The notes under the pieces are model-generated. The model did not search any database. It was not told the origin of the DNA and worked only from the letters and a program-made list of their open reading frames with translations. A stretch of 64,000 nt of DNA from Thermoplasmata archaeon (lineage in GTDB: Archaea; Thermoplasmatota; Thermoplasmata; Lutacidiplasmatales; UBA184): positions 1 to 64,000 of the forward strand of contig JAGWLG010000010.1 of NCBI GenBank assembly GCA_028864975.1, written 5' to 3'. Both the position numbers and the translations under genes were made by a program. Within the stretch, counting starts at the first letter, position 1; each line of letters begins with the position of its first letter. Below are positions 1 through 64,000 of this stretch, in pieces.

Positions 1-1
1 C

Positions 2-142
2 TTCCGCGCGCCGGAGGACAAGGCCGCCCCCGCCCTCGACAAGACGCTCCTGCCGATGGTGGACCGAGCCCCCGCGACGACCGACATCTCGCTCGAGCAC
101 AACCTTCCGAAGTACCAGAAACTGCTCAATTCCTTCGCGTGA
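2..142 (+). CDS. C-terminal fragment of an unidentified protein, truncated by window start (...LEHNLPKYQKLLNSFA*)
   Basis: Open frame from base 2 to TGA at 140-142; same strand as the following gene. Confidence 0.5.
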   Translation, partial: FRAPEDKAAPALDKTLLPMVDRAPATTDISLEHNLPKYQKLLNSFA

Positions 143-238
143 GGGACCGCCTTCCGTCCTCTGACCCGACAGGCCGGGCGACGCCATCGAGATGAGCTGG
201 CTCGGTTGCCCTCGAGCGAACGGGAGTACGGGTCGTGC

Positions 239-1594
239 ATGGTCTGGGTGGGGATCGACGACACGGACTCTCCGAAGGGGGGGTGCACGACCTGGGTCCT
301 CTCCGAGGTGCTGCGCAGGGTCGCCCGGGAGGGGGACGGCATCGACCTGATCGGTCCTCCACGCCTGGTCCGCTTGAACCCGAACATCCCATGGAAGACC
401 CGAGGGAACGCCGCGCTCGCGGCGAGGTTCGGGCGGGGACGCGGCCCTTCGCATCGCGTGGGAGCTTCGAGAGGGGTCCCCCTTCTCGCCCACGACCGGG
501 CCGACCCGCTTCGCCCTCCTCAAGTGGACCGTCTCTGGGAGATCGTCCTCGACGTGGTCGCTCGGGCCTCGGACCGGAGCGAGCCCGGGACCGACCCGAC
601 GGTGGTCCTCGCCCCAGGCGCCCTTCCTTCCGAGCTCTATTGGAGGGCCGTGCGAGAGGTGGTCCCCTGGCGCGAGGTGCGCGAAGAGCTCCTCAAGGTG
701 AAGGGGCTCCGCTTCGCCGCCTACGGTTCGGGCCAAGGTCTCGTCGGGGCGACCGCGGCCATCTCCTGGCCCGGGAGACGCGCGACCTGGGAGGCGATCG
801 CCTATCGGGGGCCCTCCCGATGGGGCACGCCGCGCCATGTGGATGGCGAGAGCGTGCGACGGGTGGCCGAGCGTTACGAGGAGACCTTCCTCTCTTTCGA
901 TGAGAGGACGCGCCGGACCCTCGTCGCGCCCCACACCCCCTGTCCCATCCTCTTCGGCCTCAGGGCACTGACCCCGTCGCGCCTTCCGCGGGCGGTCGAG
1001 GAGATCGAGGCGGGCGAGGAGCTCGATCGGTGGGTCCTCTTCCGCACGAACCAGGCGACGGGCGACCACCTCCTCCCTCGTCCGCTCTCCGAGACCTCGC
1101 CGGGGACCTCGGGGGTCTATCAGGGCGTGGTCGCGCGAGCGCCGGAGCCTCTCCCCGGTGGCCATGTGCTGCTCACGCTCTCGGACGACGGACTCTCCCT
1201 CGGCTGCGTGGCGTTCGAGCCGACCAAGACGCTCCCTCGCCTGGCGCGGGAGCTCCTGCCGGGCGATCAGGTACGGGTCTGGGGCTCCTACCCGTGCGAG
1301 CGAGTGGGTGCGCGAAGGCTCCGTCTTGAGGGAATGGAGCTCCTCAGGGCCCGACCTCTCTGGCTGAAGAGGCACAACCCTCGCTGCCCCCGATGCCAGA
1401 AGCGCATGCGCTCCCTGGGAGCCGGCAAGGGGTTCCGATGCGGAGCGTGCGGAGGTAGGTCCCCTCCGGAGTCGGCGAGCGGCACGTGGCTTCCTCGCTC
1501 GCATCTCCAAGGGGTCTACCTCCCCACCCCTTCCGCCCGCCGCCATCTCGCCCCTCTGAGGGCGCCTCGTCCCCGGGGTCGCCCAGCCTTATAG
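239..1594 (+). CDS. tiaS: tRNA(Ile2) 2-agmatinylcytidine synthetase TiaS
   Basis: N-terminus MVWVGIDDTDSPKGGCTTW, NPNIPWKTRGNAAL, C-terminal zinc ribbon CPRCQKRM...CGAC; ATG 239 preferred over the track start at 206. Confidence 0.9.
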   Translation: MVWVGIDDTDSPKGGCTTWVLSEVLRRVAREGDGIDLIGPPRLVRLNPNIPWKTRGNAALAARFGRGRGPSHRVGASRGVPLLAHDRADPLRPPQVDRLWEIVLDVVARASDRSEPGTDPTVVLAPGALPSELYWRAVREVVPWREVREELLKVKGLRFAAYGSGQGLVGATAAISWPGRRATWEAIAYRGPSRWGTPRHVDGESVRRVAERYEETFLSFDERTRRTLVAPHTPCPILFGLRALTPSRLPRAVEEIEAGEELDRWVLFRTNQATGDHLLPRPLSETSPGTSGVYQGVVARAPEPLPGGHVLLTLSDDGLSLGCVAFEPTKTLPRLARELLPGDQVRVWGSYPCERVGARRLRLEGMELLRARPLWLKRHNPRCPRCQKRMRSLGAGKGFRCGACGGRSPPESASGTWLPRSHLQGVYLPTPSARRHLAPLRAPRPRGRPAL

Positions 1595-1682
1595 GGTCGA
1601 TTCTCGTAGCCAAGACCAGGGTCCTCTCTACGACCGAGGCGAGGTCCTGCAGGCGGACCGGAAGGGAGGGGGAATAGCCACA

Positions 1683-3716
1683 GTGGCCACGCTGAAGTGC
1701 CCCGTGTGCCGGGCCGACCTTCCTACGGACGCTCCAGAGTGCCCGAACTGCGGCCTCCCCAAGGAGCTCTGGCCGACGTCGCCCGAGGCCGGGGGCGGCA
1801 AGGCGAGCTCGACGGACGACCTCTTCGGCGACCTGATGAAGGATCTCGAAGGGATGGACGAGGAGGGAGCGGAAGAGCGCCCCTCGACCCCGAGCCCTGT
1901 TCCGCCCGTGCCTGTCCGTGAGCCTTCCCGCTCCGGACCCCCGGTCTCCCCACGGGGCGACGCGGCTCCCCGGAGCGCCCCCGAGGAACGGCCCGAAGAG
2001 CCTGTCCCCCCCGCTCGTGAGCCCTCGCCCCCGACCCGCTCCCCGCTCCCCCCGACCCCACCGCCCACGCGGTCGCCGGCCGTCCCGCCCGGTTCCTCGA
2101 AGGCCCCGGGGCCGTCGCCCCCTCAGCCGAGACCCGAGCCTCCGGTCGAGGAGGTCGCGGCGGCACCGCCACCCGTTCCCGCCGAGGGCGCGGCGCCCCT
2201 CCCCGCTCCCGAACGGCACCACGCCGGGCATGTCGAGGCCGTAGTCGTGGCCCCTCAGCCCGAGGACGAGGGGATGCCGCTCCAGGTCATCATGGACGAG
2301 GTGACCACCATGATCCAGGTCGGACGGCGCGCGGCCTTCGACATGACCTCGTTCGGACCGACCGCGGCCCGCGCCGTCGGGCTGGTGCGCGCCGGTGCCT
2401 CCGAGGAGGCGCGGAGGATGTTGACCGGGCTCCGCAAGCGCCTCTACGACTACCTCGCCCCCCGTTTCTCGGGCAGGGTGGAGCAGCTCGAGGTGAAGCT
2501 CAATCGCTACCGCACCTTCCTGCGGACCGACCAGGCCTCGGTCCATCTCGAACGTGTGCGAGAGGCCCTCGGCACCGGCGACTTCCAGCGGGCCCAGCTC
2601 GAGCTGCGCCGCCTCGAGGGGGAGACGAACCGTTTGGAGGAGGAGCTGGGTTCGTTGGGGCAGACCCTGGAACAGGTCGACCTCCTGACCGCCGAGGTCG
2701 AGCGCATGGGAGGGGACGCGACCTCCGCGCTGCTCTACCAGGGCAAGGCGCTCGATGCCGCGCGGGCCGGCGACCGGAGGAAGGCGGAAGGGCTGCTCAC
2801 GACCGCCTCGGCGATGCTCCTCGACACGCTCGCTCCGCTCATGGGGAAGGAGCTCATCCATCTCACCGAGCGGATCAAGGTCCTCCGTGGCCACGGGCGG
2901 GACATCCGCGCCGCCGTCGGCCTGATCCGCCAGATCACGGTGGACCTCAAGACCCGGAACTACAGTCGCGGTGTCGCCTCCCTCGCGCGGCTCCGGGAGG
3001 AGGTCGCCCGCCAGGAGGAGGCCGTCCAGAGGGCCAAGGGGGAGAGCGCGGGGAGTGCCGCCCCTTCTCCCGCGCCGCAAGAGCCGGTCAGGGTCAAGAT
3101 CAAGGGCAAAGGGAGCGCCGTGGCGGTCTCCTCCTCAGGAGAGGTCGTGGGCTCGAGCGCCCCGTCGCCTCCTGCAGCCGCCTCCGTTCCTCCACCGGTC
3201 CGCGAAGCCCCCACGCCGCCGGTCCCCGCCCCCAAGAGCGAAGAGCCTGTGCCTGCCCTCGAGGTGAAACCGGGGCGCTCCTATCTGCTCTACGAGCAGC
3301 GGGCGAGGAAGGGGGCCCAGATCTTCATCAAGCTCATGCAGAGGAAGAACGGGCTCTTCCTCACGACGACCTTCCCCCCGCGCATCACCGAGGAGACCCC
3401 GTTGCGCGGCGCCGAGGTCGTCTGGCTCTCGGAGTCCCCCGGTTGGGAGGACTCGCTCAACCCCCGTGCGCTCGAGCACGAGGTGGCCGCCAGGATCCAC
3501 GCGTTCTTCCGCAGCGAGAACGCGGGGGCGATCGCCGTGGACGGGCTCGCCTACATCATCTCGGAGAACGGGGTCGACACCGTGGAGAAGTTCCTCAAGA
3601 GCGTCCTGGACACCGCGGCGGCCAAGGGCATCGGGGTCGTCGCCACGCTCGCCCCGGGAGGGATCGAGCCCAAAGCCCAGGCCCGACTGGCCTCCTTGTT
3701 CGATTACGCACAGTGA
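1683..3716 (+). CDS. N-terminal zinc ribbon, Pro-rich linker, helical region and C-terminal DUF835 domain protein
   Basis: CPVCRADLPTDAPECPNCG at N-terminus; C-terminus GRSYLLYEQRARKGAQIFIKLMQRKNGLFLTTTFPPRI...AIAVDGLAYIISENGVDTVEKFLKSVLD fits the DUF835 pattern. Confidence 0.8.
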   Translation: MATLKCPVCRADLPTDAPECPNCGLPKELWPTSPEAGGGKASSTDDLFGDLMKDLEGMDEEGAEERPSTPSPVPPVPVREPSRSGPPVSPRGDAAPRSAPEERPEEPVPPAREPSPPTRSPLPPTPPPTRSPAVPPGSSKAPGPSPPQPRPEPPVEEVAAAPPPVPAEGAAPLPAPERHHAGHVEAVVVAPQPEDEGMPLQVIMDEVTTMIQVGRRAAFDMTSFGPTAARAVGLVRAGASEEARRMLTGLRKRLYDYLAPRFSGRVEQLEVKLNRYRTFLRTDQASVHLERVREALGTGDFQRAQLELRRLEGETNRLEEELGSLGQTLEQVDLLTAEVERMGGDATSALLYQGKALDAARAGDRRKAEGLLTTASAMLLDTLAPLMGKELIHLTERIKVLRGHGRDIRAAVGLIRQITVDLKTRNYSRGVASLARLREEVARQEEAVQRAKGESAGSAAPSPAPQEPVRVKIKGKGSAVAVSSSGEVVGSSAPSPPAAASVPPPVREAPTPPVPAPKSEEPVPALEVKPGRSYLLYEQRARKGAQIFIKLMQRKNGLFLTTTFPPRITEETPLRGAEVVWLSESPGWEDSLNPRALEHEVAARIHAFFRSENAGAIAVDGLAYIISENGVDTVEKFLKSVLDTAAAKGIGVVATLAPGGIEPKAQARLASLFDYAQ

Positions 3717-3968
3717 CTTCCTCCCCCCGAATCCCTCTCGGACCGGAGGCGGCCGCCGTCCGTCGCCCGCGCGACCGGAGTCCTCCGCCCCACGTGCTCG
3801 ACCGATAGGGCGCGCCGTTCTCGAGCCTTGGGGAGCCTTCCTTCCGCTCGCCCGCCCGGGCCGCCGTCTCCCCTCCCTCCCGGTTCCGTGTCGGATGGGG
3901 CGGTCCTCCTTGCCTCGAAAGGTCGCCGCCGAAGGGCTTACCTAGGGGGTCGTGCGTAGCGGGTCCCC

Positions 3969-4259
3969 GTGAGCGGAATCGAGGCCAAGGAGGTCGCCGA
4001 GCGCGTCAAGTTCGTCTTCGGGGATGTCGCGGAGAAGATCCTGCAGATCGAGGAGCAGCGGCTCGGGATCCGTCCCCCAACCCCTCTCAAACCGGAGGAC
4101 CTGAGACGCCTCGCCGAGGAGCTTCGTGAGCTCTCGGTCCGGATGGCGGGGGAGGAGCTCTCCAAACGCCTCTACCAGGAGATCATGACGCTCGCCTCGG
4201 AGGGGGAGTCTTCTGAGAAGGGCTCGGGGGCGACCGCGAGGTCCCGGAGAGGACCATGA
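3969..4259 (+). CDS. Small conserved-looking helical protein, unknown function
   Basis: 96 aa, 4-bp overlap (ATGA) with the downstream KaiC-like gene. Confidence 0.65.
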   Translation: MSGIEAKEVAERVKFVFGDVAEKILQIEEQRLGIRPPTPLKPEDLRRLAEELRELSVRMAGEELSKRLYQEIMTLASEGESSEKGSGATARSRRGP

Positions 4260-4978
4260 GCCCGGTCGCCATCGAGCGCATCCCGACCTTCGTCGAGGGG
4301 CTCGACCCCCGGATGGGAGGTGGGATCCCCAAGGGCTCGGTCATCCTCATCGAGGGGAGCGCCGGCTGCATGAAGAGCTCGCTCTCCTACAACATCCTCT
4401 TCCAGAACGCGCTCCACCATTCCCGCAATGGCCTCTACCTCACGATCGAGCAACCCCGCAAGGACATCGAGGACCAGATGGCGGCCCTCGGGATGGACAA
4501 GGCCGTCGACAAGGCGCTGGACAGTCGGCTCACGGTCATCGACCTGGGCGAGCTCCGGGCCTTCCTCTCGGAGGCGCAGGAGAGCGAGCTCGACGTGGAC
4601 TGGTTCCGCAGCGTGCTCAACCAGGTCAACAGCTTCCGACGGGACCACCCGCTCGACCTCTTCGTCCTGGACTCGCTGAACGGGCTGCTCGCCCTGTGCG
4701 CCCGGGAGAACCCGCGACTGGAGATCTTCCATTTCATCAAGGAGCTCAAGAGCTACCCGATGACCTCCATCCTCATCTCCGAGGTCGCCCCGGGGACGGC
4801 CTGGTCCGGTGGACCGCAGGGGTTCCTCGCCGACGGCATCATCCACCTGGAAGCGAAGCGGGTCGAGGACATCCTGAGGCTCCAGCTCGGGGTCGTGAAG
4901 ATGCGGAAGACCGCTCACGAGAAGCAGTACTTCCCGTTCCTGGTGCGCAAGGGCGGGTTCGAGATCGTGGGGAAATAG
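4256..4978 (+). CDS. KaiC/RAD55-like RecA-superfamily ATPase
   Basis: P-loop EGSAGCMKSSLSYNIL, Walker B DLFVLDSLNGLL, GLDPRMGGGIPKGSVILIEG. Confidence 0.85.
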   Translation: MSPVAIERIPTFVEGLDPRMGGGIPKGSVILIEGSAGCMKSSLSYNILFQNALHHSRNGLYLTIEQPRKDIEDQMAALGMDKAVDKALDSRLTVIDLGELRAFLSEAQESELDVDWFRSVLNQVNSFRRDHPLDLFVLDSLNGLLALCARENPRLEIFHFIKELKSYPMTSILISEVAPGTAWSGGPQGFLADGIIHLEAKRVEDILRLQLGVVKMRKTAHEKQYFPFLVRKGGFEIVGK

Positions 4979-5104
4979 CCTCGGAGCCCCCCTCCCGAGT
5001 TTTATCTCCCTCAAGGGGCTTCCAGCCCGACGCATGCGGTCCTGGCCCGGGAGTCCCACATTTCCTCGAGACCCACCGGAAGCAAGGAGCCCGCGACGGT
5101 AGGG

Positions 5105-7792
5105 GTGCGAAGGCACGTGGTCGACCCGGCCTCCGACCGAGGGCATGCTGCGGGAGGCGGCCGGTCGGCGTCCTCTCCCCCGGGGCCGTCTTCCTCCGCC
5201 TCGAAGGCCGTGGACCGTCGGACCCAGCTCCTGCTGAGGGCCGGGCGCCACCTCCATCGCGAGGTGTCCCGTCGTCAGCGCGCGGAGCTGCGCGCCGCGC
5301 TGGAATCGGCCGTCACGCGCGTGATGACCTCTTCCCCCAACTTCACGGACGCCCTCCCCCATCTCGCCAAGGCGCTCTGCCTGGGAGGGAGCTGGGACGC
5401 GGTCGAGCACTGGACCATGGACAATGCGACCGGCGGGGTCGTCTGGGCCGGCCTGTTCGCCCGGGCGGGGCAAGACCTCCGGGGGCTCCAAACGGTGAGC
5501 GAGCACCTGAAGCTAGGGTCGGGAGACGGTATCCCGGGCCAAGTGCTCCGGGACGGCAAGCCCCTCTGGTCGAGGGCCGTCGCGAAGGAGACGCCCGGCC
5601 CCCGGGGGTCGGCCCTGAAGAAGGCCGGGATGTCCACCTCGCTCTCCCTCGCCTTCCGCGGCGGCGAGGGGACGGTGGGCGTCCTCACCCTGTACCGCCG
5701 CGAGGACCAACCGGAGAACCCCGAGGAGGTCGACTACCTGGGCCGCATCCTCCAGCAGGTCGCCCGGCTCGGCTCCTGGAAGTGGGGGGCCCAAGCCCAG
5801 AGCGAGGTCGAGGACCGCTTCAAGGACTTCGTCGAGTCCTATCCGCTCCCGGTCTTCGTCTGCGACGTGACCGGTCGGATCCGGTTCGTCTCGGACTCGA
5901 TGCAGAAGCTCCTGGGACGGGAGCTCCTGACCGCGCGCTCCTCCGTCCATGACCTCCCGAAAGGCCTCCCGCTCTACGTGGCGGGGACGAGCGAGGTGTA
6001 CCCGGTCCTGAAGCTCCCCTTCGTCCGCGCCCTCGCGGGGGAGGCCTCCTACGCGGACGACCTCGAGGTGCGTCGCGACGGAAGGAGCTCGTTCATGGAG
6101 GCGTGGTCCTCCCCGCTACGGGGGCGCTCCGGAGAGGTCGAGTACGCGATCGGGGTCGTCATCAACACCACCGCGCTCCGTCGTCAGCGCGAGGAGTTGG
6201 AGAAGGCTCGGGAGGCCGCGCTCGCCGCCGACCGGGCGAAGAGCGACTTCGTCTCGCGGATGAGCCACGAGATCCGGACCCCTCTCAATGCCATCCTGGG
6301 CTCCGTCGACCTGCTGTGGGAGACCCCGCTCACGCAGGACCAACAGGAGTACGTGCGACTGTGCCGCGACGCGGGGCAAGGGCTCATGAGCCTCATCTCG
6401 AACGTCCTCGACCTCTCCCGCGTCGAAGCGGGGAAGCTCGAGCTCGCGGAGACCCCCTTCGGGCTCGAGGAGTTCGTCGAGCGGACGGTGGAGCTCTTCT
6501 CGTTGCGGGCCCATCAGAAGGGGCTCGAGCTCACCTCCTACGTCGAGCCCGGGGTCCCGGAGCGGATCGTCGGCGACCCGGTGCGCTTGCGGCAGATCCT
6601 GGTGAACCTCATGGGCAACGCGCTCAAGTTCACCGACAAGGGCCACATCTCGATCCGCGTGCGCCACGACCCGGGCTCCCAGGACCCCGGCTATCTCTTC
6701 TTCTCCGTCCAGGACACCGGGATCGGCATCCCGGCCGACCGGAAGGAGGCCATCTTCGACCGGTTCGTGCAGGCGAAGGCCTCCACGGCCGCGGAGTACG
6801 GGGGCAGCGGGCTCGGGCTCACCATCACGAGGCACCTGGTCGAGCTCATGGGCGGGAGGATCTGGGTGGAGAGCGCCGAGGGCGAAGGCTCCACCTTCAA
6901 CTTCCTGATCCACGTCAAGGTCGCCCAGGGCTCCCCCATCCGTTCGGCTCGCCCCGAGCTCAAGGGGCTGCGTGTGCTGGTCGTCGACGGCAGCGCCGTC
7001 GACCGGCAGTCCATCCACGGTCTCCTGGAGGAGCTCGCCTCCTCCGTGAGCTTGGCCGAGTCCTCGAAGGAAGCGACCGATCAGATCGCCCAGGCCCGGG
7101 GGGAGGGGAACCCCTTCCAGCTGATCCTCTTGGGGGACCGCCTGTCGGACGGGGGGACCCTCTCCCTCGCGAAGGAACTCTCGAAGGACGGCCAGGCCTC
7201 GCACGTGGTCTTCCTGCCGAGCCCCGGGAAGGCGAAGGAGTCCGCGCCCGAGCTCCGCGCCCTGGGGATCGTGAACGTCGTATCGAAGCCCCTCGACCGC
7301 CAGACGTTCCTCGCCAGCCTCGCGAACGCGGCGAGGGCCGCGAAGGTCCTTCCGAAGCCCCCGCGTCGGATCTCCCGGGGCCCGAACGTCGCGACCCCGA
7401 ACCTGGAAGGGCTCCGCCTGCTGGTCGCGGAGGACAGCGAGGACAATCGGTTCCTGCTCCAGCGCTTCCTGAGGAACACCGCCTGCCGCATCGAGGTGGC
7501 CGAGAACGGGAAGGTCGCGCTCGACAAGTTCCAGAGAGGAGAGTACGACCTGGTGCTGATGGACCTTCAGATGCCGTTCATGGACGGCTACGCGGCGACC
7601 CGGGAGATCCGCGCCTTCGAACGCCGTCGCGGCCTCAACCCGACCCCGATCATCGCGCTCAGCGCCTACGCCATCAAGGAGGAGATCGAGAAGAGCCTCG
7701 CCGCAGGGTGCGACGCCCACGTGACGAAGCCCATCGACAAAGCGAAGCTCTTCGAGATCTTGGGCAATTTCGGCAAGAAGGCGGAGGCCTAG
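5105..7792 (+). CDS. Hybrid sensor histidine kinase (GAF-PAS-HisKA-HATPase-REC-REC)
   Basis: MSHEIRTPLNAILG H-box, N/G boxes (NLMGNALKFTD, DTGIGIP, GGSGLGLTI), degenerate REC1, canonical REC2 (LVAEDSEDN...LVLMDLQMPFMDG); GTG start. Confidence 0.93.
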   Translation: MRRHVVDPASDRGHAAGGGRSASSPPGPSSSASKAVDRRTQLLLRAGRHLHREVSRRQRAELRAALESAVTRVMTSSPNFTDALPHLAKALCLGGSWDAVEHWTMDNATGGVVWAGLFARAGQDLRGLQTVSEHLKLGSGDGIPGQVLRDGKPLWSRAVAKETPGPRGSALKKAGMSTSLSLAFRGGEGTVGVLTLYRREDQPENPEEVDYLGRILQQVARLGSWKWGAQAQSEVEDRFKDFVESYPLPVFVCDVTGRIRFVSDSMQKLLGRELLTARSSVHDLPKGLPLYVAGTSEVYPVLKLPFVRALAGEASYADDLEVRRDGRSSFMEAWSSPLRGRSGEVEYAIGVVINTTALRRQREELEKAREAALAADRAKSDFVSRMSHEIRTPLNAILGSVDLLWETPLTQDQQEYVRLCRDAGQGLMSLISNVLDLSRVEAGKLELAETPFGLEEFVERTVELFSLRAHQKGLELTSYVEPGVPERIVGDPVRLRQILVNLMGNALKFTDKGHISIRVRHDPGSQDPGYLFFSVQDTGIGIPADRKEAIFDRFVQAKASTAAEYGGSGLGLTITRHLVELMGGRIWVESAEGEGSTFNFLIHVKVAQGSPIRSARPELKGLRVLVVDGSAVDRQSIHGLLEELASSVSLAESSKEATDQIAQARGEGNPFQLILLGDRLSDGGTLSLAKELSKDGQASHVVFLPSPGKAKESAPELRALGIVNVVSKPLDRQTFLASLANAARAAKVLPKPPRRISRGPNVATPNLEGLRLLVAEDSEDNRFLLQRFLRNTACRIEVAENGKVALDKFQRGEYDLVLMDLQMPFMDGYAATREIRAFERRRGLNPTPIIALSAYAIKEEIEKSLAAGCDAHVTKPIDKAKLFEILGNFGKKAEA

Positions 7793-7806
7793 CGAGAGGC
7801 GCACCC

Positions 7807-8187
7807 ATGCCCGAGGAAGGACCCCGAGGACCCAGCTCCGCCGCAGGTCCCCCCGCTCTCAGGGAGGGCGAGGGCCCCCCGGGCTCGTCCGAGCCCTTCA
7901 AGGTCGAGATCGATCAGGACCTGGAGGACCTGGTCCCCCAGTACCTCGAGAACAAGAAGAAGGACGCCCAGAAGATCCGGGTGGCCCTTGACCAGGGCGA
8001 CTTCAACACGGTGCGGATCCTGGGCCACTCGATGGCCGGTAGCGGGGGCGGCTACGGGTTCGCGGGGATCACACGGATCGGCCGCAATCTGGAGAAGCTG
8101 GCGACGGAGAAGAACGCCGACGGCGCCCGGGCCGCGGTCCGGGAGCTCGAGCTCTACCTCTCGAGGGTCGTCGTAGAGTACGTCTGA
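7807..8187 (+). CDS. Hpt-domain histidine phosphotransfer protein
   Basis: ILGHSMAGSGGGYGF resembles the Hpt phospho-His motif; lies 14 bp after the hybrid kinase; only the C-terminal part of track ORF 6103-8187. Confidence 0.8.
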   Translation: MPEEGPRGPSSAAGPPALREGEGPPGSSEPFKVEIDQDLEDLVPQYLENKKKDAQKIRVALDQGDFNTVRILGHSMAGSGGGYGFAGITRIGRNLEKLATEKNADGARAAVRELELYLSRVVVEYV

Positions 8188-8327
8188 GCGCCCCGGGTCG
8201 CCCATGAAGCGACCGCGACCTGCCCCCGAAGGGGCCGCTCCGGTCCCCCGAGCTGCAAGGGGGAGGGAGGCCAACGCCCCGTTCAGGAACGTCGGTGGGC
8301 TCGAGCCTTTGCTCGCCTCGAGGGGCC

Positions 8328-8897
8328 CTACCGCGGTGGTCGCGGTGCCGTGAGCTCCCGTTCCAGCAGGCCCTTGAGCTGGGAGAGCCCTCGAAGCGTG
8401 TTGGCCCTGACCCGCGCCCCAAGCTCCTCCTCGAGCCGCTTTCGCGCGCCCTTGAACAGCCGGCGTTCTGGCACGAGCTCGAACCGGAAGCTCACCTCGG
8501 TGCCGCTCCAGTCCGGGCGCCCGAGAAGCTCGAAGACCACGCGGCCGAACCTGCGTCGGTACCTCTGCGCCCCCCGCTCCTCCGGGTCCTCCCCGGTCTC
8601 GTGAAGGACACCGCTCAAGGACAGACGGCAGGGCTCCTCGACGACGAGCGAGCCGGAGAGCAGGCGAGAGCGTCCCGCGAGGACGATACGCCCTTCGATG
8701 GTCACGAGCTCTCCCTGGACGAAGACCCGATCGTAGCCGTCCGGGGAGAGCGGGAACCCCAGGGCGTCCGCCTGGAAGAGCGAACGGGCGAGCAGGTGGT
8801 CCCGGACGATCTCGACCGGCGCGCGAACATGCATGCCCCCGGAGAAGACGATGGCGTCGCCTCCATCTTCCGGTTCGACCGCCTCGCTCGAGAGCAC
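8328..8897 (-). CDS. Hypothetical protein, possibly SRPBCC-like
   Basis: 189-aa ORF with normal composition, adjacent to the response-regulator gene. Confidence 0.55.
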   Translation of the reverse strand: MLSSEAVEPEDGGDAIVFSGGMHVRAPVEIVRDHLLARSLFQADALGFPLSPDGYDRVFVQGELVTIEGRIVLAGRSRLLSGSLVVEEPCRLSLSGVLHETGEDPEERGAQRYRRRFGRVVFELLGRPDWSGTEVSFRFELVPERRLFKGARKRLEEELGARVRANTLRGLSQLKGLLERELTAPRPPR

Positions 8898-8927
8898 TTG
8901 CTTATCCCGGCCCCGTCGGAGCGGGGC

Positions 8928-9662
8928 TCACGATGCGGAGAGGTGCCCCTCGGGGGGACGTAAGGTCACCGTGACATGGAACTTCCCTTCGAAGACGTGG
9001 ACGTCCCCGATCCGGGACCTCTTCGATTGGAAGACCTCGAAGGTGAATCGATTGAAGTCCACGGGGGACTCGAAGGCGAGCGTCAGCCCGACCTTCACGA
9101 CCTCCTTCGGGGCCTTCGTCATCTTCTCCTCGAACTCCTTCACGACCTGGAGCGCCTCTTCCACTCGAGAGACGTTGATGAGCACCATCCGAACTCGCTC
9201 CTGCCGTCGGAGGAGCGCCTCCTCGAGCCTTCGGTTCACTTCCTGCGGGTCGAAGGGCTTCTCGATGTAGCCGTGGACCTGGGCCAAGTTGACCGCTCGA
9301 AGGACCGCCCCCACGTTGGTGTGGGCGGTGATCAGCATCCGCACCGTCTCGGGGTAGCGCTCCTTCACGTCCATCAGGAAGGCGATGCCGTTCTCCTCCG
9401 GCATGATCTGGTCGGACAACACCACGTCGATGGGCTGCTTCTGCAGCATCTCCATCGCGACCTTCGGGTCCGGAGCCACGACCACGTCGCTCTCGAACTC
9501 CTTCGCCTTCGAGAGGGTGCGACGGAGCAGCATCAGGATGTCCGGGTCGTCGTCGACGACCAGGATGCGGTACTTCCGCTTCTCGAGCACGCCCGCGGGG
9601 GGCGCACCGGCGACGGACTTGGCCGGTCGGGTCGAGGGGACACGACCTCGGTCGGCACGCAT
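8928..9662 (-). CDS. Response regulator: REC domain plus uncharacterised ~110-aa C-terminal domain
   Basis: YRILVVDDDPDILMLLRRTL, VVLSDQIMPEENG, YIEKPFDPQEV. Confidence 0.88.
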   Translation of the reverse strand: MRADRGRVPSTRPAKSVAGAPPAGVLEKRKYRILVVDDDPDILMLLRRTLSKAKEFESDVVVAPDPKVAMEMLQKQPIDVVLSDQIMPEENGIAFLMDVKERYPETVRMLITAHTNVGAVLRAVNLAQVHGYIEKPFDPQEVNRRLEEALLRRQERVRMVLINVSRVEEALQVVKEFEEKMTKAPKEVVKVGLTLAFESPVDFNRFTFEVFQSKRSRIGDVHVFEGKFHVTVTLRPPEGHLSAS

Positions 9663-9770
9663 GCTGTTCCTCCGATGAGCCTAGGGGCGACTCGACCCAG
9701 CAGGTGCACCCTCCTCCAGAATAAAGGTCCATCGGCGCCGCTCGGAGGGGGTCCCCCAAGGGGCGCGACC

Positions 9771-11030
9771 TCACCCCAGGGCACTGGCCAGCTCGATGGC
9801 CCTTTCCAGGACGGGGTCGCGCCCCGCCAGCAGGTCTTCGCGGGCGGCGAAGACCTCGAGGTCCGGGGTGATCCCGATCCCCTCGAATGGGCTCCCATCC
9901 GGGAAGTGGGCCCGCTTGGTCCCGACGAAGGCTCGGAGGCCCTCGGGAAAGTCAAGGATGTAGGGCTGCCCGGTGCTCCCACAGGTCGTCGACCCCACCA
10001 GCGTCGCTCGTCCCGTGTCCTTGAGCGGCATCAGGAAGTCCTCGCACGCAGAACCGCATCGCCGATCCGCCAAGGCGATCAGGCGCCCCCGGTAGCTTCC
10101 CTTCTCCGGTCGGTGGGCCCCCGAGGGGAACCAGGCCTGCAGCCCGTCCCATTCTCGTAGAGGTTCGAGGGGGGCGAGCCGCTCCTTGGTCAAGTTGAAA
10201 CCATCTCCCTCTCCCCGCTCGAGCAGGTCCAGCAGATGGACATGCGCCCGGACGAACCCCACACGCTGGGGGGTCGAGAAGGCCCATCCCCGCCATGGCC
10301 GGTCCATCAGGCGCGGGAGGAGGAGGGTCGGAGTGCTCCCTCCGGTGTTCCCGCGAACATCGATGACGATCGTGGAGGCTTGCTGGAAGTGGTGCGTGAG
10401 CTCGATCGCCCTCCTCTCGTGGTCAGGCGCTCCGAACGATGGGATGCGAAGGTAGGCGACCTTCCCTCTCCGGAGCCACCTCCCTCGGGTCCTCTCCCGA
10501 GGGGGTTCACGTCGGCCTGGGACCCGCCGCAGGGTCCATCGACGACCTTGGGTCTGGAGCGAGACGCGACGGGGGAAGAGTCGGGGCAAGGCGGTCAGGT
10601 GCCGCTTGCGAGCGTCTTCGCTCGAACCCGAGATGAATCGCTGGCGGTCCTGGTAGAAATCATGGGGAGTCGTTCCATCGATCCGTTCGAGGACCTCCCC
10701 CGCTCGGACCTCGGGAGACCATGACTCCTCGACCACCCAGTCTCGCCCGATCGGGGCCGCGCGGAAACCCAGGGACCCACCGAGAGGCTTCCAGCCCACC
10801 GGGTCGAGGTAGAATGTGTGGCCGTTCTTCAGGCTCGCGAGAAAGGCGGACATTTCGAGAGAGAAGTGGTTGCGGTCCCCTCGACCGATGGTGGAGTCCA
10901 GGAGCTTCTGATACGCTCCCTCCAAGTCGAGCCCGCCGGTCGCTTCCCAGTGGGCGAAGGCGAGGTCGACCGCGCTCCGAACGGACGAAGCGATGTAGGC
11001 CCGTCGAGCAGGGGAGAGGTCCTTCACCAA
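9771..11030 (-). CDS. S41 family (C-terminal processing/tricorn-like) serine peptidase
   Basis: IVIDVRGNTGGS, RCGSACEDF nucleophile motif, VGSTTCGSTGQP; no obvious signal peptide. Confidence 0.85.
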   Translation of the reverse strand: MVKDLSPARRAYIASSVRSAVDLAFAHWEATGGLDLEGAYQKLLDSTIGRGDRNHFSLEMSAFLASLKNGHTFYLDPVGWKPLGGSLGFRAAPIGRDWVVEESWSPEVRAGEVLERIDGTTPHDFYQDRQRFISGSSEDARKRHLTALPRLFPRRVSLQTQGRRWTLRRVPGRREPPRERTRGRWLRRGKVAYLRIPSFGAPDHERRAIELTHHFQQASTIVIDVRGNTGGSTPTLLLPRLMDRPWRGWAFSTPQRVGFVRAHVHLLDLLERGEGDGFNLTKERLAPLEPLREWDGLQAWFPSGAHRPEKGSYRGRLIALADRRCGSACEDFLMPLKDTGRATLVGSTTCGSTGQPYILDFPEGLRAFVGTKRAHFPDGSPFEGIGITPDLEVFAAREDLLAGRDPVLERAIELASALG

Positions 11031-11157
11031 GGCTGCACCTCTTGGCGACCGTGGGCGAGCCGCCTCCCTCTACTTGAACGGGACGGGGGAGGACAGGCCC
11101 GCCCGGTTGCGCTTGAAGGGCCGGCGGGGGGGCACGGTCCCTCACTCCCGGCAGGCC

Positions 11158-12174
11158 TTACCGACCCGCGCGCCCTCGGGATACGAACCGCGCCCTGAGG
11201 GCAAGGTAGGCGTCAAGGTCCTTCTCGAACGTACGTTGGGTCAGACAGACCCGGACCCCCGAAGGGTCCCCGAAGTAGTGGCCAGGACAGACCAGGACGC
11301 CGCGTCGGATCCCCTCCTCGGCGAGCCGCAGCGTGAAGTCCGGTCCGACCGCCCGGTCGAACCAGACCGGAGCTCGAAGCAAAGGGAGGTCGGGGACCCG
11401 TTCCCGCAGCAGACGCAGATTGCGCTCGAAGAGCGCGCGGGACTCCCGAAGCAGGGTCGTCCGGTTCCGCAGGATCGAGAGCGCGGCCCCCACCGAAGCG
11501 AGCGCCGGACGGTCCACCCAGAGGTCGCAGGCGTCGCGGAACCGCTCCGCCTCTCCCGCGGGAGGGACGGCGAACCCCATCCGGATGTCGTCCGCGCCGT
11601 AGACCTTCGTGAACGTTCCCGTGGTCCACCACCCCGCGCGCCCCAGTCGAGCGAACGACCTCGAGGGGGTGAACTCCCGGAACGTCTCATCGATCACGAC
11701 GTGGCGCGATCCCTCGGCAAGGCGGAGCACGTCCTCCGAGGTCCGAAGGACCCCTTCCGGGTTGTTCGGGTTCGACAGCAGGGCCACGTCGTTCCCCCCG
11801 AGCCCCTGAGAGACCCGGAACCCGATCCCCGACGCGATGTCCACGAGGGGAGGATACTCAGGGGTCCGGATCCCACAAAAGAGGGAGCTCTTCCCCTCGG
11901 CCCGCAGAGCGCGAGCGAGGTAGAGGAGGACGAGGGTGTTCGCCGTCGTCGCTCCGGTCGTCAGGACCACTCGCTCCGCCGGGACGCCCAGGACCCGACC
12001 GAGCCGCGCCCGCAGCTCGGGGGGCTTGCCGGGTCTGACCGAGCGGAGCAGTGGGAGGGCGGTCCGTAGCTGTCCCTTCATCCCGCTCTGGGCGAGGTCG
12101 TGGCGCATCCCGGGATGGTCCAGGATCCAGTCGGCGAGAGGGAAGGGCACACCCTCGCGAACCCGGGACCGCAC
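11158..12174 (-). CDS. PLP-dependent class I/II aminotransferase (HisC/CobD-like)
   Basis: SNPNNPEG, VVIDETFREF, GTFTKVYGADDIRMGFAV; proposed GTG start at 12174, inside the track ORF that runs to 14253. Confidence 0.8.
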   Translation of the reverse strand: MRSRVREGVPFPLADWILDHPGMRHDLAQSGMKGQLRTALPLLRSVRPGKPPELRARLGRVLGVPAERVVLTTGATTANTLVLLYLARALRAEGKSSLFCGIRTPEYPPLVDIASGIGFRVSQGLGGNDVALLSNPNNPEGVLRTSEDVLRLAEGSRHVVIDETFREFTPSRSFARLGRAGWWTTGTFTKVYGADDIRMGFAVPPAGEAERFRDACDLWVDRPALASVGAALSILRNRTTLLRESRALFERNLRLLRERVPDLPLLRAPVWFDRAVGPDFTLRLAEEGIRRGVLVCPGHYFGDPSGVRVCLTQRTFEKDLDAYLALRARFVSRGRAGR

Positions 12175-12290
12175 AAAGCCTTCGCGCAGCGTCCCCGTTC
12201 GGCCCGAGGGCGGGACCTCGCCTGGTCCTCGACAAGGGGCGAGCGAAGAAGGCTCCCGGTCGGACCTCGGGCTGGGGCCGTCCGTGCGGG

Positions 12291-14114
12291 TCACCGCGGC
12301 GCAGCGACAGCATGCCCCGCGGGGGCTCCCGAGGCGCCGTCCCCTGCAGAGCCGCCCAGCCCGCGCTCGAGCTCCGCGAGCTCCCTCGAGGTCATCCGGT
12401 GGAGGAGGGCCAGGTCGGCCGCCTCCATCACGTCCGCGCTCTCGACCGTAGAGCGTCCCTCGAACGCGGCATTCGTCCGGGCGAGCTGCTCCATCATGAC
12501 GTCCAGGTTCGCGCTCTGGTGGTCGAGGAGCGTCATGCGCGCGATAAGGGTCATGACCTTCGTCGGAAGGTTGACGCCGTGCGTCCGGTCGCGCGCCTTG
12601 AGGAGGTTCGTCCGCGTCTCCTCCTCCTCGCGCGCATACTGCTGGCGGAAGGGCTCGGGGTTCTTGCGGAACTCCAGGTTGCGTCGGATGACCTCCAGGC
12701 GCTCCTCCACCGTGGACGGGCTCGAGACCTCCACGTGGAGCGTCATGCCCGAGAGCAGGTGGTAGGCCTCCTCGTCCTCGTCCTTGAGCCCGCCCAGGAC
12801 CGCGGGGGGAAGCGCGTGGGAGACGTGCGGGGCGGACCCCTGCTTCACGGGGGGCCGGGGGAGCGAGAGCGCGGCGGTCTGCAGGACCGTGTCGACCAGG
12901 TAGGCCCCGGTTTCCTTCCCGAAGTGGATGCGCCCGGTCAGGTAGCGCTCCTCGTCGCTCCACTTGCGGTAGTTCTCGGCGCCGAGCTTGAGCCGCTCGT
13001 GGACGGGCTCCAGCACCTGGGCGAAGGAGAGGATCAAGTTGAACTTCGCGTTCCCCTCGGGCCCCCAGAGGACCACGCCCCCTAGGGAGGGGTCGATCGC
13101 GCTTAGGAGCAGGGCTCTCTTCGCCTTGTCCTGACCCACGACCGCGGAGAAGGGGAACATCGGGGCCTTGAGCCGTCGGGAGAGCTGGGCGTAGCGTCCG
13201 CGCCGGAAGATGCGGGTCTGGAAGTCCGCCTCGATCTTCGCGCGCTCGCGCTCGAGGTCCGTATGGAACTTCTCCTTGAGGCGGGACTCCTCCTCCGAGA
13301 CCCGCGCCTTCGATTCCTGCGACAGGCGGGCTTCGATGGCCTCGGACTTCCGCACCATCTCGGTCTCGAGCCGTGAGCGCTCGATGGTGAGTTGCTGGGC
13401 GCCCTTCTTCTCGGCCTCGGCCTCGAGCTCGCTCGCGCGCTTGCGGCGCTCCTCCTCGAGCTTCGAGTGTCCCTCCGCCTCCCGTTGGCGGAGCTCGACC
13501 TCCAGGTTCCTGCGAAGTTCCGCCTCGCGGGCCTTCATCCGCTCGTCGACCTGTTCGCGGAGCTCCTCCTCCCGCTTGCGACCCTTGGCCTGGTAGGTCT
13601 CCTCCAGGTCCCTGCGGTCGCGGGCGAGCTCGCGGTCGCTGGCGCGCCGGGCCTCGTCCTCGAAGGCCTTCTTGTCCAGCGCGAGCTGGGACTTGAGGTC
13701 CTGTTCCCGCTTCTCGTAGCCCTGGAGCAGCTGGACCTTGAGCGCCTCGTTCCGCTGGTCGAGCTCGTCGCGGAACTTCTGGGTGAGCTCGGTCTCCTGC
13801 CGGGTCAGAGCCTCCTGGACCTTCCGCTCGGCGTCCGCGGCGGCATCGGCCTTCGCCTCGGCAAGGGCGCGTTCGAGCTCCCGCTGCGCCTTTTCCTCGT
13901 TCTGGCCCCAGCGTCGCTCCCACTCCAGGTCGCGGTCCCGCTGGGCCTTTCCGACAGATTCCGCGATGCGACGCTCGTTCGCCGTGGCGAGCTCCCTGAG
14001 CTCGAGAACCTTCGCATCCTCGAGCTCCTTGCGGGCCTTGGCGACCCCATCGGCGATCTTCTTCTGGATGAACGCCAGTTCCGCGTCCAGCTCGTTCGTG
14101 CTCTCGGGGGCCAC
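12291..14114 (-). CDS. Coiled-coil protein fused to a degenerate ChlI/MoxR-like AAA+ domain
   Basis: ~300 aa of heptad-rich sequence, then MFPFSAVVGQDKAKRALLLSAIDPSLGGVVLWGPEGNAKF... parallel to the neighbour but with an altered P-loop. Confidence 0.85.
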   Translation of the reverse strand: MAPESTNELDAELAFIQKKIADGVAKARKELEDAKVLELRELATANERRIAESVGKAQRDRDLEWERRWGQNEEKAQRELERALAEAKADAAADAERKVQEALTRQETELTQKFRDELDQRNEALKVQLLQGYEKREQDLKSQLALDKKAFEDEARRASDRELARDRRDLEETYQAKGRKREEELREQVDERMKAREAELRRNLEVELRQREAEGHSKLEEERRKRASELEAEAEKKGAQQLTIERSRLETEMVRKSEAIEARLSQESKARVSEEESRLKEKFHTDLERERAKIEADFQTRIFRRGRYAQLSRRLKAPMFPFSAVVGQDKAKRALLLSAIDPSLGGVVLWGPEGNAKFNLILSFAQVLEPVHERLKLGAENYRKWSDEERYLTGRIHFGKETGAYLVDTVLQTAALSLPRPPVKQGSAPHVSHALPPAVLGGLKDEDEEAYHLLSGMTLHVEVSSPSTVEERLEVIRRNLEFRKNPEPFRQQYAREEEETRTNLLKARDRTHGVNLPTKVMTLIARMTLLDHQSANLDVMMEQLARTNAAFEGRSTVESADVMEAADLALLHRMTSRELAELERGLGGSAGDGASGAPAGHAVAAPR

Positions 14115-14137
14115 GCGATCGCCTTCTTCCCCGGACG

Positions 14138-16087
14138 TCAGAGGTTCTCCTCGATGACGCGCCGCAGACGCTCGGGACTGAACTCGGCCTGTTCAAAGGG
14201 TTTGCGCCGCATCCTGTGAGGCAGCGCCATCTCGGCGATCCGCCCCACGTCATCGGCGCTGACCTGGGTACGCCCCTCGAGGGCGCAGAGCGAGCGCGCT
14301 CCGCGCTCGATCATGATGTCGGCACGATGTCCGTCCACCCCGAAGGCCGTGGTGACCTTCGGGATCGCGGCGAAGAGCTTCTGGGAGATCTCGACCTTCG
14401 GCAGGATCTCCCGGCTCCGCTTGATCTTCTCCCGGATCTGTCCCTGAAGTGGCTCGAAACGGGCGCGGAAGTCCGCGGAGTCGCGTTCGAAGTCCTGCCG
14501 ACGTCGGACGATCTCCATCCGCGTGTTGAGGTCCTCGATGCCGACGATCGAGACCTGCAACGCGATTCGGTCGAGCAGCTGCGGCCGCAGGCTGCCCTCC
14601 TCGGGGTTCATCGTGCCGACCATGACGAACCTAGCGGGATAGGACACCGAGATCCCCTCGCGCTCGACGGTGACCCGCCCCATGGCGGCCGCGTCCAGGA
14701 GCACGTCCACGACGTAGTCGTCCAGGAGGTTGATCTCGTCGACGTAGAGGATGCCGCGGTTCGCCTCCGCGAGCACCCCGTGCTCGAAGGCGACCTCCCC
14801 CTCCGTGAGCATCCGGCTCACGTCCAACGTCCCCACGACCCGGTCCTCCGTCGCGTTCAACGGCAGGTCGACGACCTTGAGCGGACGCACCCGGGTGGGG
14901 ATCGCGTCGGGGGTGCGGCCCTGGTACTTCTCTGTGCACTCCCAGCACCATTCCTGGGGGCGGGCGGGGTCGCAGGAGAAGCGGCACCCTTCGACGATCT
15001 TGATCTCGGGGGTGATCTCGGTCAACCCCCGGACCGTGACGGACTTCGCGGTCCCCTTCTGTCCGCTGATGAGCACCCCTCCCACGAGGGGGTCGACGAT
15101 GTTGCAGAGCAGCGCGAGCTTCATCTTCTCCTGCCCGAGGACCCCGGAGAACGGGAAGAGCGCCGTCGCCTTCCGCCCCTTCGCTCCCATCAGCTTCGAG
15201 CGGGCTTCCTCGCGCTTCGCCTTCTTCGACTCCTCCGCGTGGGCGGCCGCGACCGCCTGCGCCTGGATCGTCGTCGGGGAGACCTCGGGCTGCTTGAGAA
15301 TGGCCTCCACCTGCACCTTGTTCTCGATCCGGCTCTCGACCTCGACCTCGGTCACCCCCGTTCCTCCCTCGAGGGTCGCCCGGAGCTGCCCCACCTGGAC
15401 CCCCGCCATCCCGCCACCCCCGGAGCCCGCCTGGGCGAGGGCTTCGCTGCGCTTCTTTGCCCCCTCGATGAGGAGGGCCCCGCAGTTCGTGCAGGAGATC
15501 GCGTCCGGCTCGACCGGCGCGTCGCACGAGGCGCAGCGCATCTCGCCGACCTCGAGCTCGGCCCCACACGTCGGGCAGGAGGAGGCGTGGAACGGGACAG
15601 GAGAGGAGCAGGTGGGGCAGAGCGCCTCGGGGTTCGTGAGCGGCTGTTTGCAATGCGGACAGAAGAGCGCCTCGGCCGGCACGAGGGCGCTACAATGCGC
15701 GCACTTGCAGCTCTCTGGGTCGAAGGCCGCCCCGCATCTTGCGCACCGGTCCGCGTAGACCGAGGTGACGGCCCCGCAGGCCGGGCAGAGCGACTCGTCC
15801 CCGACGAAGCGCTCCTCGCCCAGGACCTCCCCGACCAGGGCCTCGGTGTCGGGGTGGGCCCCTGGCTCTTCGACCGTGGGCAGCTCCGGGGTCGCCTCCT
15901 CCAGGAGCCCCTCGAGCTGCGCCGCGAGCTCGTTCACGGACTCATCGGGGGCGAACTCCTCGCCGTTCCCCTCCCCCTTGCCGTTGGTCGGAGGAGTGCC
16001 CTCCCCGCCCTCCGGTTCTGGGTCGGTGGGACGCGGCTCTTCAGGAGGAGGGACCGGGACCATGAAGCGCACCTCTTGAAGGCGCAT
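14138..16087 (-). CDS. Zinc-ribbon (x4) ChlI/MoxR-like AAA+ ATPase
   Basis: CPACG..CARC, CAHC..CPHC, CPTC..CPTC, CASC..CTNC; LFPFSGVLGQEKMKLALL, GQKGTAKS, ILYVDEINLLDD, FVMVGTMNPEEGSLRPQLLDR. Confidence 0.93.
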   Translation of the reverse strand: MRLQEVRFMVPVPPPEEPRPTDPEPEGGEGTPPTNGKGEGNGEEFAPDESVNELAAQLEGLLEEATPELPTVEEPGAHPDTEALVGEVLGEERFVGDESLCPACGAVTSVYADRCARCGAAFDPESCKCAHCSALVPAEALFCPHCKQPLTNPEALCPTCSSPVPFHASSCPTCGAELEVGEMRCASCDAPVEPDAISCTNCGALLIEGAKKRSEALAQAGSGGGGMAGVQVGQLRATLEGGTGVTEVEVESRIENKVQVEAILKQPEVSPTTIQAQAVAAAHAEESKKAKREEARSKLMGAKGRKATALFPFSGVLGQEKMKLALLCNIVDPLVGGVLISGQKGTAKSVTVRGLTEITPEIKIVEGCRFSCDPARPQEWCWECTEKYQGRTPDAIPTRVRPLKVVDLPLNATEDRVVGTLDVSRMLTEGEVAFEHGVLAEANRGILYVDEINLLDDYVVDVLLDAAAMGRVTVEREGISVSYPARFVMVGTMNPEEGSLRPQLLDRIALQVSIVGIEDLNTRMEIVRRRQDFERDSADFRARFEPLQGQIREKIKRSREILPKVEISQKLFAAIPKVTTAFGVDGHRADIMIERGARSLCALEGRTQVSADDVGRIAEMALPHRMRRKPFEQAEFSPERLRRVIEENL

Positions 16088-16220
16088 GCGAGTGTATGTA
16101 CCTTGTCAGACCCCCGCCCGACCCCAACGGGTGCCCGAGGAGTGGGCTGGGCGGGGGCGAACTTGGTTCCTGGACCCTCCCGGGCTCCTCGCGAACGTTT
16201 AAGTCCCCAGGCACGGTCTT

Positions 16221-16260
16221 ATGACCTGCGGGACCCGCAAGGGGGGATCCCGCAGGTCAT
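16221..16260. promoter_or_regulatory. Perfect 13-bp inverted repeat overlapping the start codon of the 16259 gene
   Basis: ATGACCTGCGGGA (16221-16233) and TCCCGCAGGTCAT (16248-16260); TATA-like CGTTTAAG about 25 bp upstream. Confidence 0.8.
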
Positions 16261-17560
16261 GGGGGTCCTCGAGGGTATCAAAGGCTCGTTCTGGCCCTCC
16301 GGCAAGAGGGGCCTCGGTTCTCCGCTTTTCCTCGAGGAGGATGGTCCGATCCTCGGCGTCATCGACGACATCTTCCTCGACAAGAAGTCCGGACAGCCGG
16401 TCGCGTACCGCGTGCTGGCGAGCGGACAGTACCTCGAGGTCCCAGCCGAGGCCGTCACGGAGACCCCCGGGGGTTACATCTACCGCTCCCCCTGGTTCGC
16501 GGAGGCGGATGCGCTCGTCCGGAAGCTCGAGAGCCAGGAGCTCCTCATGCCCGAGCTCCTCTTCTCCTCCGTCGCGACCTCCGACGCCGACCGACGGCTC
16601 CTGGAGAGCGCGGTCGAGCGCTCTCCCGCGCTCAAGAAGATGGTCTCCCAGGCGACCGAGCTCTACCAGGGACTGTCCCCGCGCATCGACGCGCTCGAGA
16701 AGGAGAAGTACAAGGTCGTGGGAGAGGTCGCGGACCTCGCGGAGGGGCTCATGACGGGCCGCCTTCCCAAGGACGTCCATCGGGAGCGGTTCGTCGCGCT
16801 CAAGCGTCGTCTCCAGGTCTTGGATGCTTCCCTCCACCGAGGGGAGTCGCTCCGCCGTCGGCTGGAATCCATCCCGTTCGTCACGCTCGCCAAGAAGCCC
16901 GAGGTCGCCGGGGCCGGTCTCCCCTCGCTCCCTGCTGGAGCGATGGCGGGGGGCCGCCCCTCCGCCTTGAGCGCCGCCATGCTCCCCGGGTCCCCTGCGG
17001 GGGTCCGCCCCCCTCCCGGGGCCGGGGAGGAGTGGAAGCGTATCCGCAAGTTCCGCGTCCTGAAGGCGGAGGCCACGCTCCGCCAGAGAGAGGAGTCGCT
17101 CCACCGGATGGAGCAGGAGCTCCAGAAGACGGGGGGGGTCTCCCCCGAGCTCGTCCAGTCGCTCTCCCAGAACTACGACAAGCTCGCCAAGGCGATCGCC
17201 CAGGGCGGCCCCGACGGGCTCAAGAAGGAGATCGAGCGGATCGTCCAGGACAACGCCCAGAAGACGGCCAAGACGGAGACGAAGGCCCTCGGCTCGGCGC
17301 TCGGTTCCCCTGCCGCCTCGAGCCTCGGCAGCGCTCCCCCGGGGAAGACCTGTCCGCTCTGTGCCGAGCCGCTCACGGGGCGCGAGACCACCTGCCCCGG
17401 CTGCCAGGCCGACCTCAAGACCTTGGAAGAGGCGAAGGAGGGGTCGACGGGGCCCAACGGGGCCCAGAAGTTCTTCCGTGGCGGCGGAGCGACTAAGATG
17501 GGGGTCGTGCTGCTCATGGCGGCCGGCGCGACGTTCCTCTCCTGGTTCGTCCTACGTTAG
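16259..17560 (+). CDS. PRC-barrel-like N-terminal domain, helical region, zinc ribbon and C-terminal TM anchor
   Basis: GPILGVIDDIFLDKKSGQPVAYRVLASGQYLEVP; CPLCAEPLTGRETTCPGC; C-terminal MGVVLLMAAGATFLSWFVLR; in-frame internal ATG of track ORF 14216-17560. Confidence 0.78.
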   Translation: MGVLEGIKGSFWPSGKRGLGSPLFLEEDGPILGVIDDIFLDKKSGQPVAYRVLASGQYLEVPAEAVTETPGGYIYRSPWFAEADALVRKLESQELLMPELLFSSVATSDADRRLLESAVERSPALKKMVSQATELYQGLSPRIDALEKEKYKVVGEVADLAEGLMTGRLPKDVHRERFVALKRRLQVLDASLHRGESLRRRLESIPFVTLAKKPEVAGAGLPSLPAGAMAGGRPSALSAAMLPGSPAGVRPPPGAGEEWKRIRKFRVLKAEATLRQREESLHRMEQELQKTGGVSPELVQSLSQNYDKLAKAIAQGGPDGLKKEIERIVQDNAQKTAKTETKALGSALGSPAASSLGSAPPGKTCPLCAEPLTGRETTCPGCQADLKTLEEAKEGSTGPNGAQKFFRGGGATKMGVVLLMAAGATFLSWFVLR

Positions 17561-19623
17561 GTCGGTCCGCGCGCAGCGGATGCGGGGTCCTTTCCCCCGG
17601 CTCCGGCCGGTCTGTCCGCTTTTCCGTTACGGGGAGGTTTCCACTCGCGGGCCGGGGGACGTCGGTGGCCCGTGCCCGGCTCCGTGTTCTCCTCGGGACG
17701 CTCACGCTGCTCGTCCTCGTTGGTCCCCTTGGGCGGTCGCGGTGCCTTCGGCTTCAGGCCCCCGGACCCCCTCTCTCGGCGGGCCCGTTCGAGACGGTGG
17801 ACCCGGGTGCGGAGCAGGATGATTGCCCCGATGACGGCCCCGAGGCCGCCCACCTCGATCAGGAAGACCGGGATGAGCTGAGGGGGCACGGGGGGCACGG
17901 TCATGGTGAGCCGGATCTGCTGGTTGTCCGAGGTCACCTGCACCCGGGAGGCGGGGGCGCTGTACCCCGTGCCCTGGGCGACCGCCGAGACCTCGTAGGC
18001 CCCCACGAAGGTGTCGAGCCCCTCGAGGGTGACGACGTCCGTGGGGAGGAAGTGCCCGACATCCCCCTGCGCGTTCACCCCTAGGACCACGCAGGCGACG
18101 TTCGGGACCGTGCTGCACAACGAGACCTGGACCGAGGAGGCCGGGACCGAGGGTGGGGAGATGGGTAGCACGCTCACCAGCACGTAGCGGAAGACATGCA
18201 CGGCGACCTCGGCGGAGACCGTACTGATCCCGGCGATGGAGGCGGAAGCACCCCCCGTTGAGACGACCGTCGGGGTCCCCCAGTTGTAGACGCTCACGTT
18301 GGCGCTCCCCAGGACCGAGATCGCGGGCGCGCTCGCGTTCGTCAGGTTCACCCAGGGATTGTAGAAGACCATCGGGAACCCGAAGTGGGAGCTTCCGTTG
18401 GCCGTGAAGTTCCCCGTGGCCGCCGAGGTCACGGACGCGGCGCCGGGTCCGAAGCTCGAGTTCTCGACAGCCACGTTGACCGAGGAGGCGACCGCGAGGA
18501 CCGAAACCTGCGCATGGGCGATCGAGAGCTGGTGCAAGGGTCGAGCGATGGTCAGGTCGTTCACGACGACCTGGTCCGACGCGCTCCCCGTGGAACCCAG
18601 GCTCACATCGGTGGTGGCGTTGAGCGCCACGCCCGAGAGGACCGCGTCGTCCACCCCGAAGGAGGTCACGCTTTGCGGCAGGGAGAGGTTGACCACATGG
18701 ACCGGCACCGACGCCGAGACCCCTTGCAGGAGGACCTCGCCCACGCTCCCGCTCACGTTCAGCCAGTGGACATCGGAGCCCGAGTCGCTGAGCTCGGAGA
18801 GGGACCCCTCGAAGGACATCCGCGTGATCCGCGCGCCCCCCGGGGTCGCGCTGGGTCCGCCCGCGCTCCCGTCCAGCACCCCCCCGTTCGCCACCTGGAC
18901 GTTCCCGCCTCCGGCGGCCAGAAGGCTCCCGTTGGTGTAGAAGAACCCCCCCGCGACGGAGAGCCGGGAGAACGGGCCGAGGATGAGCGTGGAGGTGGGC
19001 GAGAGGGTCAGGTTCCCTCCGGTGTCGATCGTGAGGCTCCCGCTCACGAAGAGCCGAAGCGAGAGGCCCTTCTCCACCGAGAGGAAGGAGCTCGGTCCCA
19101 CGGTGAGGCCGCCCGCGACGTTCAGGAAGAGCGTGCCGTTGCCCGAGGCGGAAGCGTTGACCACGATGCCGTCCGCCCCTGAGACCACGAGGTTGCCGCC
19201 GGCGGCGATGTCCAGGTCCTCGTTGAGGTAGCAAGGAGAAGGGGTGGCGAACCCGGGAGGGGAGGCGGTGTTGAACGTGCTGGTCAAGGGGGAGATCAGA
19301 CCCTGGGCGCTGACGCAGTTCGGGAGCGGCCCCTGGGGCGTCGCCCCGATTTCGGGGCGTGCGCTCGGGAGCGAGGCAGGGGCGGGGTCGGAGGTAGTCG
19401 CGTGCGTCACGGTTCCCCTCTCGGAGGGGGCCGCCGTCAGAGATGTCGGCGCTCCCCCCCGTGCTCCGAGGTCTCGCGGGGCCGTGCTCGCGCCGAGAGC
19501 GTGGAGCGGGCCCTCCAAGCTGCCGAGGCTCAGGAGGAGCAGAACGAAGAGCGCGAGGCAGCTCGCCGCGAAGAGGTCCCCCCTCGCTCGTGCGGGATCG
19601 GAAGGCTCGCGGACGTCGCGCAT
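17557..19623 (-). CDS. Exported surface protein (N-terminal signal/TM, Ser/Val/Gly-rich beta region, C-terminal TM and basic tail)
   Basis: AASCLALFVLLLLSLG; many NxS/T sequons; PVFLIEVGGLGAVIGAIILLRTRVHRLERARRERG. Confidence 0.8.
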   Translation of the reverse strand: MRDVREPSDPARARGDLFAASCLALFVLLLLSLGSLEGPLHALGASTAPRDLGARGGAPTSLTAAPSERGTVTHATTSDPAPASLPSARPEIGATPQGPLPNCVSAQGLISPLTSTFNTASPPGFATPSPCYLNEDLDIAAGGNLVVSGADGIVVNASASGNGTLFLNVAGGLTVGPSSFLSVEKGLSLRLFVSGSLTIDTGGNLTLSPTSTLILGPFSRLSVAGGFFYTNGSLLAAGGGNVQVANGGVLDGSAGGPSATPGGARITRMSFEGSLSELSDSGSDVHWLNVSGSVGEVLLQGVSASVPVHVVNLSLPQSVTSFGVDDAVLSGVALNATTDVSLGSTGSASDQVVVNDLTIARPLHQLSIAHAQVSVLAVASSVNVAVENSSFGPGAASVTSAATGNFTANGSSHFGFPMVFYNPWVNLTNASAPAISVLGSANVSVYNWGTPTVVSTGGASASIAGISTVSAEVAVHVFRYVLVSVLPISPPSVPASSVQVSLCSTVPNVACVVLGVNAQGDVGHFLPTDVVTLEGLDTFVGAYEVSAVAQGTGYSAPASRVQVTSDNQQIRLTMTVPPVPPQLIPVFLIEVGGLGAVIGAIILLRTRVHRLERARRERGSGGLKPKAPRPPKGTNEDEQRERPEENTEPGTGHRRPPAREWKPPRNGKADRPAGAGGKDPASAARGPT

Positions 19624-19756
19624 GCCCAGGGTTCGACGGGGCCTCGAAGCCCAGGGGCCCAGAGAGGAGATGAAGTTCGCCCTCGCCCTGAAGGTCGTCG
19701 CCCGCGAGCGGCCCTCGAGCTTAAGGGCGTGAACGAGGTCCAGCAGGGGAGGTCCG

Positions 19757-21148
19757 ATGCCGTTCCAGGCTCTGCGGGGGTTCCGGGACTACCTGCCCGC
19801 GGACGCGGCCGCCCGTCGCGCGATCTTCGACACCGTCCGGTCGGTCACCCGCCGCTACGGCTTTGACGAGGTGGAGACCCCCAGCGTCGAGTCGCTCGAG
19901 CTGTTCAAGGTGAAGAGCGGAGAGGGGATCGTCGACGAGACCTTCTCGTTCAAGGACAAGGGCGGCCGGGAGGTCACCCTCGTCCCCGAGATCACCCCGT
20001 CCGTGGCGCGGATCTACGTCGACCGGGCGAAGATCGAACCCCTTCCCGTCAAGTGGTTCTCGGTGCAGAGGCTCTGGCGGTACGAGGAGCCTCAGTCCGG
20101 AAGGACCCGGGAGTTCTCCCAGGTCAACCTGGACATCCTGGGGGTCCCTGGTGTCGAGGGTGAGCTGGAGGTCCTTGCGGTCACGCGGCAGGTCATGGAG
20201 GAGATCGGGCTCGGCGGTCGCTATGTCTTCCGCACGAGCGACCGAAGGCTCGTGGAGGGGCTGGGAAGGGCGCTCGGGGCGAAGGAGACGGACCCTTTCT
20301 TCCGTGCGCTCGATCGGAGGGAGAAGCTCCCCTCCTCGGAGTTCCAGGGAGAGCTCGCGAAGGCCGGGCTCGGAGAGGACGCCCGAGGCCGTCTCACGAA
20401 GCTCCTGACGGACTGCGGCCCCGGCTTGTCCCCGAAGGAGGCCCCACGGGTGCTCGAGGAGGTCCGCGCGTGGCCTGGTCTGGGCGAGGAGGGCGTCCGG
20501 GGGGTCGAAGCGCTCCTCGAGCTCTTCCGTCGGGCCCAGGGCACCGAGCTCGAAGAGGTCCTGGTGTTCTACCCCTCCCTGGTCCGAGGACTGGCCTACT
20601 ACACGTCCACCGTGTTCGAGGCGTGGGCCCGGACCGGGGAGGTCCGCGCCTTGTTCGGCGGGGGGCGCTACGACAAGCTGGTCGAGCTCTTCGGGGGCCC
20701 GAGCGTCCCCGCCTGCGGGCTGGCGATCGGGGACCAGACCCTCGAGATCCTCATGCGCGAGGCGAAGATCTGGCCCGAGCGCCCGCCCGGTCTCGACGTG
20801 TACGTCGCCACGGTCGACCCCTCCCTCGCGCCGCAAGCAAGGACGTGGGCGGAGCGACTCCGGAAGGAAGGGTTCCTGACCGACTACGACCTGCTCGCCC
20901 GACCCCTGTCGCGCCAGATGAAGGAAGGAGGGAGGCGCGGAGCTCGGTCGATCGTGCTCCTGGGTCCCCGAGAGCTCGCGAAGGGCGAGGTCACGCTCAG
21001 AAATATGCGGACCGGTCAACAGGTCGCCGTCGCTTCTGGGGAGGTTGTGCCGTTACTGAAGGCCGATGCGGATGTCGGGTCACCCTCGGCCGCTCCCGCT
21101 CGATCTCCCGCTCGGCCGTCTCCTCCGGGGACCTCGAGCGTACCGTAG
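19757..21148 (+). CDS. hisS: Histidyl-tRNA synthetase
   Basis: GFRDYLPADAAARR, RYEEPQSGRTREFSQVNLDILG, LVRGLAYYTSTVFEAW, ALFGGGRYDKLVELFGG. Confidence 0.93.
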   Translation: MPFQALRGFRDYLPADAAARRAIFDTVRSVTRRYGFDEVETPSVESLELFKVKSGEGIVDETFSFKDKGGREVTLVPEITPSVARIYVDRAKIEPLPVKWFSVQRLWRYEEPQSGRTREFSQVNLDILGVPGVEGELEVLAVTRQVMEEIGLGGRYVFRTSDRRLVEGLGRALGAKETDPFFRALDRREKLPSSEFQGELAKAGLGEDARGRLTKLLTDCGPGLSPKEAPRVLEEVRAWPGLGEEGVRGVEALLELFRRAQGTELEEVLVFYPSLVRGLAYYTSTVFEAWARTGEVRALFGGGRYDKLVELFGGPSVPACGLAIGDQTLEILMREAKIWPERPPGLDVYVATVDPSLAPQARTWAERLRKEGFLTDYDLLARPLSRQMKEGGRRGARSIVLLGPRELAKGEVTLRNMRTGQQVAVASGEVVPLLKADADVGSPSAAPARSPARPSPPGTSSVP

Positions 21149-21971
21149 CGCCCGGTGCCGCCGCGTCCCTTCGGGGTGGGCGCGAGGGGACGTGGGACTC
21201 GGTCCAGGGGCGGGGGGCCAGCCCTTCGAGCGTCTCGCCATCGTAGAGGAGGATCCCGGGGGGGCTCTCGGCTCCTCGGGTGTGGCCGTGCCAGTAGACG
21301 ACCGCCCCCTCCCCGAACATGTGCGTGTAGGGTTCGAGCTGCTTGCGCAGGTTGCGTCTGAGCTCCACATCGTCCCCGAAGTTCGCCTTCGATTCGATCC
21401 AGCAGACCTTCTGTCCGTCCAGGACGATGGGATGATCGAGCAGCGCGTCGGGGGTCTTCGCGAACTTCCCTCTCAGGTCCTTTTCGGTCCGGTAGGTCAA
21501 CCCATGCTTCTTCAGCCAGTTCGCGAGGCGGGTCTCGCCCTTGATCCCCCGGGCCCGCTGGATCTCTCCGCCCTTGGGCGAGTAGACCCAGTCCGCCTCG
21601 AGTACCTCTATGACCTCGCGACGCAGGCGGGCGTCGGGGATGGCCTCCGGTCGCCGGAAGGCGTCCCAAAAGGTCCGTCGCGGGGTCTGGCGGGCCTTCT
21701 CGATGAGCTGGGCCATCAGCACCGGGGGGAAGCGGTACTGCCGCGCGAGGTCGAGGTAGCTCCGCCCCCGGTCCCACTCCTTGAGGAGCCGAGGGGCATC
21801 CTTCTGGACCACGTAGAACCGCTTGGTCGCGTCGCGGGTGACCCGGTGGGTGTAGATGACCATGAGAAGGTCCGGGTCGATCCCTTGCTCCCGGGCGATC
21901 CTGTCGACGTCCTCGTACTCCCGGAGCTGCCTCGAGAGCGATTGGTACTCGTCGCGGGAGAGCATTGTCAT
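20997..21971 (-). CDS. TPD-motif protein (C15orf41/CDIN1-like putative nuclease family)
   Basis: DLRGKFAKTPDALLDHPIVLDGQKVCWIESKANFGDD; N-terminal helical region; start at MTMLSRDEYQ; C-terminal end antisense to hisS. Confidence 0.75.
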   Translation of the reverse strand: MTMLSRDEYQSLSRQLREYEDVDRIAREQGIDPDLLMVIYTHRVTRDATKRFYVVQKDAPRLLKEWDRGRSYLDLARQYRFPPVLMAQLIEKARQTPRRTFWDAFRRPEAIPDARLRREVIEVLEADWVYSPKGGEIQRARGIKGETRLANWLKKHGLTYRTEKDLRGKFAKTPDALLDHPIVLDGQKVCWIESKANFGDDVELRRNLRKQLEPYTHMFGEGAVVYWHGHTRGAESPPGILLYDGETLEGLAPRPWTESHVPSRPPRRDAAAPGATVRSRSPEETAEREIERERPRVTRHPHRPSVTAQPPQKRRRPVDRSAYF

Positions 21972-22235
21972 GGTGGGGGAAGGACCGTTCGGCCGCTCCG
22001 AAGACGGACCGCGCTTAACGGTAAGGGTCCGTCCACCCCCCGGGTAGCCTCCAGCCATGGTTCCCACCGGGCGAGAACCCGTGTCTGGCGAAGCAGACTA
22101 GTGTTGACATGCGTCAGCATGAGGCTCCCCCATCCGCTCGAGGACATCCTCTCCAACCGTTCGCGAATCCGCGTGGCCAGGGTTCTGCTCTCCATACGCG
22201 GGCGGAGTAGCCGACGGGCATCGGTGCTTCCTTGA

Positions 22236-22967
22236 CTAAAGTGTCGTGGAGCCCACGACCGTCTGTCCATTCAAGCCGTAGACCGCGAGTGACGCCTGAA
22301 CGAGATTCACGCTGGGCGAAGCGACCAGGAGAAGGGTTTGACCCCCGGAGATGGTCACGGGCGCCGGCAGCGCGGAGAGGGAGGTGCATGGAGCCGCAGG
22401 GGGGCCCGTGCACTGTTGCCACCCCGCGCCCGAGAAGATGGCCCAGTTGCTGCCGGTCGAGCCAGGCGGGATGAGGAGGACGTACCAGCCCGCCGGGGCA
22501 GGAAACGCATAGCAGGTGCCGCTCGCTGAGGTCGACGCCGTTCCCGGCGCGGTCGATGAGGACCGGCCCGACTCGGTAAGCGACAGACCGAAATCCGAGG
22601 TGACGAGGGTGTGAGTAGTCCCACCGAGGCCGATGTTGAAGGTATTGTCGGGGCTCCCATCGGCAAGACACGTTCCCGCCGAGCCGGCGGTCATGGAGAC
22701 GGAGACCGGCGAGGGACTGTTGGGGCTCCCGAGCATGTTCCCCTCGAGGACGTGCAGGATGGCGGATAGGACAATGGAACTGACGACGAAGAGGACAACG
22801 ACGAGGATCACGATCGTGACGACGTTGCTTTCCTTCTTAGGCGGCAGGGATGCGACGGGGACAAGCACGTACTGAACGGCCGTCGGAGGGGGGGGAGGCG
22901 GGGGAGGGGGCAGATAGGGGGGCGGGGGCTCGGCGCTCACGCCTGAACCATGGTCATGCCCCCTCAT
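22236..22967 (-). CDS. Single-TM protein with poly-proline N-terminus and extracytoplasmic domain
   Basis: PPPPYLPPPPPPPPPTAVQYV then TIVILVVVLFVVSSIVLSAIL; internal start MRGHDHGSG. Confidence 0.7.
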   Translation of the reverse strand: MRGHDHGSGVSAEPPPPYLPPPPPPPPPTAVQYVLVPVASLPPKKESNVVTIVILVVVLFVVSSIVLSAILHVLEGNMLGSPNSPSPVSVSMTAGSAGTCLADGSPDNTFNIGLGGTTHTLVTSDFGLSLTESGRSSSTAPGTASTSASGTCYAFPAPAGWYVLLIPPGSTGSNWAIFSGAGWQQCTGPPAAPCTSLSALPAPVTISGGQTLLLVASPSVNLVQASLAVYGLNGQTVVGSTTL

Positions 22968-22977
22968 CGGCCCTTCG

Positions 22978-23784
22978 CTAGTCCCTCCAGTCGAGCCCAA
23001 GCGTCCTGAGCATGAGCTTCGGGATGGGCGGAGGTCGGCGCTTGTGGCGAAAGGTCCTCACGCGCCCCACGATGGCCTCGACGCGGTCCAAGGGGACCCC
23101 GGTCGCCCGTGCGATCTCCTCGGGCTCGAGCAATCGCTCCAGGCCGAAGAGGATCTGGTCGAGCATCGCATAGGGCATCCCTAGCTCCTCCTCGTCGGTC
23201 TGTCCCTCCCAGAGCCCGGCCGTCGGAGCCCGCTCTCGGACGCTCTTCGGAAGCTCGAGCTCCGCCGCGAGGTCCCACACCGAGGTCTTGTAGAGGTCCC
23301 CGATCGGCAGCAGGTCCACGCCACCGTCCCCGTACTTGGTGAAGTAGCCCAACAAGAGCTCCGACTTGTTGCCGGTCCCGGCCACGAGGGCGCCTCGACG
23401 GCGCGCCTCCTGGTACCAGACGACCATGCGCAGTCGGGCCTTCAGGTTCCCGCGGGCGACACGGTCATCCGTTTCCAGAAGCGGAAGGAACGGGATCTCG
23501 AGCGGAGCCAGTTCCACCTCGCTGAACCCCACGCGCAGGTCGCGGGCGTAATCGGCGACCTCCGCACGGAGCGCGGGGGGAGTGCGCTCGTCGGGTATCG
23601 AGACCGCCCAGACCCTCGAGGGGCCGAGCGCATCCTTCGACAGGCGGAGCACGAGGGCGCTGTCGATGCCCCCGCTCGATCCGATGACCACGCCCTTCGC
23701 TCCCGCCTCGCGCACGTGGGCCCGGAGAAAGCGGTGGATCGTCTCCCGAGCATGGGTCGGGAGCCGAGGGACGAGGGAGTCCAT
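22978..23784 (-). CDS. nadE: NAD+ synthetase
   Basis: GSSGGIDSALVLRL, GTGNKSELLLGYFTKYGDGGVDLLPIGDLYKT. Confidence 0.93.
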   Translation of the reverse strand: MDSLVPRLPTHARETIHRFLRAHVREAGAKGVVIGSSGGIDSALVLRLSKDALGPSRVWAVSIPDERTPPALRAEVADYARDLRVGFSEVELAPLEIPFLPLLETDDRVARGNLKARLRMVVWYQEARRRGALVAGTGNKSELLLGYFTKYGDGGVDLLPIGDLYKTSVWDLAAELELPKSVRERAPTAGLWEGQTDEEELGMPYAMLDQILFGLERLLEPEEIARATGVPLDRVEAIVGRVRTFRHKRRPPPIPKLMLRTLGLDWRD

Positions 23785-23860
23785 GGGCGAGCGACCCTGC
23801 GCTCATCGTGCATATCGTTTCTTCGGCGCGCCCGGGACGCGTCGTCGATCGAGGTGTCGA

Positions 23861-24763
23861 CTAGAGCCCGGGTTCCTCTGTGGGAGCCGCGCGCTCCGGC
23901 GCTTTCGCGGGTGCGGGGGAGGAAGCGTCGGAGGGAGGAGAGGTCGGAGGGACCGCAGGAGGGGCCGAGGGAGGGACAGAGCGCCCCAACCCCGCGACCC
24001 GTGGCAGCCGGCGGAGCGCCTCGAAATAGGCGACAGCCAAAAGCCCATAGCTGACGAAGAGGGGCGAGAGGAAGTACGTGAGCGGCCCGAAGTCGGTGAA
24101 GAGCCATATCGGGGCGGTGAAAAAGGCCACGAAGAGGGTCGTGAACTGCGCCCCGATCATCGCCCCCGCGAGGATGGCCACGCCGAGCGACCAGCCGAAG
24201 CCGCTCCAGGCAAGCACCTTCCCGGATCGCCCGACCAGATGATCGACCAGAACGGCGAGTCCCAAGAAGAAGTTCGCGATGGCGAGCGCGATGAGCCCTC
24301 CGATGGTCCAGGCCACCACCGGCGGGGTCGAAGAGGCGGCGGCGGCACCGTGCACGCTCCCCAAAACTGCGATGCCGAGCACCGCGACCCCGAAGATGGC
24401 CGCCGCCGTCCACAGGAACTTGTGCCCGCGGTGGATGTTCTTCCGATGAAGGTCCGTCCACTCGTGACGACCGCGGTACATGACGTAGAAGCCGAAGATG
24501 GTGGTGGCGAGACCGAGATAGGTGAACCCCACCCACCCGGGTTGGTTCACATCGTAGCTGACGAACTGGTAGATCTCGGTGGCACCTTCGATGGTGAACC
24601 CGATGAGGAACGTCGCGAGGGCCAGTCGGATCGTCTCGGTCAAGAACCGGCTCCCGTCGAGGCTCTCGCGCGCGATCCTCCACGGCCGAGCGACGGGGAC
24701 CTTGCGCCCCACGGGCCTTCCGCGCCGGGGGATTCCTGCATTCAGAGGTCGATAGTGGGCCAA
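23861..24763 (-). CDS. Multi-pass membrane protein, unknown function
   Basis: Several hydrophobic segments and a Pro/Ala-rich C-terminal tail. Confidence 0.7.
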   Translation of the reverse strand: MAHYRPLNAGIPRRGRPVGRKVPVARPWRIARESLDGSRFLTETIRLALATFLIGFTIEGATEIYQFVSYDVNQPGWVGFTYLGLATTIFGFYVMYRGRHEWTDLHRKNIHRGHKFLWTAAAIFGVAVLGIAVLGSVHGAAAASSTPPVVAWTIGGLIALAIANFFLGLAVLVDHLVGRSGKVLAWSGFGWSLGVAILAGAMIGAQFTTLFVAFFTAPIWLFTDFGPLTYFLSPLFVSYGLLAVAYFEALRRLPRVAGLGRSVPPSAPPAVPPTSPPSDASSPAPAKAPERAAPTEEPGL

Positions 24764-24798
24764 CGATAAAGTGGCTGGGGTCCCTCCCCGCGGAGCGC

Positions 24799-27700
24799 AT
24801 GGCGGAGCCCGAGCCCGGGACCGTTCCTGGATCGGCGTCTGCCAAGGCCGTCAGGAACGCCCCTGGCATGCAGGATCGTCTCCCAGTGCCCTCGGAGGGG
24901 CTCGTAGGACGGAGCGAGGAGCTCTCGCACCTTCGGGGGCGCCTGACCGAGGTCCGAAGCGGCCGAGGGCATGCCTTGCTCCTGACCGGACCTGGAGGGA
25001 TGGGCAAGACCCACCTGCTCCGATGGCTTGACCGAGCGGCATCGGACCAAGGGTTCCAGGTGCGATGGGGAACGTGCCTCAAGGAGGCTGTCGCGCCCTT
25101 CTTCGCCTTCGAGCAGGTCTTCCGACGGGTCGAGGGGCGCGAGGAGGCGGTGCCGCACGACGTCGGGACCGATCTCGGAGGGAGCTTGCCTCCCTTCCTG
25201 CTCATCGAAGAGGACCGTCCGACCGCTTCCCGAACGCGATGGTCGGCCGCAAAGGATCCCTCGCTCCTCCTGGTCGTCTCGCGCGACAGTGCGTCCACTC
25301 TAGCTTTCCGCGGGACGCCCCTTCCCCCCGCCGCCCATCTCCTCCGGATGAGCCGTATCGGCGAGGAGGACTGCGTCCCTCCCGGACAACTGGACCTCCT
25401 TGGGGAGCGCACCTCGGCCCACCTACGTCGCGCCCCCGGGTCGATCGTGTCGCTGGAGGGGGCCGAGTACCTGGTGAGCCAGAACACCTTCGCGGGCTTC
25501 CTCCAGCTGGTCCAGTACCTACGCGACGTGGCCCAAGAGTCGGGAGGCCACCTCGTGCTTTCGCTCAACCCCGAGGCCTTCGACCCTCGCGAGGTCTCAC
25601 GGTTGGAGGCCGAGGCGGAGGTGCTCCGCCTGCGCCGGAGCGCCAAGGGTCACGGTCCCGACGCCCAAGGTGCCGACCGAGACTCGGAACCTCCGGCGGC
25701 GACGCTACTGCGCTACCTGGGAAGCTTGGAGTCCTCCGCGGCCCGGGCACCTCAGCTCGTGGTCCTGGATGACCTCCACTGGGCAGACCCTTCGACGGGG
25801 CTGGCTTTCCAGTTCCTTGCCAGGAACTGCCGGGACCTTCCGGTGCTCCTCGTCGGAGCTGCGCGAGGGGAGGAGGTCTCCGAGGTGGTCACGGCGGAAG
25901 GGACCTCGCTCGGGGACCGTCTGGAGTCGATGGAGCGCGATGGCGTGCTGGAACGGCTTGTCCTGACGCCCTTCCTTGCCGCCGACGTGTACGCGCTCGC
26001 CGCACGCGTGCTCGGCTCCCGGCTCGCCGCGGGGTCGGATCCCGAGGTCTCCGAGCTCCTTCGCAGGACCGAGGGGAACCCGTACTTCCTTCGCGAGACG
26101 TTGCTCCAGCTCCGCGAGGACGGCGCCCTCCGAGTCGCCCCGGGAGGTGAGCTGCGCTTCGAGCGGTCTCGGACGGCCCACGGCCCTCCATTGCGGCTCC
26201 CTACGAGCCTCAAACGCCTCGTGCTCCGGCGCCTCTCGGCCCTCTCCCCTGAGGACCGTGGGCTGCTGGCGACCGCGGCCGCCGCGGGGAGCATCTTCGA
26301 TGTCGCACCGGTGGCGGCGGTCCTGGGTCGGGATGCGGAGCAGGTCGAGGCTCGGTTCGAGGAGCTCTCCACACGTCATCGACTGCTCGAGAGGGCGGGA
26401 GGGGACCGGGCGCGGGAGTCGGACCGATGGGAGTTCTCCCATCCGCTCGTATGGGAGGCCACCTGGGAGGAGCTCGGCGTCGCGGGCCAGCGGCGAGAAG
26501 CACGCCGACTCTTCGCTTGGTGGTCAGAGGTCCGGTCGGACGAGGTGGAGTCGCTCGCGGCGCTAGGCCACGCGACCGGCGATCCCGCCCTGGGGCGACC
26601 CTGGCTCTCCCGGGCCTTCGGGCGCGCGATGGGTCGCGCGGCTCTCGAGACCGCGAGCACCTACCTGCTCTGGGCGGCGGACCTGCGGCGGAGCGGGAGC
26701 GCGCCGATGGACCGGGACCTTCTCGAGGAAGAGGTGGGATTCGCCTGGCGCGTCGCTCAATCGGGTGGGGGGCGTCTGGTTCGACCCGCGCTCGAACGTC
26801 TTCTCTCAGAGCCTCTGCCGAGCTCCGTCCGGTGGGAGGCGACCTCGGCGCTGGTCTCCGGGCTCCTCACGATCGATTCCGAAGAGGCGGCGCGGGTCCT
26901 GGACGGGCTGGGGTCGGAGATCGCGCGGGCGGGAGATGCGGTCCCCTCCTCCGTCCGTCATCGCGTGGAGGCCGTTACCGTGAGCCTGAAGGCCCAGCAG
27001 GACCGCAACCAGGAGACCCTCGACCACGCGCTGCCGTTGCTCGCGATCCCTCCGGAGGAGATCGACCCCGACCTGCGAGCGATGATGGTCGTCGCGACCG
27101 TCAACGCCCAGGTGTACCTGGGTCGCCCCGTGGAGGCGGAGGCGCTCCTTCGGGCCGAGACCCCTCGACTGCTGCAACTGGGCGACATGGGTCTCGCCCG
27201 GGTCGAGAACCTGCGGATGATCTTCGCGCGTCTTTCGGGGGACGAGAAGGAGGCGATCCGTGCGGGTCGTGCCGCTCAAGATGCCCTGTGGCGTGCCGGC
27301 CGTGTGCTGGGGGCGGGCATCGCCGAGTACAACCTCGGGGGGGCCCTGGTCGAGCTCGGCCGCCTCGAGGAGGCGGATGGCATGGCCGAACGGTTGCTCG
27401 ACCTCGGCAAGAAGTTCGACATGCCACGCCTGCGCTGCAGCGGGAGCTACCTCAGGGCCGAGGTCCTGGTGGCGCGGGAGGCCTGGGCGGAAGCGCGCCC
27501 CTGGTCGGAGAGCGCCCTGAGGGACGCCGAGTCGATGAAGCGAGAGGATGACCTGCTCGACTGCCGAGTGCTCCACACGCAGGTGCGGGGCCACCTCGGA
27601 GAGCTCGACACGGCCGTCCAAGCGCTGCAACAGATGGACCGGGACGGGGCCTTCTCCTCCCCCGCGAACGCTGCCGCCTATCTCGAGAAGCTTGCCGACC

Positions 27701-27840
27701 TCCTGGAGTTGCAGGGAGCGAAGGAGGAGTCCGCGACCGTATGGCGCAGGGCCCTCGAGGCCTCCCGTGTCGCAGGATATGCCCATACGGGGAAGGTGGC
27801 GCGAGACGCGCTCTCGCGACTTGGGGCGGCCGCCGAGTGA
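24799..27840 (+). CDS. STAND-like AAA ATPase with nested DUF835 domain and helical-repeat C-terminus
   Basis: Walker A LLLTGPGGMGKTHLLRWL; internal DUF835-like SIVSLEGAEYLVSQNTFAGFLQLVQYLRDVAQESGGHLVLSLNPEAF; Walker B LVVLDDLHWADPST; TPR-like C-terminus. Confidence 0.85.
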   Translation: MAEPEPGTVPGSASAKAVRNAPGMQDRLPVPSEGLVGRSEELSHLRGRLTEVRSGRGHALLLTGPGGMGKTHLLRWLDRAASDQGFQVRWGTCLKEAVAPFFAFEQVFRRVEGREEAVPHDVGTDLGGSLPPFLLIEEDRPTASRTRWSAAKDPSLLLVVSRDSASTLAFRGTPLPPAAHLLRMSRIGEEDCVPPGQLDLLGERTSAHLRRAPGSIVSLEGAEYLVSQNTFAGFLQLVQYLRDVAQESGGHLVLSLNPEAFDPREVSRLEAEAEVLRLRRSAKGHGPDAQGADRDSEPPAATLLRYLGSLESSAARAPQLVVLDDLHWADPSTGLAFQFLARNCRDLPVLLVGAARGEEVSEVVTAEGTSLGDRLESMERDGVLERLVLTPFLAADVYALAARVLGSRLAAGSDPEVSELLRRTEGNPYFLRETLLQLREDGALRVAPGGELRFERSRTAHGPPLRLPTSLKRLVLRRLSALSPEDRGLLATAAAAGSIFDVAPVAAVLGRDAEQVEARFEELSTRHRLLERAGGDRARESDRWEFSHPLVWEATWEELGVAGQRREARRLFAWWSEVRSDEVESLAALGHATGDPALGRPWLSRAFGRAMGRAALETASTYLLWAADLRRSGSAPMDRDLLEEEVGFAWRVAQSGGGRLVRPALERLLSEPLPSSVRWEATSALVSGLLTIDSEEAARVLDGLGSEIARAGDAVPSSVRHRVEAVTVSLKAQQDRNQETLDHALPLLAIPPEEIDPDLRAMMVVATVNAQVYLGRPVEAEALLRAETPRLLQLGDMGLARVENLRMIFARLSGDEKEAIRAGRAAQDALWRAGRVLGAGIAEYNLGGALVELGRLEEADGMAERLLDLGKKFDMPRLRCSGSYLRAEVLVAREAWAEARPWSESALRDAESMKREDDLLDCRVLHTQVRGHLGELDTAVQALQQMDRDGAFSSPANAAAYLEKLADLLELQGAKEESATVWRRALEASRVAGYAHTGKVARDALSRLGAAAE

Positions 27841-27860
27841 TCGAGGGGAGCTCTCCCGCC

Positions 27861-28928
27861 TCAGCCCGCTTCCGGGGCCAAGCCCTCCAGCCCTTGCTCC
27901 CATCGCCAGCGTTCCTGGCACGGGCAGGGCGGCAGGTCCGCGAGCGGGGCGAACTCCTGCGAGAGCGAGGCCTCCTCGATGGCCGCGAGCACGCTCGCAT
28001 CGCACTCGAGGCAGTTGTGGACCCCCCTCGGGTTCCCCCCCGAGGTCGGGAAGCTGACGAGGCGGGTCCCCTCCCGCCGGGTCGGCGCGCCGCGGACGAG
28101 GGTCTCCACGAGGCTCCAGAGCCAGGGGGGACGGTAGAGCCCTCGGCGGAAGAGGTGCTCGACCACGGTACCCCCCTGGAGGTGGACCGGGTTGATGGAA
28201 AGGGTGTCGAAGTGCTCGCTCGCGAGCTTCACCGAGAGCACGGTGTCCTCGATCGCTTCGCGCTCGGTCAGGTAGGGAGGCTTCAGCAGGAGGTAGGCCT
28301 TCGGAGAACCTCCCCCTTCGCGAACACGACGGGCGGCCTCGAAGTACTCGGAAGGCGGCGAGTTCTTGTTCACCGCCCGGCGGAGCACCTCCTCCTGCGT
28401 GCTCTCCAACCCCAGGGCGACCTCGACCTCCCCGCCGCCGAACTCCTCCCGGAGCGACCCCACGTTCTGGGCGTTCACGAACTCAGGAAGGGTCTCGGTC
28501 AGGAACCGGCGGGCGCGGCCGCGGAAAGCCCGAACGACCACCGCCCGGGAGGTCTCGGGGACCTCCCGAGGGTCGAAGAAGCTCCCCGACGTGAAGACCT
28601 TGACGTAGGGCTCGCCCTGGTAGCGCTCGAGGGCACGGTCCACCTGTTCGGCGATCTCCTCCGGCGTCGCGGAGCGACCCAGGGTATCGCGGGCGTAGCC
28701 GCACATGGTGCATCCCTTGAGGTCCGCCCAGTAGCAGCCCCGGGTCCGAAGGATCAGGACGAAGGCGCGCACGCGTTCGCCATGCAGGGCCTCCTTCTCC
28801 GACCAGAGGTTCACGTAGCGCCGGGCGTCCGCCGGGGTCCCGGGGGCGGGCCGTCGTTGCTGGGCCACGGCCCGAGCCACCGAACGTGCGGCCCCGCCCG
28901 ACCCAGGGGCCTGCGTCATCGCGTTCAA
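27861..28928 (-). CDS. Radical SAM enzyme, archaeosine biosynthesis RaSEA-like (Elp3-related)
   Basis: LILRTRGCYWADLKGCTMCGYARD (Cx7Cx2C), KVFTSGSFFDPREVP, VEVALGLESTQEEVL. Confidence 0.82.
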   Translation of the reverse strand: MNAMTQAPGSGGAARSVARAVAQQRRPAPGTPADARRYVNLWSEKEALHGERVRAFVLILRTRGCYWADLKGCTMCGYARDTLGRSATPEEIAEQVDRALERYQGEPYVKVFTSGSFFDPREVPETSRAVVVRAFRGRARRFLTETLPEFVNAQNVGSLREEFGGGEVEVALGLESTQEEVLRRAVNKNSPPSEYFEAARRVREGGGSPKAYLLLKPPYLTEREAIEDTVLSVKLASEHFDTLSINPVHLQGGTVVEHLFRRGLYRPPWLWSLVETLVRGAPTRREGTRLVSFPTSGGNPRGVHNCLECDASVLAAIEEASLSQEFAPLADLPPCPCQERWRWEQGLEGLAPEAG

Positions 28929-29617
28929 CTCCGGCGCCCCGTCGGTCGGGTCCCGTCCCCAACGACCATCTCGACGGTGTCGCCGTCCTTGAGCCGGAGC
29001 GCCCTGCGGAGCTCGACTGCGGCGATGAACTCGGCCACGTCGGAGTAGTGGGTGCGGTCCGGGACGATCAGGTGGCAGGGGCGTCCGTTCAGCTTGGAGG
29101 GGTAGCAGTTCGCACCCCCGAAGGTCCTGCCCTGGTCGGTGAACCCATCGATCCGCACCCCGGCCAAGGAGCGCACCTTCCCCAGCCGTGCGAGACCCTC
29201 GGGCGTGAGCTTCACGTTGAGCGTCCCGGGGAACGGTTTGTACCCGAGGCGGGAGCGGAACTGCGAGACGTACCCCCCGATCGAGAGGTAGTAGCGCCCC
29301 TCCCCGAGCCCGGAGACCACACCGCCGGTGAGCTCGAGCGGCGAGGGCCCTTCCACGATGCTCTTCAGCTCCTCGAGCTCCTTCCTCAGGACCTGGGCGC
29401 CCGCGGGAGTGAGCGAGAGGCCCTGCTTGCGCCCGGAGAGCGAGCGGGTGAGAAGTCCCTGTTGCGTGAGCGCGATGAGGTACTGGCTCGCGGCCTGTTG
29501 GGAGGCCCCGATCGCCTCCCCCAGCTCGCGGGAAGACAGGAAGACGGGCGCTTCCGATGCGCCCCGGGAGGCCAGCAGCTTGAGGACGCCGAAGGCCTCG
29601 CGGGAGAGCGCGCTCAC
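28925..29617 (-). CDS. ribK: CTP-dependent riboflavin kinase with N-terminal HTH
   Basis: GGYVSQFRSRLGYKPFPGTLNVKL, GRTFGGANCYPSKLNGRPCHLIVPDRTHY; N-terminal winged-helix segment. Confidence 0.9.
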   Translation of the reverse strand: MSALSREAFGVLKLLASRGASEAPVFLSSRELGEAIGASQQAASQYLIALTQQGLLTRSLSGRKQGLSLTPAGAQVLRKELEELKSIVEGPSPLELTGGVVSGLGEGRYYLSIGGYVSQFRSRLGYKPFPGTLNVKLTPEGLARLGKVRSLAGVRIDGFTDQGRTFGGANCYPSKLNGRPCHLIVPDRTHYSDVAEFIAAVELRRALRLKDGDTVEMVVGDGTRPTGRRS

Positions 29618-29904
29618 CGCCAGCGTGCCCCGGGTCGCGACTCCGTCGTGACCGCGGGAGCGGGCCCCAGTTTCTCCGCTTGGACCGCGATCACCTGACT
29701 TCCGCGTACCACCACCTTCCCGAGCTTGCGGGTCCTGGACTCGGTCGTTTCCTCGGCCTCTTCCAGCGAGAGGTTGATGAACTCGTCCCAGCCTTCGAGC
29801 TTTCCCTTGAGCGTGCGCGAGTCCTTGAGGACGACGACGACGACCTGCCCCTGGCTGCGGGCCAGGAAGTCCTTCGGGGCGACCATGGGTCGATTCCTGA
29901 CCAC
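29614..29904 (-). CDS. LSm/Sm-like RNA-binding protein
   Basis: VVVVLKDSRTLKGKLEGWDEFINLSLEEAEE, GKVVVRGSQVIAV. Confidence 0.87.
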   Translation of the reverse strand: MVRNRPMVAPKDFLARSQGQVVVVVLKDSRTLKGKLEGWDEFINLSLEEAEETTESRTRKLGKVVVRGSQVIAVQAEKLGPAPAVTTESRPGARWR

Positions 29905-30103
29905 GAAGGGGTCGCCTTAAGTCTTGCGTGGAGCGCCCGACGGACGCAGACGTGGGAGCCCTGAGGTAGCCGGAGGGCTCGGGGCCCGAAAGGGGACCCT
30001 TGTCGGTGAGGGTCAGGCCTTCCGGTCGAGGGCCGCAGAGCCACGTCTCGCGAGGCTCGGCCGGTCGGCCAGGAGTCCTGGGGGCGATGACCGCTGGACG
30101 GCC

Positions 30104-32026
30104 CTAGGTCGTGCCCTTGTCGTCGACCACCTTGAAGTCGGCGTCGACCGCGCCCTTCTTGCCCGGTCCTCCGCCCTTCGGTCCGCCGTCGTCGGACGGA
30201 CCTGCCGTTTCGCCCCCGGCCTCCTCTTCGGCCGCCGGAGGTGGCGGGGGGCTGCCGCTGGCGGCACCCTCGCCGCGGGCACCCTGGTAGAGGCGGGTCG
30301 AGAGCTTGTGCATGGCCTGCGTGAGCTCATCGGCCTTCTGACGCAGGGCCGTGGGTTCCTTCTGCTTGAGCTCGTCGCGCAGGGCCGAGACCTTCTGCTC
30401 GATCTCCGAGCGCTCCTCGCTCGTCACCTTCTCGCCCAGGTCCTTGAGGAGCCGTTCGGCCTCGAAGGCGAGGCTCTCGGCCTTGTTGCGGGCCTCCACC
30501 GACTCGGCGCGCTTCTTGTCCTGGTCGGAGAAGCTCTGGGCCTCGCGGACCATCCGCTCGACCTCGTCCTTCGCGAGCTTGTTGGACGCGGTGATGGTGA
30601 TGCCCTGCTTCTTCTGTGTCCCCAGGTCCTTCGCCGTGACGTTGAGGATCCCGTTGGCGTCGATGTCGAAGGCGACCTCGATCTGAGGGACCCCCTGCGG
30701 CGCGGGAGGGATCCCGGTGAGCATGAACGTCCCCAACGAGACGTTCTGGTCCGCCATCGGGCGCTCGCCCTGAAGGACCTTGATCTCGACGCTCGACTGG
30801 CTGTCCGAGGCTGTCGTGAAGATCTGGCTCTTGCGCGTCGGGATGGTCGTGTTCCGGTCGATGAGCTTGGTGAAGATCCCGCCCTTCGTCTCGACCCCGA
30901 GGGAGAGCGGCGTCACGTCGAGCAGGAGGATGTCCTTGACCTCTCCGCCGAGCACCCCGCCCTGGATGGACGCGCCCACCGCGACGCACTCCATCGGGTC
31001 GACCCCGCGTTCGATCTTCTTCCCGACCAGGTCCTCGACGAACTTCTGGACGATCGGCATCCGTGTCGGTCCCCCGACGAGGACGATCTTGTCCACGTTG
31101 TCCTTGTTGAGCTTAGCATCCTTGAGCGCCTGCTCGAGCGGCTGGCGGCAACGCTGGATGATCGGGCGGATCAGTTCCTCGAGCTTCGCCCGCGTCAGGG
31201 TGAGCGTGAGGTGCTTGGGCCCCTCTTGCGTCGCGGTCAGGAACGGCAGGTTGATCGTCGTCTCGAGAACGCCCGAGAGCTCGATCTTCGCCTTCTCGGC
31301 CGCGTCCCGCACGCGCTGCATCGCCATCTTGTCCTTGCGGATGTCGATGCCGCTCTCCTTCTGGAACTCGGTGGCCACATACTCCGTGAGCGAGCTGTCC
31401 ATGTCCGTCCCGCCGAGCTGGGTGTCCCCGCTCGTCGACAGGACCTCGAAGACCCCTTCGCCGAAGTCCATGAGCGTGACATCGAGCGTCCCGCCGCCTA
31501 GGTCGAAGACAAGGATCTTCTGGTTCTTCCCGGCCTTGTCCAGCCCGTAGGCGAGCGCGGCCGCGGTGGGCTCGTTGATGATCCGGACCACCTCGAGGCC
31601 CGCGATGGTCCCGGCGTCCTTCGTCGCCTGACGCTGGTTGTCGTTGAAGTAGGCGGGGACCGTGATGACCGCCTTCTCCACTTTCTCCCCCAGGAACGCC
31701 TCCGCGTCCCGCTTGATCTTCTGGAGGAGGAAGCCGGAGAGTTGCTGGGGGGTGTAGTCCTTGCCCCAGATCTTGTACTTGTGGTCCGTGCCCATCTTCC
31801 GCTTGAAGGCGTAGACGGTGCCCTCGGGGTTCGAGACGGCCTGGCGCCGCGCGGGCTCGCCCACGAGCAGCTGTCCGTCCTTGGTGAACGCGACGTAGGA
31901 GGGGAAGGCCTTGCCCCCGCCCACGGTGGTCCCCTCGGCGCTCGGGATGATCGCAGGGCGCCCGCCCTCGAGGACAGCGGCCGCGGAATTGCTCGTGCCC
32001 AGGTCGATACCGATGATCTTCGCCAT
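30104..32026 (-). CDS. dnaK: Chaperone DnaK (Hsp70)
   Basis: [67 protein letters not shown]. Confidence 0.98.
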
Positions 32027-32133
32027 GTTGCTTTCAGCTCCGGTGCTTTCGCTTCTCCCACGTGGTGGAACGTCAGCCTTCGGGGCGAGCGGACCGCCCT
32101 ATTTCTCCCCTCGCTCGGATGTGCGTCGACCCT

Positions 32134-32616
32134 TCAGGCGACCGCCACTTTCCGTTCCGGGACGGGGTTCGCCTTCGGGACGGTCACCGTGAGGAGACCA
32201 TCGCGGTAGAGAGCCCCGACCTTCTCCGGGAGGATGCTCTCGGGGAGTTCCAGGGCCCGGTGGAACCCCGAGTACGAGCGCTCCCGGCGGACGAAGTTCT
32301 TCGTCTTGGTCTCCTCCTCGGACGCGTGGTCCGCCCGGATGGTGAGGGTCGTGCCGGTCAAACGAACATCGATCTTCTCCTTCGGAATGCCGGGGAGGCC
32401 GACGTGGACCACGTAGCTCTTCTTGGTCTCCTCGACGTCCGAGAGGGCGGGGAGGGACCCGCCCGGGGTCGTCGCTCGCGGGTCGTCGGTCCAGAAGGAG
32501 GAGAAGAAGTGGTCGCGGAGTTCGTCGAACTTGCGGTCGATCTGCGTGGAGCCCGCCACGATCGGGAGGATCTCGCTCGGAGCCTCGGTCTTGCGCACCT
32601 TGAGCTTGGTCGTCAT
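32134..32616 (-). CDS. Hsp20/alpha-crystallin small heat-shock protein
   Basis: HVGLPGIPKEKIDVRLTGTTLTIRADH, RSYSGFHRALELPESI, GLLTVTVPKA; internal start MTTKLKV. Confidence 0.92.
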   Translation of the reverse strand: MTTKLKVRKTEAPSEILPIVAGSTQIDRKFDELRDHFFSSFWTDDPRATTPGGSLPALSDVEETKKSYVVHVGLPGIPKEKIDVRLTGTTLTIRADHASEEETKTKNFVRRERSYSGFHRALELPESILPEKVGALYRDGLLTVTVPKANPVPERKVAVA

Positions 32617-32631
32617 GCGGCACCTTTCGCG

Positions 32632-32690
32632 CATAGCTATGTGAGTGCTCGTATATAAGGTATAATGTTACGCTTTTCGACATTTTTCGC
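32632..32690 (-). promoter_or_regulatory. hsp20 promoter region: TATA box, palindrome CATAGCTATG, upstream CGAAAA direct repeat
   Basis: On the - strand: GCGAAAAATGTCGAAAAGCGTAACATTATACCTTATATACGAGC...CATAGCTATG, then the start at 32616. Confidence 0.7.
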
Positions 32691-32763
32691 CGAAGTTGGT
32701 ATTCACCTCCGTGACCGCGGCGGCGGCGCTTCTTGCGCTCGAATGGGACCGGGGCGGTCTCGC

Positions 32764-33210
32764 TCAGAGTCGGAAGGTCCTTCGGACCTGCCGCTCAAGG
32801 ACGTGAGGGGTCACCATCCCCACGTGCCGGCGCACGAGCTCCCCCTCATGAAAGAAGAGAAGCGTTGGGATGCTCCGGACCTCGAAGCGTTCGGCGAGAC
32901 TGGGGTCCCGCTCGATGTTGACCCGACCGAACGCGACCTGGCCAGAGAAGCGCCCGGCCTCCGCATCGAAGATCGGTCGGAGCGCCCGGCAGGGGCGGCA
33001 CCAGGCCGCCCAGAGGTCGAGCACGACGTTCTCGTTCTTCTTGAGGTATTCCTTGGCCTCGAGCCCTGAGAGGTTGCGGGGTGACGTCCGCGGTGAGGTT
33101 CGCGTTCTTTCCCGCATCTCTCCCCCTTCCTCCGACCCCGCCCCACGATCGTGGGTGACCTTGGGCTCACCGCTGCTCTGTGAGCCGAACAAGCGCGACA
33201 GCACCGACAT
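32764..33210 (-). CDS. Thioredoxin
   Basis: VVLDLWAAWCRPCRALRPIF, VRSIPTLLFFHEGELV. Confidence 0.92.
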   Translation of the reverse strand: MSVLSRLFGSQSSGEPKVTHDRGAGSEEGGEMRERTRTSPRTSPRNLSGLEAKEYLKKNENVVLDLWAAWCRPCRALRPIFDAEAGRFSGQVAFGRVNIERDPSLAERFEVRSIPTLLFFHEGELVRRHVGMVTPHVLERQVRRTFRL

Positions 33211-33340
33211 GGCGGCCTTGGGGGAGCCCAGGCGCCAAATGGCGTTTGAAGCTCTCCGTGAATGGCGGTTGACCTAACCCTCCGTCGGCGACCCGGGTCC
33301 CCCCCTCGGTGGGGGGGGGAAGAACGGCGAGCGACCCGCT

Positions 33341-33595
33341 CTAGGCTCCGACGGCCTGGACCAGACCGAGGACCCCGGCCTGAAGCACGATGGAGATCCC
33401 GTTGAACACCCAGACGAGCATTATGGCCATGGCCACGTTCCCGTTCTTGAGCTCCTCCATCAACGGGACCCGGAGCGTGGCCTTGTGAGGAATGGAGATC
33501 CCCAGGTAGATGGCGAGGCCGGCGAGCCCGGTCGCCACGAACAGTTGGACCAGTCCGAAGACAAGATGGACGATCTGGGTCACGAGGTCGACCAT
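33341..33595 (-). CDS. Small membrane protein, DUF350-like
   Basis: 84 aa from internal ATG: MVDLVTQIVHLVFGLVQLFVATGLAGLAIYLG...NGNVAMAIMLVWVFNGISIVLQ. Confidence 0.65.
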   Translation of the reverse strand: MVDLVTQIVHLVFGLVQLFVATGLAGLAIYLGISIPHKATLRVPLMEELKNGNVAMAIMLVWVFNGISIVLQAGVLGLVQAVGA

Positions 33596-33759
33596 GCGCG
33601 GTCGCAGACCGTTCACGTGCTTCGTTCTCCACTCGACGAGCGTCGAGCGGCCCGCGTTCAGGTTTCGGTGGTGCTCTACGAGGTAGGATCGGGCCGACAC
33701 CGTGGAACGCGACGGGGCTCTGGCGTCTCGGAGCGCCGCCCCGGGGGCCGACCGGCTCC

Positions 33760-34272
33760 TCAGCGCATGGCACGAGGTCCGGTGCGTTTCCCCCTGGCAT
33801 GGGGGCGATTCTCGCGGCCCGTCCGCTTCCGATAGTCGCGGTCGAGAGAGCGAGCGAATCCGCGCCACAGGTCGAGCAGACCCGGCTCGTACTCTCGGCG
33901 CGAAGGTTGGCCCGGGTACATCTCCCGGGGGCGGCGGCGGGCCCGAATATCCAGTTGCGTCCGACCCGCGGATAGCTCCCGCAGAGTATAGTCGAGAGAC
34001 AGGACGCGCGATGTCCCATACGAGTCCACGTGCCACCGATCGGGGGGGAACAGGAGGGTCCTGTTCTGATTCAGGAGCCACCGGTCCTTGGACTTCCAGA
34101 GGTCCTGCAGAACGATCTCGCTCGGGTCGCTTTGGAGCACTCTTCGGACGAACGGTGCTCCCGCACGCTTCCCGTCGTCGCGCGTGTAATCGGTGCACCA
34201 CCTGAAGACGTAGTCCAACGGTGCGTGGAACACGATGCGGATCCGGAACACCGGAGGGGGGAATCGAGCCAT
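33760..34272 (-). CDS. SRPBCC-like (polyketide cyclase/START) protein
   Basis: MARFPPPVFRIRIVFHAPLDYVFRWCTDYTRDD... Confidence 0.6.
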   Translation of the reverse strand: MARFPPPVFRIRIVFHAPLDYVFRWCTDYTRDDGKRAGAPFVRRVLQSDPSEIVLQDLWKSKDRWLLNQNRTLLFPPDRWHVDSYGTSRVLSLDYTLRELSAGRTQLDIRARRRPREMYPGQPSRREYEPGLLDLWRGFARSLDRDYRKRTGRENRPHARGKRTGPRAMR

Positions 34273-34804
34273 CCGTAACCTCAACCGGATGGTGGGCGCC
34301 TCTTAAGTCCGCGCTCGACGACCGTCGAGCGGCCGCGTTCAGATCCTGGGAGCCGCTTCACCGGCCGACGGCGCCGCGGACCGCCAGAGGTGCGTGGGCC
34401 GGTGTCGGTCGAGGGAGAGCCACTTGAACCGAAAGCAGGTCTCGGGCCGGAGGACCGGTGCCTCCGTCCTGCGAGAAGCTCAAATTCTCCCGACTGAGGC
34501 CAGCGGGGACGCTTCCCCCGCGCGGACCTCGCGGGTTGGGTGGGTGGAGGTCAGAAAGGGCGAGCAAGGCCTCTTCCTCGGATCACCAGGGTCGAGGCCT
34601 CGATGCTGCGGCCGCTATCGGCGGTTCCCTTCTGACCCATGGTTCGGTCCCCGACCTCTCGACCTTTAGGCGCCCTCCGCACCGAAAGGTCTCCCCTCCC
34701 TTTGACATCGAGAGCGGGAGTAGGAGCCTCCCGTAGGCTCTCACCTTCCCTCCTCGGCACGCCACCGCAGAAAGCCCGAAGTATCCCACCACGTTCCGCC
34801 CGAC

Positions 34805-36046
34805 GTGCCCGCCCCCACTTCCCCTTCCTCTGACCCCTCGCTTCCGTTATCCCCTCTCGAGGCCGAGCTCCAGGACATCCTGCCCAGAGCTTCGGCCTGG
34901 CGGCAGGCCATCCACCGCTCTCCCGAGCTCGCCTACGGCGAACGAGGGACGCAAGCGACGGTCCTGGAGGTGCTCCGGCGGCTCGGGATCCCGGCGGAGA
35001 AGTTGGGCGACACGACCGCCGTGGTGGGCCTCATCGCACCCAAGGCGAAGGGTCGGTGCGTCGGGGTCCGGGCCGATATGGATGCGCTACCGATCTGCGA
35101 GGGGACCGGAGCGCCGTTCGCTTCGACCAACGGAGCGATGCATGCGTGCGGTCACGACGTCCACGTCGCTTCTCTCTTGGGCGCGGCCGCCTACTGGAAG
35201 GCCCACGAGGGCGACCTCCCCGGCCCCGTGAAGCTCCTCTTCCAGCCCGCGGAGGAGGAGGGGGCCACGGGAGGCGCACTCCCGATGGTCAAGGCCGGCG
35301 TCCTCGATTCCACACCCAGGGTCGATGCGGTCTTCGCGATCCACCTCAAGAACGTCCTACCGAACGCGACCTTCGGGGTCCGCCCAGGCCCCGCCATGGC
35401 CTCCCCGGACCACTTCGAAGTGAAGGTGCTGGGTCGTGGAGGGCATGCCGCCTACCCGCACAAGGCAATCGACCCCGTCGTCATGGCCAGCGAGGTTGTC
35501 GTTGGTCTCCAAGCTGTGGTGAGCCGCTATCGCGACCCTCTCGACCCGGTCGTAGTCTCCGTCTCGATGATCCACGGGGGCGAGAAGGACAACATCCTCC
35601 CCGACAAGGTCGAGCTGGAGGGCACGATCCGCACGGTACGCCCCGACACCCGGGACCGCATCGAGAAGGTCTTCCATCAGCGGGTGCGCGGGATCGTCGA
35701 GAGCGCAGGCGGGAAGGTGGAGATCGTCTACCATCGGGGCTATCCCGTCACGGTCAACCCCCCGAAGGTCGCGGCCCTCGTCGAGGAGGCGCTCCGCCAG
35801 GAGTTCCCTTCCGAACGGGTCCTCCATCTTGAGGAGCCCTACATGGGCGGGGAGGACTTCTCCCGTTTCTTGGAGGAGCGGCCCGGGCTCTACATGTTCG
35901 TGGGGACGGACGACGGCGGCGCCGGTGGCCAGGCGATGCATTCTGCGCGCTACCTCCCTCCTGAGCGCGCGGTCCTCACGAGCATGGCCGGGCATGTGTG
36001 CGCCGTGCGTGCGCTCCAGCATGCCCCTGCCAGCGCCCTCGGGTGA
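34805..36046 (+). CDS. M20 family amidohydrolase (hippurate/IAA-amino acid hydrolase type)
   Basis: HRSPELAYGERGT, GVRADMDALPICE, HACGHDVHVASLLGAA, LLFQPAEEEGATGG, EPYMGGEDFSRF. Confidence 0.93.
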   Translation: MPAPTSPSSDPSLPLSPLEAELQDILPRASAWRQAIHRSPELAYGERGTQATVLEVLRRLGIPAEKLGDTTAVVGLIAPKAKGRCVGVRADMDALPICEGTGAPFASTNGAMHACGHDVHVASLLGAAAYWKAHEGDLPGPVKLLFQPAEEEGATGGALPMVKAGVLDSTPRVDAVFAIHLKNVLPNATFGVRPGPAMASPDHFEVKVLGRGGHAAYPHKAIDPVVMASEVVVGLQAVVSRYRDPLDPVVVSVSMIHGGEKDNILPDKVELEGTIRTVRPDTRDRIEKVFHQRVRGIVESAGGKVEIVYHRGYPVTVNPPKVAALVEEALRQEFPSERVLHLEEPYMGGEDFSRFLEERPGLYMFVGTDDGGAGGQAMHSARYLPPERAVLTSMAGHVCAVRALQHAPASALG

Positions 36047-36164
36047 GACCCGGGACCTCCTCGAGCACCGTCCGGCAAGTGGGACCGACCCGCCAACCGT
36101 CCCGTCCGAACCGGTGAGGCCGAGGGTGAAAGGGTCTTGACCCTAGCACCGTCCCCGGCCTCGG

Positions 36165-36566
36165 GTGCTGCCGATGCTCGCGAAGTCCCAACTGGTGACC
36201 TTGGTGCCGATCAGGAACATGGACCGCGCGGTCAAGTTCTACACGAAGACCTTGGGGGGGAAGCTCCTCATGCGCGCCACCGGGGAGATGAGGGACGGAT
36301 GGGCCTCGGTGAAGGTCGGGGGCGACGAGCTCTGGCTCATTGTCCCCTCGAAGAGGGAGCGTCGGAGCGCGGCGTACTCGACCTTCGTCGTGAAGGACAT
36401 TCGCAAGGTTGTCAAGGGACTTCTTCGACGGCGCGTCAAGTTCGACGCCGCGGAGCGGATGCCCGGCTCGAAGGCCGAGGGCCCGATCGCGGTCGCCCCT
36501 TGGGGCTCGTCCGCTTTCTTCCATGACACCGAAGGCAACCTCTTGATGCTCTGGCAGAACGCTTGA
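36165..36566 (+). CDS. VOC/glyoxalase family protein
   Basis: IRNMDRAVKFYTKTLGGKLLMR...SAFFHDTEGNLLMLWQ. Confidence 0.85.
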   Translation: MLPMLAKSQLVTLVPIRNMDRAVKFYTKTLGGKLLMRATGEMRDGWASVKVGGDELWLIVPSKRERRSAAYSTFVVKDIRKVVKGLLRRRVKFDAAERMPGSKAEGPIAVAPWGSSAFFHDTEGNLLMLWQNA

Positions 36567-36603
36567 GCCGGGGGCACGGGAATCCCGGGGGCTGGGAACC
36601 GAC

Positions 36604-37089
36604 ATGCCGAGATCCCCTCCCGCCGCACGTGGGGTACGGCACGGAGCCGTTCTCCCTCGGCGGAGGCCCGCGAGCCCTCGCATCGGGGGCGGGCGAGCGA
36701 GAAAGGGGCGGGGCCCAACACGCGAGAGCGTCTCGGACGCTGGGACCAAGGCGGTGGACGCCTACCTCCGAGGGGTGGCCCCGAAGTGGCGGGGGCTGCT
36801 CACGGAGATGCGAAGGACGATCCGCGAGGCGGCGCCCGAGGCCCGCGAGGGGATCTCGTACCGGATCCCCACGTTCTTCCACCATGGGAACCTGGTCCAC
36901 TTCGCGGCCTTCGAGGGCCATGCGAGCTTCTTCCCCGGGAGCGGAAGGGCGCGCGAGAAGTTCCCCCGGGAACTGCGTTCCTTCCCCGGGACGAAGGGCT
37001 CGATCCACCTCACGCCGGAGCATCCCTTGCCCTCTGCGCTCGTGAAGCGGATCGTCCGCTGGCGCGTGCGGGAGAACGAGGGGCGATAG
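36604..37089 (+). CDS. DUF1801/YdhG-like protein (start uncertain)
   Basis: VDAYLRGVAPKWRGLLTEMRRTIREAAPEAREGISYRIPTFFHHGNLVHFAAFEGHASFFPG. Confidence 0.75.
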   Translation: MPRSPPAARGVRHGAVLPRRRPASPRIGGGRARKGRGPTRESVSDAGTKAVDAYLRGVAPKWRGLLTEMRRTIREAAPEAREGISYRIPTFFHHGNLVHFAAFEGHASFFPGSGRAREKFPRELRSFPGTKGSIHLTPEHPLPSALVKRIVRWRVRENEGR

Positions 37090-37158
37090 CGGTCGGAAGG
37101 GGCGTGCGTGCCCTCTCCGCATCGCTTTGATAATCTTGCACGCTCCCGCCAGCCCGCC

Positions 37159-38394
37159 ATGGCCGCCCTGGTGCCCCGTTCTGACTTCCCGGCGCTCCAG
37201 CCTTCTCGAGGGAAGAGCGAGGTGCCGGCCTACCTCGACAGCGCTTGCATGTCCCTCGTCCCGTCGACCGTCCTCGACGCGCTCCGCGCGTACTACACCG
37301 AGTACCCGGGGTGTGGGGGACGGTCCGTCCATCGGTGGGCGGAAGAGGTTACGCGCAGGTACGAGGACGCTCGGGAGACTTTCGCTCGGTTCCTCGGGGC
37401 CCCTGACCCCGCTCATCTCGTCCATGTCCGCAACACCACCGAAGGGATCAACGTCGTCGCACGCGGATTCCCGTTCCAGAGGGGCGACCGGGTCCTGGTC
37501 TCCGATCAGGAGCACAACTCGAACCTTGTCGTGTGGCAGTACTTGGTGAAGGAGAAGGGGATCCGCCTGGAGGTCCTCCCTCTTCCCGACGACCGCCCCT
37601 TCGACCCCGAGGCTCTCGAGCGGGCGCTCGCGAAGAAGGTCCGGCTCGTGAGCTTCTTCCACAGCTCGAACCTCGACGGACGTACCCTCCCCGCCAAGGA
37701 GATCGTCCAGCGGGCCCACGATCACGGAGCTCAGGTCCTCTTCGACGGCTCGCAGGCCGCCCCCCACGAACTCATCGACCTCAAGTCGCTCGGGGCCGAC
37801 TTCTACGCGCTCTCCTTCCACAAGATGCTGGGGCCGACGGGGACCGGCCTCCTCTACGGCGCCCCGGGGGCGCTGGAGCAGCTCTCCCCCCTCCTCCGGG
37901 GCGGGGAGACCGTCGCCTGGTCCGACTACGACGCCCACGAGCTCCTCCCGCCTCCGCATCGTTTCGAGGCCGGTCTCCAGAACTACGCCGGCGTGCTGGG
38001 AGCACGCGCCGCGGTCGACTATCTGGCGAAGGTCGGGATGGAGAACATCCCTCCCCACCACGCGCGGCTGCAGCGCCGCGTCACGAAGGAGCTCGCCGAC
38101 CTCCCCGGGCTTCGCTTGCTCGGCCCGCCTCGCCCTGAGGACCGTGGGAACATCTTCGCCTTCGTCCTCGCGGGCATCAACCCCCATGACGTGGCGCTCT
38201 TCCTGGACGAGGGTCACGGGGTCCTGGTGCGCTCCGGGATGAACTGCGTTCACTCGTGGTATCGCGCCCGGGGGCTCGACGGGAACGCCCGGGCCTCGTT
38301 CTACCTCTACACGGACGAGGGGGACGTCGACCGGTTCATCGCGGGCGTGCGGGAGCTTCGGGAACGCATCCCCGCTCCCATGGTCCCCGCTTGA
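37159..38394 (+). CDS. Cysteine desulfurase-like class V aminotransferase (SufS/CsdB type)
   Basis: AYLDSACMSLVP, RNTTEGINVVARGF, DQEHNSNLVVWQ, FDGSQAAPHE, ALSFHKMLGPTGTGLLYG. Confidence 0.88.
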   Translation: MAALVPRSDFPALQPSRGKSEVPAYLDSACMSLVPSTVLDALRAYYTEYPGCGGRSVHRWAEEVTRRYEDARETFARFLGAPDPAHLVHVRNTTEGINVVARGFPFQRGDRVLVSDQEHNSNLVVWQYLVKEKGIRLEVLPLPDDRPFDPEALERALAKKVRLVSFFHSSNLDGRTLPAKEIVQRAHDHGAQVLFDGSQAAPHELIDLKSLGADFYALSFHKMLGPTGTGLLYGAPGALEQLSPLLRGGETVAWSDYDAHELLPPPHRFEAGLQNYAGVLGARAAVDYLAKVGMENIPPHHARLQRRVTKELADLPGLRLLGPPRPEDRGNIFAFVLAGINPHDVALFLDEGHGVLVRSGMNCVHSWYRARGLDGNARASFYLYTDEGDVDRFIAGVRELRERIPAPMVPA

Positions 38395-38518
38395 GGGGCA
38401 CCCAAGAACGTCGTACCTCAGCGTCGCTCCCGCGCTTCGATGCGAACGACCCATCTCGCGGCGGTCGGTGGGGTCGAGCCTTACCAGCGCCGAGCGGGAC
38501 GGGGTCGCTCGGGACGGC

Positions 38519-39064
38519 CTATCCCCGTCGAACGGCCCCGTCCTGGCCAGAGGTGTGAGGCTTCGGGCGGGCCAGATGGCTTGGAACGAGCAGGACCGGG
38601 ACATGGACCTTGGGGACGACCTTCGCCGAAACTTCCTCGACCAGCCAGTTGACCAGCGCACCGTGCTGGGTGGTCCCCAGGACCACAAGGTCCGCCTTGA
38701 GCTCCGAGCACTTCGCCGCGAGACGCTCTGCCGGATGACCCAGCTCAACGAGCAGCGTCGCCCGGACGCCGACTTCCGCACCTTCGGCGACGAGCGGCTG
38801 GAAGCGCTCCAGATTGACCCTGACCATCGAGGCGCGCTCGCTCTCGTTCATCCGCGCGACGGCGTCGTGGAGAAGGTCGATCAAGTGCAGGACCCACAGG
38901 TCGCTGCCATGTTGCTGCGCGATCTCCAGCGCGACGTGCCAGGCGGGTCCGGACCGGTCGTCCCCCTCGTATCCCACGAGGATGCGTCTCGGCGGTACCG
39001 AGTAGGTATGCGGCGCGGTGGGCGACGGGACGGACGGGTCGGCGGACGGTTCCTTCGGGACCAT
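38519..39064 (-). CDS. UspA-type universal stress protein
   Basis: RRILVGYEGDDRSGPAWHVALEIAQQ, LKADLVVLGTTQHGALVNWLVEEVSAKVV. Confidence 0.85.
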   Translation of the reverse strand: MVPKEPSADPSVPSPTAPHTYSVPPRRILVGYEGDDRSGPAWHVALEIAQQHGSDLWVLHLIDLLHDAVARMNESERASMVRVNLERFQPLVAEGAEVGVRATLLVELGHPAERLAAKCSELKADLVVLGTTQHGALVNWLVEEVSAKVVPKVHVPVLLVPSHLARPKPHTSGQDGAVRRG

Positions 39065-39155
39065 GGCTCACCTTACCGCTCCCCCGTCCGATGGTGGCCG
39101 CCGCAGATGAACGTGTCGTCCACCCTTCTCCTGCGCTCCCCGAGGTCGGCACCGC

Positions 39156-40433
39156 TCATCCGCCCAGGGCTCCTTCGGAGCCTGTCGAGGCCCCCTCCGA
39201 TGTCACCTCGTGCCGAAAGGTTCGCGCGACGTAGCGGTCAGCGACGATGTTGCCGGTCACGATCGAAAGGAGTGCGACCCCGAGGACCCCCGCCACCACC
39301 ACATGGACCGTCGACGTGGGAAGTCCGGTCGAGGTGTGGAGCAGCCCTAACGCTAGGACCACCGGGAGGGCCCCGCGGATGCCCGAGAGCGTCAGGACAT
39401 GGTACCACTCCCTCGGGAGGCGGTGGTCCCGTCCGCTAGAGAGGGTCGCGAAGGGGATGTGAGCGTAGACCGAGAGGGCCCGTCCCACGAAAAGCAGCGC
39501 GAAGGTCAGGAGGATGAGCGGAAGGAAACCCTCCAAGCTGGAGACCGCGAAGAGGAGACCCATGGCGAGGAAGATGACCGAGTTGTCGATGTAGACCACC
39601 ACGTTCCAGAAGACCACCACGGATTGCCGGACCTCGGGGTCCATGGCCCTCGGGGCCACGAAGGTCCCCACGGCGATTCCCGCCAGCGCGGTCGAGACGA
39701 TGCCCGAGGCCCCTACCGAGGACGCGATGAGGTACGAGCCATAGGCGGCCACGACGGTGAGGGCCGTCTCCACGGCGGGGTCGTGCAGTTCGCGGTGCAG
39801 CACGTAGACCCCTCCCGCAACGAGGAGGCCGATCGCGGCCCCGCCTCCGATGAGCCAGAAGAACTGCTCCACCGCCGGTAGGAGTTCGACCCGGCCGGTC
39901 GCCACCACCGTGAGCACGAGCGTGAAGAGGATGACCCCGACCGCGTCGTTCAGTAGGGACTCGCTCTCGACGATGGTCGAGAGCTCTTGGGGGACCCGGA
40001 TCCGCTTGAAGAGGTCCACGATGCCGATCGGGTCCGTTGGGGAGAGGATGGAGGCGAGGAGGAGCGCGGCCCCCAAGGGAAGAAGCCCCACGAGCACGAG
40101 CGCCTCCCCCGTGAAGATCGCGGTCAGGACCACTCCGACAAAGACGAGAAAGAGCACGGTCGCCGCCCTGGAACGAAGCGCTCGGAAGTTCACATGGATG
40201 GCCGCCTCAAAGACGATAGGGGGCAGCAACAGGTCGAAGAAGACCGAAGGCGTGAAGATGGAGGCCACCCCGGCGAGCGTCGGGCCGAGCCAGGACGTTT
40301 CGGAGAGGAGCCCCAGCAGGATCCCGAGCGCGACGAGCGCGATGGTCAGCGGGACCTTGACCCACTTGCTGGCCGCCACCACGGCCACCGCGAGGACGAG
40401 AAGGAGGAGGAAGGGAAGCAGCGAGAGGGTCAC
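39156..40433 (-). CDS. CPA1-type Na+(K+)/H+ antiporter
   Basis: 12-TM-like profile; LASILSPTDPIGIVDLFKRIRVPQELSTIVESESLLNDAVGVILFTLVL. Confidence 0.9.
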   Translation of the reverse strand: MTLSLLPFLLLLVLAVAVVAASKWVKVPLTIALVALGILLGLLSETSWLGPTLAGVASIFTPSVFFDLLLPPIVFEAAIHVNFRALRSRAATVLFLVFVGVVLTAIFTGEALVLVGLLPLGAALLLASILSPTDPIGIVDLFKRIRVPQELSTIVESESLLNDAVGVILFTLVLTVVATGRVELLPAVEQFFWLIGGGAAIGLLVAGGVYVLHRELHDPAVETALTVVAAYGSYLIASSVGASGIVSTALAGIAVGTFVAPRAMDPEVRQSVVVFWNVVVYIDNSVIFLAMGLLFAVSSLEGFLPLILLTFALLFVGRALSVYAHIPFATLSSGRDHRLPREWYHVLTLSGIRGALPVVLALGLLHTSTGLPTSTVHVVVAGVLGVALLSIVTGNIVADRYVARTFRHEVTSEGASTGSEGALGG

Positions 40434-40524
40434 AGTTCCTCGCTTCGCCGCTGCGGTCTGCGGCGGCGGGAAGCCGCGGCCCTCCGGGCGACGGGGCCTC
40501 GAGGGGCGGCAGTGGGCACGTGCT

Positions 40525-41256
40525 TCAGCGCCCCTGAGGGAGCCCGTACCACTGGGCGAAACGCTTCAGGTTGGCGAGGCTCCCGATCACCAGCACGGCC
40601 GTCCCCACGTCGAAGCGCGTCGACGAGGGGGGGTTGATGACCGTTCGGTATTCCTCCTTACCCGCTGGGCCCGGGCCCCGCACGATCCCAAGGACAAGGC
40701 AGTCGGAAGCCTGGCGAACCCGTCGTTCGGCCTCAAGGAGCGGGAGGCCTGCGATCGGAGCGCCCTCGAGCACACGGTACTCCTGGACGTCGGCCCCGTA
40801 GGCCGCCGTGGTCAGGTCCTCCAGGGTCTGAACGACCTCGGGACGGAAGGCGGCGGAGGCGCACATGCGTCCGCCCATGTCCTTGGTCGAGACGATGAAG
40901 GTGACCCCGGCCGCCTTGAGGGTCTTGCGAAGCTCAGGTCGATGGAGGCTCACGACGACCCGGACCGTCGGATGCACGTTCCGAGTGAAGAGCGCCGCGA
41001 TGAGGTTCACAGTGTCCTCGGAGTGGCAGAGGATCAGGGACGCGGCCTTCCCCACCTCGGCCCGCTCGAGGGTCTCGGGACTGGTCAGGTCGCCCCGAAC
41101 AACGGGCGTCCTCTCAGGGCGGACCGCACCCCGAGCGGCCTCCTCCTCCTTCGCGTTCTCGGCGATGACCACGACCTCCCTGCCGCTCGCGAGCAGTTCG
41201 CGGACCGCCGCGGCGCCAACGGTCGTGAAGCCCCCGACGATGACGTGGCCCTTCAT
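40525..41256 (-). CDS. RCK/TrkA-N NAD-binding regulator of ion transport
   Basis: HVIVGGFTTVGAAAVRELLASGREVVVIAEN, VVRGDLTSPETLERAEVGKAASLI; TrkA-C-like C-terminus. Confidence 0.87.
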   Translation of the reverse strand: MKGHVIVGGFTTVGAAAVRELLASGREVVVIAENAKEEEAARGAVRPERTPVVRGDLTSPETLERAEVGKAASLILCHSEDTVNLIAALFTRNVHPTVRVVVSLHRPELRKTLKAAGVTFIVSTKDMGGRMCASAAFRPEVVQTLEDLTTAAYGADVQEYRVLEGAPIAGLPLLEAERRVRQASDCLVLGIVRGPGPAGKEEYRTVINPPSSTRFDVGTAVLVIGSLANLKRFAQWYGLPQGR

Positions 41257-42116
41257 CGCACTTCTCCCGGGGCCCTGCCGTGCTTCCTCGTCCGGGAAAG
41301 AGCGGGCCGGCGGGCCCCAGCCCCCGTTAGCCGCACCCTCACCGGCGGTGGGGTCAGCTGCATCGTGACCTGGGATAGGTCGCCGACCGGGACCACCCGG
41401 GTCCCTCGAGACGGCGCTCCCGGACCCGTGCTCGGAGGTGAAGCGGACCGCCCCTCGCTACGGCCGAGGGCGAAGACCGCCAGCATGCCGGCGGCCTGGG
41501 CGCCGGCCACGTCCTCGGGGGCGTCCCCGACGTGGACCGTTTCCCGGGAGCGGACCCCCATCTCGTCGAGGCACATCTGGAAGATGCGAGGGTCCGGCTT
41601 GCACCAAGGAAGTTCCTCGCTGAGCGACAGGACATCGAAGTGCCGCAGCAGCCGATGCTCGGCGAGAAGCCAGCGAACGCTCTCGGCAGGCTCGGAGAGC
41701 AGGTTCGACACCACTCCCAAGCGGACCCCCTGCGCCTCCAGGCGGGGGAACAATCGGAGGACCTCCCGATCCACATGCACCGGCAGCTTCCTCACCAGGG
41801 GGTCGAGCCTGCGGGCGATGGCCCCGGGTTGGTGGAGGCGTCCTGCGAGCTCGGCCGCGTGACGGCTCTGCTTCTCGATCGACGCCGACCGCCCTCGGGC
41901 GGCGCACGCTTGGGCCTCCTTCCAGGCCGCCTTGACCGCCGCGCGTGGCGGGGTGGGTCGGGCGGCGAGGTCGCCTCGGGCCGCCCACGAGCTCACTTCC
42001 TCTTCCCAGATCTCCAGGCGGCGCCGCTCGTACCGACGAGCTTCGGAGGGCTCGAGCCGGAAGATCGTGCCCCATAGGTCGAAGGTCATGCCGCGGACCT
42101 CGGTGCCCCACAACAT
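41253..42116 (-). CDS. HAD-superfamily hydrolase
   Basis: MTFDLWGTIFRLE, LGVVSNLLSEP, CKPDPRIFQMCLDEMGV, VHVGDAPEDVAGAQAAGM; 4-bp overlap with the RCK gene. Confidence 0.85.
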   Translation of the reverse strand: MLWGTEVRGMTFDLWGTIFRLEPSEARRYERRRLEIWEEEVSSWAARGDLAARPTPPRAAVKAAWKEAQACAARGRSASIEKQSRHAAELAGRLHQPGAIARRLDPLVRKLPVHVDREVLRLFPRLEAQGVRLGVVSNLLSEPAESVRWLLAEHRLLRHFDVLSLSEELPWCKPDPRIFQMCLDEMGVRSRETVHVGDAPEDVAGAQAAGMLAVFALGRSEGRSASPPSTGPGAPSRGTRVVPVGDLSQVTMQLTPPPVRVRLTGAGARRPALSRTRKHGRAPGEVR

Positions 42117-42148
42117 GCGTCGTCCCGCGGGATGGGCAGCCCCTCGCG

Positions 42149-42265
42149 CTAGAGCCCCCTGTAGAGAAGGTACAGGACGACCAGCAGGGAAAGGGCCACG
42201 GCGGCCACCAGGAACACGAGCAGGCGCTGCCGGGTCCTCTTCGTGCCGTGGAAGCGTCTCGCCAT
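42149..42265 (-). CDS. Possible 38-aa single-TM microprotein
   Basis: MARRFHGTKRTRQRLLVFLVAAVALSLLVVLYLLYRGL. Confidence 0.4.
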   Translation of the reverse strand: MARRFHGTKRTRQRLLVFLVAAVALSLLVVLYLLYRGL

Positions 42266-42347
42266 CTGCTCCCCCCACCACGCCTGGAACGTCCCCGAGG
42301 CGGGGCCGAAGGGAGAGGTAGGCCCGGCGAGGAGGAGTTCCCCGGCG

Positions 42348-43124
42348 CTAGCTCGCAATCGACCACCTCCGTCGGGGGCGTCGTAGCGCTTCCAGGACGA
42401 GGGAGACCCGTCGGTTCGCCTCCGTGGCGACCGGCTCACGGTCCTGAGGTCTGCGGACGAAGAGGACCAGCGAGAGCTCCGCCACCCCCGGGGTCCTCGC
42501 ACGGTTGGTCAGGATCGGTGGGAACCTGGGGTCGAGACGAGGGCGGAGCCGGCTCAGGCTCTTGCGCACCTCGCTCTCGAAGGAGGGGAGGTCCACGTTG
42601 TTGTCGAGCGTGACAGGGATGACCACCTCGCGCCAGGCGTTGGGGGTGAGGTTGAGCACCACCTCGCGGACGAAGGTGGAGTTCGGGACGGAGACCAGGT
42701 GGTCGTCCTCGGAAAGGAGCACGGTGCTGATCGGATTGATCTCGATGACCTTGCCGGCGTGGTTGCCCACCTGGACCGTGTCCCCGGCCTTGAACGGCAC
42801 GTAGACATCCGAGAAGTACTTCGCCCCCAGGTTCTCGAGCGGCACGCGGAAGGCGACCACCAGGGCGACCCCTGCGATGGCCACGACGAGAAGCAGGATG
42901 TCCGTCGCGACCCCGAGGGTCTGGACGGCGATCACGATGCCCACGACCCAGATGAGCGCGGAGGAAAGGCGGACGGCGGTCGCCGCCACGTGAGGCACGC
43001 TCTCCTGCATCGCCGCACGGAGGATCCCGCCCACGCCCCGCGCAACGAGCCAGGTGACCACGAGCACGATCCCCGCGAGGGCGACCGGCTCGACCGGTCC
43101 CAGCTGGTCCAGATAGGGGAGCAT
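42348..43124 (-). CDS. MscS-family mechanosensitive channel
   Basis: NLGAKYFSDVYVPFKAGDTVQVGNHAGKVIEINPISTVLLSEDDHLVSVPNSTFVREVV. Confidence 0.9.
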   Translation of the reverse strand: MLPYLDQLGPVEPVALAGIVLVVTWLVARGVGGILRAAMQESVPHVAATAVRLSSALIWVVGIVIAVQTLGVATDILLLVVAIAGVALVVAFRVPLENLGAKYFSDVYVPFKAGDTVQVGNHAGKVIEINPISTVLLSEDDHLVSVPNSTFVREVVLNLTPNAWREVVIPVTLDNNVDLPSFESEVRKSLSRLRPRLDPRFPPILTNRARTPGVAELSLVLFVRRPQDREPVATEANRRVSLVLEALRRPRRRWSIAS

Positions 43125-44504
43125 CTACGCCTCCGCGAGCTCTTCCATGAGCTTGGATTCCTCGATGGCCGCGTTGTCCAGCGAGCAGAGCGAGGAGGTC
43201 CGGTACCCCTCGTCTCCCATCATGGAACGGAGCTCGGGGTCGTTGAGGAGGGTCTCTATCTGGGCGGCGAGGGTGACTTCGTCCGCCGGGTCGAAGGTGA
43301 GGCCGTTGCGGCCCGAACGGATGATCTCGGTGATCCCGGCCTCCCGGGAAACGAGCGTCGGGCGACGATGTAACCAGCTTTCGACGACGACCAGCCCGAA
43401 GCCCTCCTTCGAGGAAGGTAGGACTGTGAAGAGGCTGCGCTCGTAGAGCGCGTCCAGGGTCTCCTGGGTGACGTGGCCGGTGAACAGGACGCGTGCGTCG
43501 AGGCCAAGCCGATGGACCAGCAACTCGAGCTCGGAGCGCCACTGGGCGGACTTTGACAGCGCAAGCCCTCCCTTTGCCCCCGAGAAGCTGCCGTTCCCGA
43601 CCAGTACCAGCTTGAGACGAGGGAACTTCCGGGCAATCCGCGCGAAAGCGCGGATCGCGCGGTCCTGACCCTTCGCGGGGTCCATCCTGGCGACCAACAG
43701 CCCCACCTCGTCCTCGGGCCGAAGACCCAAGGCCGCACAGCGAGAGGCGATCTCCGGGGGCGAGGGATACCCATACTCCTTGGGGTCCACGTAGGGGTAG
43801 AGCCTTCGCGTGTCCCCCTGATACCCGAAGTCCCGGAGGGCCGAGCGGTAGCGGTCCGTGCTGACGACGACCGTGTCGTAGTGGGAGAGGTACTCCTCGA
43901 ACGTGGCCCCCCACTCGGGGGGGACCGTCGTGGGACCGAACGGGATGTGCCAGCGGAAGAGCTTCGGTTTCAGCCCGCCCAGCATCGCACCCACCTGGAG
44001 CTGCTGGAAGTCGTGGATGTAGAACAGGTGGAAATCGTACTTGCGATCGAGCCGACGTAAGAGCTCGGCGGTCGAGCGATTGTAATAGGCGTACTCGGAG
44101 AAGTCGTCCGTCCAGAGGAGGTCCGAGGGGCGCCCCGGGGTCCTGAGCCCGTGGGCGAGGCGCCAGATCGCCTCCTTGACCACTCCGTACCCCAGCATGC
44201 GGGCGCGTCCAATCGAGACGTTGTGGAGCGCGAGGTCGTGGTAGCGCATCTTGGGAGGGGCGTTGGGGTTCAACGCCACCCAGTGCGCTTTCCCCAGGGT
44301 TCCTCGCGACCGGAGCCGTTCGACCAGGGGGAGCACCATCCGGGTCACTCCCCCCGGCGAGAGCCGGTAGTCCTGGCCTTCCTTGAGCCGGTCGAGGTCG
44401 AGCTCCTTCGCGACCCGTCGCTGCCGTGAAGTGGCGGGCCAAGGGGACAACAGCTGGACAAGAGGGGTCTGCGTGTTGATGCAGATGCTCAGAGGTTCCT
44501 CCAT
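43125..44504 (-). CDS. GT4-family glycosyltransferase
   Basis: LLVARMDPAKGQDRAIRAFARI, LVLVGNGS, VLPSSKEGFGLVVVESWLHRRPTLVSREAGITEII; start MEEPLSICINTQ; directly abuts the MscS gene. Confidence 0.87.
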   Translation of the reverse strand: MEEPLSICINTQTPLVQLLSPWPATSRQRRVAKELDLDRLKEGQDYRLSPGGVTRMVLPLVERLRSRGTLGKAHWVALNPNAPPKMRYHDLALHNVSIGRARMLGYGVVKEAIWRLAHGLRTPGRPSDLLWTDDFSEYAYYNRSTAELLRRLDRKYDFHLFYIHDFQQLQVGAMLGGLKPKLFRWHIPFGPTTVPPEWGATFEEYLSHYDTVVVSTDRYRSALRDFGYQGDTRRLYPYVDPKEYGYPSPPEIASRCAALGLRPEDEVGLLVARMDPAKGQDRAIRAFARIARKFPRLKLVLVGNGSFSGAKGGLALSKSAQWRSELELLVHRLGLDARVLFTGHVTQETLDALYERSLFTVLPSSKEGFGLVVVESWLHRRPTLVSREAGITEIIRSGRNGLTFDPADEVTLAAQIETLLNDPELRSMMGDEGYRTSSLCSLDNAAIEESKLMEELAEA

Positions 44505-44658
44505 CTTCGTCGGCTCTCCCGCGTCCAGAACGGCCGCTCCACCTCCCGTTCGACCTCTCCGCCGCGGGCCCTCTCCTCGAGGCGGGGAACCCCCCGGAGC
44601 TCCGGAGGGGGAGCCGTAGTTGGAACCTGAAAGAAGAGCGAGAAGATGGTTTCTTACC

Positions 44659-44670
44659 CCAACATGTTGG
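44659..44670. repeat. Perfect 12-bp palindrome CCAACATGTTGG
   Basis: Direct reading; intergenic, downstream of 44698-45114 and upstream of the glycosyltransferase. Confidence 0.75.
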
Positions 44671-44697
44671 ATTTCTACATCGAGAGCGACATCCGCC

Positions 44698-45114
44698 CTA
44701 GAGCATCCCCCACGTCGCATTGAACCACACGGGCACGGGACCGTAGCCGCCGCTCTGGTAGCCCGCCCAGCACTCGTACATTCCACCGTTGGACCAGAAG
44801 GAGTAGGAGTCCCCGTCCGTCATGCGGGCGTGGTTGTACATCATGCCGCCCCCGGGTCCGTTCATGGAGTACATCATCGGTTCCGCTCCGTGGTAGGAGG
44901 CGTGCATCGTCGCGTAGACCGAGGATGGCAGGGCCATGCTCGCCGTGGAGCCTCCCGCCGTGGAGACGAGGACCTTCTGCGAAGCCGAGTTCACCGGCAG
45001 ATAGATCGCGGCCAGGACCGCAGCGAGGGCGGCAACGACCACGACAACAGCCACAAGGATCGCAACGCGCTTCCTTCCCTTCCGGACCGGGGCCCCCGGT
45101 GGTAGTGTCGACAT
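44698..45114 (-). CDS. Small Met/Tyr/Gly-rich exported or membrane-anchored protein
   Basis: KGRKRVAILVAVVVVVAALAAVLAAIYLPV followed by a Met-rich domain (AEPMMYSMNGPGGGMMYNHARM). Confidence 0.75.
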   Translation of the reverse strand: MSTLPPGAPVRKGRKRVAILVAVVVVVAALAAVLAAIYLPVNSASQKVLVSTAGGSTASMALPSSVYATMHASYHGAEPMMYSMNGPGGGMMYNHARMTDGDSYSFWSNGGMYECWAGYQSGGYGPVPVWFNATWGML

Positions 45115-45308
45115 GCCCGAGAAATGAGAAGGCGAGAGAAAGACGACTTCGTCAAATCGGGGCCGCTGAGCGGACGCGGTCGTGTCGCGAGGCAGTCCCC
45201 GCCGCGAGGGAGGCCAGAGGACGTTCGGCTCGGGGTGGCCGTGGTCGCGGGAGGGTGCCCCAGCGCCCCGGGTCCCTCTCCTGGACAGGGTCGCCTAGGA
45301 CGGCCGCT

Positions 45309-45325
45309 TCACTCACCGTGAGTGA
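45309..45325. promoter_or_regulatory. Perfect 8-1-8 palindrome TCACTCACcGTGAGTGA, putative operator
   Basis: Direct reading; about 90 bp upstream of the ABC transporter operon. Confidence 0.75.
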
Positions 45326-45415
45326 CCTCCCCACGTGCCTACTCCTTATCCGAACAACCCCCGATGCCTCATCAGGGACGCCCCAAGCGTCAGTCGATCC
45401 CGGGGGAGGTGCTGC

Positions 45416-46429
45416 ATGGATTCGAAGCACGCGATCATGGTCGAGGACCTGGTCAAGACCTATCCTCCCGACGTGCATGCCGTGAAGGGGATCAGCTTCC
45501 AGGTCCCCCCAGGGCAGATCTTCGGCTTCCTGGGCCCCAACGGCGCGGGCAAGACGACGACGGTCTCGATGCTGACCACGCTCCTCCGCCCCACGAAAGG
45601 GCGGGCCGTCGTGGGAGGGATCGACGTGGCAGAGGAGCCTCGACGGGTCCGAAGGGCTATCGGTCTGGTCTTCCAGGATTCGACGGCGGATGGCGAGCTC
45701 ACGGGACGCGAGAACATGGAGGTCGCGGCCGGGCTCTTCGGCATGTCCTCCGCCGAATGCCGAGGACGGATCGATGAGCTCCTCGCGAGCATGGACCTGA
45801 AGGAAGCGGCAGGTCGAAGGGTGAAAGGCTACTCGGGGGGGATGAAACGCCGGCTCGAGCTCGCGGTGAGCCTGGTCCATACCCCCGAGGTCCTCTTCCT
45901 CGATGAGCCGACGATCGGGCTGGACCCTCAGGGGCGAGCCGGGTTCTGGCGATACATCAGCCAGATGCGAAAGGAGCAGGAGGTCACGGTCTTCATGACG
46001 ACGCACTACCTCGACGAGGTCGAGAACCTCGCCGACCGCGTCTCGATCATCGACCACGGCAAGATCATCGCGAGCGGCTCCAACGACGCCCTGAAGGAAC
46101 GTGTGGGGGGCGACGAGATCGAGGTCCGTGTGGGCAAGGGAACTCCGGTCCTCACGACCGCCCTGTCGGCCGTTCCCACCGTCCGCGAGGTCAAGCGCGA
46201 AGGGGACCTCTATCGAGTGAAGTGTCCGAGAGGCGAAGCGGTCCTCTCCTCGCTCGTGAAGGCCTGCGACCTTCCCGGCGCGTCCATCGAGGGGATTCGC
46301 GTCCTGCGGCCGAGCCTGGACCGGGTCTTCCTCGAGCTCACGGGCAAGGCCTACCGCGAAGAAGGGTACGATGAAGGACGCGCGGCGGCGTCCTCGGCGT
46401 TCCACCGCCGGCGACAGGGAGGGGGTTGA
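45416..46429 (+). CDS. ABC transporter ATP-binding protein (DrrA/ABC-2 type)
   Basis: GFLGPNGAGKTTTVSML, YSGGMKRRLELAVSLVHTPEVLFLDEPTIGLDP. Confidence 0.95.
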   Translation: MDSKHAIMVEDLVKTYPPDVHAVKGISFQVPPGQIFGFLGPNGAGKTTTVSMLTTLLRPTKGRAVVGGIDVAEEPRRVRRAIGLVFQDSTADGELTGRENMEVAAGLFGMSSAECRGRIDELLASMDLKEAAGRRVKGYSGGMKRRLELAVSLVHTPEVLFLDEPTIGLDPQGRAGFWRYISQMRKEQEVTVFMTTHYLDEVENLADRVSIIDHGKIIASGSNDALKERVGGDEIEVRVGKGTPVLTTALSAVPTVREVKREGDLYRVKCPRGEAVLSSLVKACDLPGASIEGIRVLRPSLDRVFLELTGKAYREEGYDEGRAAASSAFHRRRQGGG

Positions 46430-47262
46430 TGTATCGCGAGCTCGCCGCCCTCCTCCGACGGGAGTATCTGCGATGGGTCCGAGCCCCCATGTGGATCGTG
46501 GCCGGCCTGATGATGCCCATCCTCTATCTCGCACTCTTCGGCCAGGCCTTCGACCTCGGGAAACTTGTCCCCCCCAATCCCCAGGCTCAGGCCGGACTTT
46601 CCTCGGCGCTCCTGGGCGCCCCGGACTACTTCTCGTACTTCGCGGTCGGCATGGTGGGGATGGTCGCGGTCACTTCCTCCCTCTTCGCCGGAACTGGGGT
46701 CATCTTTGACAAGCAGTTGGGCATCCTCCAGAGGACCATCTCGACCCCGGCCCGCCGGAGCGTGATCTTCGCTTCTTCGCTCATCTTCCGCGGCTTCTTG
46801 GTGGTCCTTCCGATCTTCATCGTCCTGGGTCTGGCCCGGCTCCTCGCTTTCATCCCCGGGTTCACGGGACTCACTGTCGTGGAGAACGTCGGTCCCGCCG
46901 GGGTCCTCGAGATCGTCGTGGGCATCCTCGCGATCTCGATGGCCTTCACCTCGCTCTTCCTCGCCTTTGGGTTCCTGTTCACCCGGGTCGAGTCCTACTT
47001 CGGAGTGGTCAATCTGTTGAACCTTCCGATCCTTTTCACGTCGAACGCGCTCTACCCCGCGGGGACTTCCCCGCTCTGGCTCCAGCACATCACGGCGTAC
47101 AACCCGATCTCGCTCGCCGTGAATGTGATGCGGGAGAACTTCTTCGGGGCCTCCTACTACGCCTACCCCGCTTACGTCTATCTTGGCGGGCTCCTGGCAT
47201 GGGCCGCGGCACTGATCCTCCTCGCCCTCGCGTTGGGGTCGAGGGCGCTCAAGACGAAGTAA
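46426..47262 (+). CDS. ABC-2 type transporter permease
   Basis: Six-TM-like profile; 4-bp overlap with the ATPase gene; LPILFTSNALYPAGTSPLWLQHITAYNPISLAVNVMR. Confidence 0.93.
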   Translation: MMYRELAALLRREYLRWVRAPMWIVAGLMMPILYLALFGQAFDLGKLVPPNPQAQAGLSSALLGAPDYFSYFAVGMVGMVAVTSSLFAGTGVIFDKQLGILQRTISTPARRSVIFASSLIFRGFLVVLPIFIVLGLARLLAFIPGFTGLTVVENVGPAGVLEIVVGILAISMAFTSLFLAFGFLFTRVESYFGVVNLLNLPILFTSNALYPAGTSPLWLQHITAYNPISLAVNVMRENFFGASYYAYPAYVYLGGLLAWAAALILLALALGSRALKTK

Positions 47263-47686
47263 CGGGCCCGGGCGGAGGTCTCGGCCCTCGACGGTGCCCG
47301 ACCCTCCGTAGCTCCCCCCTCAAGAAGAGGAGGAGCCACTCGACCTCAAAGATCCCCGGCGTGAGGAGCTCGAGGCACTGCCACCAGGGGACCCGGACCG
47401 TGGGAAGATGCTCTCGCCCCGTCCAGATCGCTTTGGAGATCCGGTGACGCCCGTCCAGGGCGATCTGGTACCACCTCCTTCCCGCGATAATGATGGGGAA
47501 GTCGAGGTCCGCCCGGTCCAGGAAGCTTGGGATGAGGCGAAGCGCCCAGCCGATCGCCCGTCGCGACAGCCGGGGCAGCTCCGTCAGCGGGGTCTCGACC
47601 ACGGGCACGGGGTGTCGCCTGAGATGGCGTACCGCAAGGAAGACCCCGGGCCGGAAGTGGAAGGCGAACTCTGAGGAATCGACCAT
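47249..47686 (-). CDS. ParB-N-like small protein
   Basis: FPIIIAGRRWYQIALDGRHRISKAIWTGREHLPTVRV; start MVDSSEF. Confidence 0.6.
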   Translation of the reverse strand: MVDSSEFAFHFRPGVFLAVRHLRRHPVPVVETPLTELPRLSRRAIGWALRLIPSFLDRADLDFPIIIAGRRWYQIALDGRHRISKAIWTGREHLPTVRVPWWQCLELLTPGIFEVEWLLLFLRGELRRVGHRRGPRPPPGPVTSS

Positions 47687-47769
47687 GTCTCCTCCCCTTC
47701 CATCGAGCCGACCTCCCCGTCCCCTACAGGCCCAGCCTGGAAACACGACATCAGGCGCCTGTCAACTTC

Positions 47770-47794
47770 GGTCGACCTGACGCGCGCGTCGACC
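47770..47794. repeat. Inverted repeat GGTCGAC-11-GTCGACC
   Basis: Direct reading, intergenic. Confidence 0.65.
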
Positions 47795-47877
47795 CTCCCC
47801 CTGCGACCGGGGACGCCCGCAGGAGATCCGACGAGTCCCTACCGAGAACCCGTCGAACGAGCCCTTCCGAACATTCC

Positions 47878-48486
47878 CTACTTCGCCTTTCTCCTTCGGG
47901 GTCGCTTGGGCTCCACGGGGTGGCGCCTCGCCCACTCCCGGGCCCCAGATATGAGGGCCGCCCTCGGAGGGGGCCATCTTCCGTGGAGCACACGACGGAA
48001 GATCCAGAACGTGTTGGGGGGTTCAACGTCCATCTGCCAGAGCATGGCCTCCACTTCCCCCAGGTGGAGGAGATGCTCGGTCAAGCACTGCGCGAGCGCG
48101 GCATCGCGCGTGAGACGAAGGGGGTACTTCCTCGACGCGACCCACACGGCAGGCTTCGAGAGCTCTTTCGGGGTGTTCCACTTCTTGAACCGTGCGTTCC
48201 CCATCGCCTCGACCTCCTTGAGCCTCTTTCGTACCTCGGCGATGCTCAGGTACCGGTCCCTGGGGATGTTCATCACCTCGTACATCCAGGGGGTGGCGCG
48301 GTTCTCGCAGAATTCGGTCACGTGCTGCTCCTCGACGTAGGCCAGGTGGAGGAAGATGTCCCGGAAGGAGTGCATGCTCACTCCGCGGTCCTTGGTGAAT
48401 GCCTTCCACCCAAGCTTCGCGGCTCGCTCGAAGAAGTCGCAGCGGAGCTCGTGGACGAAGTCCATCAGGTCGATGGTCGAAACCAT
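47878..48486 (-). CDS. DinB-like four-helix protein
   Basis: MHSFRDIFLHLAYVEEQHVTEF...TEHLLHLGEVEAMLWQMDVEPP. Confidence 0.75.
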   Translation of the reverse strand: MVSTIDLMDFVHELRCDFFERAAKLGWKAFTKDRGVSMHSFRDIFLHLAYVEEQHVTEFCENRATPWMYEVMNIPRDRYLSIAEVRKRLKEVEAMGNARFKKWNTPKELSKPAVWVASRKYPLRLTRDAALAQCLTEHLLHLGEVEAMLWQMDVEPPNTFWIFRRVLHGRWPPPRAALISGAREWARRHPVEPKRPRRRKAK

Positions 48487-48533
48487 GGAGTCCCTACCGG
48501 ACCGGGCTCATAGCGCGAGCGTCGCGTCTTCAC

Positions 48534-48574
48534 GTTCGGGCCACGACCCGGGTCGCCAAGGTCGTGTGACGAAC
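48534..48574. repeat. Interrupted 12-bp dyad GTTCG-3-CACGACC-11-GGTCGTG-3-CGAAC
   Basis: Direct reading; 3 bp beyond the stop of 48578-49384. Confidence 0.7.
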
Positions 48575-48577
48575 GGG

Positions 48578-49384
48578 TCAGAGCTTCGCGCCGCAACTGT
48601 AGCAGAACGCGCCTTCCTGTTCCGCTTCTCCGCAAGCACGGCAGACCGAGGCGGGGCCGGCGGCCGGGGCTTCGTCGGGGGTGGCTGCCACTGGAGGGCT
48701 GGCGGGCGGTCGAGCTTTGGGCCCGGTAAGGGGCGCGCCGCACGAGCCGCAGCGCTTGTCGGTGATCTGGACCAGCGCGGAGCAGTAGGGACATGGGACC
48801 TTGACGATCTCTCGGATCGTCTCCTTCTCCTTCACGATCACCTGAGGCGAGGGCGGGGCCTGAGGGGCGGCCGCCCGATGGAGCGCTGCGATCCGAGCTT
48901 GAGCCTCCGCTTGGGCCTGGGCGGCCGCGCGGCGGGTCGAAGGCAACACCTGCTGGATGGCGTCGCGGATCCCGTCCGTCGTCAAGCTCCGTTGGGCCGG
49001 GGACATGTCGCCGACCACGGCGAAGGGGCTCCATCCCCCTCTCCAGCGTACCCGCAGGAACGGCCACTGCAGGTTCCCCGGGACTGGGATCATCTCGGTC
49101 ACGACGGAGTCGATCGCGTCCAAGGGGACCTCGAAGGACGGGGGCACCGGGACCTCATAGTACACCGGGTTCCCGACGATCGTGGAGCTCTTCGCCGCAG
49201 GGACCATGAAGAGACGCTGGTAGGTCAGGACCAGGCATCCGGAAGGCGTCTGTCGCCAGGTCGCGAAGGAGGAATTGGCGCCAGGGGCGAACGGCCCCTT
49301 CACGCTCCAGGTCCCGCAGACCCCCTCCGAAGGGCGGAGGAAGGAAGGCAGGGCGGACGAGAACTGGGATGCCGAGACTTTCAT
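48578..49384 (-). CDS. Protein with PH-like N-terminal domain and two C-terminal zinc ribbons
   Basis: VPCPYCSALVQITDKRCGSCG and VCRACGEAEQEGAFCYSCG. Confidence 0.72.
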   Translation of the reverse strand: MKVSASQFSSALPSFLRPSEGVCGTWSVKGPFAPGANSSFATWRQTPSGCLVLTYQRLFMVPAAKSSTIVGNPVYYEVPVPPSFEVPLDAIDSVVTEMIPVPGNLQWPFLRVRWRGGWSPFAVVGDMSPAQRSLTTDGIRDAIQQVLPSTRRAAAQAQAEAQARIAALHRAAAPQAPPSPQVIVKEKETIREIVKVPCPYCSALVQITDKRCGSCGAPLTGPKARPPASPPVAATPDEAPAAGPASVCRACGEAEQEGAFCYSCGAKL

Positions 49385-49430
49385 GGCCCTCGTGGTGCGG
49401 TACCGATCGCTAGCTGGGAGGTTCGCATGC

Positions 49431-50555
49431 TCATTTCTCGGGAGGGACAGCAGGGGTCGCTTCGTGGGTCTGTGCCGGGGCGGCGGCGGGTGAAGTCGGC
49501 GCCGACGGGGCTGCAGGTGCCGCGGTGCTCATCTGGGCCTTGATGGCCTCGAGCTCCTGGCGCAGGCGCTGGACCTCTTCGGAGGGCGCGGTCGGGGTAG
49601 GGGATCGTGCGCCCGCTGTATCGGGGGCAGCCTCACGCTTCCAGTACGATCTCAGGCCTAGGCTTCCAACGAGGAGTAAGGCGAAACCTCCCAGGTCGAG
49701 GAAAAGCGCCGTGGAGGGTCCCCACGAGACCGTGCCAGTCGCGTTGGAACCGCTCGAGCCTCCTCCTCCACCCCCACTGTTGCCTCCGAAGTTCACGGCG
49801 CAGGACCCCATCGGTGAAAAGTTCGGCCCACCCCCGCCGTTCCCACCATTGCAGAGCGGGCCAACGAGGAATCCTGTGACGAGGGTCAGGATGACGAAGA
49901 GGATGAGGCCGCCGACGAGAGCGAGTACGGCCCCCGAGCGGGTGAGCGAGTACGGTTTCTTGAGCCCCTTCCGAGTGGCGGGAGCGCTGCCCGTGCGTAG
50001 ACCCAGGATCGCTCCCGCCGCCGCGAGCGCGACCCCGAGGAGTAAAAGGACAGCCCCGGCAGCAAGGAGCAGGACCACGAACTCGAGACCCTGACTGCCA
50101 CCACCGGATCCCGCGAGCCCGGCGTAGGCCAGACATTCTCCGGGAACTAGGGGGTTGTTGTTGCCCGAGTTGTTGTTGGAGCCGTTGTTCGAGGCGCCCT
50201 CGGGGCGTGCAGATTCTGGGGAGGAGCTCATCCTGCCTTGGGCGAGGGGGGACGCGGCGTGGCCCTGGTGCAGAGGCGGAGAGGAAGGGGCGGCGAAGCC
50301 GTGGTTCCCAGCGTTGCTGGACTCGCTCAGGCAGACCGAGAACGAGTCAAAGTCGGCGGTCGCATGGAGGAACTCGGACCCTGAGGAAACGTTGACCGCG
50401 ACCACGGTCCAGGGAAACAGGAGTGTGAGCAGGAGCAAGGCCGCCCCTCCAAGGACAAGGAAGGAATAGATCGGCGACGCCGGGGGCGGCAGACGCACGT
50501 CAGGGTTCCCCGGCGGAACGCGGCGTGGTGCGGTGGCAGGTCCAGAGGCACTCAT
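49431..50555 (-). CDS. Four-TM-like membrane protein with Asn/Gly-rich loops and helical C-terminal tail
   Basis: Hydrophobic segments FLVLGGAALLLLTLLFPWTVVAV, EFVVLLLAAGAVLLLLGVAL, etc.; ATGA overlap with upstream gene. Confidence 0.72.
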   Translation of the reverse strand: MSASGPATAPRRVPPGNPDVRLPPPASPIYSFLVLGGAALLLLTLLFPWTVVAVNVSSGSEFLHATADFDSFSVCLSESSNAGNHGFAAPSSPPLHQGHAASPLAQGRMSSSPESARPEGASNNGSNNNSGNNNPLVPGECLAYAGLAGSGGGSQGLEFVVLLLAAGAVLLLLGVALAAAGAILGLRTGSAPATRKGLKKPYSLTRSGAVLALVGGLILFVILTLVTGFLVGPLCNGGNGGGGPNFSPMGSCAVNFGGNSGGGGGGSSGSNATGTVSWGPSTALFLDLGGFALLLVGSLGLRSYWKREAAPDTAGARSPTPTAPSEEVQRLRQELEAIKAQMSTAAPAAPSAPTSPAAAPAQTHEATPAVPPEK

Positions 50556-53500
50556 GTTGAGGGCCCGACCTCCACCACGGGAGACCCACAACTGTCGCAG
50601 AAGCCGGCGCCGGCTTCGACTTCCGCCCCGCAGGACGTGCATTTCCTCACGCCGGCCGCGGGCGGTGGAGCCTGCGTCCCAGCGCCCGGTTCCGCCGGGG
50701 GCCCAGCGGGCGGAGCTGTATCCCCGACGATGGAGGGAGGCTCGACCGGGGTGGCCGCCGGTACCGTCACTGGCCAGGCCGTCGACATCGGTGTGGAACC
50801 CCCGCTAGCTCCTCCGAGGGTCGCTGCCGCACCTGCCTCGATCAACGCCTTACGGCGTCGGCGAGCGAGCGCGAACTGTGCGATCCCGGCGGCGAAGAGG
50901 CCGACGACCGCGATCAGCACGACAAGCGTGGGGACCCCTCCTGGCGCCCCGAGGTTGAGCGGCCCTCCGGAGCCGATCCCACCGGTTCCCGGACCACTAC
51001 CGGGGGTCACGTGCACGATGCCGCTGGTGTAGGCCTTGTTCCCAACGTGGTCCGTCGCCGTCAGGTTGACGTAGTAATCCCCCGGGTTCTGGAACGTGTA
51101 GTTGATGCCCGAGGTGGAGAAGTAGGTGGAATTCTCGATGTTCCAGCGGAAGGTGTAAGGTGGGACCCCTCCGGTCGCGCTCGCCTGACAGGAGATCGAG
51201 AGAGGTGCCGTGCCGCCAGGGGGGCCGTTCGAGGTCGAGGGTTGGCACTTGACGTTCACACTGAGGGAGTTCCCCGGCCCTCCCGCTCCGACGGTGACGT
51301 TCGTGTAGTGTCTGTTGACCTGCGACGGGGGGCTCGAATCCGAGAGTTCGGCCTCGACCATGTAGGTCCCCCGGTTCGAATAGGTGTGCTGGAAGGTGGG
51401 ACAATTGGGGGAGGAGCAGTTCTGCCAGAAGCTGGGTGTGCCGTCCGCGAGGAACCAGACCCACGTGTAGGGGCCCTTTCCTCCCTGGATCGACGAGGCG
51501 AGGCTCACGGAGAGCGGAGGCGTCCCCGAGAGCGGGCTCAAGGTGACGGTGGAAGAGAGCGGGGAGGTCGAGCCTGGGACGGTGACACTGACGAATAGGC
51601 TGTGCTCCGCACTCGCCCCGGACGCATCGGTCGCCCTCAACGAGACCTGGAAGTTCCCGCCGGCCGTGAACGTGTGCGCGACGCGGACGGTGGTGCTCGT
51701 GTTGGTCCAGTTGAGGGAGGTGCCATCGCCGAACGTCCAGAGGAACGCGTAGGGGGAGGAGCCTCCGGACGCACTGCCCTGGAAGTACACGGTGAGCGGA
51801 TAGGGCCCTGTGGTCGGGTTGGCGCTCAGCGCGACCGAGGGGGGTGGGGAAGTTCCCACGGCGAGGGTCACCGTCTGCCAGGCCGTGCTCCCGACCTGAT
51901 CGGTCGCTGTGAGATTCGCGACGAAGGTCCCGGTACTGGCGTAGGTGTATGCGATGCGTCCTCCCGTGCTGGCGTTGGACCAGGTGACGACCGAGCCATC
52001 GCCGAAGCTCCAGCGGAAGGTGTAGGGTCCCGTGCCGCCCGACGCACCGCCGTTGAAGTAGACCGTGAGCGGAGGCGACCCCCCGGAGGGATTCGCGGAG
52101 AGCGAGACCGCGACTGAGCTGGCCGGGGTGACGGTGATGGTCGCGGTCTTGTACCCGACGGCCCCGTTCGAGTCGCGAACGGTCAGGTTCGCGATGAAGG
52201 TGCCCGCCCTCGGGTAGGTGTGCGACAGGCTCGAGCAACAATTGTTGTACGAGCCATCCCCGAACGAGTAGTTCCACGAGTAGGGGGGGGTTCCTCCGGT
52301 GGCCGTGCCCGAGAAGAATACCGCGAGGGGAGCCGTGCCGCTCGTGCGATTCGCGCTGATCCCGACCGTGAGGGCGGGGAGCGAAACCGGGCCGGCGAAG
52401 GACCATGTGCTGGAGCCGGAGAACTGGGTCCCCCATCCCCCGAACCCCAGAATGGCAGTGTAGGAGGGATCGTAGTCCATGTTCCAGGCGTCGGGTCCTG
52501 GGGAGCCGGAGGTCCCAGCGGTCACGTTCGACCATCTTCCCGCGGCGAACTGCCAGGTGTCCCCGTAGAACCCGGTGGGGGGAGCGGTCGTGGACCCGCC
52601 CTGGAAGTCCCCTTTCCATCCGCCGTAGAACATCAGGACGTTCGCCGCCGTGTCGGAGCTCCCTTCCATGAACCCGCGGGGTGAGGGCGAGTTGACCGGG
52701 GCGAGAGAGGTCCAGGTCACTCCCGAGAGCTCCCACGTGTCGCCCGTGGTGTAGCAGGGGTTGCCGCACCCGGTAATGCCCCCGAAGAGCACCGAATATC
52801 CGTCGGTCGCGTCGTACGCGAACCCCGCCCCCGCTCGGGGGCCGGGGCCGGGGTTCGTCGATAGGGGGCTCCAGGTCCCGGACCGGAAGGCCCAGGTGTC
52901 GTACGCTGACGACCCGCAGAGGTACCCCAGGAAGTACGTGCATCCCCCGAAGAGGACGACGCGGGTCGCAGCGGAATCGTACGTGATCGCCGCATCCGAC
53001 CTCGGTGAAGGGGGGGTGCCCGCCGAGGCCGTGAGGTTCGTCCAGGTCCCTCCCGCGAACGCCCACGTGTCCGACTGGTCGTAGCAGCCGGTGTTGCCCA
53101 CAAGATGGGCCCCGGAAGTGGAGACACACCCCCCGAAGAGCAGGACCTCATGGTCGAGCCCATCGTACACCATGGCGCCCCCCGCCCGAGCGGGGGGCGT
53201 GCTCACCGTTGTCCCCGTGAGGTTCTTCCAGCTCCCTCCGTAGAGGGCCCACGTGAAGGGCCAGACCGGGACCCCGCCACCCGCACAACTGGCCCCGGAG
53301 ACGCCACAGCCGGCGCCGCCGAAGAGCAGAAGGTAGCCGTCCTGGGCGTCGTAGACGAGCCCGTTGTCCGCGAGCGGGGGTGGGGAGTTCGAGATCGAGC
53401 TCGTGAGGTTCGTCCAGCCCGTCGCGTCGGGCACGAGGTGGGAGGTGGGGGCCTTCGGCGAAGTTGCCGACGCAAGGCGAACAGGATCCCCATGCAAGGC

Positions 53501-53704
53501 CCACGGGGGCCCGAGCATGTGGAGCGGCGAGGCGCCCGCCGCGAGCGTCGTCGCGGGAAGCGCGAGGAGCAAGAACAGGAGGACCAACGAGAGGCGGCTC
53601 CACCCACGGGCCGCCGTGCCCTGCGCGGATCGACGCCAGAAGCGTCCCGCGGAGAGGGGCCCCCGTTCCCCGCAGGTCGACACGCCCAGCGATGGCATCC
53701 TCAT
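50552..53704 (-). CDS. Kelch-like plus PKD-repeat surface protein with C-terminal TM and cytoplasmic zinc ribbon
   Basis: Kelch-like (YDGLDHEVLLFGG, YDSAATRVVLFGG); PKD (APLAVFFSGTATGGTPPYSWNYSFGDG, PLTVYFNGGASGG); TM VLIAVVGLFAAGIAQFAL; CTSCGAEVEAGAGFCDSCG. Confidence 0.87.
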   Translation of the reverse strand: MRMPSLGVSTCGERGPLSAGRFWRRSAQGTAARGWSRLSLVLLFLLLALPATTLAAGASPLHMLGPPWALHGDPVRLASATSPKAPTSHLVPDATGWTNLTSSISNSPPPLADNGLVYDAQDGYLLLFGGAGCGVSGASCAGGGVPVWPFTWALYGGSWKNLTGTTVSTPPARAGGAMVYDGLDHEVLLFGGCVSTSGAHLVGNTGCYDQSDTWAFAGGTWTNLTASAGTPPSPRSDAAITYDSAATRVVLFGGCTYFLGYLCGSSAYDTWAFRSGTWSPLSTNPGPGPRAGAGFAYDATDGYSVLFGGITGCGNPCYTTGDTWELSGVTWTSLAPVNSPSPRGFMEGSSDTAANVLMFYGGWKGDFQGGSTTAPPTGFYGDTWQFAAGRWSNVTAGTSGSPGPDAWNMDYDPSYTAILGFGGWGTQFSGSSTWSFAGPVSLPALTVGISANRTSGTAPLAVFFSGTATGGTPPYSWNYSFGDGSYNNCCSSLSHTYPRAGTFIANLTVRDSNGAVGYKTATITVTPASSVAVSLSANPSGGSPPLTVYFNGGASGGTGPYTFRWSFGDGSVVTWSNASTGGRIAYTYASTGTFVANLTATDQVGSTAWQTVTLAVGTSPPPSVALSANPTTGPYPLTVYFQGSASGGSSPYAFLWTFGDGTSLNWTNTSTTVRVAHTFTAGGNFQVSLRATDASGASAEHSLFVSVTVPGSTSPLSSTVTLSPLSGTPPLSVSLASSIQGGKGPYTWVWFLADGTPSFWQNCSSPNCPTFQHTYSNRGTYMVEAELSDSSPPSQVNRHYTNVTVGAGGPGNSLSVNVKCQPSTSNGPPGGTAPLSISCQASATGGVPPYTFRWNIENSTYFSTSGINYTFQNPGDYYVNLTATDHVGNKAYTSGIVHVTPGSGPGTGGIGSGGPLNLGAPGGVPTLVVLIAVVGLFAAGIAQFALARRRRKALIEAGAAATLGGASGGSTPMSTAWPVTVPAATPVEPPSIVGDTAPPAGPPAEPGAGTQAPPPAAGVRKCTSCGAEVEAGAGFCDSCGSPVVEVGPST

Positions 53705-53806
53705 GGTTCTCACACAAGAGGTATACTTATCAACGGTCCCGACCCGGAAGGCCCCCGCGGCGAACCCCGCTTTAAAAAGGAGCTCCACCTTGCGGGTCCC
53801 TCGGGT

Positions 53807-54820
53807 ATGAGCCCACCGACCACCGGCCCCATCTGTCCGTCGTGCGGTGGGCTCAACAAGCCTTCCGCCAAGTTCTGCCGAAGCTGCGGGAAGCCGCTCG
53901 GCACGGCGGGCACCGCCACGCCGTCTCCCCCGAACGCGGGCCCGGCCCCTTCCCCCGCTCCCCTCACCATCGGGGCCTCGGCCCCCACTTCGGCGCCACG
54001 TCCCGCCCCTCTTCCGCGCGCTGACGACATGGAGAGCCGGTCGCGGATCGTGGAGGAGCGAGAGCTCGGGCTCCAACGCTTGCGCGAGGACCTCGACCGC
54101 CGAGCTTCGGAGTTGAGTGCGCGAAACGAGGAGCTGGAGCGCACCCGGGCTTCGCTCGAGACCCGCGAAAGGTCCCTCGCTCCCGCCGAGGCCAAGATCA
54201 CCCAGCGGACCCAGGAGCTCGACCAACGGGAAGCGGCGCTCGAAGCGAGGGCCGCTTCGCAGCGGACCCAGGAGGAAGAGCTCTCGGGGAAGGAGAAGCA
54301 GCTCGCGGAAGGACAGCAGGGGATGGAGACGCGCGAGAAGGAACTGCGCACTCAGCTCCAGGACCTCGAGCAGCAGAAGGGGCTGCTTCGTCGCCAGGCC
54401 AAGATGCTCGACCAACGGGAGGCCGACCTTCGGAGGAGGGAGCTCGCGGCCGCCTCGGCCGAGCCCGAGTCCCTAGGCGCCGGAGCTTCATCGCCCTCGG
54501 TCCCGCCACCGTCCCCTCCGGTCCGCACCGAGGCCCCCGTCGCCCCGCCCTCCCCCGCGGGTCCCGTTCCAATCGTACCCGTGGGCGTGGGCGCGAGTGC
54601 GGGTGGGAGTGCGCCCCCCACGCCGCCTCCACCGCCTCCGGCCCAAGCGCCCCTTCCCCCGCCCCACGCCCCGGGGGGCCCACCCGCCTATCCGCCCCCT
54701 CCCCCCACGAGTTCCGAGGAGCGGCCGCTCTTCTGCCAGGAGTGTGGCTCACCGAACCGACGGAGGCACCGGTTCTGCCACAAGTGCGGCGCCAAGCTTC
54801 CGGTGCAGAGCGCCCCCTAG
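53807..54820 (+). CDS. Zinc ribbon - coiled coil - Pro-rich - zinc ribbon protein
   Basis: CPSCGGLNKPSAKFCRSCG at N-terminus; CQECGSPNRRRHRFCHKCG at C-terminus; TATA-like TTTAAAAAGG at 53771; ATG at 53807. Confidence 0.82.
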   Translation: MSPPTTGPICPSCGGLNKPSAKFCRSCGKPLGTAGTATPSPPNAGPAPSPAPLTIGASAPTSAPRPAPLPRADDMESRSRIVEERELGLQRLREDLDRRASELSARNEELERTRASLETRERSLAPAEAKITQRTQELDQREAALEARAASQRTQEEELSGKEKQLAEGQQGMETREKELRTQLQDLEQQKGLLRRQAKMLDQREADLRRRELAAASAEPESLGAGASSPSVPPPSPPVRTEAPVAPPSPAGPVPIVPVGVGASAGGSAPPTPPPPPPAQAPLPPPHAPGGPPAYPPPPPTSSEERPLFCQECGSPNRRRHRFCHKCGAKLPVQSAP

Positions 54821-55003
54821 GTGTCCTCTCCTCGTCCCTCGCCGAGGGCAGGACCGGCGGCCCCGCGCGCGAAGCGTCCCGCGGCCCGGCCCCGGCCGAG
54901 CTACGTGGGGCCGACGGCGAGGCAGGGTTACGCCCGGTGGGGGGCTCGGGCGGGACCTGCGGAGGGCGCCCTCTTCGTCGCGGTTCGGGGGATGCGCGTC
55001 CTC

Positions 55004-55540
55004 TCAGGCCGCCGAGGTGGCGCTGTAGCCTTCCTCCGCCGGGGCCGAGGGCGCGGCGAGCCAGAGTGCGAGCGCGCCAAGGAGCGCGAGCGTCCCTCCG
55101 ACCATGGCCAGGTAGAAGCCCACGCCCGCGCTGTCGAGGAAGAGCGCCCCCCATAGCGACCGGGCCCCCGTGTTGAACCGGAACGCCGCGACGAGCGGCA
55201 GGGCGAAGACGCCCAGCGCGACCAAGGTGGCGGCGAGCTTCGGGAGGGTCTCGTGGGCGCGTCCCGTTCCCCAGACCCGAGGACGGACCAGGGCGGCGGC
55301 CAGGATGACGAGGCCAATGGCCCCTGCGGCGAGAACGGCGAGCTCGGGGAGGTGGCCCATGAGGTCGACCCCATTGAGCCCGCGGACCGGTCCCAGGGCG
55401 CTGAAGGTGTACCACGGCAGCACGAGGGCGAGGAGGACCAGCAGGCCACCCGCCGCGAGAAGGAAACAGGGGAACCGCGACGGCGAGGCCTCGCGGTGGA
55501 AGAGGACCTCCTCGTCCCACGGCGCCCGGCCCGCGCTCAT
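55004..55540 (-). CDS. Four-TM-like membrane protein
   Basis: Four hydrophobic segments; 4-bp overlap with the upstream giant gene. Confidence 0.7.
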   Translation of the reverse strand: MSAGRAPWDEEVLFHREASPSRFPCFLLAAGGLLVLLALVLPWYTFSALGPVRGLNGVDLMGHLPELAVLAAGAIGLVILAAALVRPRVWGTGRAHETLPKLAATLVALGVFALPLVAAFRFNTGARSLWGALFLDSAGVGFYLAMVGGTLALLGALALWLAAPSAPAEEGYSATSAA

Positions 55541-58500
55541 GCGTCCTCCGCGGGGCTCGAGGCGTCCTCGCCCTTGATCTCAGGACCCGCAGCGGGACCC
55601 GAGCCCTCCGGCTCCACGGTCGAGGACGGGGAGGGTCGCGTGGGGGCGGACGACGCGGCGGGGGCCGTGGACGGTCGGTCCGTGTCCGCCGCCCCATCCG
55701 CGTCGTCCCCTGCGGTGGGGAGAGACCCCCCGCGGGCGCCCTGCGTCCTATCGGACCCCCTACCGCGCGGGGAGGGCTCCCTTCCCCTCCGGTGGAGCAC
55801 CATCGCGAGCAGACCCATCGCCAGGATCGCCACGAGCCCGGCGAGGAGGGCGATCGGCGCCAGGCTCGCGTTGTCGATGCTCACCGTCTGCGAGAAGCTG
55901 CGGCTCTCTCCGAGCGAGTTCACTGCCGTGACGGTGACCAGGTGGTGCCCGTTGGGATACTGCGCGGTGTTGAGGCTCATCGACGCGGTGACCGGCGTGC
56001 CGCTCGCCGGGGCGAGCTCCATCGCGACCTGGGGGCCGCCATCGATCTGGAACCAGGCCGCCTGGAGGCCAGCAGGGTCGCTCAAGGTGACCGTGTAGGT
56101 CACGGTGCCGCTGAGGACCGGCACGCCCGGCTCCGCGAAGGCGGCGACCGTGCCGCTAAGGTCGATCTCGAAGGTGACGCTCGCCACCGCTTCGCGGTTC
56201 CCGGCGAGGTCCGTCCCGTAGTAGTAGACCGTGGTCGCCCCGGTGGTGGTGTACGTCAAGGGCGTCAGGTAAACGTGCCACGGGCCGTTCGCAGAAGCAT
56301 TGCTGTAGAGGATCGTGTCGACCCCGCTGCCACCGTTGTCCGTCGCCGAGAGCGAGAGCGCGACCGGCGTTGCGTACCATCCGGAGGCCGTGAGGTTCCC
56401 CGAGAGCGAGGCCGCGGTCACCGGCGGGGTCGAGTCGATGCGGACCGTCTGCGACTCGACGGGCTCGACAAGCCCCGAGCCGCTCACCGAGTAGAACCGC
56501 AGGGCGTGCACGCCGTCGCCCGCGACGAGGAGGGCACTCCCCCGCGTCCAGTTCGAACCGTCCAGGCTCCAGTAGGTGGAAGCGATGCCGCTTGGTCCCC
56601 CCTTGGCCGTCAGGGTGACCGGGACGCTGGAGGCCGTGTACCACCCTCCTTGCACGTTGGAGGTCGTCAACGGGACCACGGCATCGACCTCGATCGTAAC
56701 CGTCGAGCTCGGTCCTTGGACCCCGGAGTTCGAGACGGCGTAGGCGCTCAAGAGCGTCGAACCCAGGGCGGAGATCGAGAACGGTCCCGTGTAGATGGTC
56801 GGAGCGCCCGAGCCGACCTGGTCGACGATCTCACGCACGCCGCTCGGACCGGGGCTCGCCGAGAGCGAGACCGTGACCGGCCCGGTATACCACCCAGAGG
56901 TCCCGAGGGGGCCGGTGAGGACGATGGCCACAGACGGGGCGACCGGGTCCACGATCGTCGAGGCCTCTGACCCGGGGAACGTCCCGCGGTTGCCCGCGAG
57001 GTCCTGCCCCACGGCCGCGAACTCGTACGTACCGGCCCCGGGGGCGCTGAACGTGAACGGGCTGGCCGTGATGAGGGTGGTCGACGCGAGCGACCAGGTG
57101 GTCCCCGAGCTGTTGGACCAGTAGATCCAGACCCCGGCGACGCCGCTCCCTCCAGGGTCGCTCGCGGACCACGGGACGGGGAAGGACATCGCGGTCTCGA
57201 ACGCGGGCAATGGCAGGACCGTGGCGCGCGGCGGCTGGGTGTCGACCATGAAGCGCTCCGAGCTCGACCAGCCCGCCGTACCGCCGGAGGCCGAGACGGC
57301 CTCGACACGCCAGTACCAGTTCCCGTCCGTCAGGACCACGCCGAGCGAGGTGCCCGCGAGGCCGCCGTAGGTCTGGGTCCCGGGGCCGAAGGTCGCGCTG
57401 GAGGAGACCTGCGCCGTGTAGGACGCGTTCGCGTTCGCCACCGGAGACCAGACGAGGGTCGCCCCGCTCGAGTTGACGAAGCTTCCCGTGAGCGGGGAAA
57501 CCGGGGTCGGGACCGCGAGGGCCCAGACGTTGAAGGGGACGCTCGGGGCCACGTTGGGAGGGATCGCCTGGTCATAGGCCCCGAGCTGCTGCACGCCGGG
57601 GGTCGAGGGCACGGTGAAGGCGACCGCTCCCCAGCCCTGCGCGTTCGTGCCGACGGTGGTCCCGAACAGCGGCAGGCCGTTCCACGAGAGGGTGACCGCG
57701 TTGGAGGCCGCGAAGCCCGCGAGCAGGACCGACACCGAGTTCCCCTCGTAGGTCGAGGTCGTCGTCGGGAAGATCTTCGGGGTCTCCGTGAACGCGACGG
57801 AGTTGGGGACGTTCCCGAGGCTGTCGTACCCGCTGATCGCGTGCGCTCCGGCGGGCGCCGCCGGGACCGTGAAGGCGATGACCACCGTGCCCAGCACGTT
57901 CGTCATCTGTTGGATGCCGGTGGGTCCACCGTCCCAGGTGACCTGGACGTAGGAGAGGGCGCCCATGCCCTGGTAGGTGAGCGTGTCCACCGACAGGAAC
58001 GGACCGCTGGTGGCCGACTCGGAGAGCGAGGGCTCGACCGTGAAGTTCGCGAGCGCGCTGTGGGCGGCGCTGTCGTTCGCCCAGACCGGGTAGGGGCCGG
58101 CCGCGCGCGTGGGGACCGTGAACGTGGTGGCGAAGACCCCCGTCGCGTTGGCACTCGCCGTGGCGAGCGCGGTGGCGATCCCCTTCCAGAAGATCGAGAC
58201 GGTGGCGCTAGGACCAAAGTTGAACCCCAGCGCGGTAACGGTCGAGTTGACCACGCCGGCGTTGGGCACGAGGAGGAGCACCGGGCCCACGAGGAAGAAA
58301 GCCGGGGCCACCACCCCGTTGGCGTCGAGCGCGACCACGGGGTGGACACCGCGGTATGCCCCGACCGGGACCGTCCACGTGCCGAAGGCGGCCGGGAGGA
58401 CCGCGCCCGTCGCGTTCGAAGTGATCCCGGCCCCGAACCCGAAGATGGTCCGCTGCGTCGCGAGACCGTAGTCCCAGAGGAGGGCGACCCCGGCGTTCGC

Positions 58501-60084
58501 GCTCAGCCCTTCCGCGTAGGTGATCAGGACCGTGCTCCCCGCGGCTCCGGCGAAGGGGCGCAGGGTGAGCGAGGCCTCGATGGTGAAGGTGGCTCCGGCG
58601 GAGGGACCCGTCGCCGGGGTGAAGGTCACGGTGTGGCCCCCGTTCCACGCCGGGGGGGCGCCGTTGGAGAAGGAGAACCCGCCCCGGGTGTTGGTGGCCC
58701 CGGTGGCGAGGGTGTGCTGGTCCCCGAGCCCGAAATCCCAGTAGACCGTGATCGCCGAGGAGCCCGCGAAGCCGGTCCCCACCCCCGAGAAGGCCGTTCC
58801 CACCGGGCCGCTCGCCGGGGCGAGGAGGACCTGGGGGACGATCTGGAAGTTGTCGGTGGCACCGTGGCCGGCGACGTCGAGGCCCTCGACGGTGTGCGAG
58901 CCCGCCGTGTCCGCGGGGATCGTGACCCCGACCACGAAGCTCCCGGCGGGGTCCGTGGTCCCGCTCGCCAGGAGCGCCCGGTTCGGTCCCGTGGGGGACC
59001 AGATCACCTGGTAGGAGGTCAAGGGCGAGAACCCGTCGCCCGCTACGGTCGCGGTGCTGCCCACGAACCCCGAGCCCGGCGAGATCGACACCGACGCGGC
59101 GAGCGCGAAGGGGGCGGAGGCGGTGTCACCGGCATCGTCCGTCATCTGGACGATGTAGATGCCGGCCGGGTCCGCGGGGACGTTGAACCCGCAGTTGATC
59201 CCGCCGTTGCCGCTCAGGCCCGAGCCCGTGCAGCTGTCGCCGGGTAGACCTCCGGCCCCGTTCCACGTGAGCGAGACGATGTTCCCGCCGTTGTCATAGC
59301 CCGTTCCGACGACGGTGATCCCCTGGCCGACGTTCCCGGTCGCAGGGAACAGCTGGAGGTCGGTCACGGTGATGAAGGTCGCGGTCGCGGTGTAGCCGTT
59401 GTTGTCGCGCAGGGTGACGAAGTGGTTCCCCGCCACGCTCGAGGGGACCGTGAACGAGCAGGTGACGTTCCCCTGGGCGTCGATCCCGGCACCGTTGCAG
59501 CTGCTGCCCCCAAGGGGGCCGCCCGACCCGTCCCAGGAGATCCGGTTGATGGTCCCGCCGGTGCTCCAGCCGGTCCCCGTGACGCTGACCACGGTGTTCA
59601 CCGGGCCCGAGGAGGGGCTCATTGCGAACGTGGGGCTGACCGTGAAGGACGCGGTCGCGGTGTTTACCCCCTGGACCACGGCGACGTTGGCCGTTCCCGC
59701 GTTGCCCCACCACAGGTCGATCGTGACGTCGAGGTTGCCCCCGGCGGAGGTCGTGCAGCTCCCTGCGAGCGCTCCGGGGCCTCCCGCCTGGCAGAAGAGG
59801 AGGATCTGGCCCCCGGCGAACGTGATGGTGCCAGTGACGGCGGCGGTCGCGCCCCATCCCCCGCCGGTGATGCGCAGCGGGGTCCCCACGGTGGCCGTGG
59901 TCGGGTTCACGGAGATAGAGGCCGCCGGTAGCGCGTGTGCGCCGGGAACCAACATCATGAGCATCAGCCCCACGACCAGGAAGGCGACGCGAACGGTCGG
60001 GCGACGGAGCCGCGGGGCGAGGGCCCCCACAGGCGAGTTCGGCGCAACCCCGGCGGCCCTGCACTCAGCTACCTCTGCTTGCAT
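55537..60084 (-). CDS. 1515-aa exported multi-repeat (IPT/TIG-like, OmpL47-like) surface protein with C-terminal TM
   Basis: Signal-like VRVAFLVVGLMLMMLVPGAHA; repeated SPSSGPVNTVVSVTGTGW units; DNGGSGVDTILYSNASANGPWHVY units; TM PIALLAGLVAILAMGLLAMVL. Confidence 0.87.
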   Translation of the reverse strand: MQAEVAECRAAGVAPNSPVGALAPRLRRPTVRVAFLVVGLMLMMLVPGAHALPAASISVNPTTATVGTPLRITGGGWGATAAVTGTITFAGGQILLFCQAGGPGALAGSCTTSAGGNLDVTIDLWWGNAGTANVAVVQGVNTATASFTVSPTFAMSPSSGPVNTVVSVTGTGWSTGGTINRISWDGSGGPLGGSSCNGAGIDAQGNVTCSFTVPSSVAGNHFVTLRDNNGYTATATFITVTDLQLFPATGNVGQGITVVGTGYDNGGNIVSLTWNGAGGLPGDSCTGSGLSGNGGINCGFNVPADPAGIYIVQMTDDAGDTASAPFALAASVSISPGSGFVGSTATVAGDGFSPLTSYQVIWSPTGPNRALLASGTTDPAGSFVVGVTIPADTAGSHTVEGLDVAGHGATDNFQIVPQVLLAPASGPVGTAFSGVGTGFAGSSAITVYWDFGLGDQHTLATGATNTRGGFSFSNGAPPAWNGGHTVTFTPATGPSAGATFTIEASLTLRPFAGAAGSTVLITYAEGLSANAGVALLWDYGLATQRTIFGFGAGITSNATGAVLPAAFGTWTVPVGAYRGVHPVVALDANGVVAPAFFLVGPVLLLVPNAGVVNSTVTALGFNFGPSATVSIFWKGIATALATASANATGVFATTFTVPTRAAGPYPVWANDSAAHSALANFTVEPSLSESATSGPFLSVDTLTYQGMGALSYVQVTWDGGPTGIQQMTNVLGTVVIAFTVPAAPAGAHAISGYDSLGNVPNSVAFTETPKIFPTTTSTYEGNSVSVLLAGFAASNAVTLSWNGLPLFGTTVGTNAQGWGAVAFTVPSTPGVQQLGAYDQAIPPNVAPSVPFNVWALAVPTPVSPLTGSFVNSSGATLVWSPVANANASYTAQVSSSATFGPGTQTYGGLAGTSLGVVLTDGNWYWRVEAVSASGGTAGWSSSERFMVDTQPPRATVLPLPAFETAMSFPVPWSASDPGGSGVAGVWIYWSNSSGTTWSLASTTLITASPFTFSAPGAGTYEFAAVGQDLAGNRGTFPGSEASTIVDPVAPSVAIVLTGPLGTSGWYTGPVTVSLSASPGPSGVREIVDQVGSGAPTIYTGPFSISALGSTLLSAYAVSNSGVQGPSSTVTIEVDAVVPLTTSNVQGGWYTASSVPVTLTAKGGPSGIASTYWSLDGSNWTRGSALLVAGDGVHALRFYSVSGSGLVEPVESQTVRIDSTPPVTAASLSGNLTASGWYATPVALSLSATDNGGSGVDTILYSNASANGPWHVYLTPLTYTTTGATTVYYYGTDLAGNREAVASVTFEIDLSGTVAAFAEPGVPVLSGTVTYTVTLSDPAGLQAAWFQIDGGPQVAMELAPASGTPVTASMSLNTAQYPNGHHLVTVTAVNSLGESRSFSQTVSIDNASLAPIALLAGLVAILAMGLLAMVLHRRGREPSPRGRGSDRTQGARGGSLPTAGDDADGAADTDRPSTAPAASSAPTRPSPSSTVEPEGSGPAAGPEIKGEDASSPAEDA

Positions 60085-60092
60085 GCGATGTC

Positions 60093-60113
60093 CTCCTTCG
60101 GATGGCGAAGGAG
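60093..60113 (-). promoter_or_regulatory. Hairpin enclosing the Shine-Dalgarno of the 1515-aa protein gene
   Basis: - strand: CTCCTTCG-CCATC-CGAAGGAG-GACATCGC-ATG; perfect 8-bp stem. Confidence 0.7.
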
Positions 60114-60316
60114 CATGATCCGGGACCCCGGGGCTCCCGAGGGGAAGGACGCCCCGCCAGCGTCACGGCTGCGAGGGGCGGGTCGCGGGGCCGGTGGAGG
60201 GAAGGCGCTCCGTCCGACGGTCCTCCCCAAGACCCGCTCAAGATGCCGCGTTGGACCCTCGGCGGGCCTCGGACGTACCATCGAACGACCACTACCCTGT
60301 CCGGAGGAGACATCCT

Positions 60317-60336
60317 TTTTGGCGCAAGGCCCGAAC
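60317..60336 (-). promoter_or_regulatory. Shared upstream element, copy A (partial)
   Basis: - strand: GTTCGGGCCTTGCGCCAAAA. Confidence 0.6.
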
Positions 60337-60429
60337 CGCGGCACCGACGCGCGTTCCGTCGATCCCGAGGGCAGACGGCCGACGCGGAGGGCGACACCCT
60401 CCGAGACCGTCCGCGCGAGGGGCCACGCA

Positions 60430-61584
60430 TCAGGTCGAGCATCGCGGGCAGGAGAGCACCCTCACTCCGGTGAGCGCCGAGGGGATCAGGGAGCTTCCAC
60501 ATCGTCGGCAAGCGGGAAAGGCGGGTCGAGCGCCGCCCCTTCCCATCTTCACCGAGGAGGACGCGAGCGCGTCCTTCGACGGCGTGGCCCGCGCTCGGAC
60601 CGCGACCGTACCCAGGACGACCGCGAGCAGCGCGGCGGCCGCGATCGTCCCCAGGACCGGGGGCGAGAGGACCCAAGCCGGCACCAGCGCCCTCGGGAAG
60701 TGTAGGGTGCTAAGGGCCACCGTGGGATCGTAGGAGAGCGAAGCATAACCGCCAGGGGCTCCGACGAAGAGCAGGTCGACGGACGAACTCTGGTCGTCGC
60801 TCGAGCCCTGGACGGAGCTCACGACGGAGACGGAAGCGCCAGCGCCGCCAGGGTAGCTGACCGAGGCCGTCGGTCCCCAGGTCAGACTAGCGATCGGCGA
60901 GCCCGAGCCGCCCCCCGACTCCTCGACGTCCTCCCCCGAGCTTCCGGAGGTGAGGTTCGTCGCTTGGGCCGCGCGGGCACCGAGCACCAATCCCAGGCTG
61001 TCCGAGGGATCCTGCCACGGCCAGCCCGAGGCCTGGACGTCGAACTTCACCCTCCAGTCGGAGCTGCCGCCGCTGTTCGAGAGATGGAAGGTCAAGGCGA
61101 CGTCGATCGGGGTGGAGTTCCCGTAGACGTAGTCGAGAGGCTCCGAGGTGTTCCAGGTCCCCGTCGCGGGAGAGGCGCTCGGCGTGCCCGTGAGCTGCAC
61201 AAGGACTCCTGAGGAGGTGGTCGACCAGGAGAGGTTCCAGCCGGGATCACCGTCTCCCAAGGGGGCGTACGCCACAACCTCCCCTGACGGCGCGACCTCG
61301 GCGAGACCCACAGCAGAGGCGCTGAAGTTCACCCGGCCATCCTGCACAGAAGAGACCCAGAACGTGGGGGTCTCTCCGGCGAACTGGAGCCGGACCTCTC
61401 CGTTCGTCCAGGTGAAAGGTGCAGGGTGCGGGTCCTCCGACGGCGCGCCCGGCGTGTCGGCACGGGCGGAGGAGGCCCCCAGGGTGAGGAGCAGGAGGGC
61501 GGCTACGAAGGTCGCGAGGAGGGTGGGGAGAGCTCGGCCCCGGAAGGCGGCGGTCCGGCGAGAGAGGAAGGTCGAGTCGTTCAC
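60430..61584 (-). CDS. Exported protein with signal peptide, C-terminal TM and cytoplasmic zinc ribbon
   Basis: LLATFVAALLLLTLGASSARA; TM VLGTIAAAALLAVVLGTVAV; CRRCGSSLIPSALTGVRVLSCPRC; GTG start at 61584. Confidence 0.75.
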   Translation of the reverse strand: MNDSTFLSRRTAAFRGRALPTLLATFVAALLLLTLGASSARADTPGAPSEDPHPAPFTWTNGEVRLQFAGETPTFWVSSVQDGRVNFSASAVGLAEVAPSGEVVAYAPLGDGDPGWNLSWSTTSSGVLVQLTGTPSASPATGTWNTSEPLDYVYGNSTPIDVALTFHLSNSGGSSDWRVKFDVQASGWPWQDPSDSLGLVLGARAAQATNLTSGSSGEDVEESGGGSGSPIASLTWGPTASVSYPGGAGASVSVVSSVQGSSDDQSSSVDLLFVGAPGGYASLSYDPTVALSTLHFPRALVPAWVLSPPVLGTIAAAALLAVVLGTVAVRARATPSKDALASSSVKMGRGGARPAFPACRRCGSSLIPSALTGVRVLSCPRCST

Positions 61585-61625
61585 GGTCGTTCCTGACCGG
61601 TCTAGTTCGGCCAGATGGTCAAGCG

Positions 61626-61657
61626 TTTTGGCGCAGGGTCCGAACTGGCTGGTGCAA
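61626..61657 (-). promoter_or_regulatory. Shared upstream element, copy B
   Basis: - strand: TTGCACCAGCCAGTTCGGACCCTGCGCCAAAA; 41 bp before the GTG at 61584. Confidence 0.75.
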
Positions 61658-61699
61658 GCTCTGGAGGGGGACGGCTCCCGGACACCGACCGCCATGGGT

Positions 61700-62224
61700 T
61701 CATTCCCTCAGGAGGCCGACGAAGGCCTCCAGGAACCGGTCCACGAGGCGATCATCGAAGCTCTCGCGGTAGGACCGGAGGAGCCCCTGCACACGGGCGG
61801 GGGAGGTCGGGCGGTAGCGGCGCGACTCGCCCTCCAGGTAGCTCTCGACGACCCCTCGCTCGATCATGTGGCGGAGATGGAAGGAGACCGTGGACCGGCT
61901 GAGCCCCACCCGGGAGGGGAGCTCCGCGAACGTGAGCCCCGGGGATGCGAGCATCTCGACGAGCAGCACGCGTTCGGCTGGGCTGCGGAGGAAGAGGAGG
62001 ATCTTTCGGTCCTCCCACGTCATCTCCTGGGGGAAGTAGCGGTCGCGTCCGCCCGCCCGCTCGCGGCGTAGCGCGCCGCCGCGCGTGAGCTGGTCCAAGT
62101 GGTACGCGGTCTGCCCCCAGCCCAGATGGAGCGCTCGTTGCAGCTCTCGCGCGCTGATCCCGGGGTTCGCGCGCACCGCTTCGAAGATGCGGCGACGGGT
62201 GCCTTGCTGGAGGAGCTCATCCAT
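61700..62224 (-). CDS. Tandem winged-helix transcriptional regulator (ArsR/MarR-like)
   Basis: GTRRRIFEAVRANPGISARELQRALHLGWGQTAYHLDQLTRGGALRRE and PAERVLLVEMLASPGLTFAELPSRVGLSRSTVSFHLRHMIERGVVE. Confidence 0.85.
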   Translation of the reverse strand: MDELLQQGTRRRIFEAVRANPGISARELQRALHLGWGQTAYHLDQLTRGGALRRERAGGRDRYFPQEMTWEDRKILLFLRSPAERVLLVEMLASPGLTFAELPSRVGLSRSTVSFHLRHMIERGVVESYLEGESRRYRPTSPARVQGLLRSYRESFDDRLVDRFLEAFVGLLRE

Positions 62225-62516
62225 GCCCGGGGACCGTGGCGGTGGGCCTCCGTCGGACCACGGAGAGGTAAAGCAGGCCCGCGGCCGCCACGAGGATCAT
62301 GAGCGGGAGCGAGGCGACCTGAAGACGCGCGCCGTAGAGGGGCGAGACCTCACCCACCAACGCGGCCACCCCGACCGCAGCGAGGAGGGTGAACGAGCCG
62401 GCAATGAAGTAGAGCCGCCGCTCCTCGTACCGTTTCGCCGCGAGGACGGCGATGAGGGCGAGAGTTCCCGCGAGACCCGCCAGAAGGACCGCCAAGAAGA
62501 CCGAGATGAGGTCCAC
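62217..62516 (-). CDS. Small membrane protein (about 3 TM)
   Basis: VFLAVLLAGLAGTLALIAVLAAKRYEERRLYFIAGSFTLLAAVGVAALV...; overlaps the regulator gene; GTG start at 62516 inferred. Confidence 0.7.
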   Translation of the reverse strand: MDLISVFLAVLLAGLAGTLALIAVLAAKRYEERRLYFIAGSFTLLAAVGVAALVGEVSPLYGARLQVASLPLMILVAAAGLLYLSVVRRRPTATVPGHG

Positions 62517-62568
62517 GGCGTCTGCACGGACCTGTTGGCTATGAGGGCTCGGTGTGGGCGGCTGGGGG

Positions 62569-62600
62569 TTGCACCACACCGTTCGGAGCCTGCACCAAAA
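62569..62600 (+). promoter_or_regulatory. Shared upstream element, copy C
   Basis: + strand: TTGCACCACACCGTTCGGAGCCTGCACCAAAA; 45 bp before the ATG at 62646. Confidence 0.75.
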
Positions 62601-62645
62601 GCCTAGTCCCCTTCGTGGCGCCTCGAGGGTCCAGAGGTCGACAAC

Positions 62646-62894
62646 ATGGGCGCACTACCCTTGGTGCTGCTGGCCGTGATCGGGGCGACCGCCCTGGTCG
62701 CGCCGGCCGTCGTGCACCTCCCGGCGTTTTCCCATCCGGCCTCCGGTAGCGGAGCTTCCGGGTGTCCATCGGACACCCAGCCGAGCCCGGGGGACGGATC
62801 GGACGGACCCGGAGAGAACGAGAGCGAGATGGAGTACGAGAACGAGTCGAGCGACGATGGCTCCGATGGCGGCTCGGGCTCCTGCGGCTCGTGA
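62646..62894 (+). CDS. Small exported protein with acidic tail
   Basis: LPLVLLAVIGATALVAPAVVH signal then GENESEMEYENESSDDGSDGGSGSCGS. Confidence 0.65.
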   Translation: MGALPLVLLAVIGATALVAPAVVHLPAFSHPASGSGASGCPSDTQPSPGDGSDGPGENESEMEYENESSDDGSDGGSGSCGS

Positions 62895-62899
62895 GCACG

Positions 62900-64000
62900 A
62901 TGAGCGGACCTAGCGGTCAACGGCACCGTCCGCCGACCGGAAGCAGGGACCCCCGCGCCTCGAGGGCGGGCGGGGTCCCTGAACCCTTTCCCACCCCCGC
63001 GCGAGGACTCGCGAAGGCGAAGGAGGCGGGTCGCGGGAACTTCGCTTCGTCCCTGCCGCACCCACCGATCGCGCTCCTCCCCGGCTCCTTGCCGCGGCCC
63101 ACATCGCCCGTTCCCTCGCCCATCCGAGGGCCGCGCCCTCGCCATCACACTGCGTCTGGCCTTCGTGTTCCCATCCTGTTCCTTTCCGCGTGCCTGGTCT
63201 CGATGGTCCCGGGGTCGGTCGCCCATCCGACGATCGCCGGTGCCGCGAGCTGGACCCAGTTCCATGGCGACGCCGCGCTCACCGGCACGACGACGACCGG
63301 CGCCCCCGGTGGGACGACGCTCTACAGTGTCGACCTGACGCGCGACCTCGGGGCCGGCGTCGCGGACCCGCTCGGGAACGACTTCCCCTACCAAGCCTCC
63401 CCCGTCACGGACGGCACCAGCGTGTACGTCGCGCTCAACAACGCCGTGGTGTCCGTTTCCGCTGCCAGCGGGAGCTTCGAGTGGCTGCGCGGGATGCCGG
63501 GCGGCAGCGGCAATGGTCCGGTCGTCGGGACCCCGCTGCTCGACAACGGGATGCTCTATCTCGACCAGGATGGCGGCCCAAACGAGCTCGCCGCCCTCTA
63601 CCCGGGGAACGGCACGATCGCCTGGACCCTCACGTCGCCGAGCGGAGGCAACCCCTCCGCTTCCTCCGTCGTCGAGGAAGGGGGTATGCTCGTCCTGGCG
63701 GACACCTCGGGTGGGTTCTTCTGGCACCCTCCCTCTTCCACCGGCCTCTGGGGGGCTCCGGCGGTCCCCGGAGTGGCCGAGTATTTCGCGACGCCGAGCT
63801 TCACGGTCGTGAACGGGCAGGGTGCGGCGTGGGTACTGCCGGACCGTGGGAACCGTTCCCTCGACGCCTGGAGCCTGAGCGGGGTGCCCCTTCCAGGGTT
63901 CCCGGTCGCGACGGGACAGTCCCTGGACCGGCTCTTCTCGTCAGCGGCCCTCGTGAACCTGACCGCGCCGAGCGGTGCGGTCTCCACATGGGCCATCTTC
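62900..64000 (+). CDS. Exported PQQ-like beta-propeller protein, truncated by window end (start uncertain, 62900-63203)
   Basis: Uninterrupted frame to the window edge, absent from the ORF track: LRVPILFLSACLVSMVPGSVAHPTIAGAASWTQFHGDAALTG...VTDGTSVYVALNNAVVSVSAASGSFEWLRG. Confidence 0.72.
   Translation, partial: MSGPSGQRHRPPTGSRDPRASRAGGVPEPFPTPARGLAKAKEAGRGNFASSLPHPPIALLPGSLPRPTSPVPSPIRGPRPRHHTASGLRVPILFLSACLVSMVPGSVAHPTIAGAASWTQFHGDAALTGTTTTGAPGGTTLYSVDLTRDLGAGVADPLGNDFPYQASPVTDGTSVYVALNNAVVSVSAASGSFEWLRGMPGGSGNGPVVGTPLLDNGMLYLDQDGGPNELAALYPGNGTIAWTLTSPSGGNPSASSVVEEGGMLVLADTSGGFFWHPPSSTGLWGAPAVPGVAEYFATPSFTVVNGQGAAWVLPDRGNRSLDAWSLSGVPLPGFPVATGQSLDRLFSSAALVNLTAPSGAVSTWAIF

Follow-up and report, generated by a model that had tools for sequence, protein, structure and literature searches.

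What does a pair of adjacent genes of the magnesium-chelatase motor family do where no chelatase accompanies it? The genes lie within a 64,000-nucleotide stretch of DNA from a Thermoplasmata archaeon (contig JAGWLG010000010.1), here called the window. A related motor inserts magnesium in chlorophyll synthesis. An earlier note on this DNA had described two co-directional reading frames separated by a 23-bp gap; both are present on the minus strand, and close relatives conserve both. The features of the two genes are as follows.

14138-16087, minus strand: predicted active motor subunit, a ChlI-type AAA+ ATPase of 649 aa that carries four zinc ribbons in its N-terminal part
15482-15787, minus strand: four-zinc-ribbon array of the motor (eight CxxC motifs, 14-residue spacing, residues 101-202)
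15041-15064, minus strand: Walker A motif GQKGTAKS of the motor, intact
14723-14746, minus strand: Walker B motif YVDEINLL of the motor, intact
14594-14617, minus strand: sensor 1 motif GTMNPEEG of the motor, intact
12291-14114, minus strand: protein of 607 aa with a GTG start, predicted to combine a coiled coil with a ChlI-type AAA+ domain that is catalytically dead
13161-14093, minus strand: long helical region, probably coiled-coil (residues 8-318)
12366-13160, minus strand: pseudo-AAA+ domain and lid, with the Walker B segment deleted (residues 319-583)
13041-13064, minus strand: degenerate Walker A motif GPEGNAKF (Lys kept, Phe in place of Ser/Thr)

The upstream protein was analyzed in terms of its ATPase site and its zinc ribbons, both of which had been recognized from the letters alone (four ribbons, GQKGTAKS, DEINLL and GTMNPEEG). 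The eight CxxC motifs proved to be set at exact 14-residue intervals and the motifs to be whole; moreover, the arginine finger and sensor 2 are intact, and the protein has the ChlI fold and lid. ChlI models cover residues 311-647 (NCBIfam, E 3e-118; PDB ChlI, E 5e-98). The scores fall below the curated equivalog cut-offs (394.6 versus 466.95 bits for TIGR02030, and 475.3 versus 779.45 bits for TIGR02442), and the protein is a ChlI homologue, not an annotated equivalog of either model. Family f1 and Ca. Haladaptatiplasma retain the 14-residue spacing, and f2 very nearly does. The motor also carries a four-cysteine insert, which is present in CobN-linked archaeal relatives as well.

The reality of the downstream gene is supported by its codon-position composition. 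Residues ~8-314 of its product are predicted to be nearly all helix, and the last ~265 structured residues constitute a ChlI-type AAA+ domain (phmmer against solved ChlI structures, E 7e-24). AlphaFold gave a poor model of the full-length coiled-coil protein (pLDDT 58). With the AAA+ domain modelled alone from a 35-row alignment, the P-loop and lid were usable and the domain centre scored below 50; the best 18 Foldseek matches of the pseudo-AAA+ model were all ChlI/BchI.

The motifs of ten members of this dead family were compared with those of 20 intact relatives. The P-loop glycines and lysine are retained in the ten, while the Walker A Ser/Thr is replaced by Phe, Tyr or Arg, with Ser retained in one paralogue. 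Walker B is absent from all ten and, as read from the sequence, from the member in G110, a genome of another class. Between the P-loop helix and the conserved helix that follows it, the dead family has 26-36 residues versus 88-91 in the intact relatives; the window's protein has 32 versus 91, and both the cysteine insert and Walker B belong to the 59 residues that are missing. Sensor 1 Asn and sensor 2 His are lost in 10 of 10 members and the arginine finger in 8 of 10, the substitutions in the window's protein being N to K at sensor 1, R to G at the arginine finger and HR to AN at sensor 2. The losses in the downstream protein that had been read from the letters (GPEGNAKF without Ser/Thr, no Walker B) were thus confirmed, and the ~300 aa of coiled coil corresponds to ~310 aa of predicted helix. 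In no relative does the downstream protein have an intact ATPase site, which supports the earlier proposal of an active/inactive hetero-AAA+ pair. Judging from these motifs, the coiled-coil protein would be unable to hydrolyse ATP.

A gene that has lost its catalytic motifs, and whose origin was a duplication within the same ChlI clade, could be a decaying copy of the motor, with no role in a ring and with an adjacency that is merely inherited. The substitution pattern makes this scarcely credible. Between two species of the window's genus, dN/dS is 0.14 for the dead domain versus 0.15 for the active partner, and the dead AAA+ domain is therefore constrained by purifying selection. Furthermore, the same motifs are lost across the whole clade while other residues are invariant in it, and the gene stands in an operon in two classes.

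The dead AAA+ family forms one fully supported clade, which falls inside the ChlI group of Thermoplasmata that goes without a chelatase and is separate from ChlD of the methanogen type. The AU test rejected neither of two candidate sister groups, the second active AAA+ (p 0.138) and the zinc-ribbon AAA+ (p 0.115). In other ARRANGEMENTS, namely f6, f9, f13 and f18, a related AAA+, which has zinc ribbons in some cases and none in others, is followed by a second ChlI-type AAA+ of ~350 aa, and TM proteins are encoded upstream of these pairs. Four of the second subunits, from f6 and f9, carry a natural Walker B Glu-to-Gln replacement (DQ for DE). To judge from these motifs, second AAA+ subunits may have lost hydrolysis repeatedly, in more than one event.

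The dead AAA+ gene was detected in 12 of 101 relatives' genomes, namely in each of the four from the window's genus, in five from genus g3 of that family, in both from f2 and in one from f9 (Ca. Haladaptatiplasma halalkaliphilum); the carriers are Thermoplasmata MAGs. The zinc-ribbon AAA+ is present in all 12, so that the co-occurrence proposed for the pair was borne out, mostly with the two genes adjacent: f1 and the f9 genome have them side by side, whereas in f2 they are apart. Both are missing from the remaining genera of the window's family. A search of 390 genomes over the phylum revealed the pair in G110 as well, within a six-gene operon with gaps below 12 bp that encodes a beta-helix TM protein, two helical proteins, the zinc-ribbon AAA+ (here with two ribbons), the dead AAA+ and a vWA protein. 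In Ca. Haladaptatiplasma, a single cluster comprises PRC, vWA, dead AAA+, zinc-ribbon AAA+ and beta-helix TM genes.

The vWA domain is an adhesion-type domain. The earlier note had reported no vWA partner nearby, which is correct within the window and incorrect for the genome and for the operons of relatives. The window's genome encodes a vWA-protein orthologue of 426 aa (G000:C104), located on a contig other than that of the pair. This protein is of the ChlD type, its matches to TIGR02442 and TIGR02031 falling in their C-terminal, vWA half (E 6e-29 and 5e-20, respectively). Such a protein is encoded near the pair in G003 and adjoins it in G099; in Ca. Haladaptatiplasma and G110, both distant relatives, the vWA gene belongs to the pair's own operon. 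The AAA+ and vWA genes are thus encoded together in G003, G099 and G110, and on separate contigs in the window's genome. In total, 11 of the 12 carriers possess a ChlD-type vWA protein, as a fragment in G020; it is missing only from G002. Most of the genomes are MAGs of 64-98% completeness, and single absences such as that in G002 are therefore weak. One non-carrier, G019 (7% contamination), has a vWA fragment. The AAA+ and vWA domains are on separate genes in f1, f2, G099 and G110. The MIDAS motif of the stand-alone vWA protein is degenerate in f1, f2 and G099 (DxSxY in f1 and f2), and intact in G110, f13, f18 and f8.

Beside the pair lie two genes for membrane or cell-surface products.

16259-17560, plus strand: PRC-barrel, coiled-coil, zinc-ribbon and C-terminal TM protein, adjoining the pair
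17557-19623, minus strand: secreted, TM-anchored surface protein adjoining the PRC gene, conserved in the genus

Among the 101 genomes, the PRC gene is present in exactly the 12 carriers of the dead AAA+, plus a marginal match (E 8e-6). The naive exact probability of this correspondence is ~1e-15 by genome and 1.5e-5 by genus, values that are uncorrected for relatedness. The PRC domain itself scores 13.5 bits in the window's member and 28.0 bits in a relative from f2, the Pfam cut-off being 21.2. In f2 and G110 the PRC gene is outside the operon, and in G110 the PRC/coiled-coil protein is encoded on a different contig from it. A PRC module of another class was considered as the same system and rejected, its context being different (beside a signal peptidase); in the member scanned, this module is fused to PAS/HisKA. 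In G110, the convergent neighbour of vWA is a signal-peptidase-like gene; other genomes, from outside the window's class, encode a homologue of its product beside the PRC gene, a neighbourhood that hints at a link to secretion.

Homology links the beta-helix proteins of f2, f9 and G110, which share about 26-28% identity across ~700 aa. Membership of this family was tested by HMM for the surface protein at 17557-19623 and gained no support, homology not being detectable; it is a possible analogue of the beta-helix TM proteins that are encoded in the operon in other families.

The order of PRC barrel and coiled coil in the neighbouring membrane protein resembles that of CdvA and the archaeal PRC-barrel division proteins. 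The module could accordingly be an accessory of cell division or membrane remodelling, in which the AAA+ motor would act in the manner of Vps4. Haloarchaeal division involves PRC-barrel proteins, and CdvA itself has a PRC domain at its N-terminus (PMC11188069). Weak CdvA matches were obtained with PF18822 (E 0.012) and, in a relative with the N-terminal module only, with NF041007 (E 0.002), but they fall far under the curated cut-offs (16 of 30 bits and 17.5 of 350 bits, respectively). Unlike CdvA, the PRC protein carries a zinc ribbon and a C-terminal TM helix. SepF is retained in nearly all genomes, with or without the module, and shows no complementary pattern; the module therefore does not replace the division machinery. 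Its distribution is, moreover, patchy within a family. Altogether, a division role appears quite improbable.

As to the chelatases, the earlier observation that no cobaltochelatase or magnesium-chelatase genes accompany the pair extends to the whole genome for CobN/Mg-chelatase H, which was not found in an assembly ~90% complete in which the positive controls matched. CobN/ChlH was likewise not found in any of the 12 carriers. Because CobN is absent from all carriers, the module is not a cobaltochelatase or a magnesium chelatase.

The pair shares its AAA+ family with magnesium chelatase ChlI/ChlD and the archaeal cobaltochelatase ChlID (TIGR02442), and solved ChlI structures are the top matches of both proteins. 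As in ChlI/ChlD, one active and one inactive AAA+ subunit (here by their motifs) are combined with a ChlD-type vWA domain; in ChlD, ATPase activity was not detected, and the protein bridges ChlI to its target (PMC10653834, PMC6604950). In contrast to ChlI/ChlD, there is no ChlH/CobN, two separate proteins, the dead AAA+ and a vWA, would share the part of ChlD, and the dead subunit, which lacks the Walker B segment, begins with a helical region of ~310 aa. The motor bears four zinc ribbons, and a PRC membrane protein is co-inherited. Unlike in ChlD itself, AAA+ and vWA are not on one chain, and the MIDAS sequence DxSxS is not intact in f1 and f2.

These relationships bring in the strongest rival that remains, the insertion of a metal into another enzyme. 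The AAA+/vWA module would load a metal or cofactor into an apo-enzyme, as its closest characterised relatives do: NorQD acts on nitric oxide reductase, CoxDE on CO dehydrogenase and ChlID on magnesium chelatase (PMC13036017, PMC3471820, PMC10653834). The motor's four zinc ribbons, together with the four-cysteine insert common to the CobN-linked archaeal relatives, would suit such a task. However, none of the 12 carriers has CobN/ChlH, and at the loci inspected no metalloenzyme recurs beside the module, the recurrent neighbours being surface and PRC proteins. We regard metal insertion as rather unlikely.

The motor belongs to the helix-2-insert clade, as do those of the MoxR-vWA pairs NorQ-NorD, CoxD-CoxE and RavA-ViaA, in which the vWA co-chaperone contacts the target; NorQ, for example, works together with the vWA protein NorD (PMC13036017). 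Unlike these pairs, the module falls in the ChlI subclade and not in MoxR proper, has an extra dead AAA+ and lacks a known metalloenzyme target. Membership of the same AAA+ clade, the partnership with vWA (PMC7159879) and a patchy distribution would also fit a phage-defence or conflict system of the kind formed by the MoxR-vWA ternary systems, in which inactive enzyme domains recur. Against this, PADLOC gave no match for the AAA+ or vWA proteins, bpMoxR was matched only far under its cut-off, and neither an effector nor a hypervariable component was seen, the components being conserved and under purifying selection. A defence function thus seems very improbable. A further parallel is the arCOG01314-associated system (MoxR AAA+, vWA and Ig-like/S-layer proteins), which similarly consists of archaeal operons with AAA+, vWA and membrane-anchored surface proteins and for which a secretion or surface role was predicted (PMC5898192). 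That system, in contrast, has a COG0714 AAA+ and a secreted vWA, whereas the vWA described here is of the ChlD type and has no evident signal.

The reading that we favour, and hold to be reasonably probable, is a remodelling machine of the AAA+/vWA kind, derived from a chelatase but operating without one, in which one gene of the pair supplies the motor half and the other the dead bridging half. The zinc-ribbon protein, as the sole subunit with a complete ATPase site, would drive the ring, and the coiled-coil protein, which retains the ChlI fold and the P-loop lysine, would replace the AAA+ half of ChlD as a structural or bridging subunit. The stand-alone ChlD-type vWA protein would replace the vWA half and contact the target, so that the role of ChlD would be split over two genes. 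The PRC protein, through its C-terminal membrane helix, is the probable membrane dock of the assembly. As its target, a protein of the membrane or the cell surface is probable, for example one of the TM-anchored surface proteins that other families encode in the operon. The motor, bridge and vWA roles are suggested by analogy with ChlI/ChlD (PMC10653834, PMC6604950) and NorQD (PMC13036017); we infer the physical complex, its docking at the membrane and its target. The dead subunit does not have the arginine finger on which a mixed single ring would depend, and the arrangement of the ring is therefore uncertain; that of ChlI/ChlD is unresolved (PMC10653834).

Several observations count against such a machine: the window's genome has vWA and the pair on separate contigs, f2 does not have the two AAA+ genes together, the PRC gene is outside the operon in f2 and G110, the stand-alone vWA of f1, f2 and G099 has a degenerate MIDAS, and no homology to the beta-helix family was detectable for the surface protein at 17557-19623. 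In broader terms, we advance tentatively, as a suggestion somewhat short of an even chance, that this is a previously undescribed AAA+ machine of at least two Thermoplasmatota classes that builds or remodels cell-surface or membrane complexes, with a chelatase-type motor, an obligatorily dead coiled-coil AAA+ and a detached vWA, docked to the membrane by the PRC-barrel coiled-coil protein. A description of the module was not found in the open-access literature searched, subscription papers being outside that scope. If the proposal is true, the ChlI/ChlD motor design serves without any chelatase, which bears on how such motors pass force to a target. A ChlD role that is split, with the catalytic site lost in the AAA+ half, would represent a natural separation of structural from catalytic roles. 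An uncharacterised archaeal AAA+ gene set would thereby gain concrete partners in the PRC protein, the vWA protein and the surface protein.

Additional genes at the locus were considered as parts of the module. The aminotransferase, S41 peptidase and response-regulator genes downstream were rejected because the other genus differs, the genes after the pair there being dCTP deaminase-like and histone-deacetylase-like. In f6, f9, f13 and f18, separate vWA clusters occur that carry degenerate AAA+ domains.

A natural change of the Walker B motif from DE to DQ was observed in four second AAA+ subunits of ChlI type, from families f6 and f9, encoded at the following loci in relatives:

L055:4878-5945, second ChlI-type AAA+ subunit with DQ Walker B
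L109:5457-6527, the same
L058:10142-11182, the same
L054:9853-10902, the same

Replacement of DE by DQ is the classic substitution by which ATP is bound without being hydrolyzed.

Genome G020 encodes a second copy of the coiled-coil dead AAA+ protein, the longer of the two:

L048:9053-12157 (G020:C63), second copy, 1034 aa

This copy retains the Walker A Ser (GREGSGKS), lacks a Walker B motif and is encoded at a distance from the zinc-ribbon AAA+ gene.

The operon of G110, a genome from another class, includes:

L147:12738-14669, two helical proteins
L147:10847-12736, zinc-ribbon AAA+

The helical proteins, for which no family match was found, share a C-terminal motif, and their genes lie between those for the beta-helix TM protein and the zinc-ribbon AAA+. 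The latter carries a DUF835 domain between its ribbons and the AAA+ core.

The stand-alone ChlD-type vWA protein of family f2 bears an N-terminal extension of ~480 aa, with no identified domain:

L102:9083-11773, extended vWA protein
L103:9331-12021, extended vWA protein

Within the window, the downstream stretch contains a gene for which the equivalent position in the two close relatives inspected gave no match:

9771-11030, S41-family peptidase

In loci L129-L140, from genomes of the same phylum outside the window's class, the PRC/coiled-coil N-terminal module is conserved next to a signal-peptidase-I-like membrane protein; L139, the sole member scanned, combines the module with PAS and HisKA domains in a single fusion protein.
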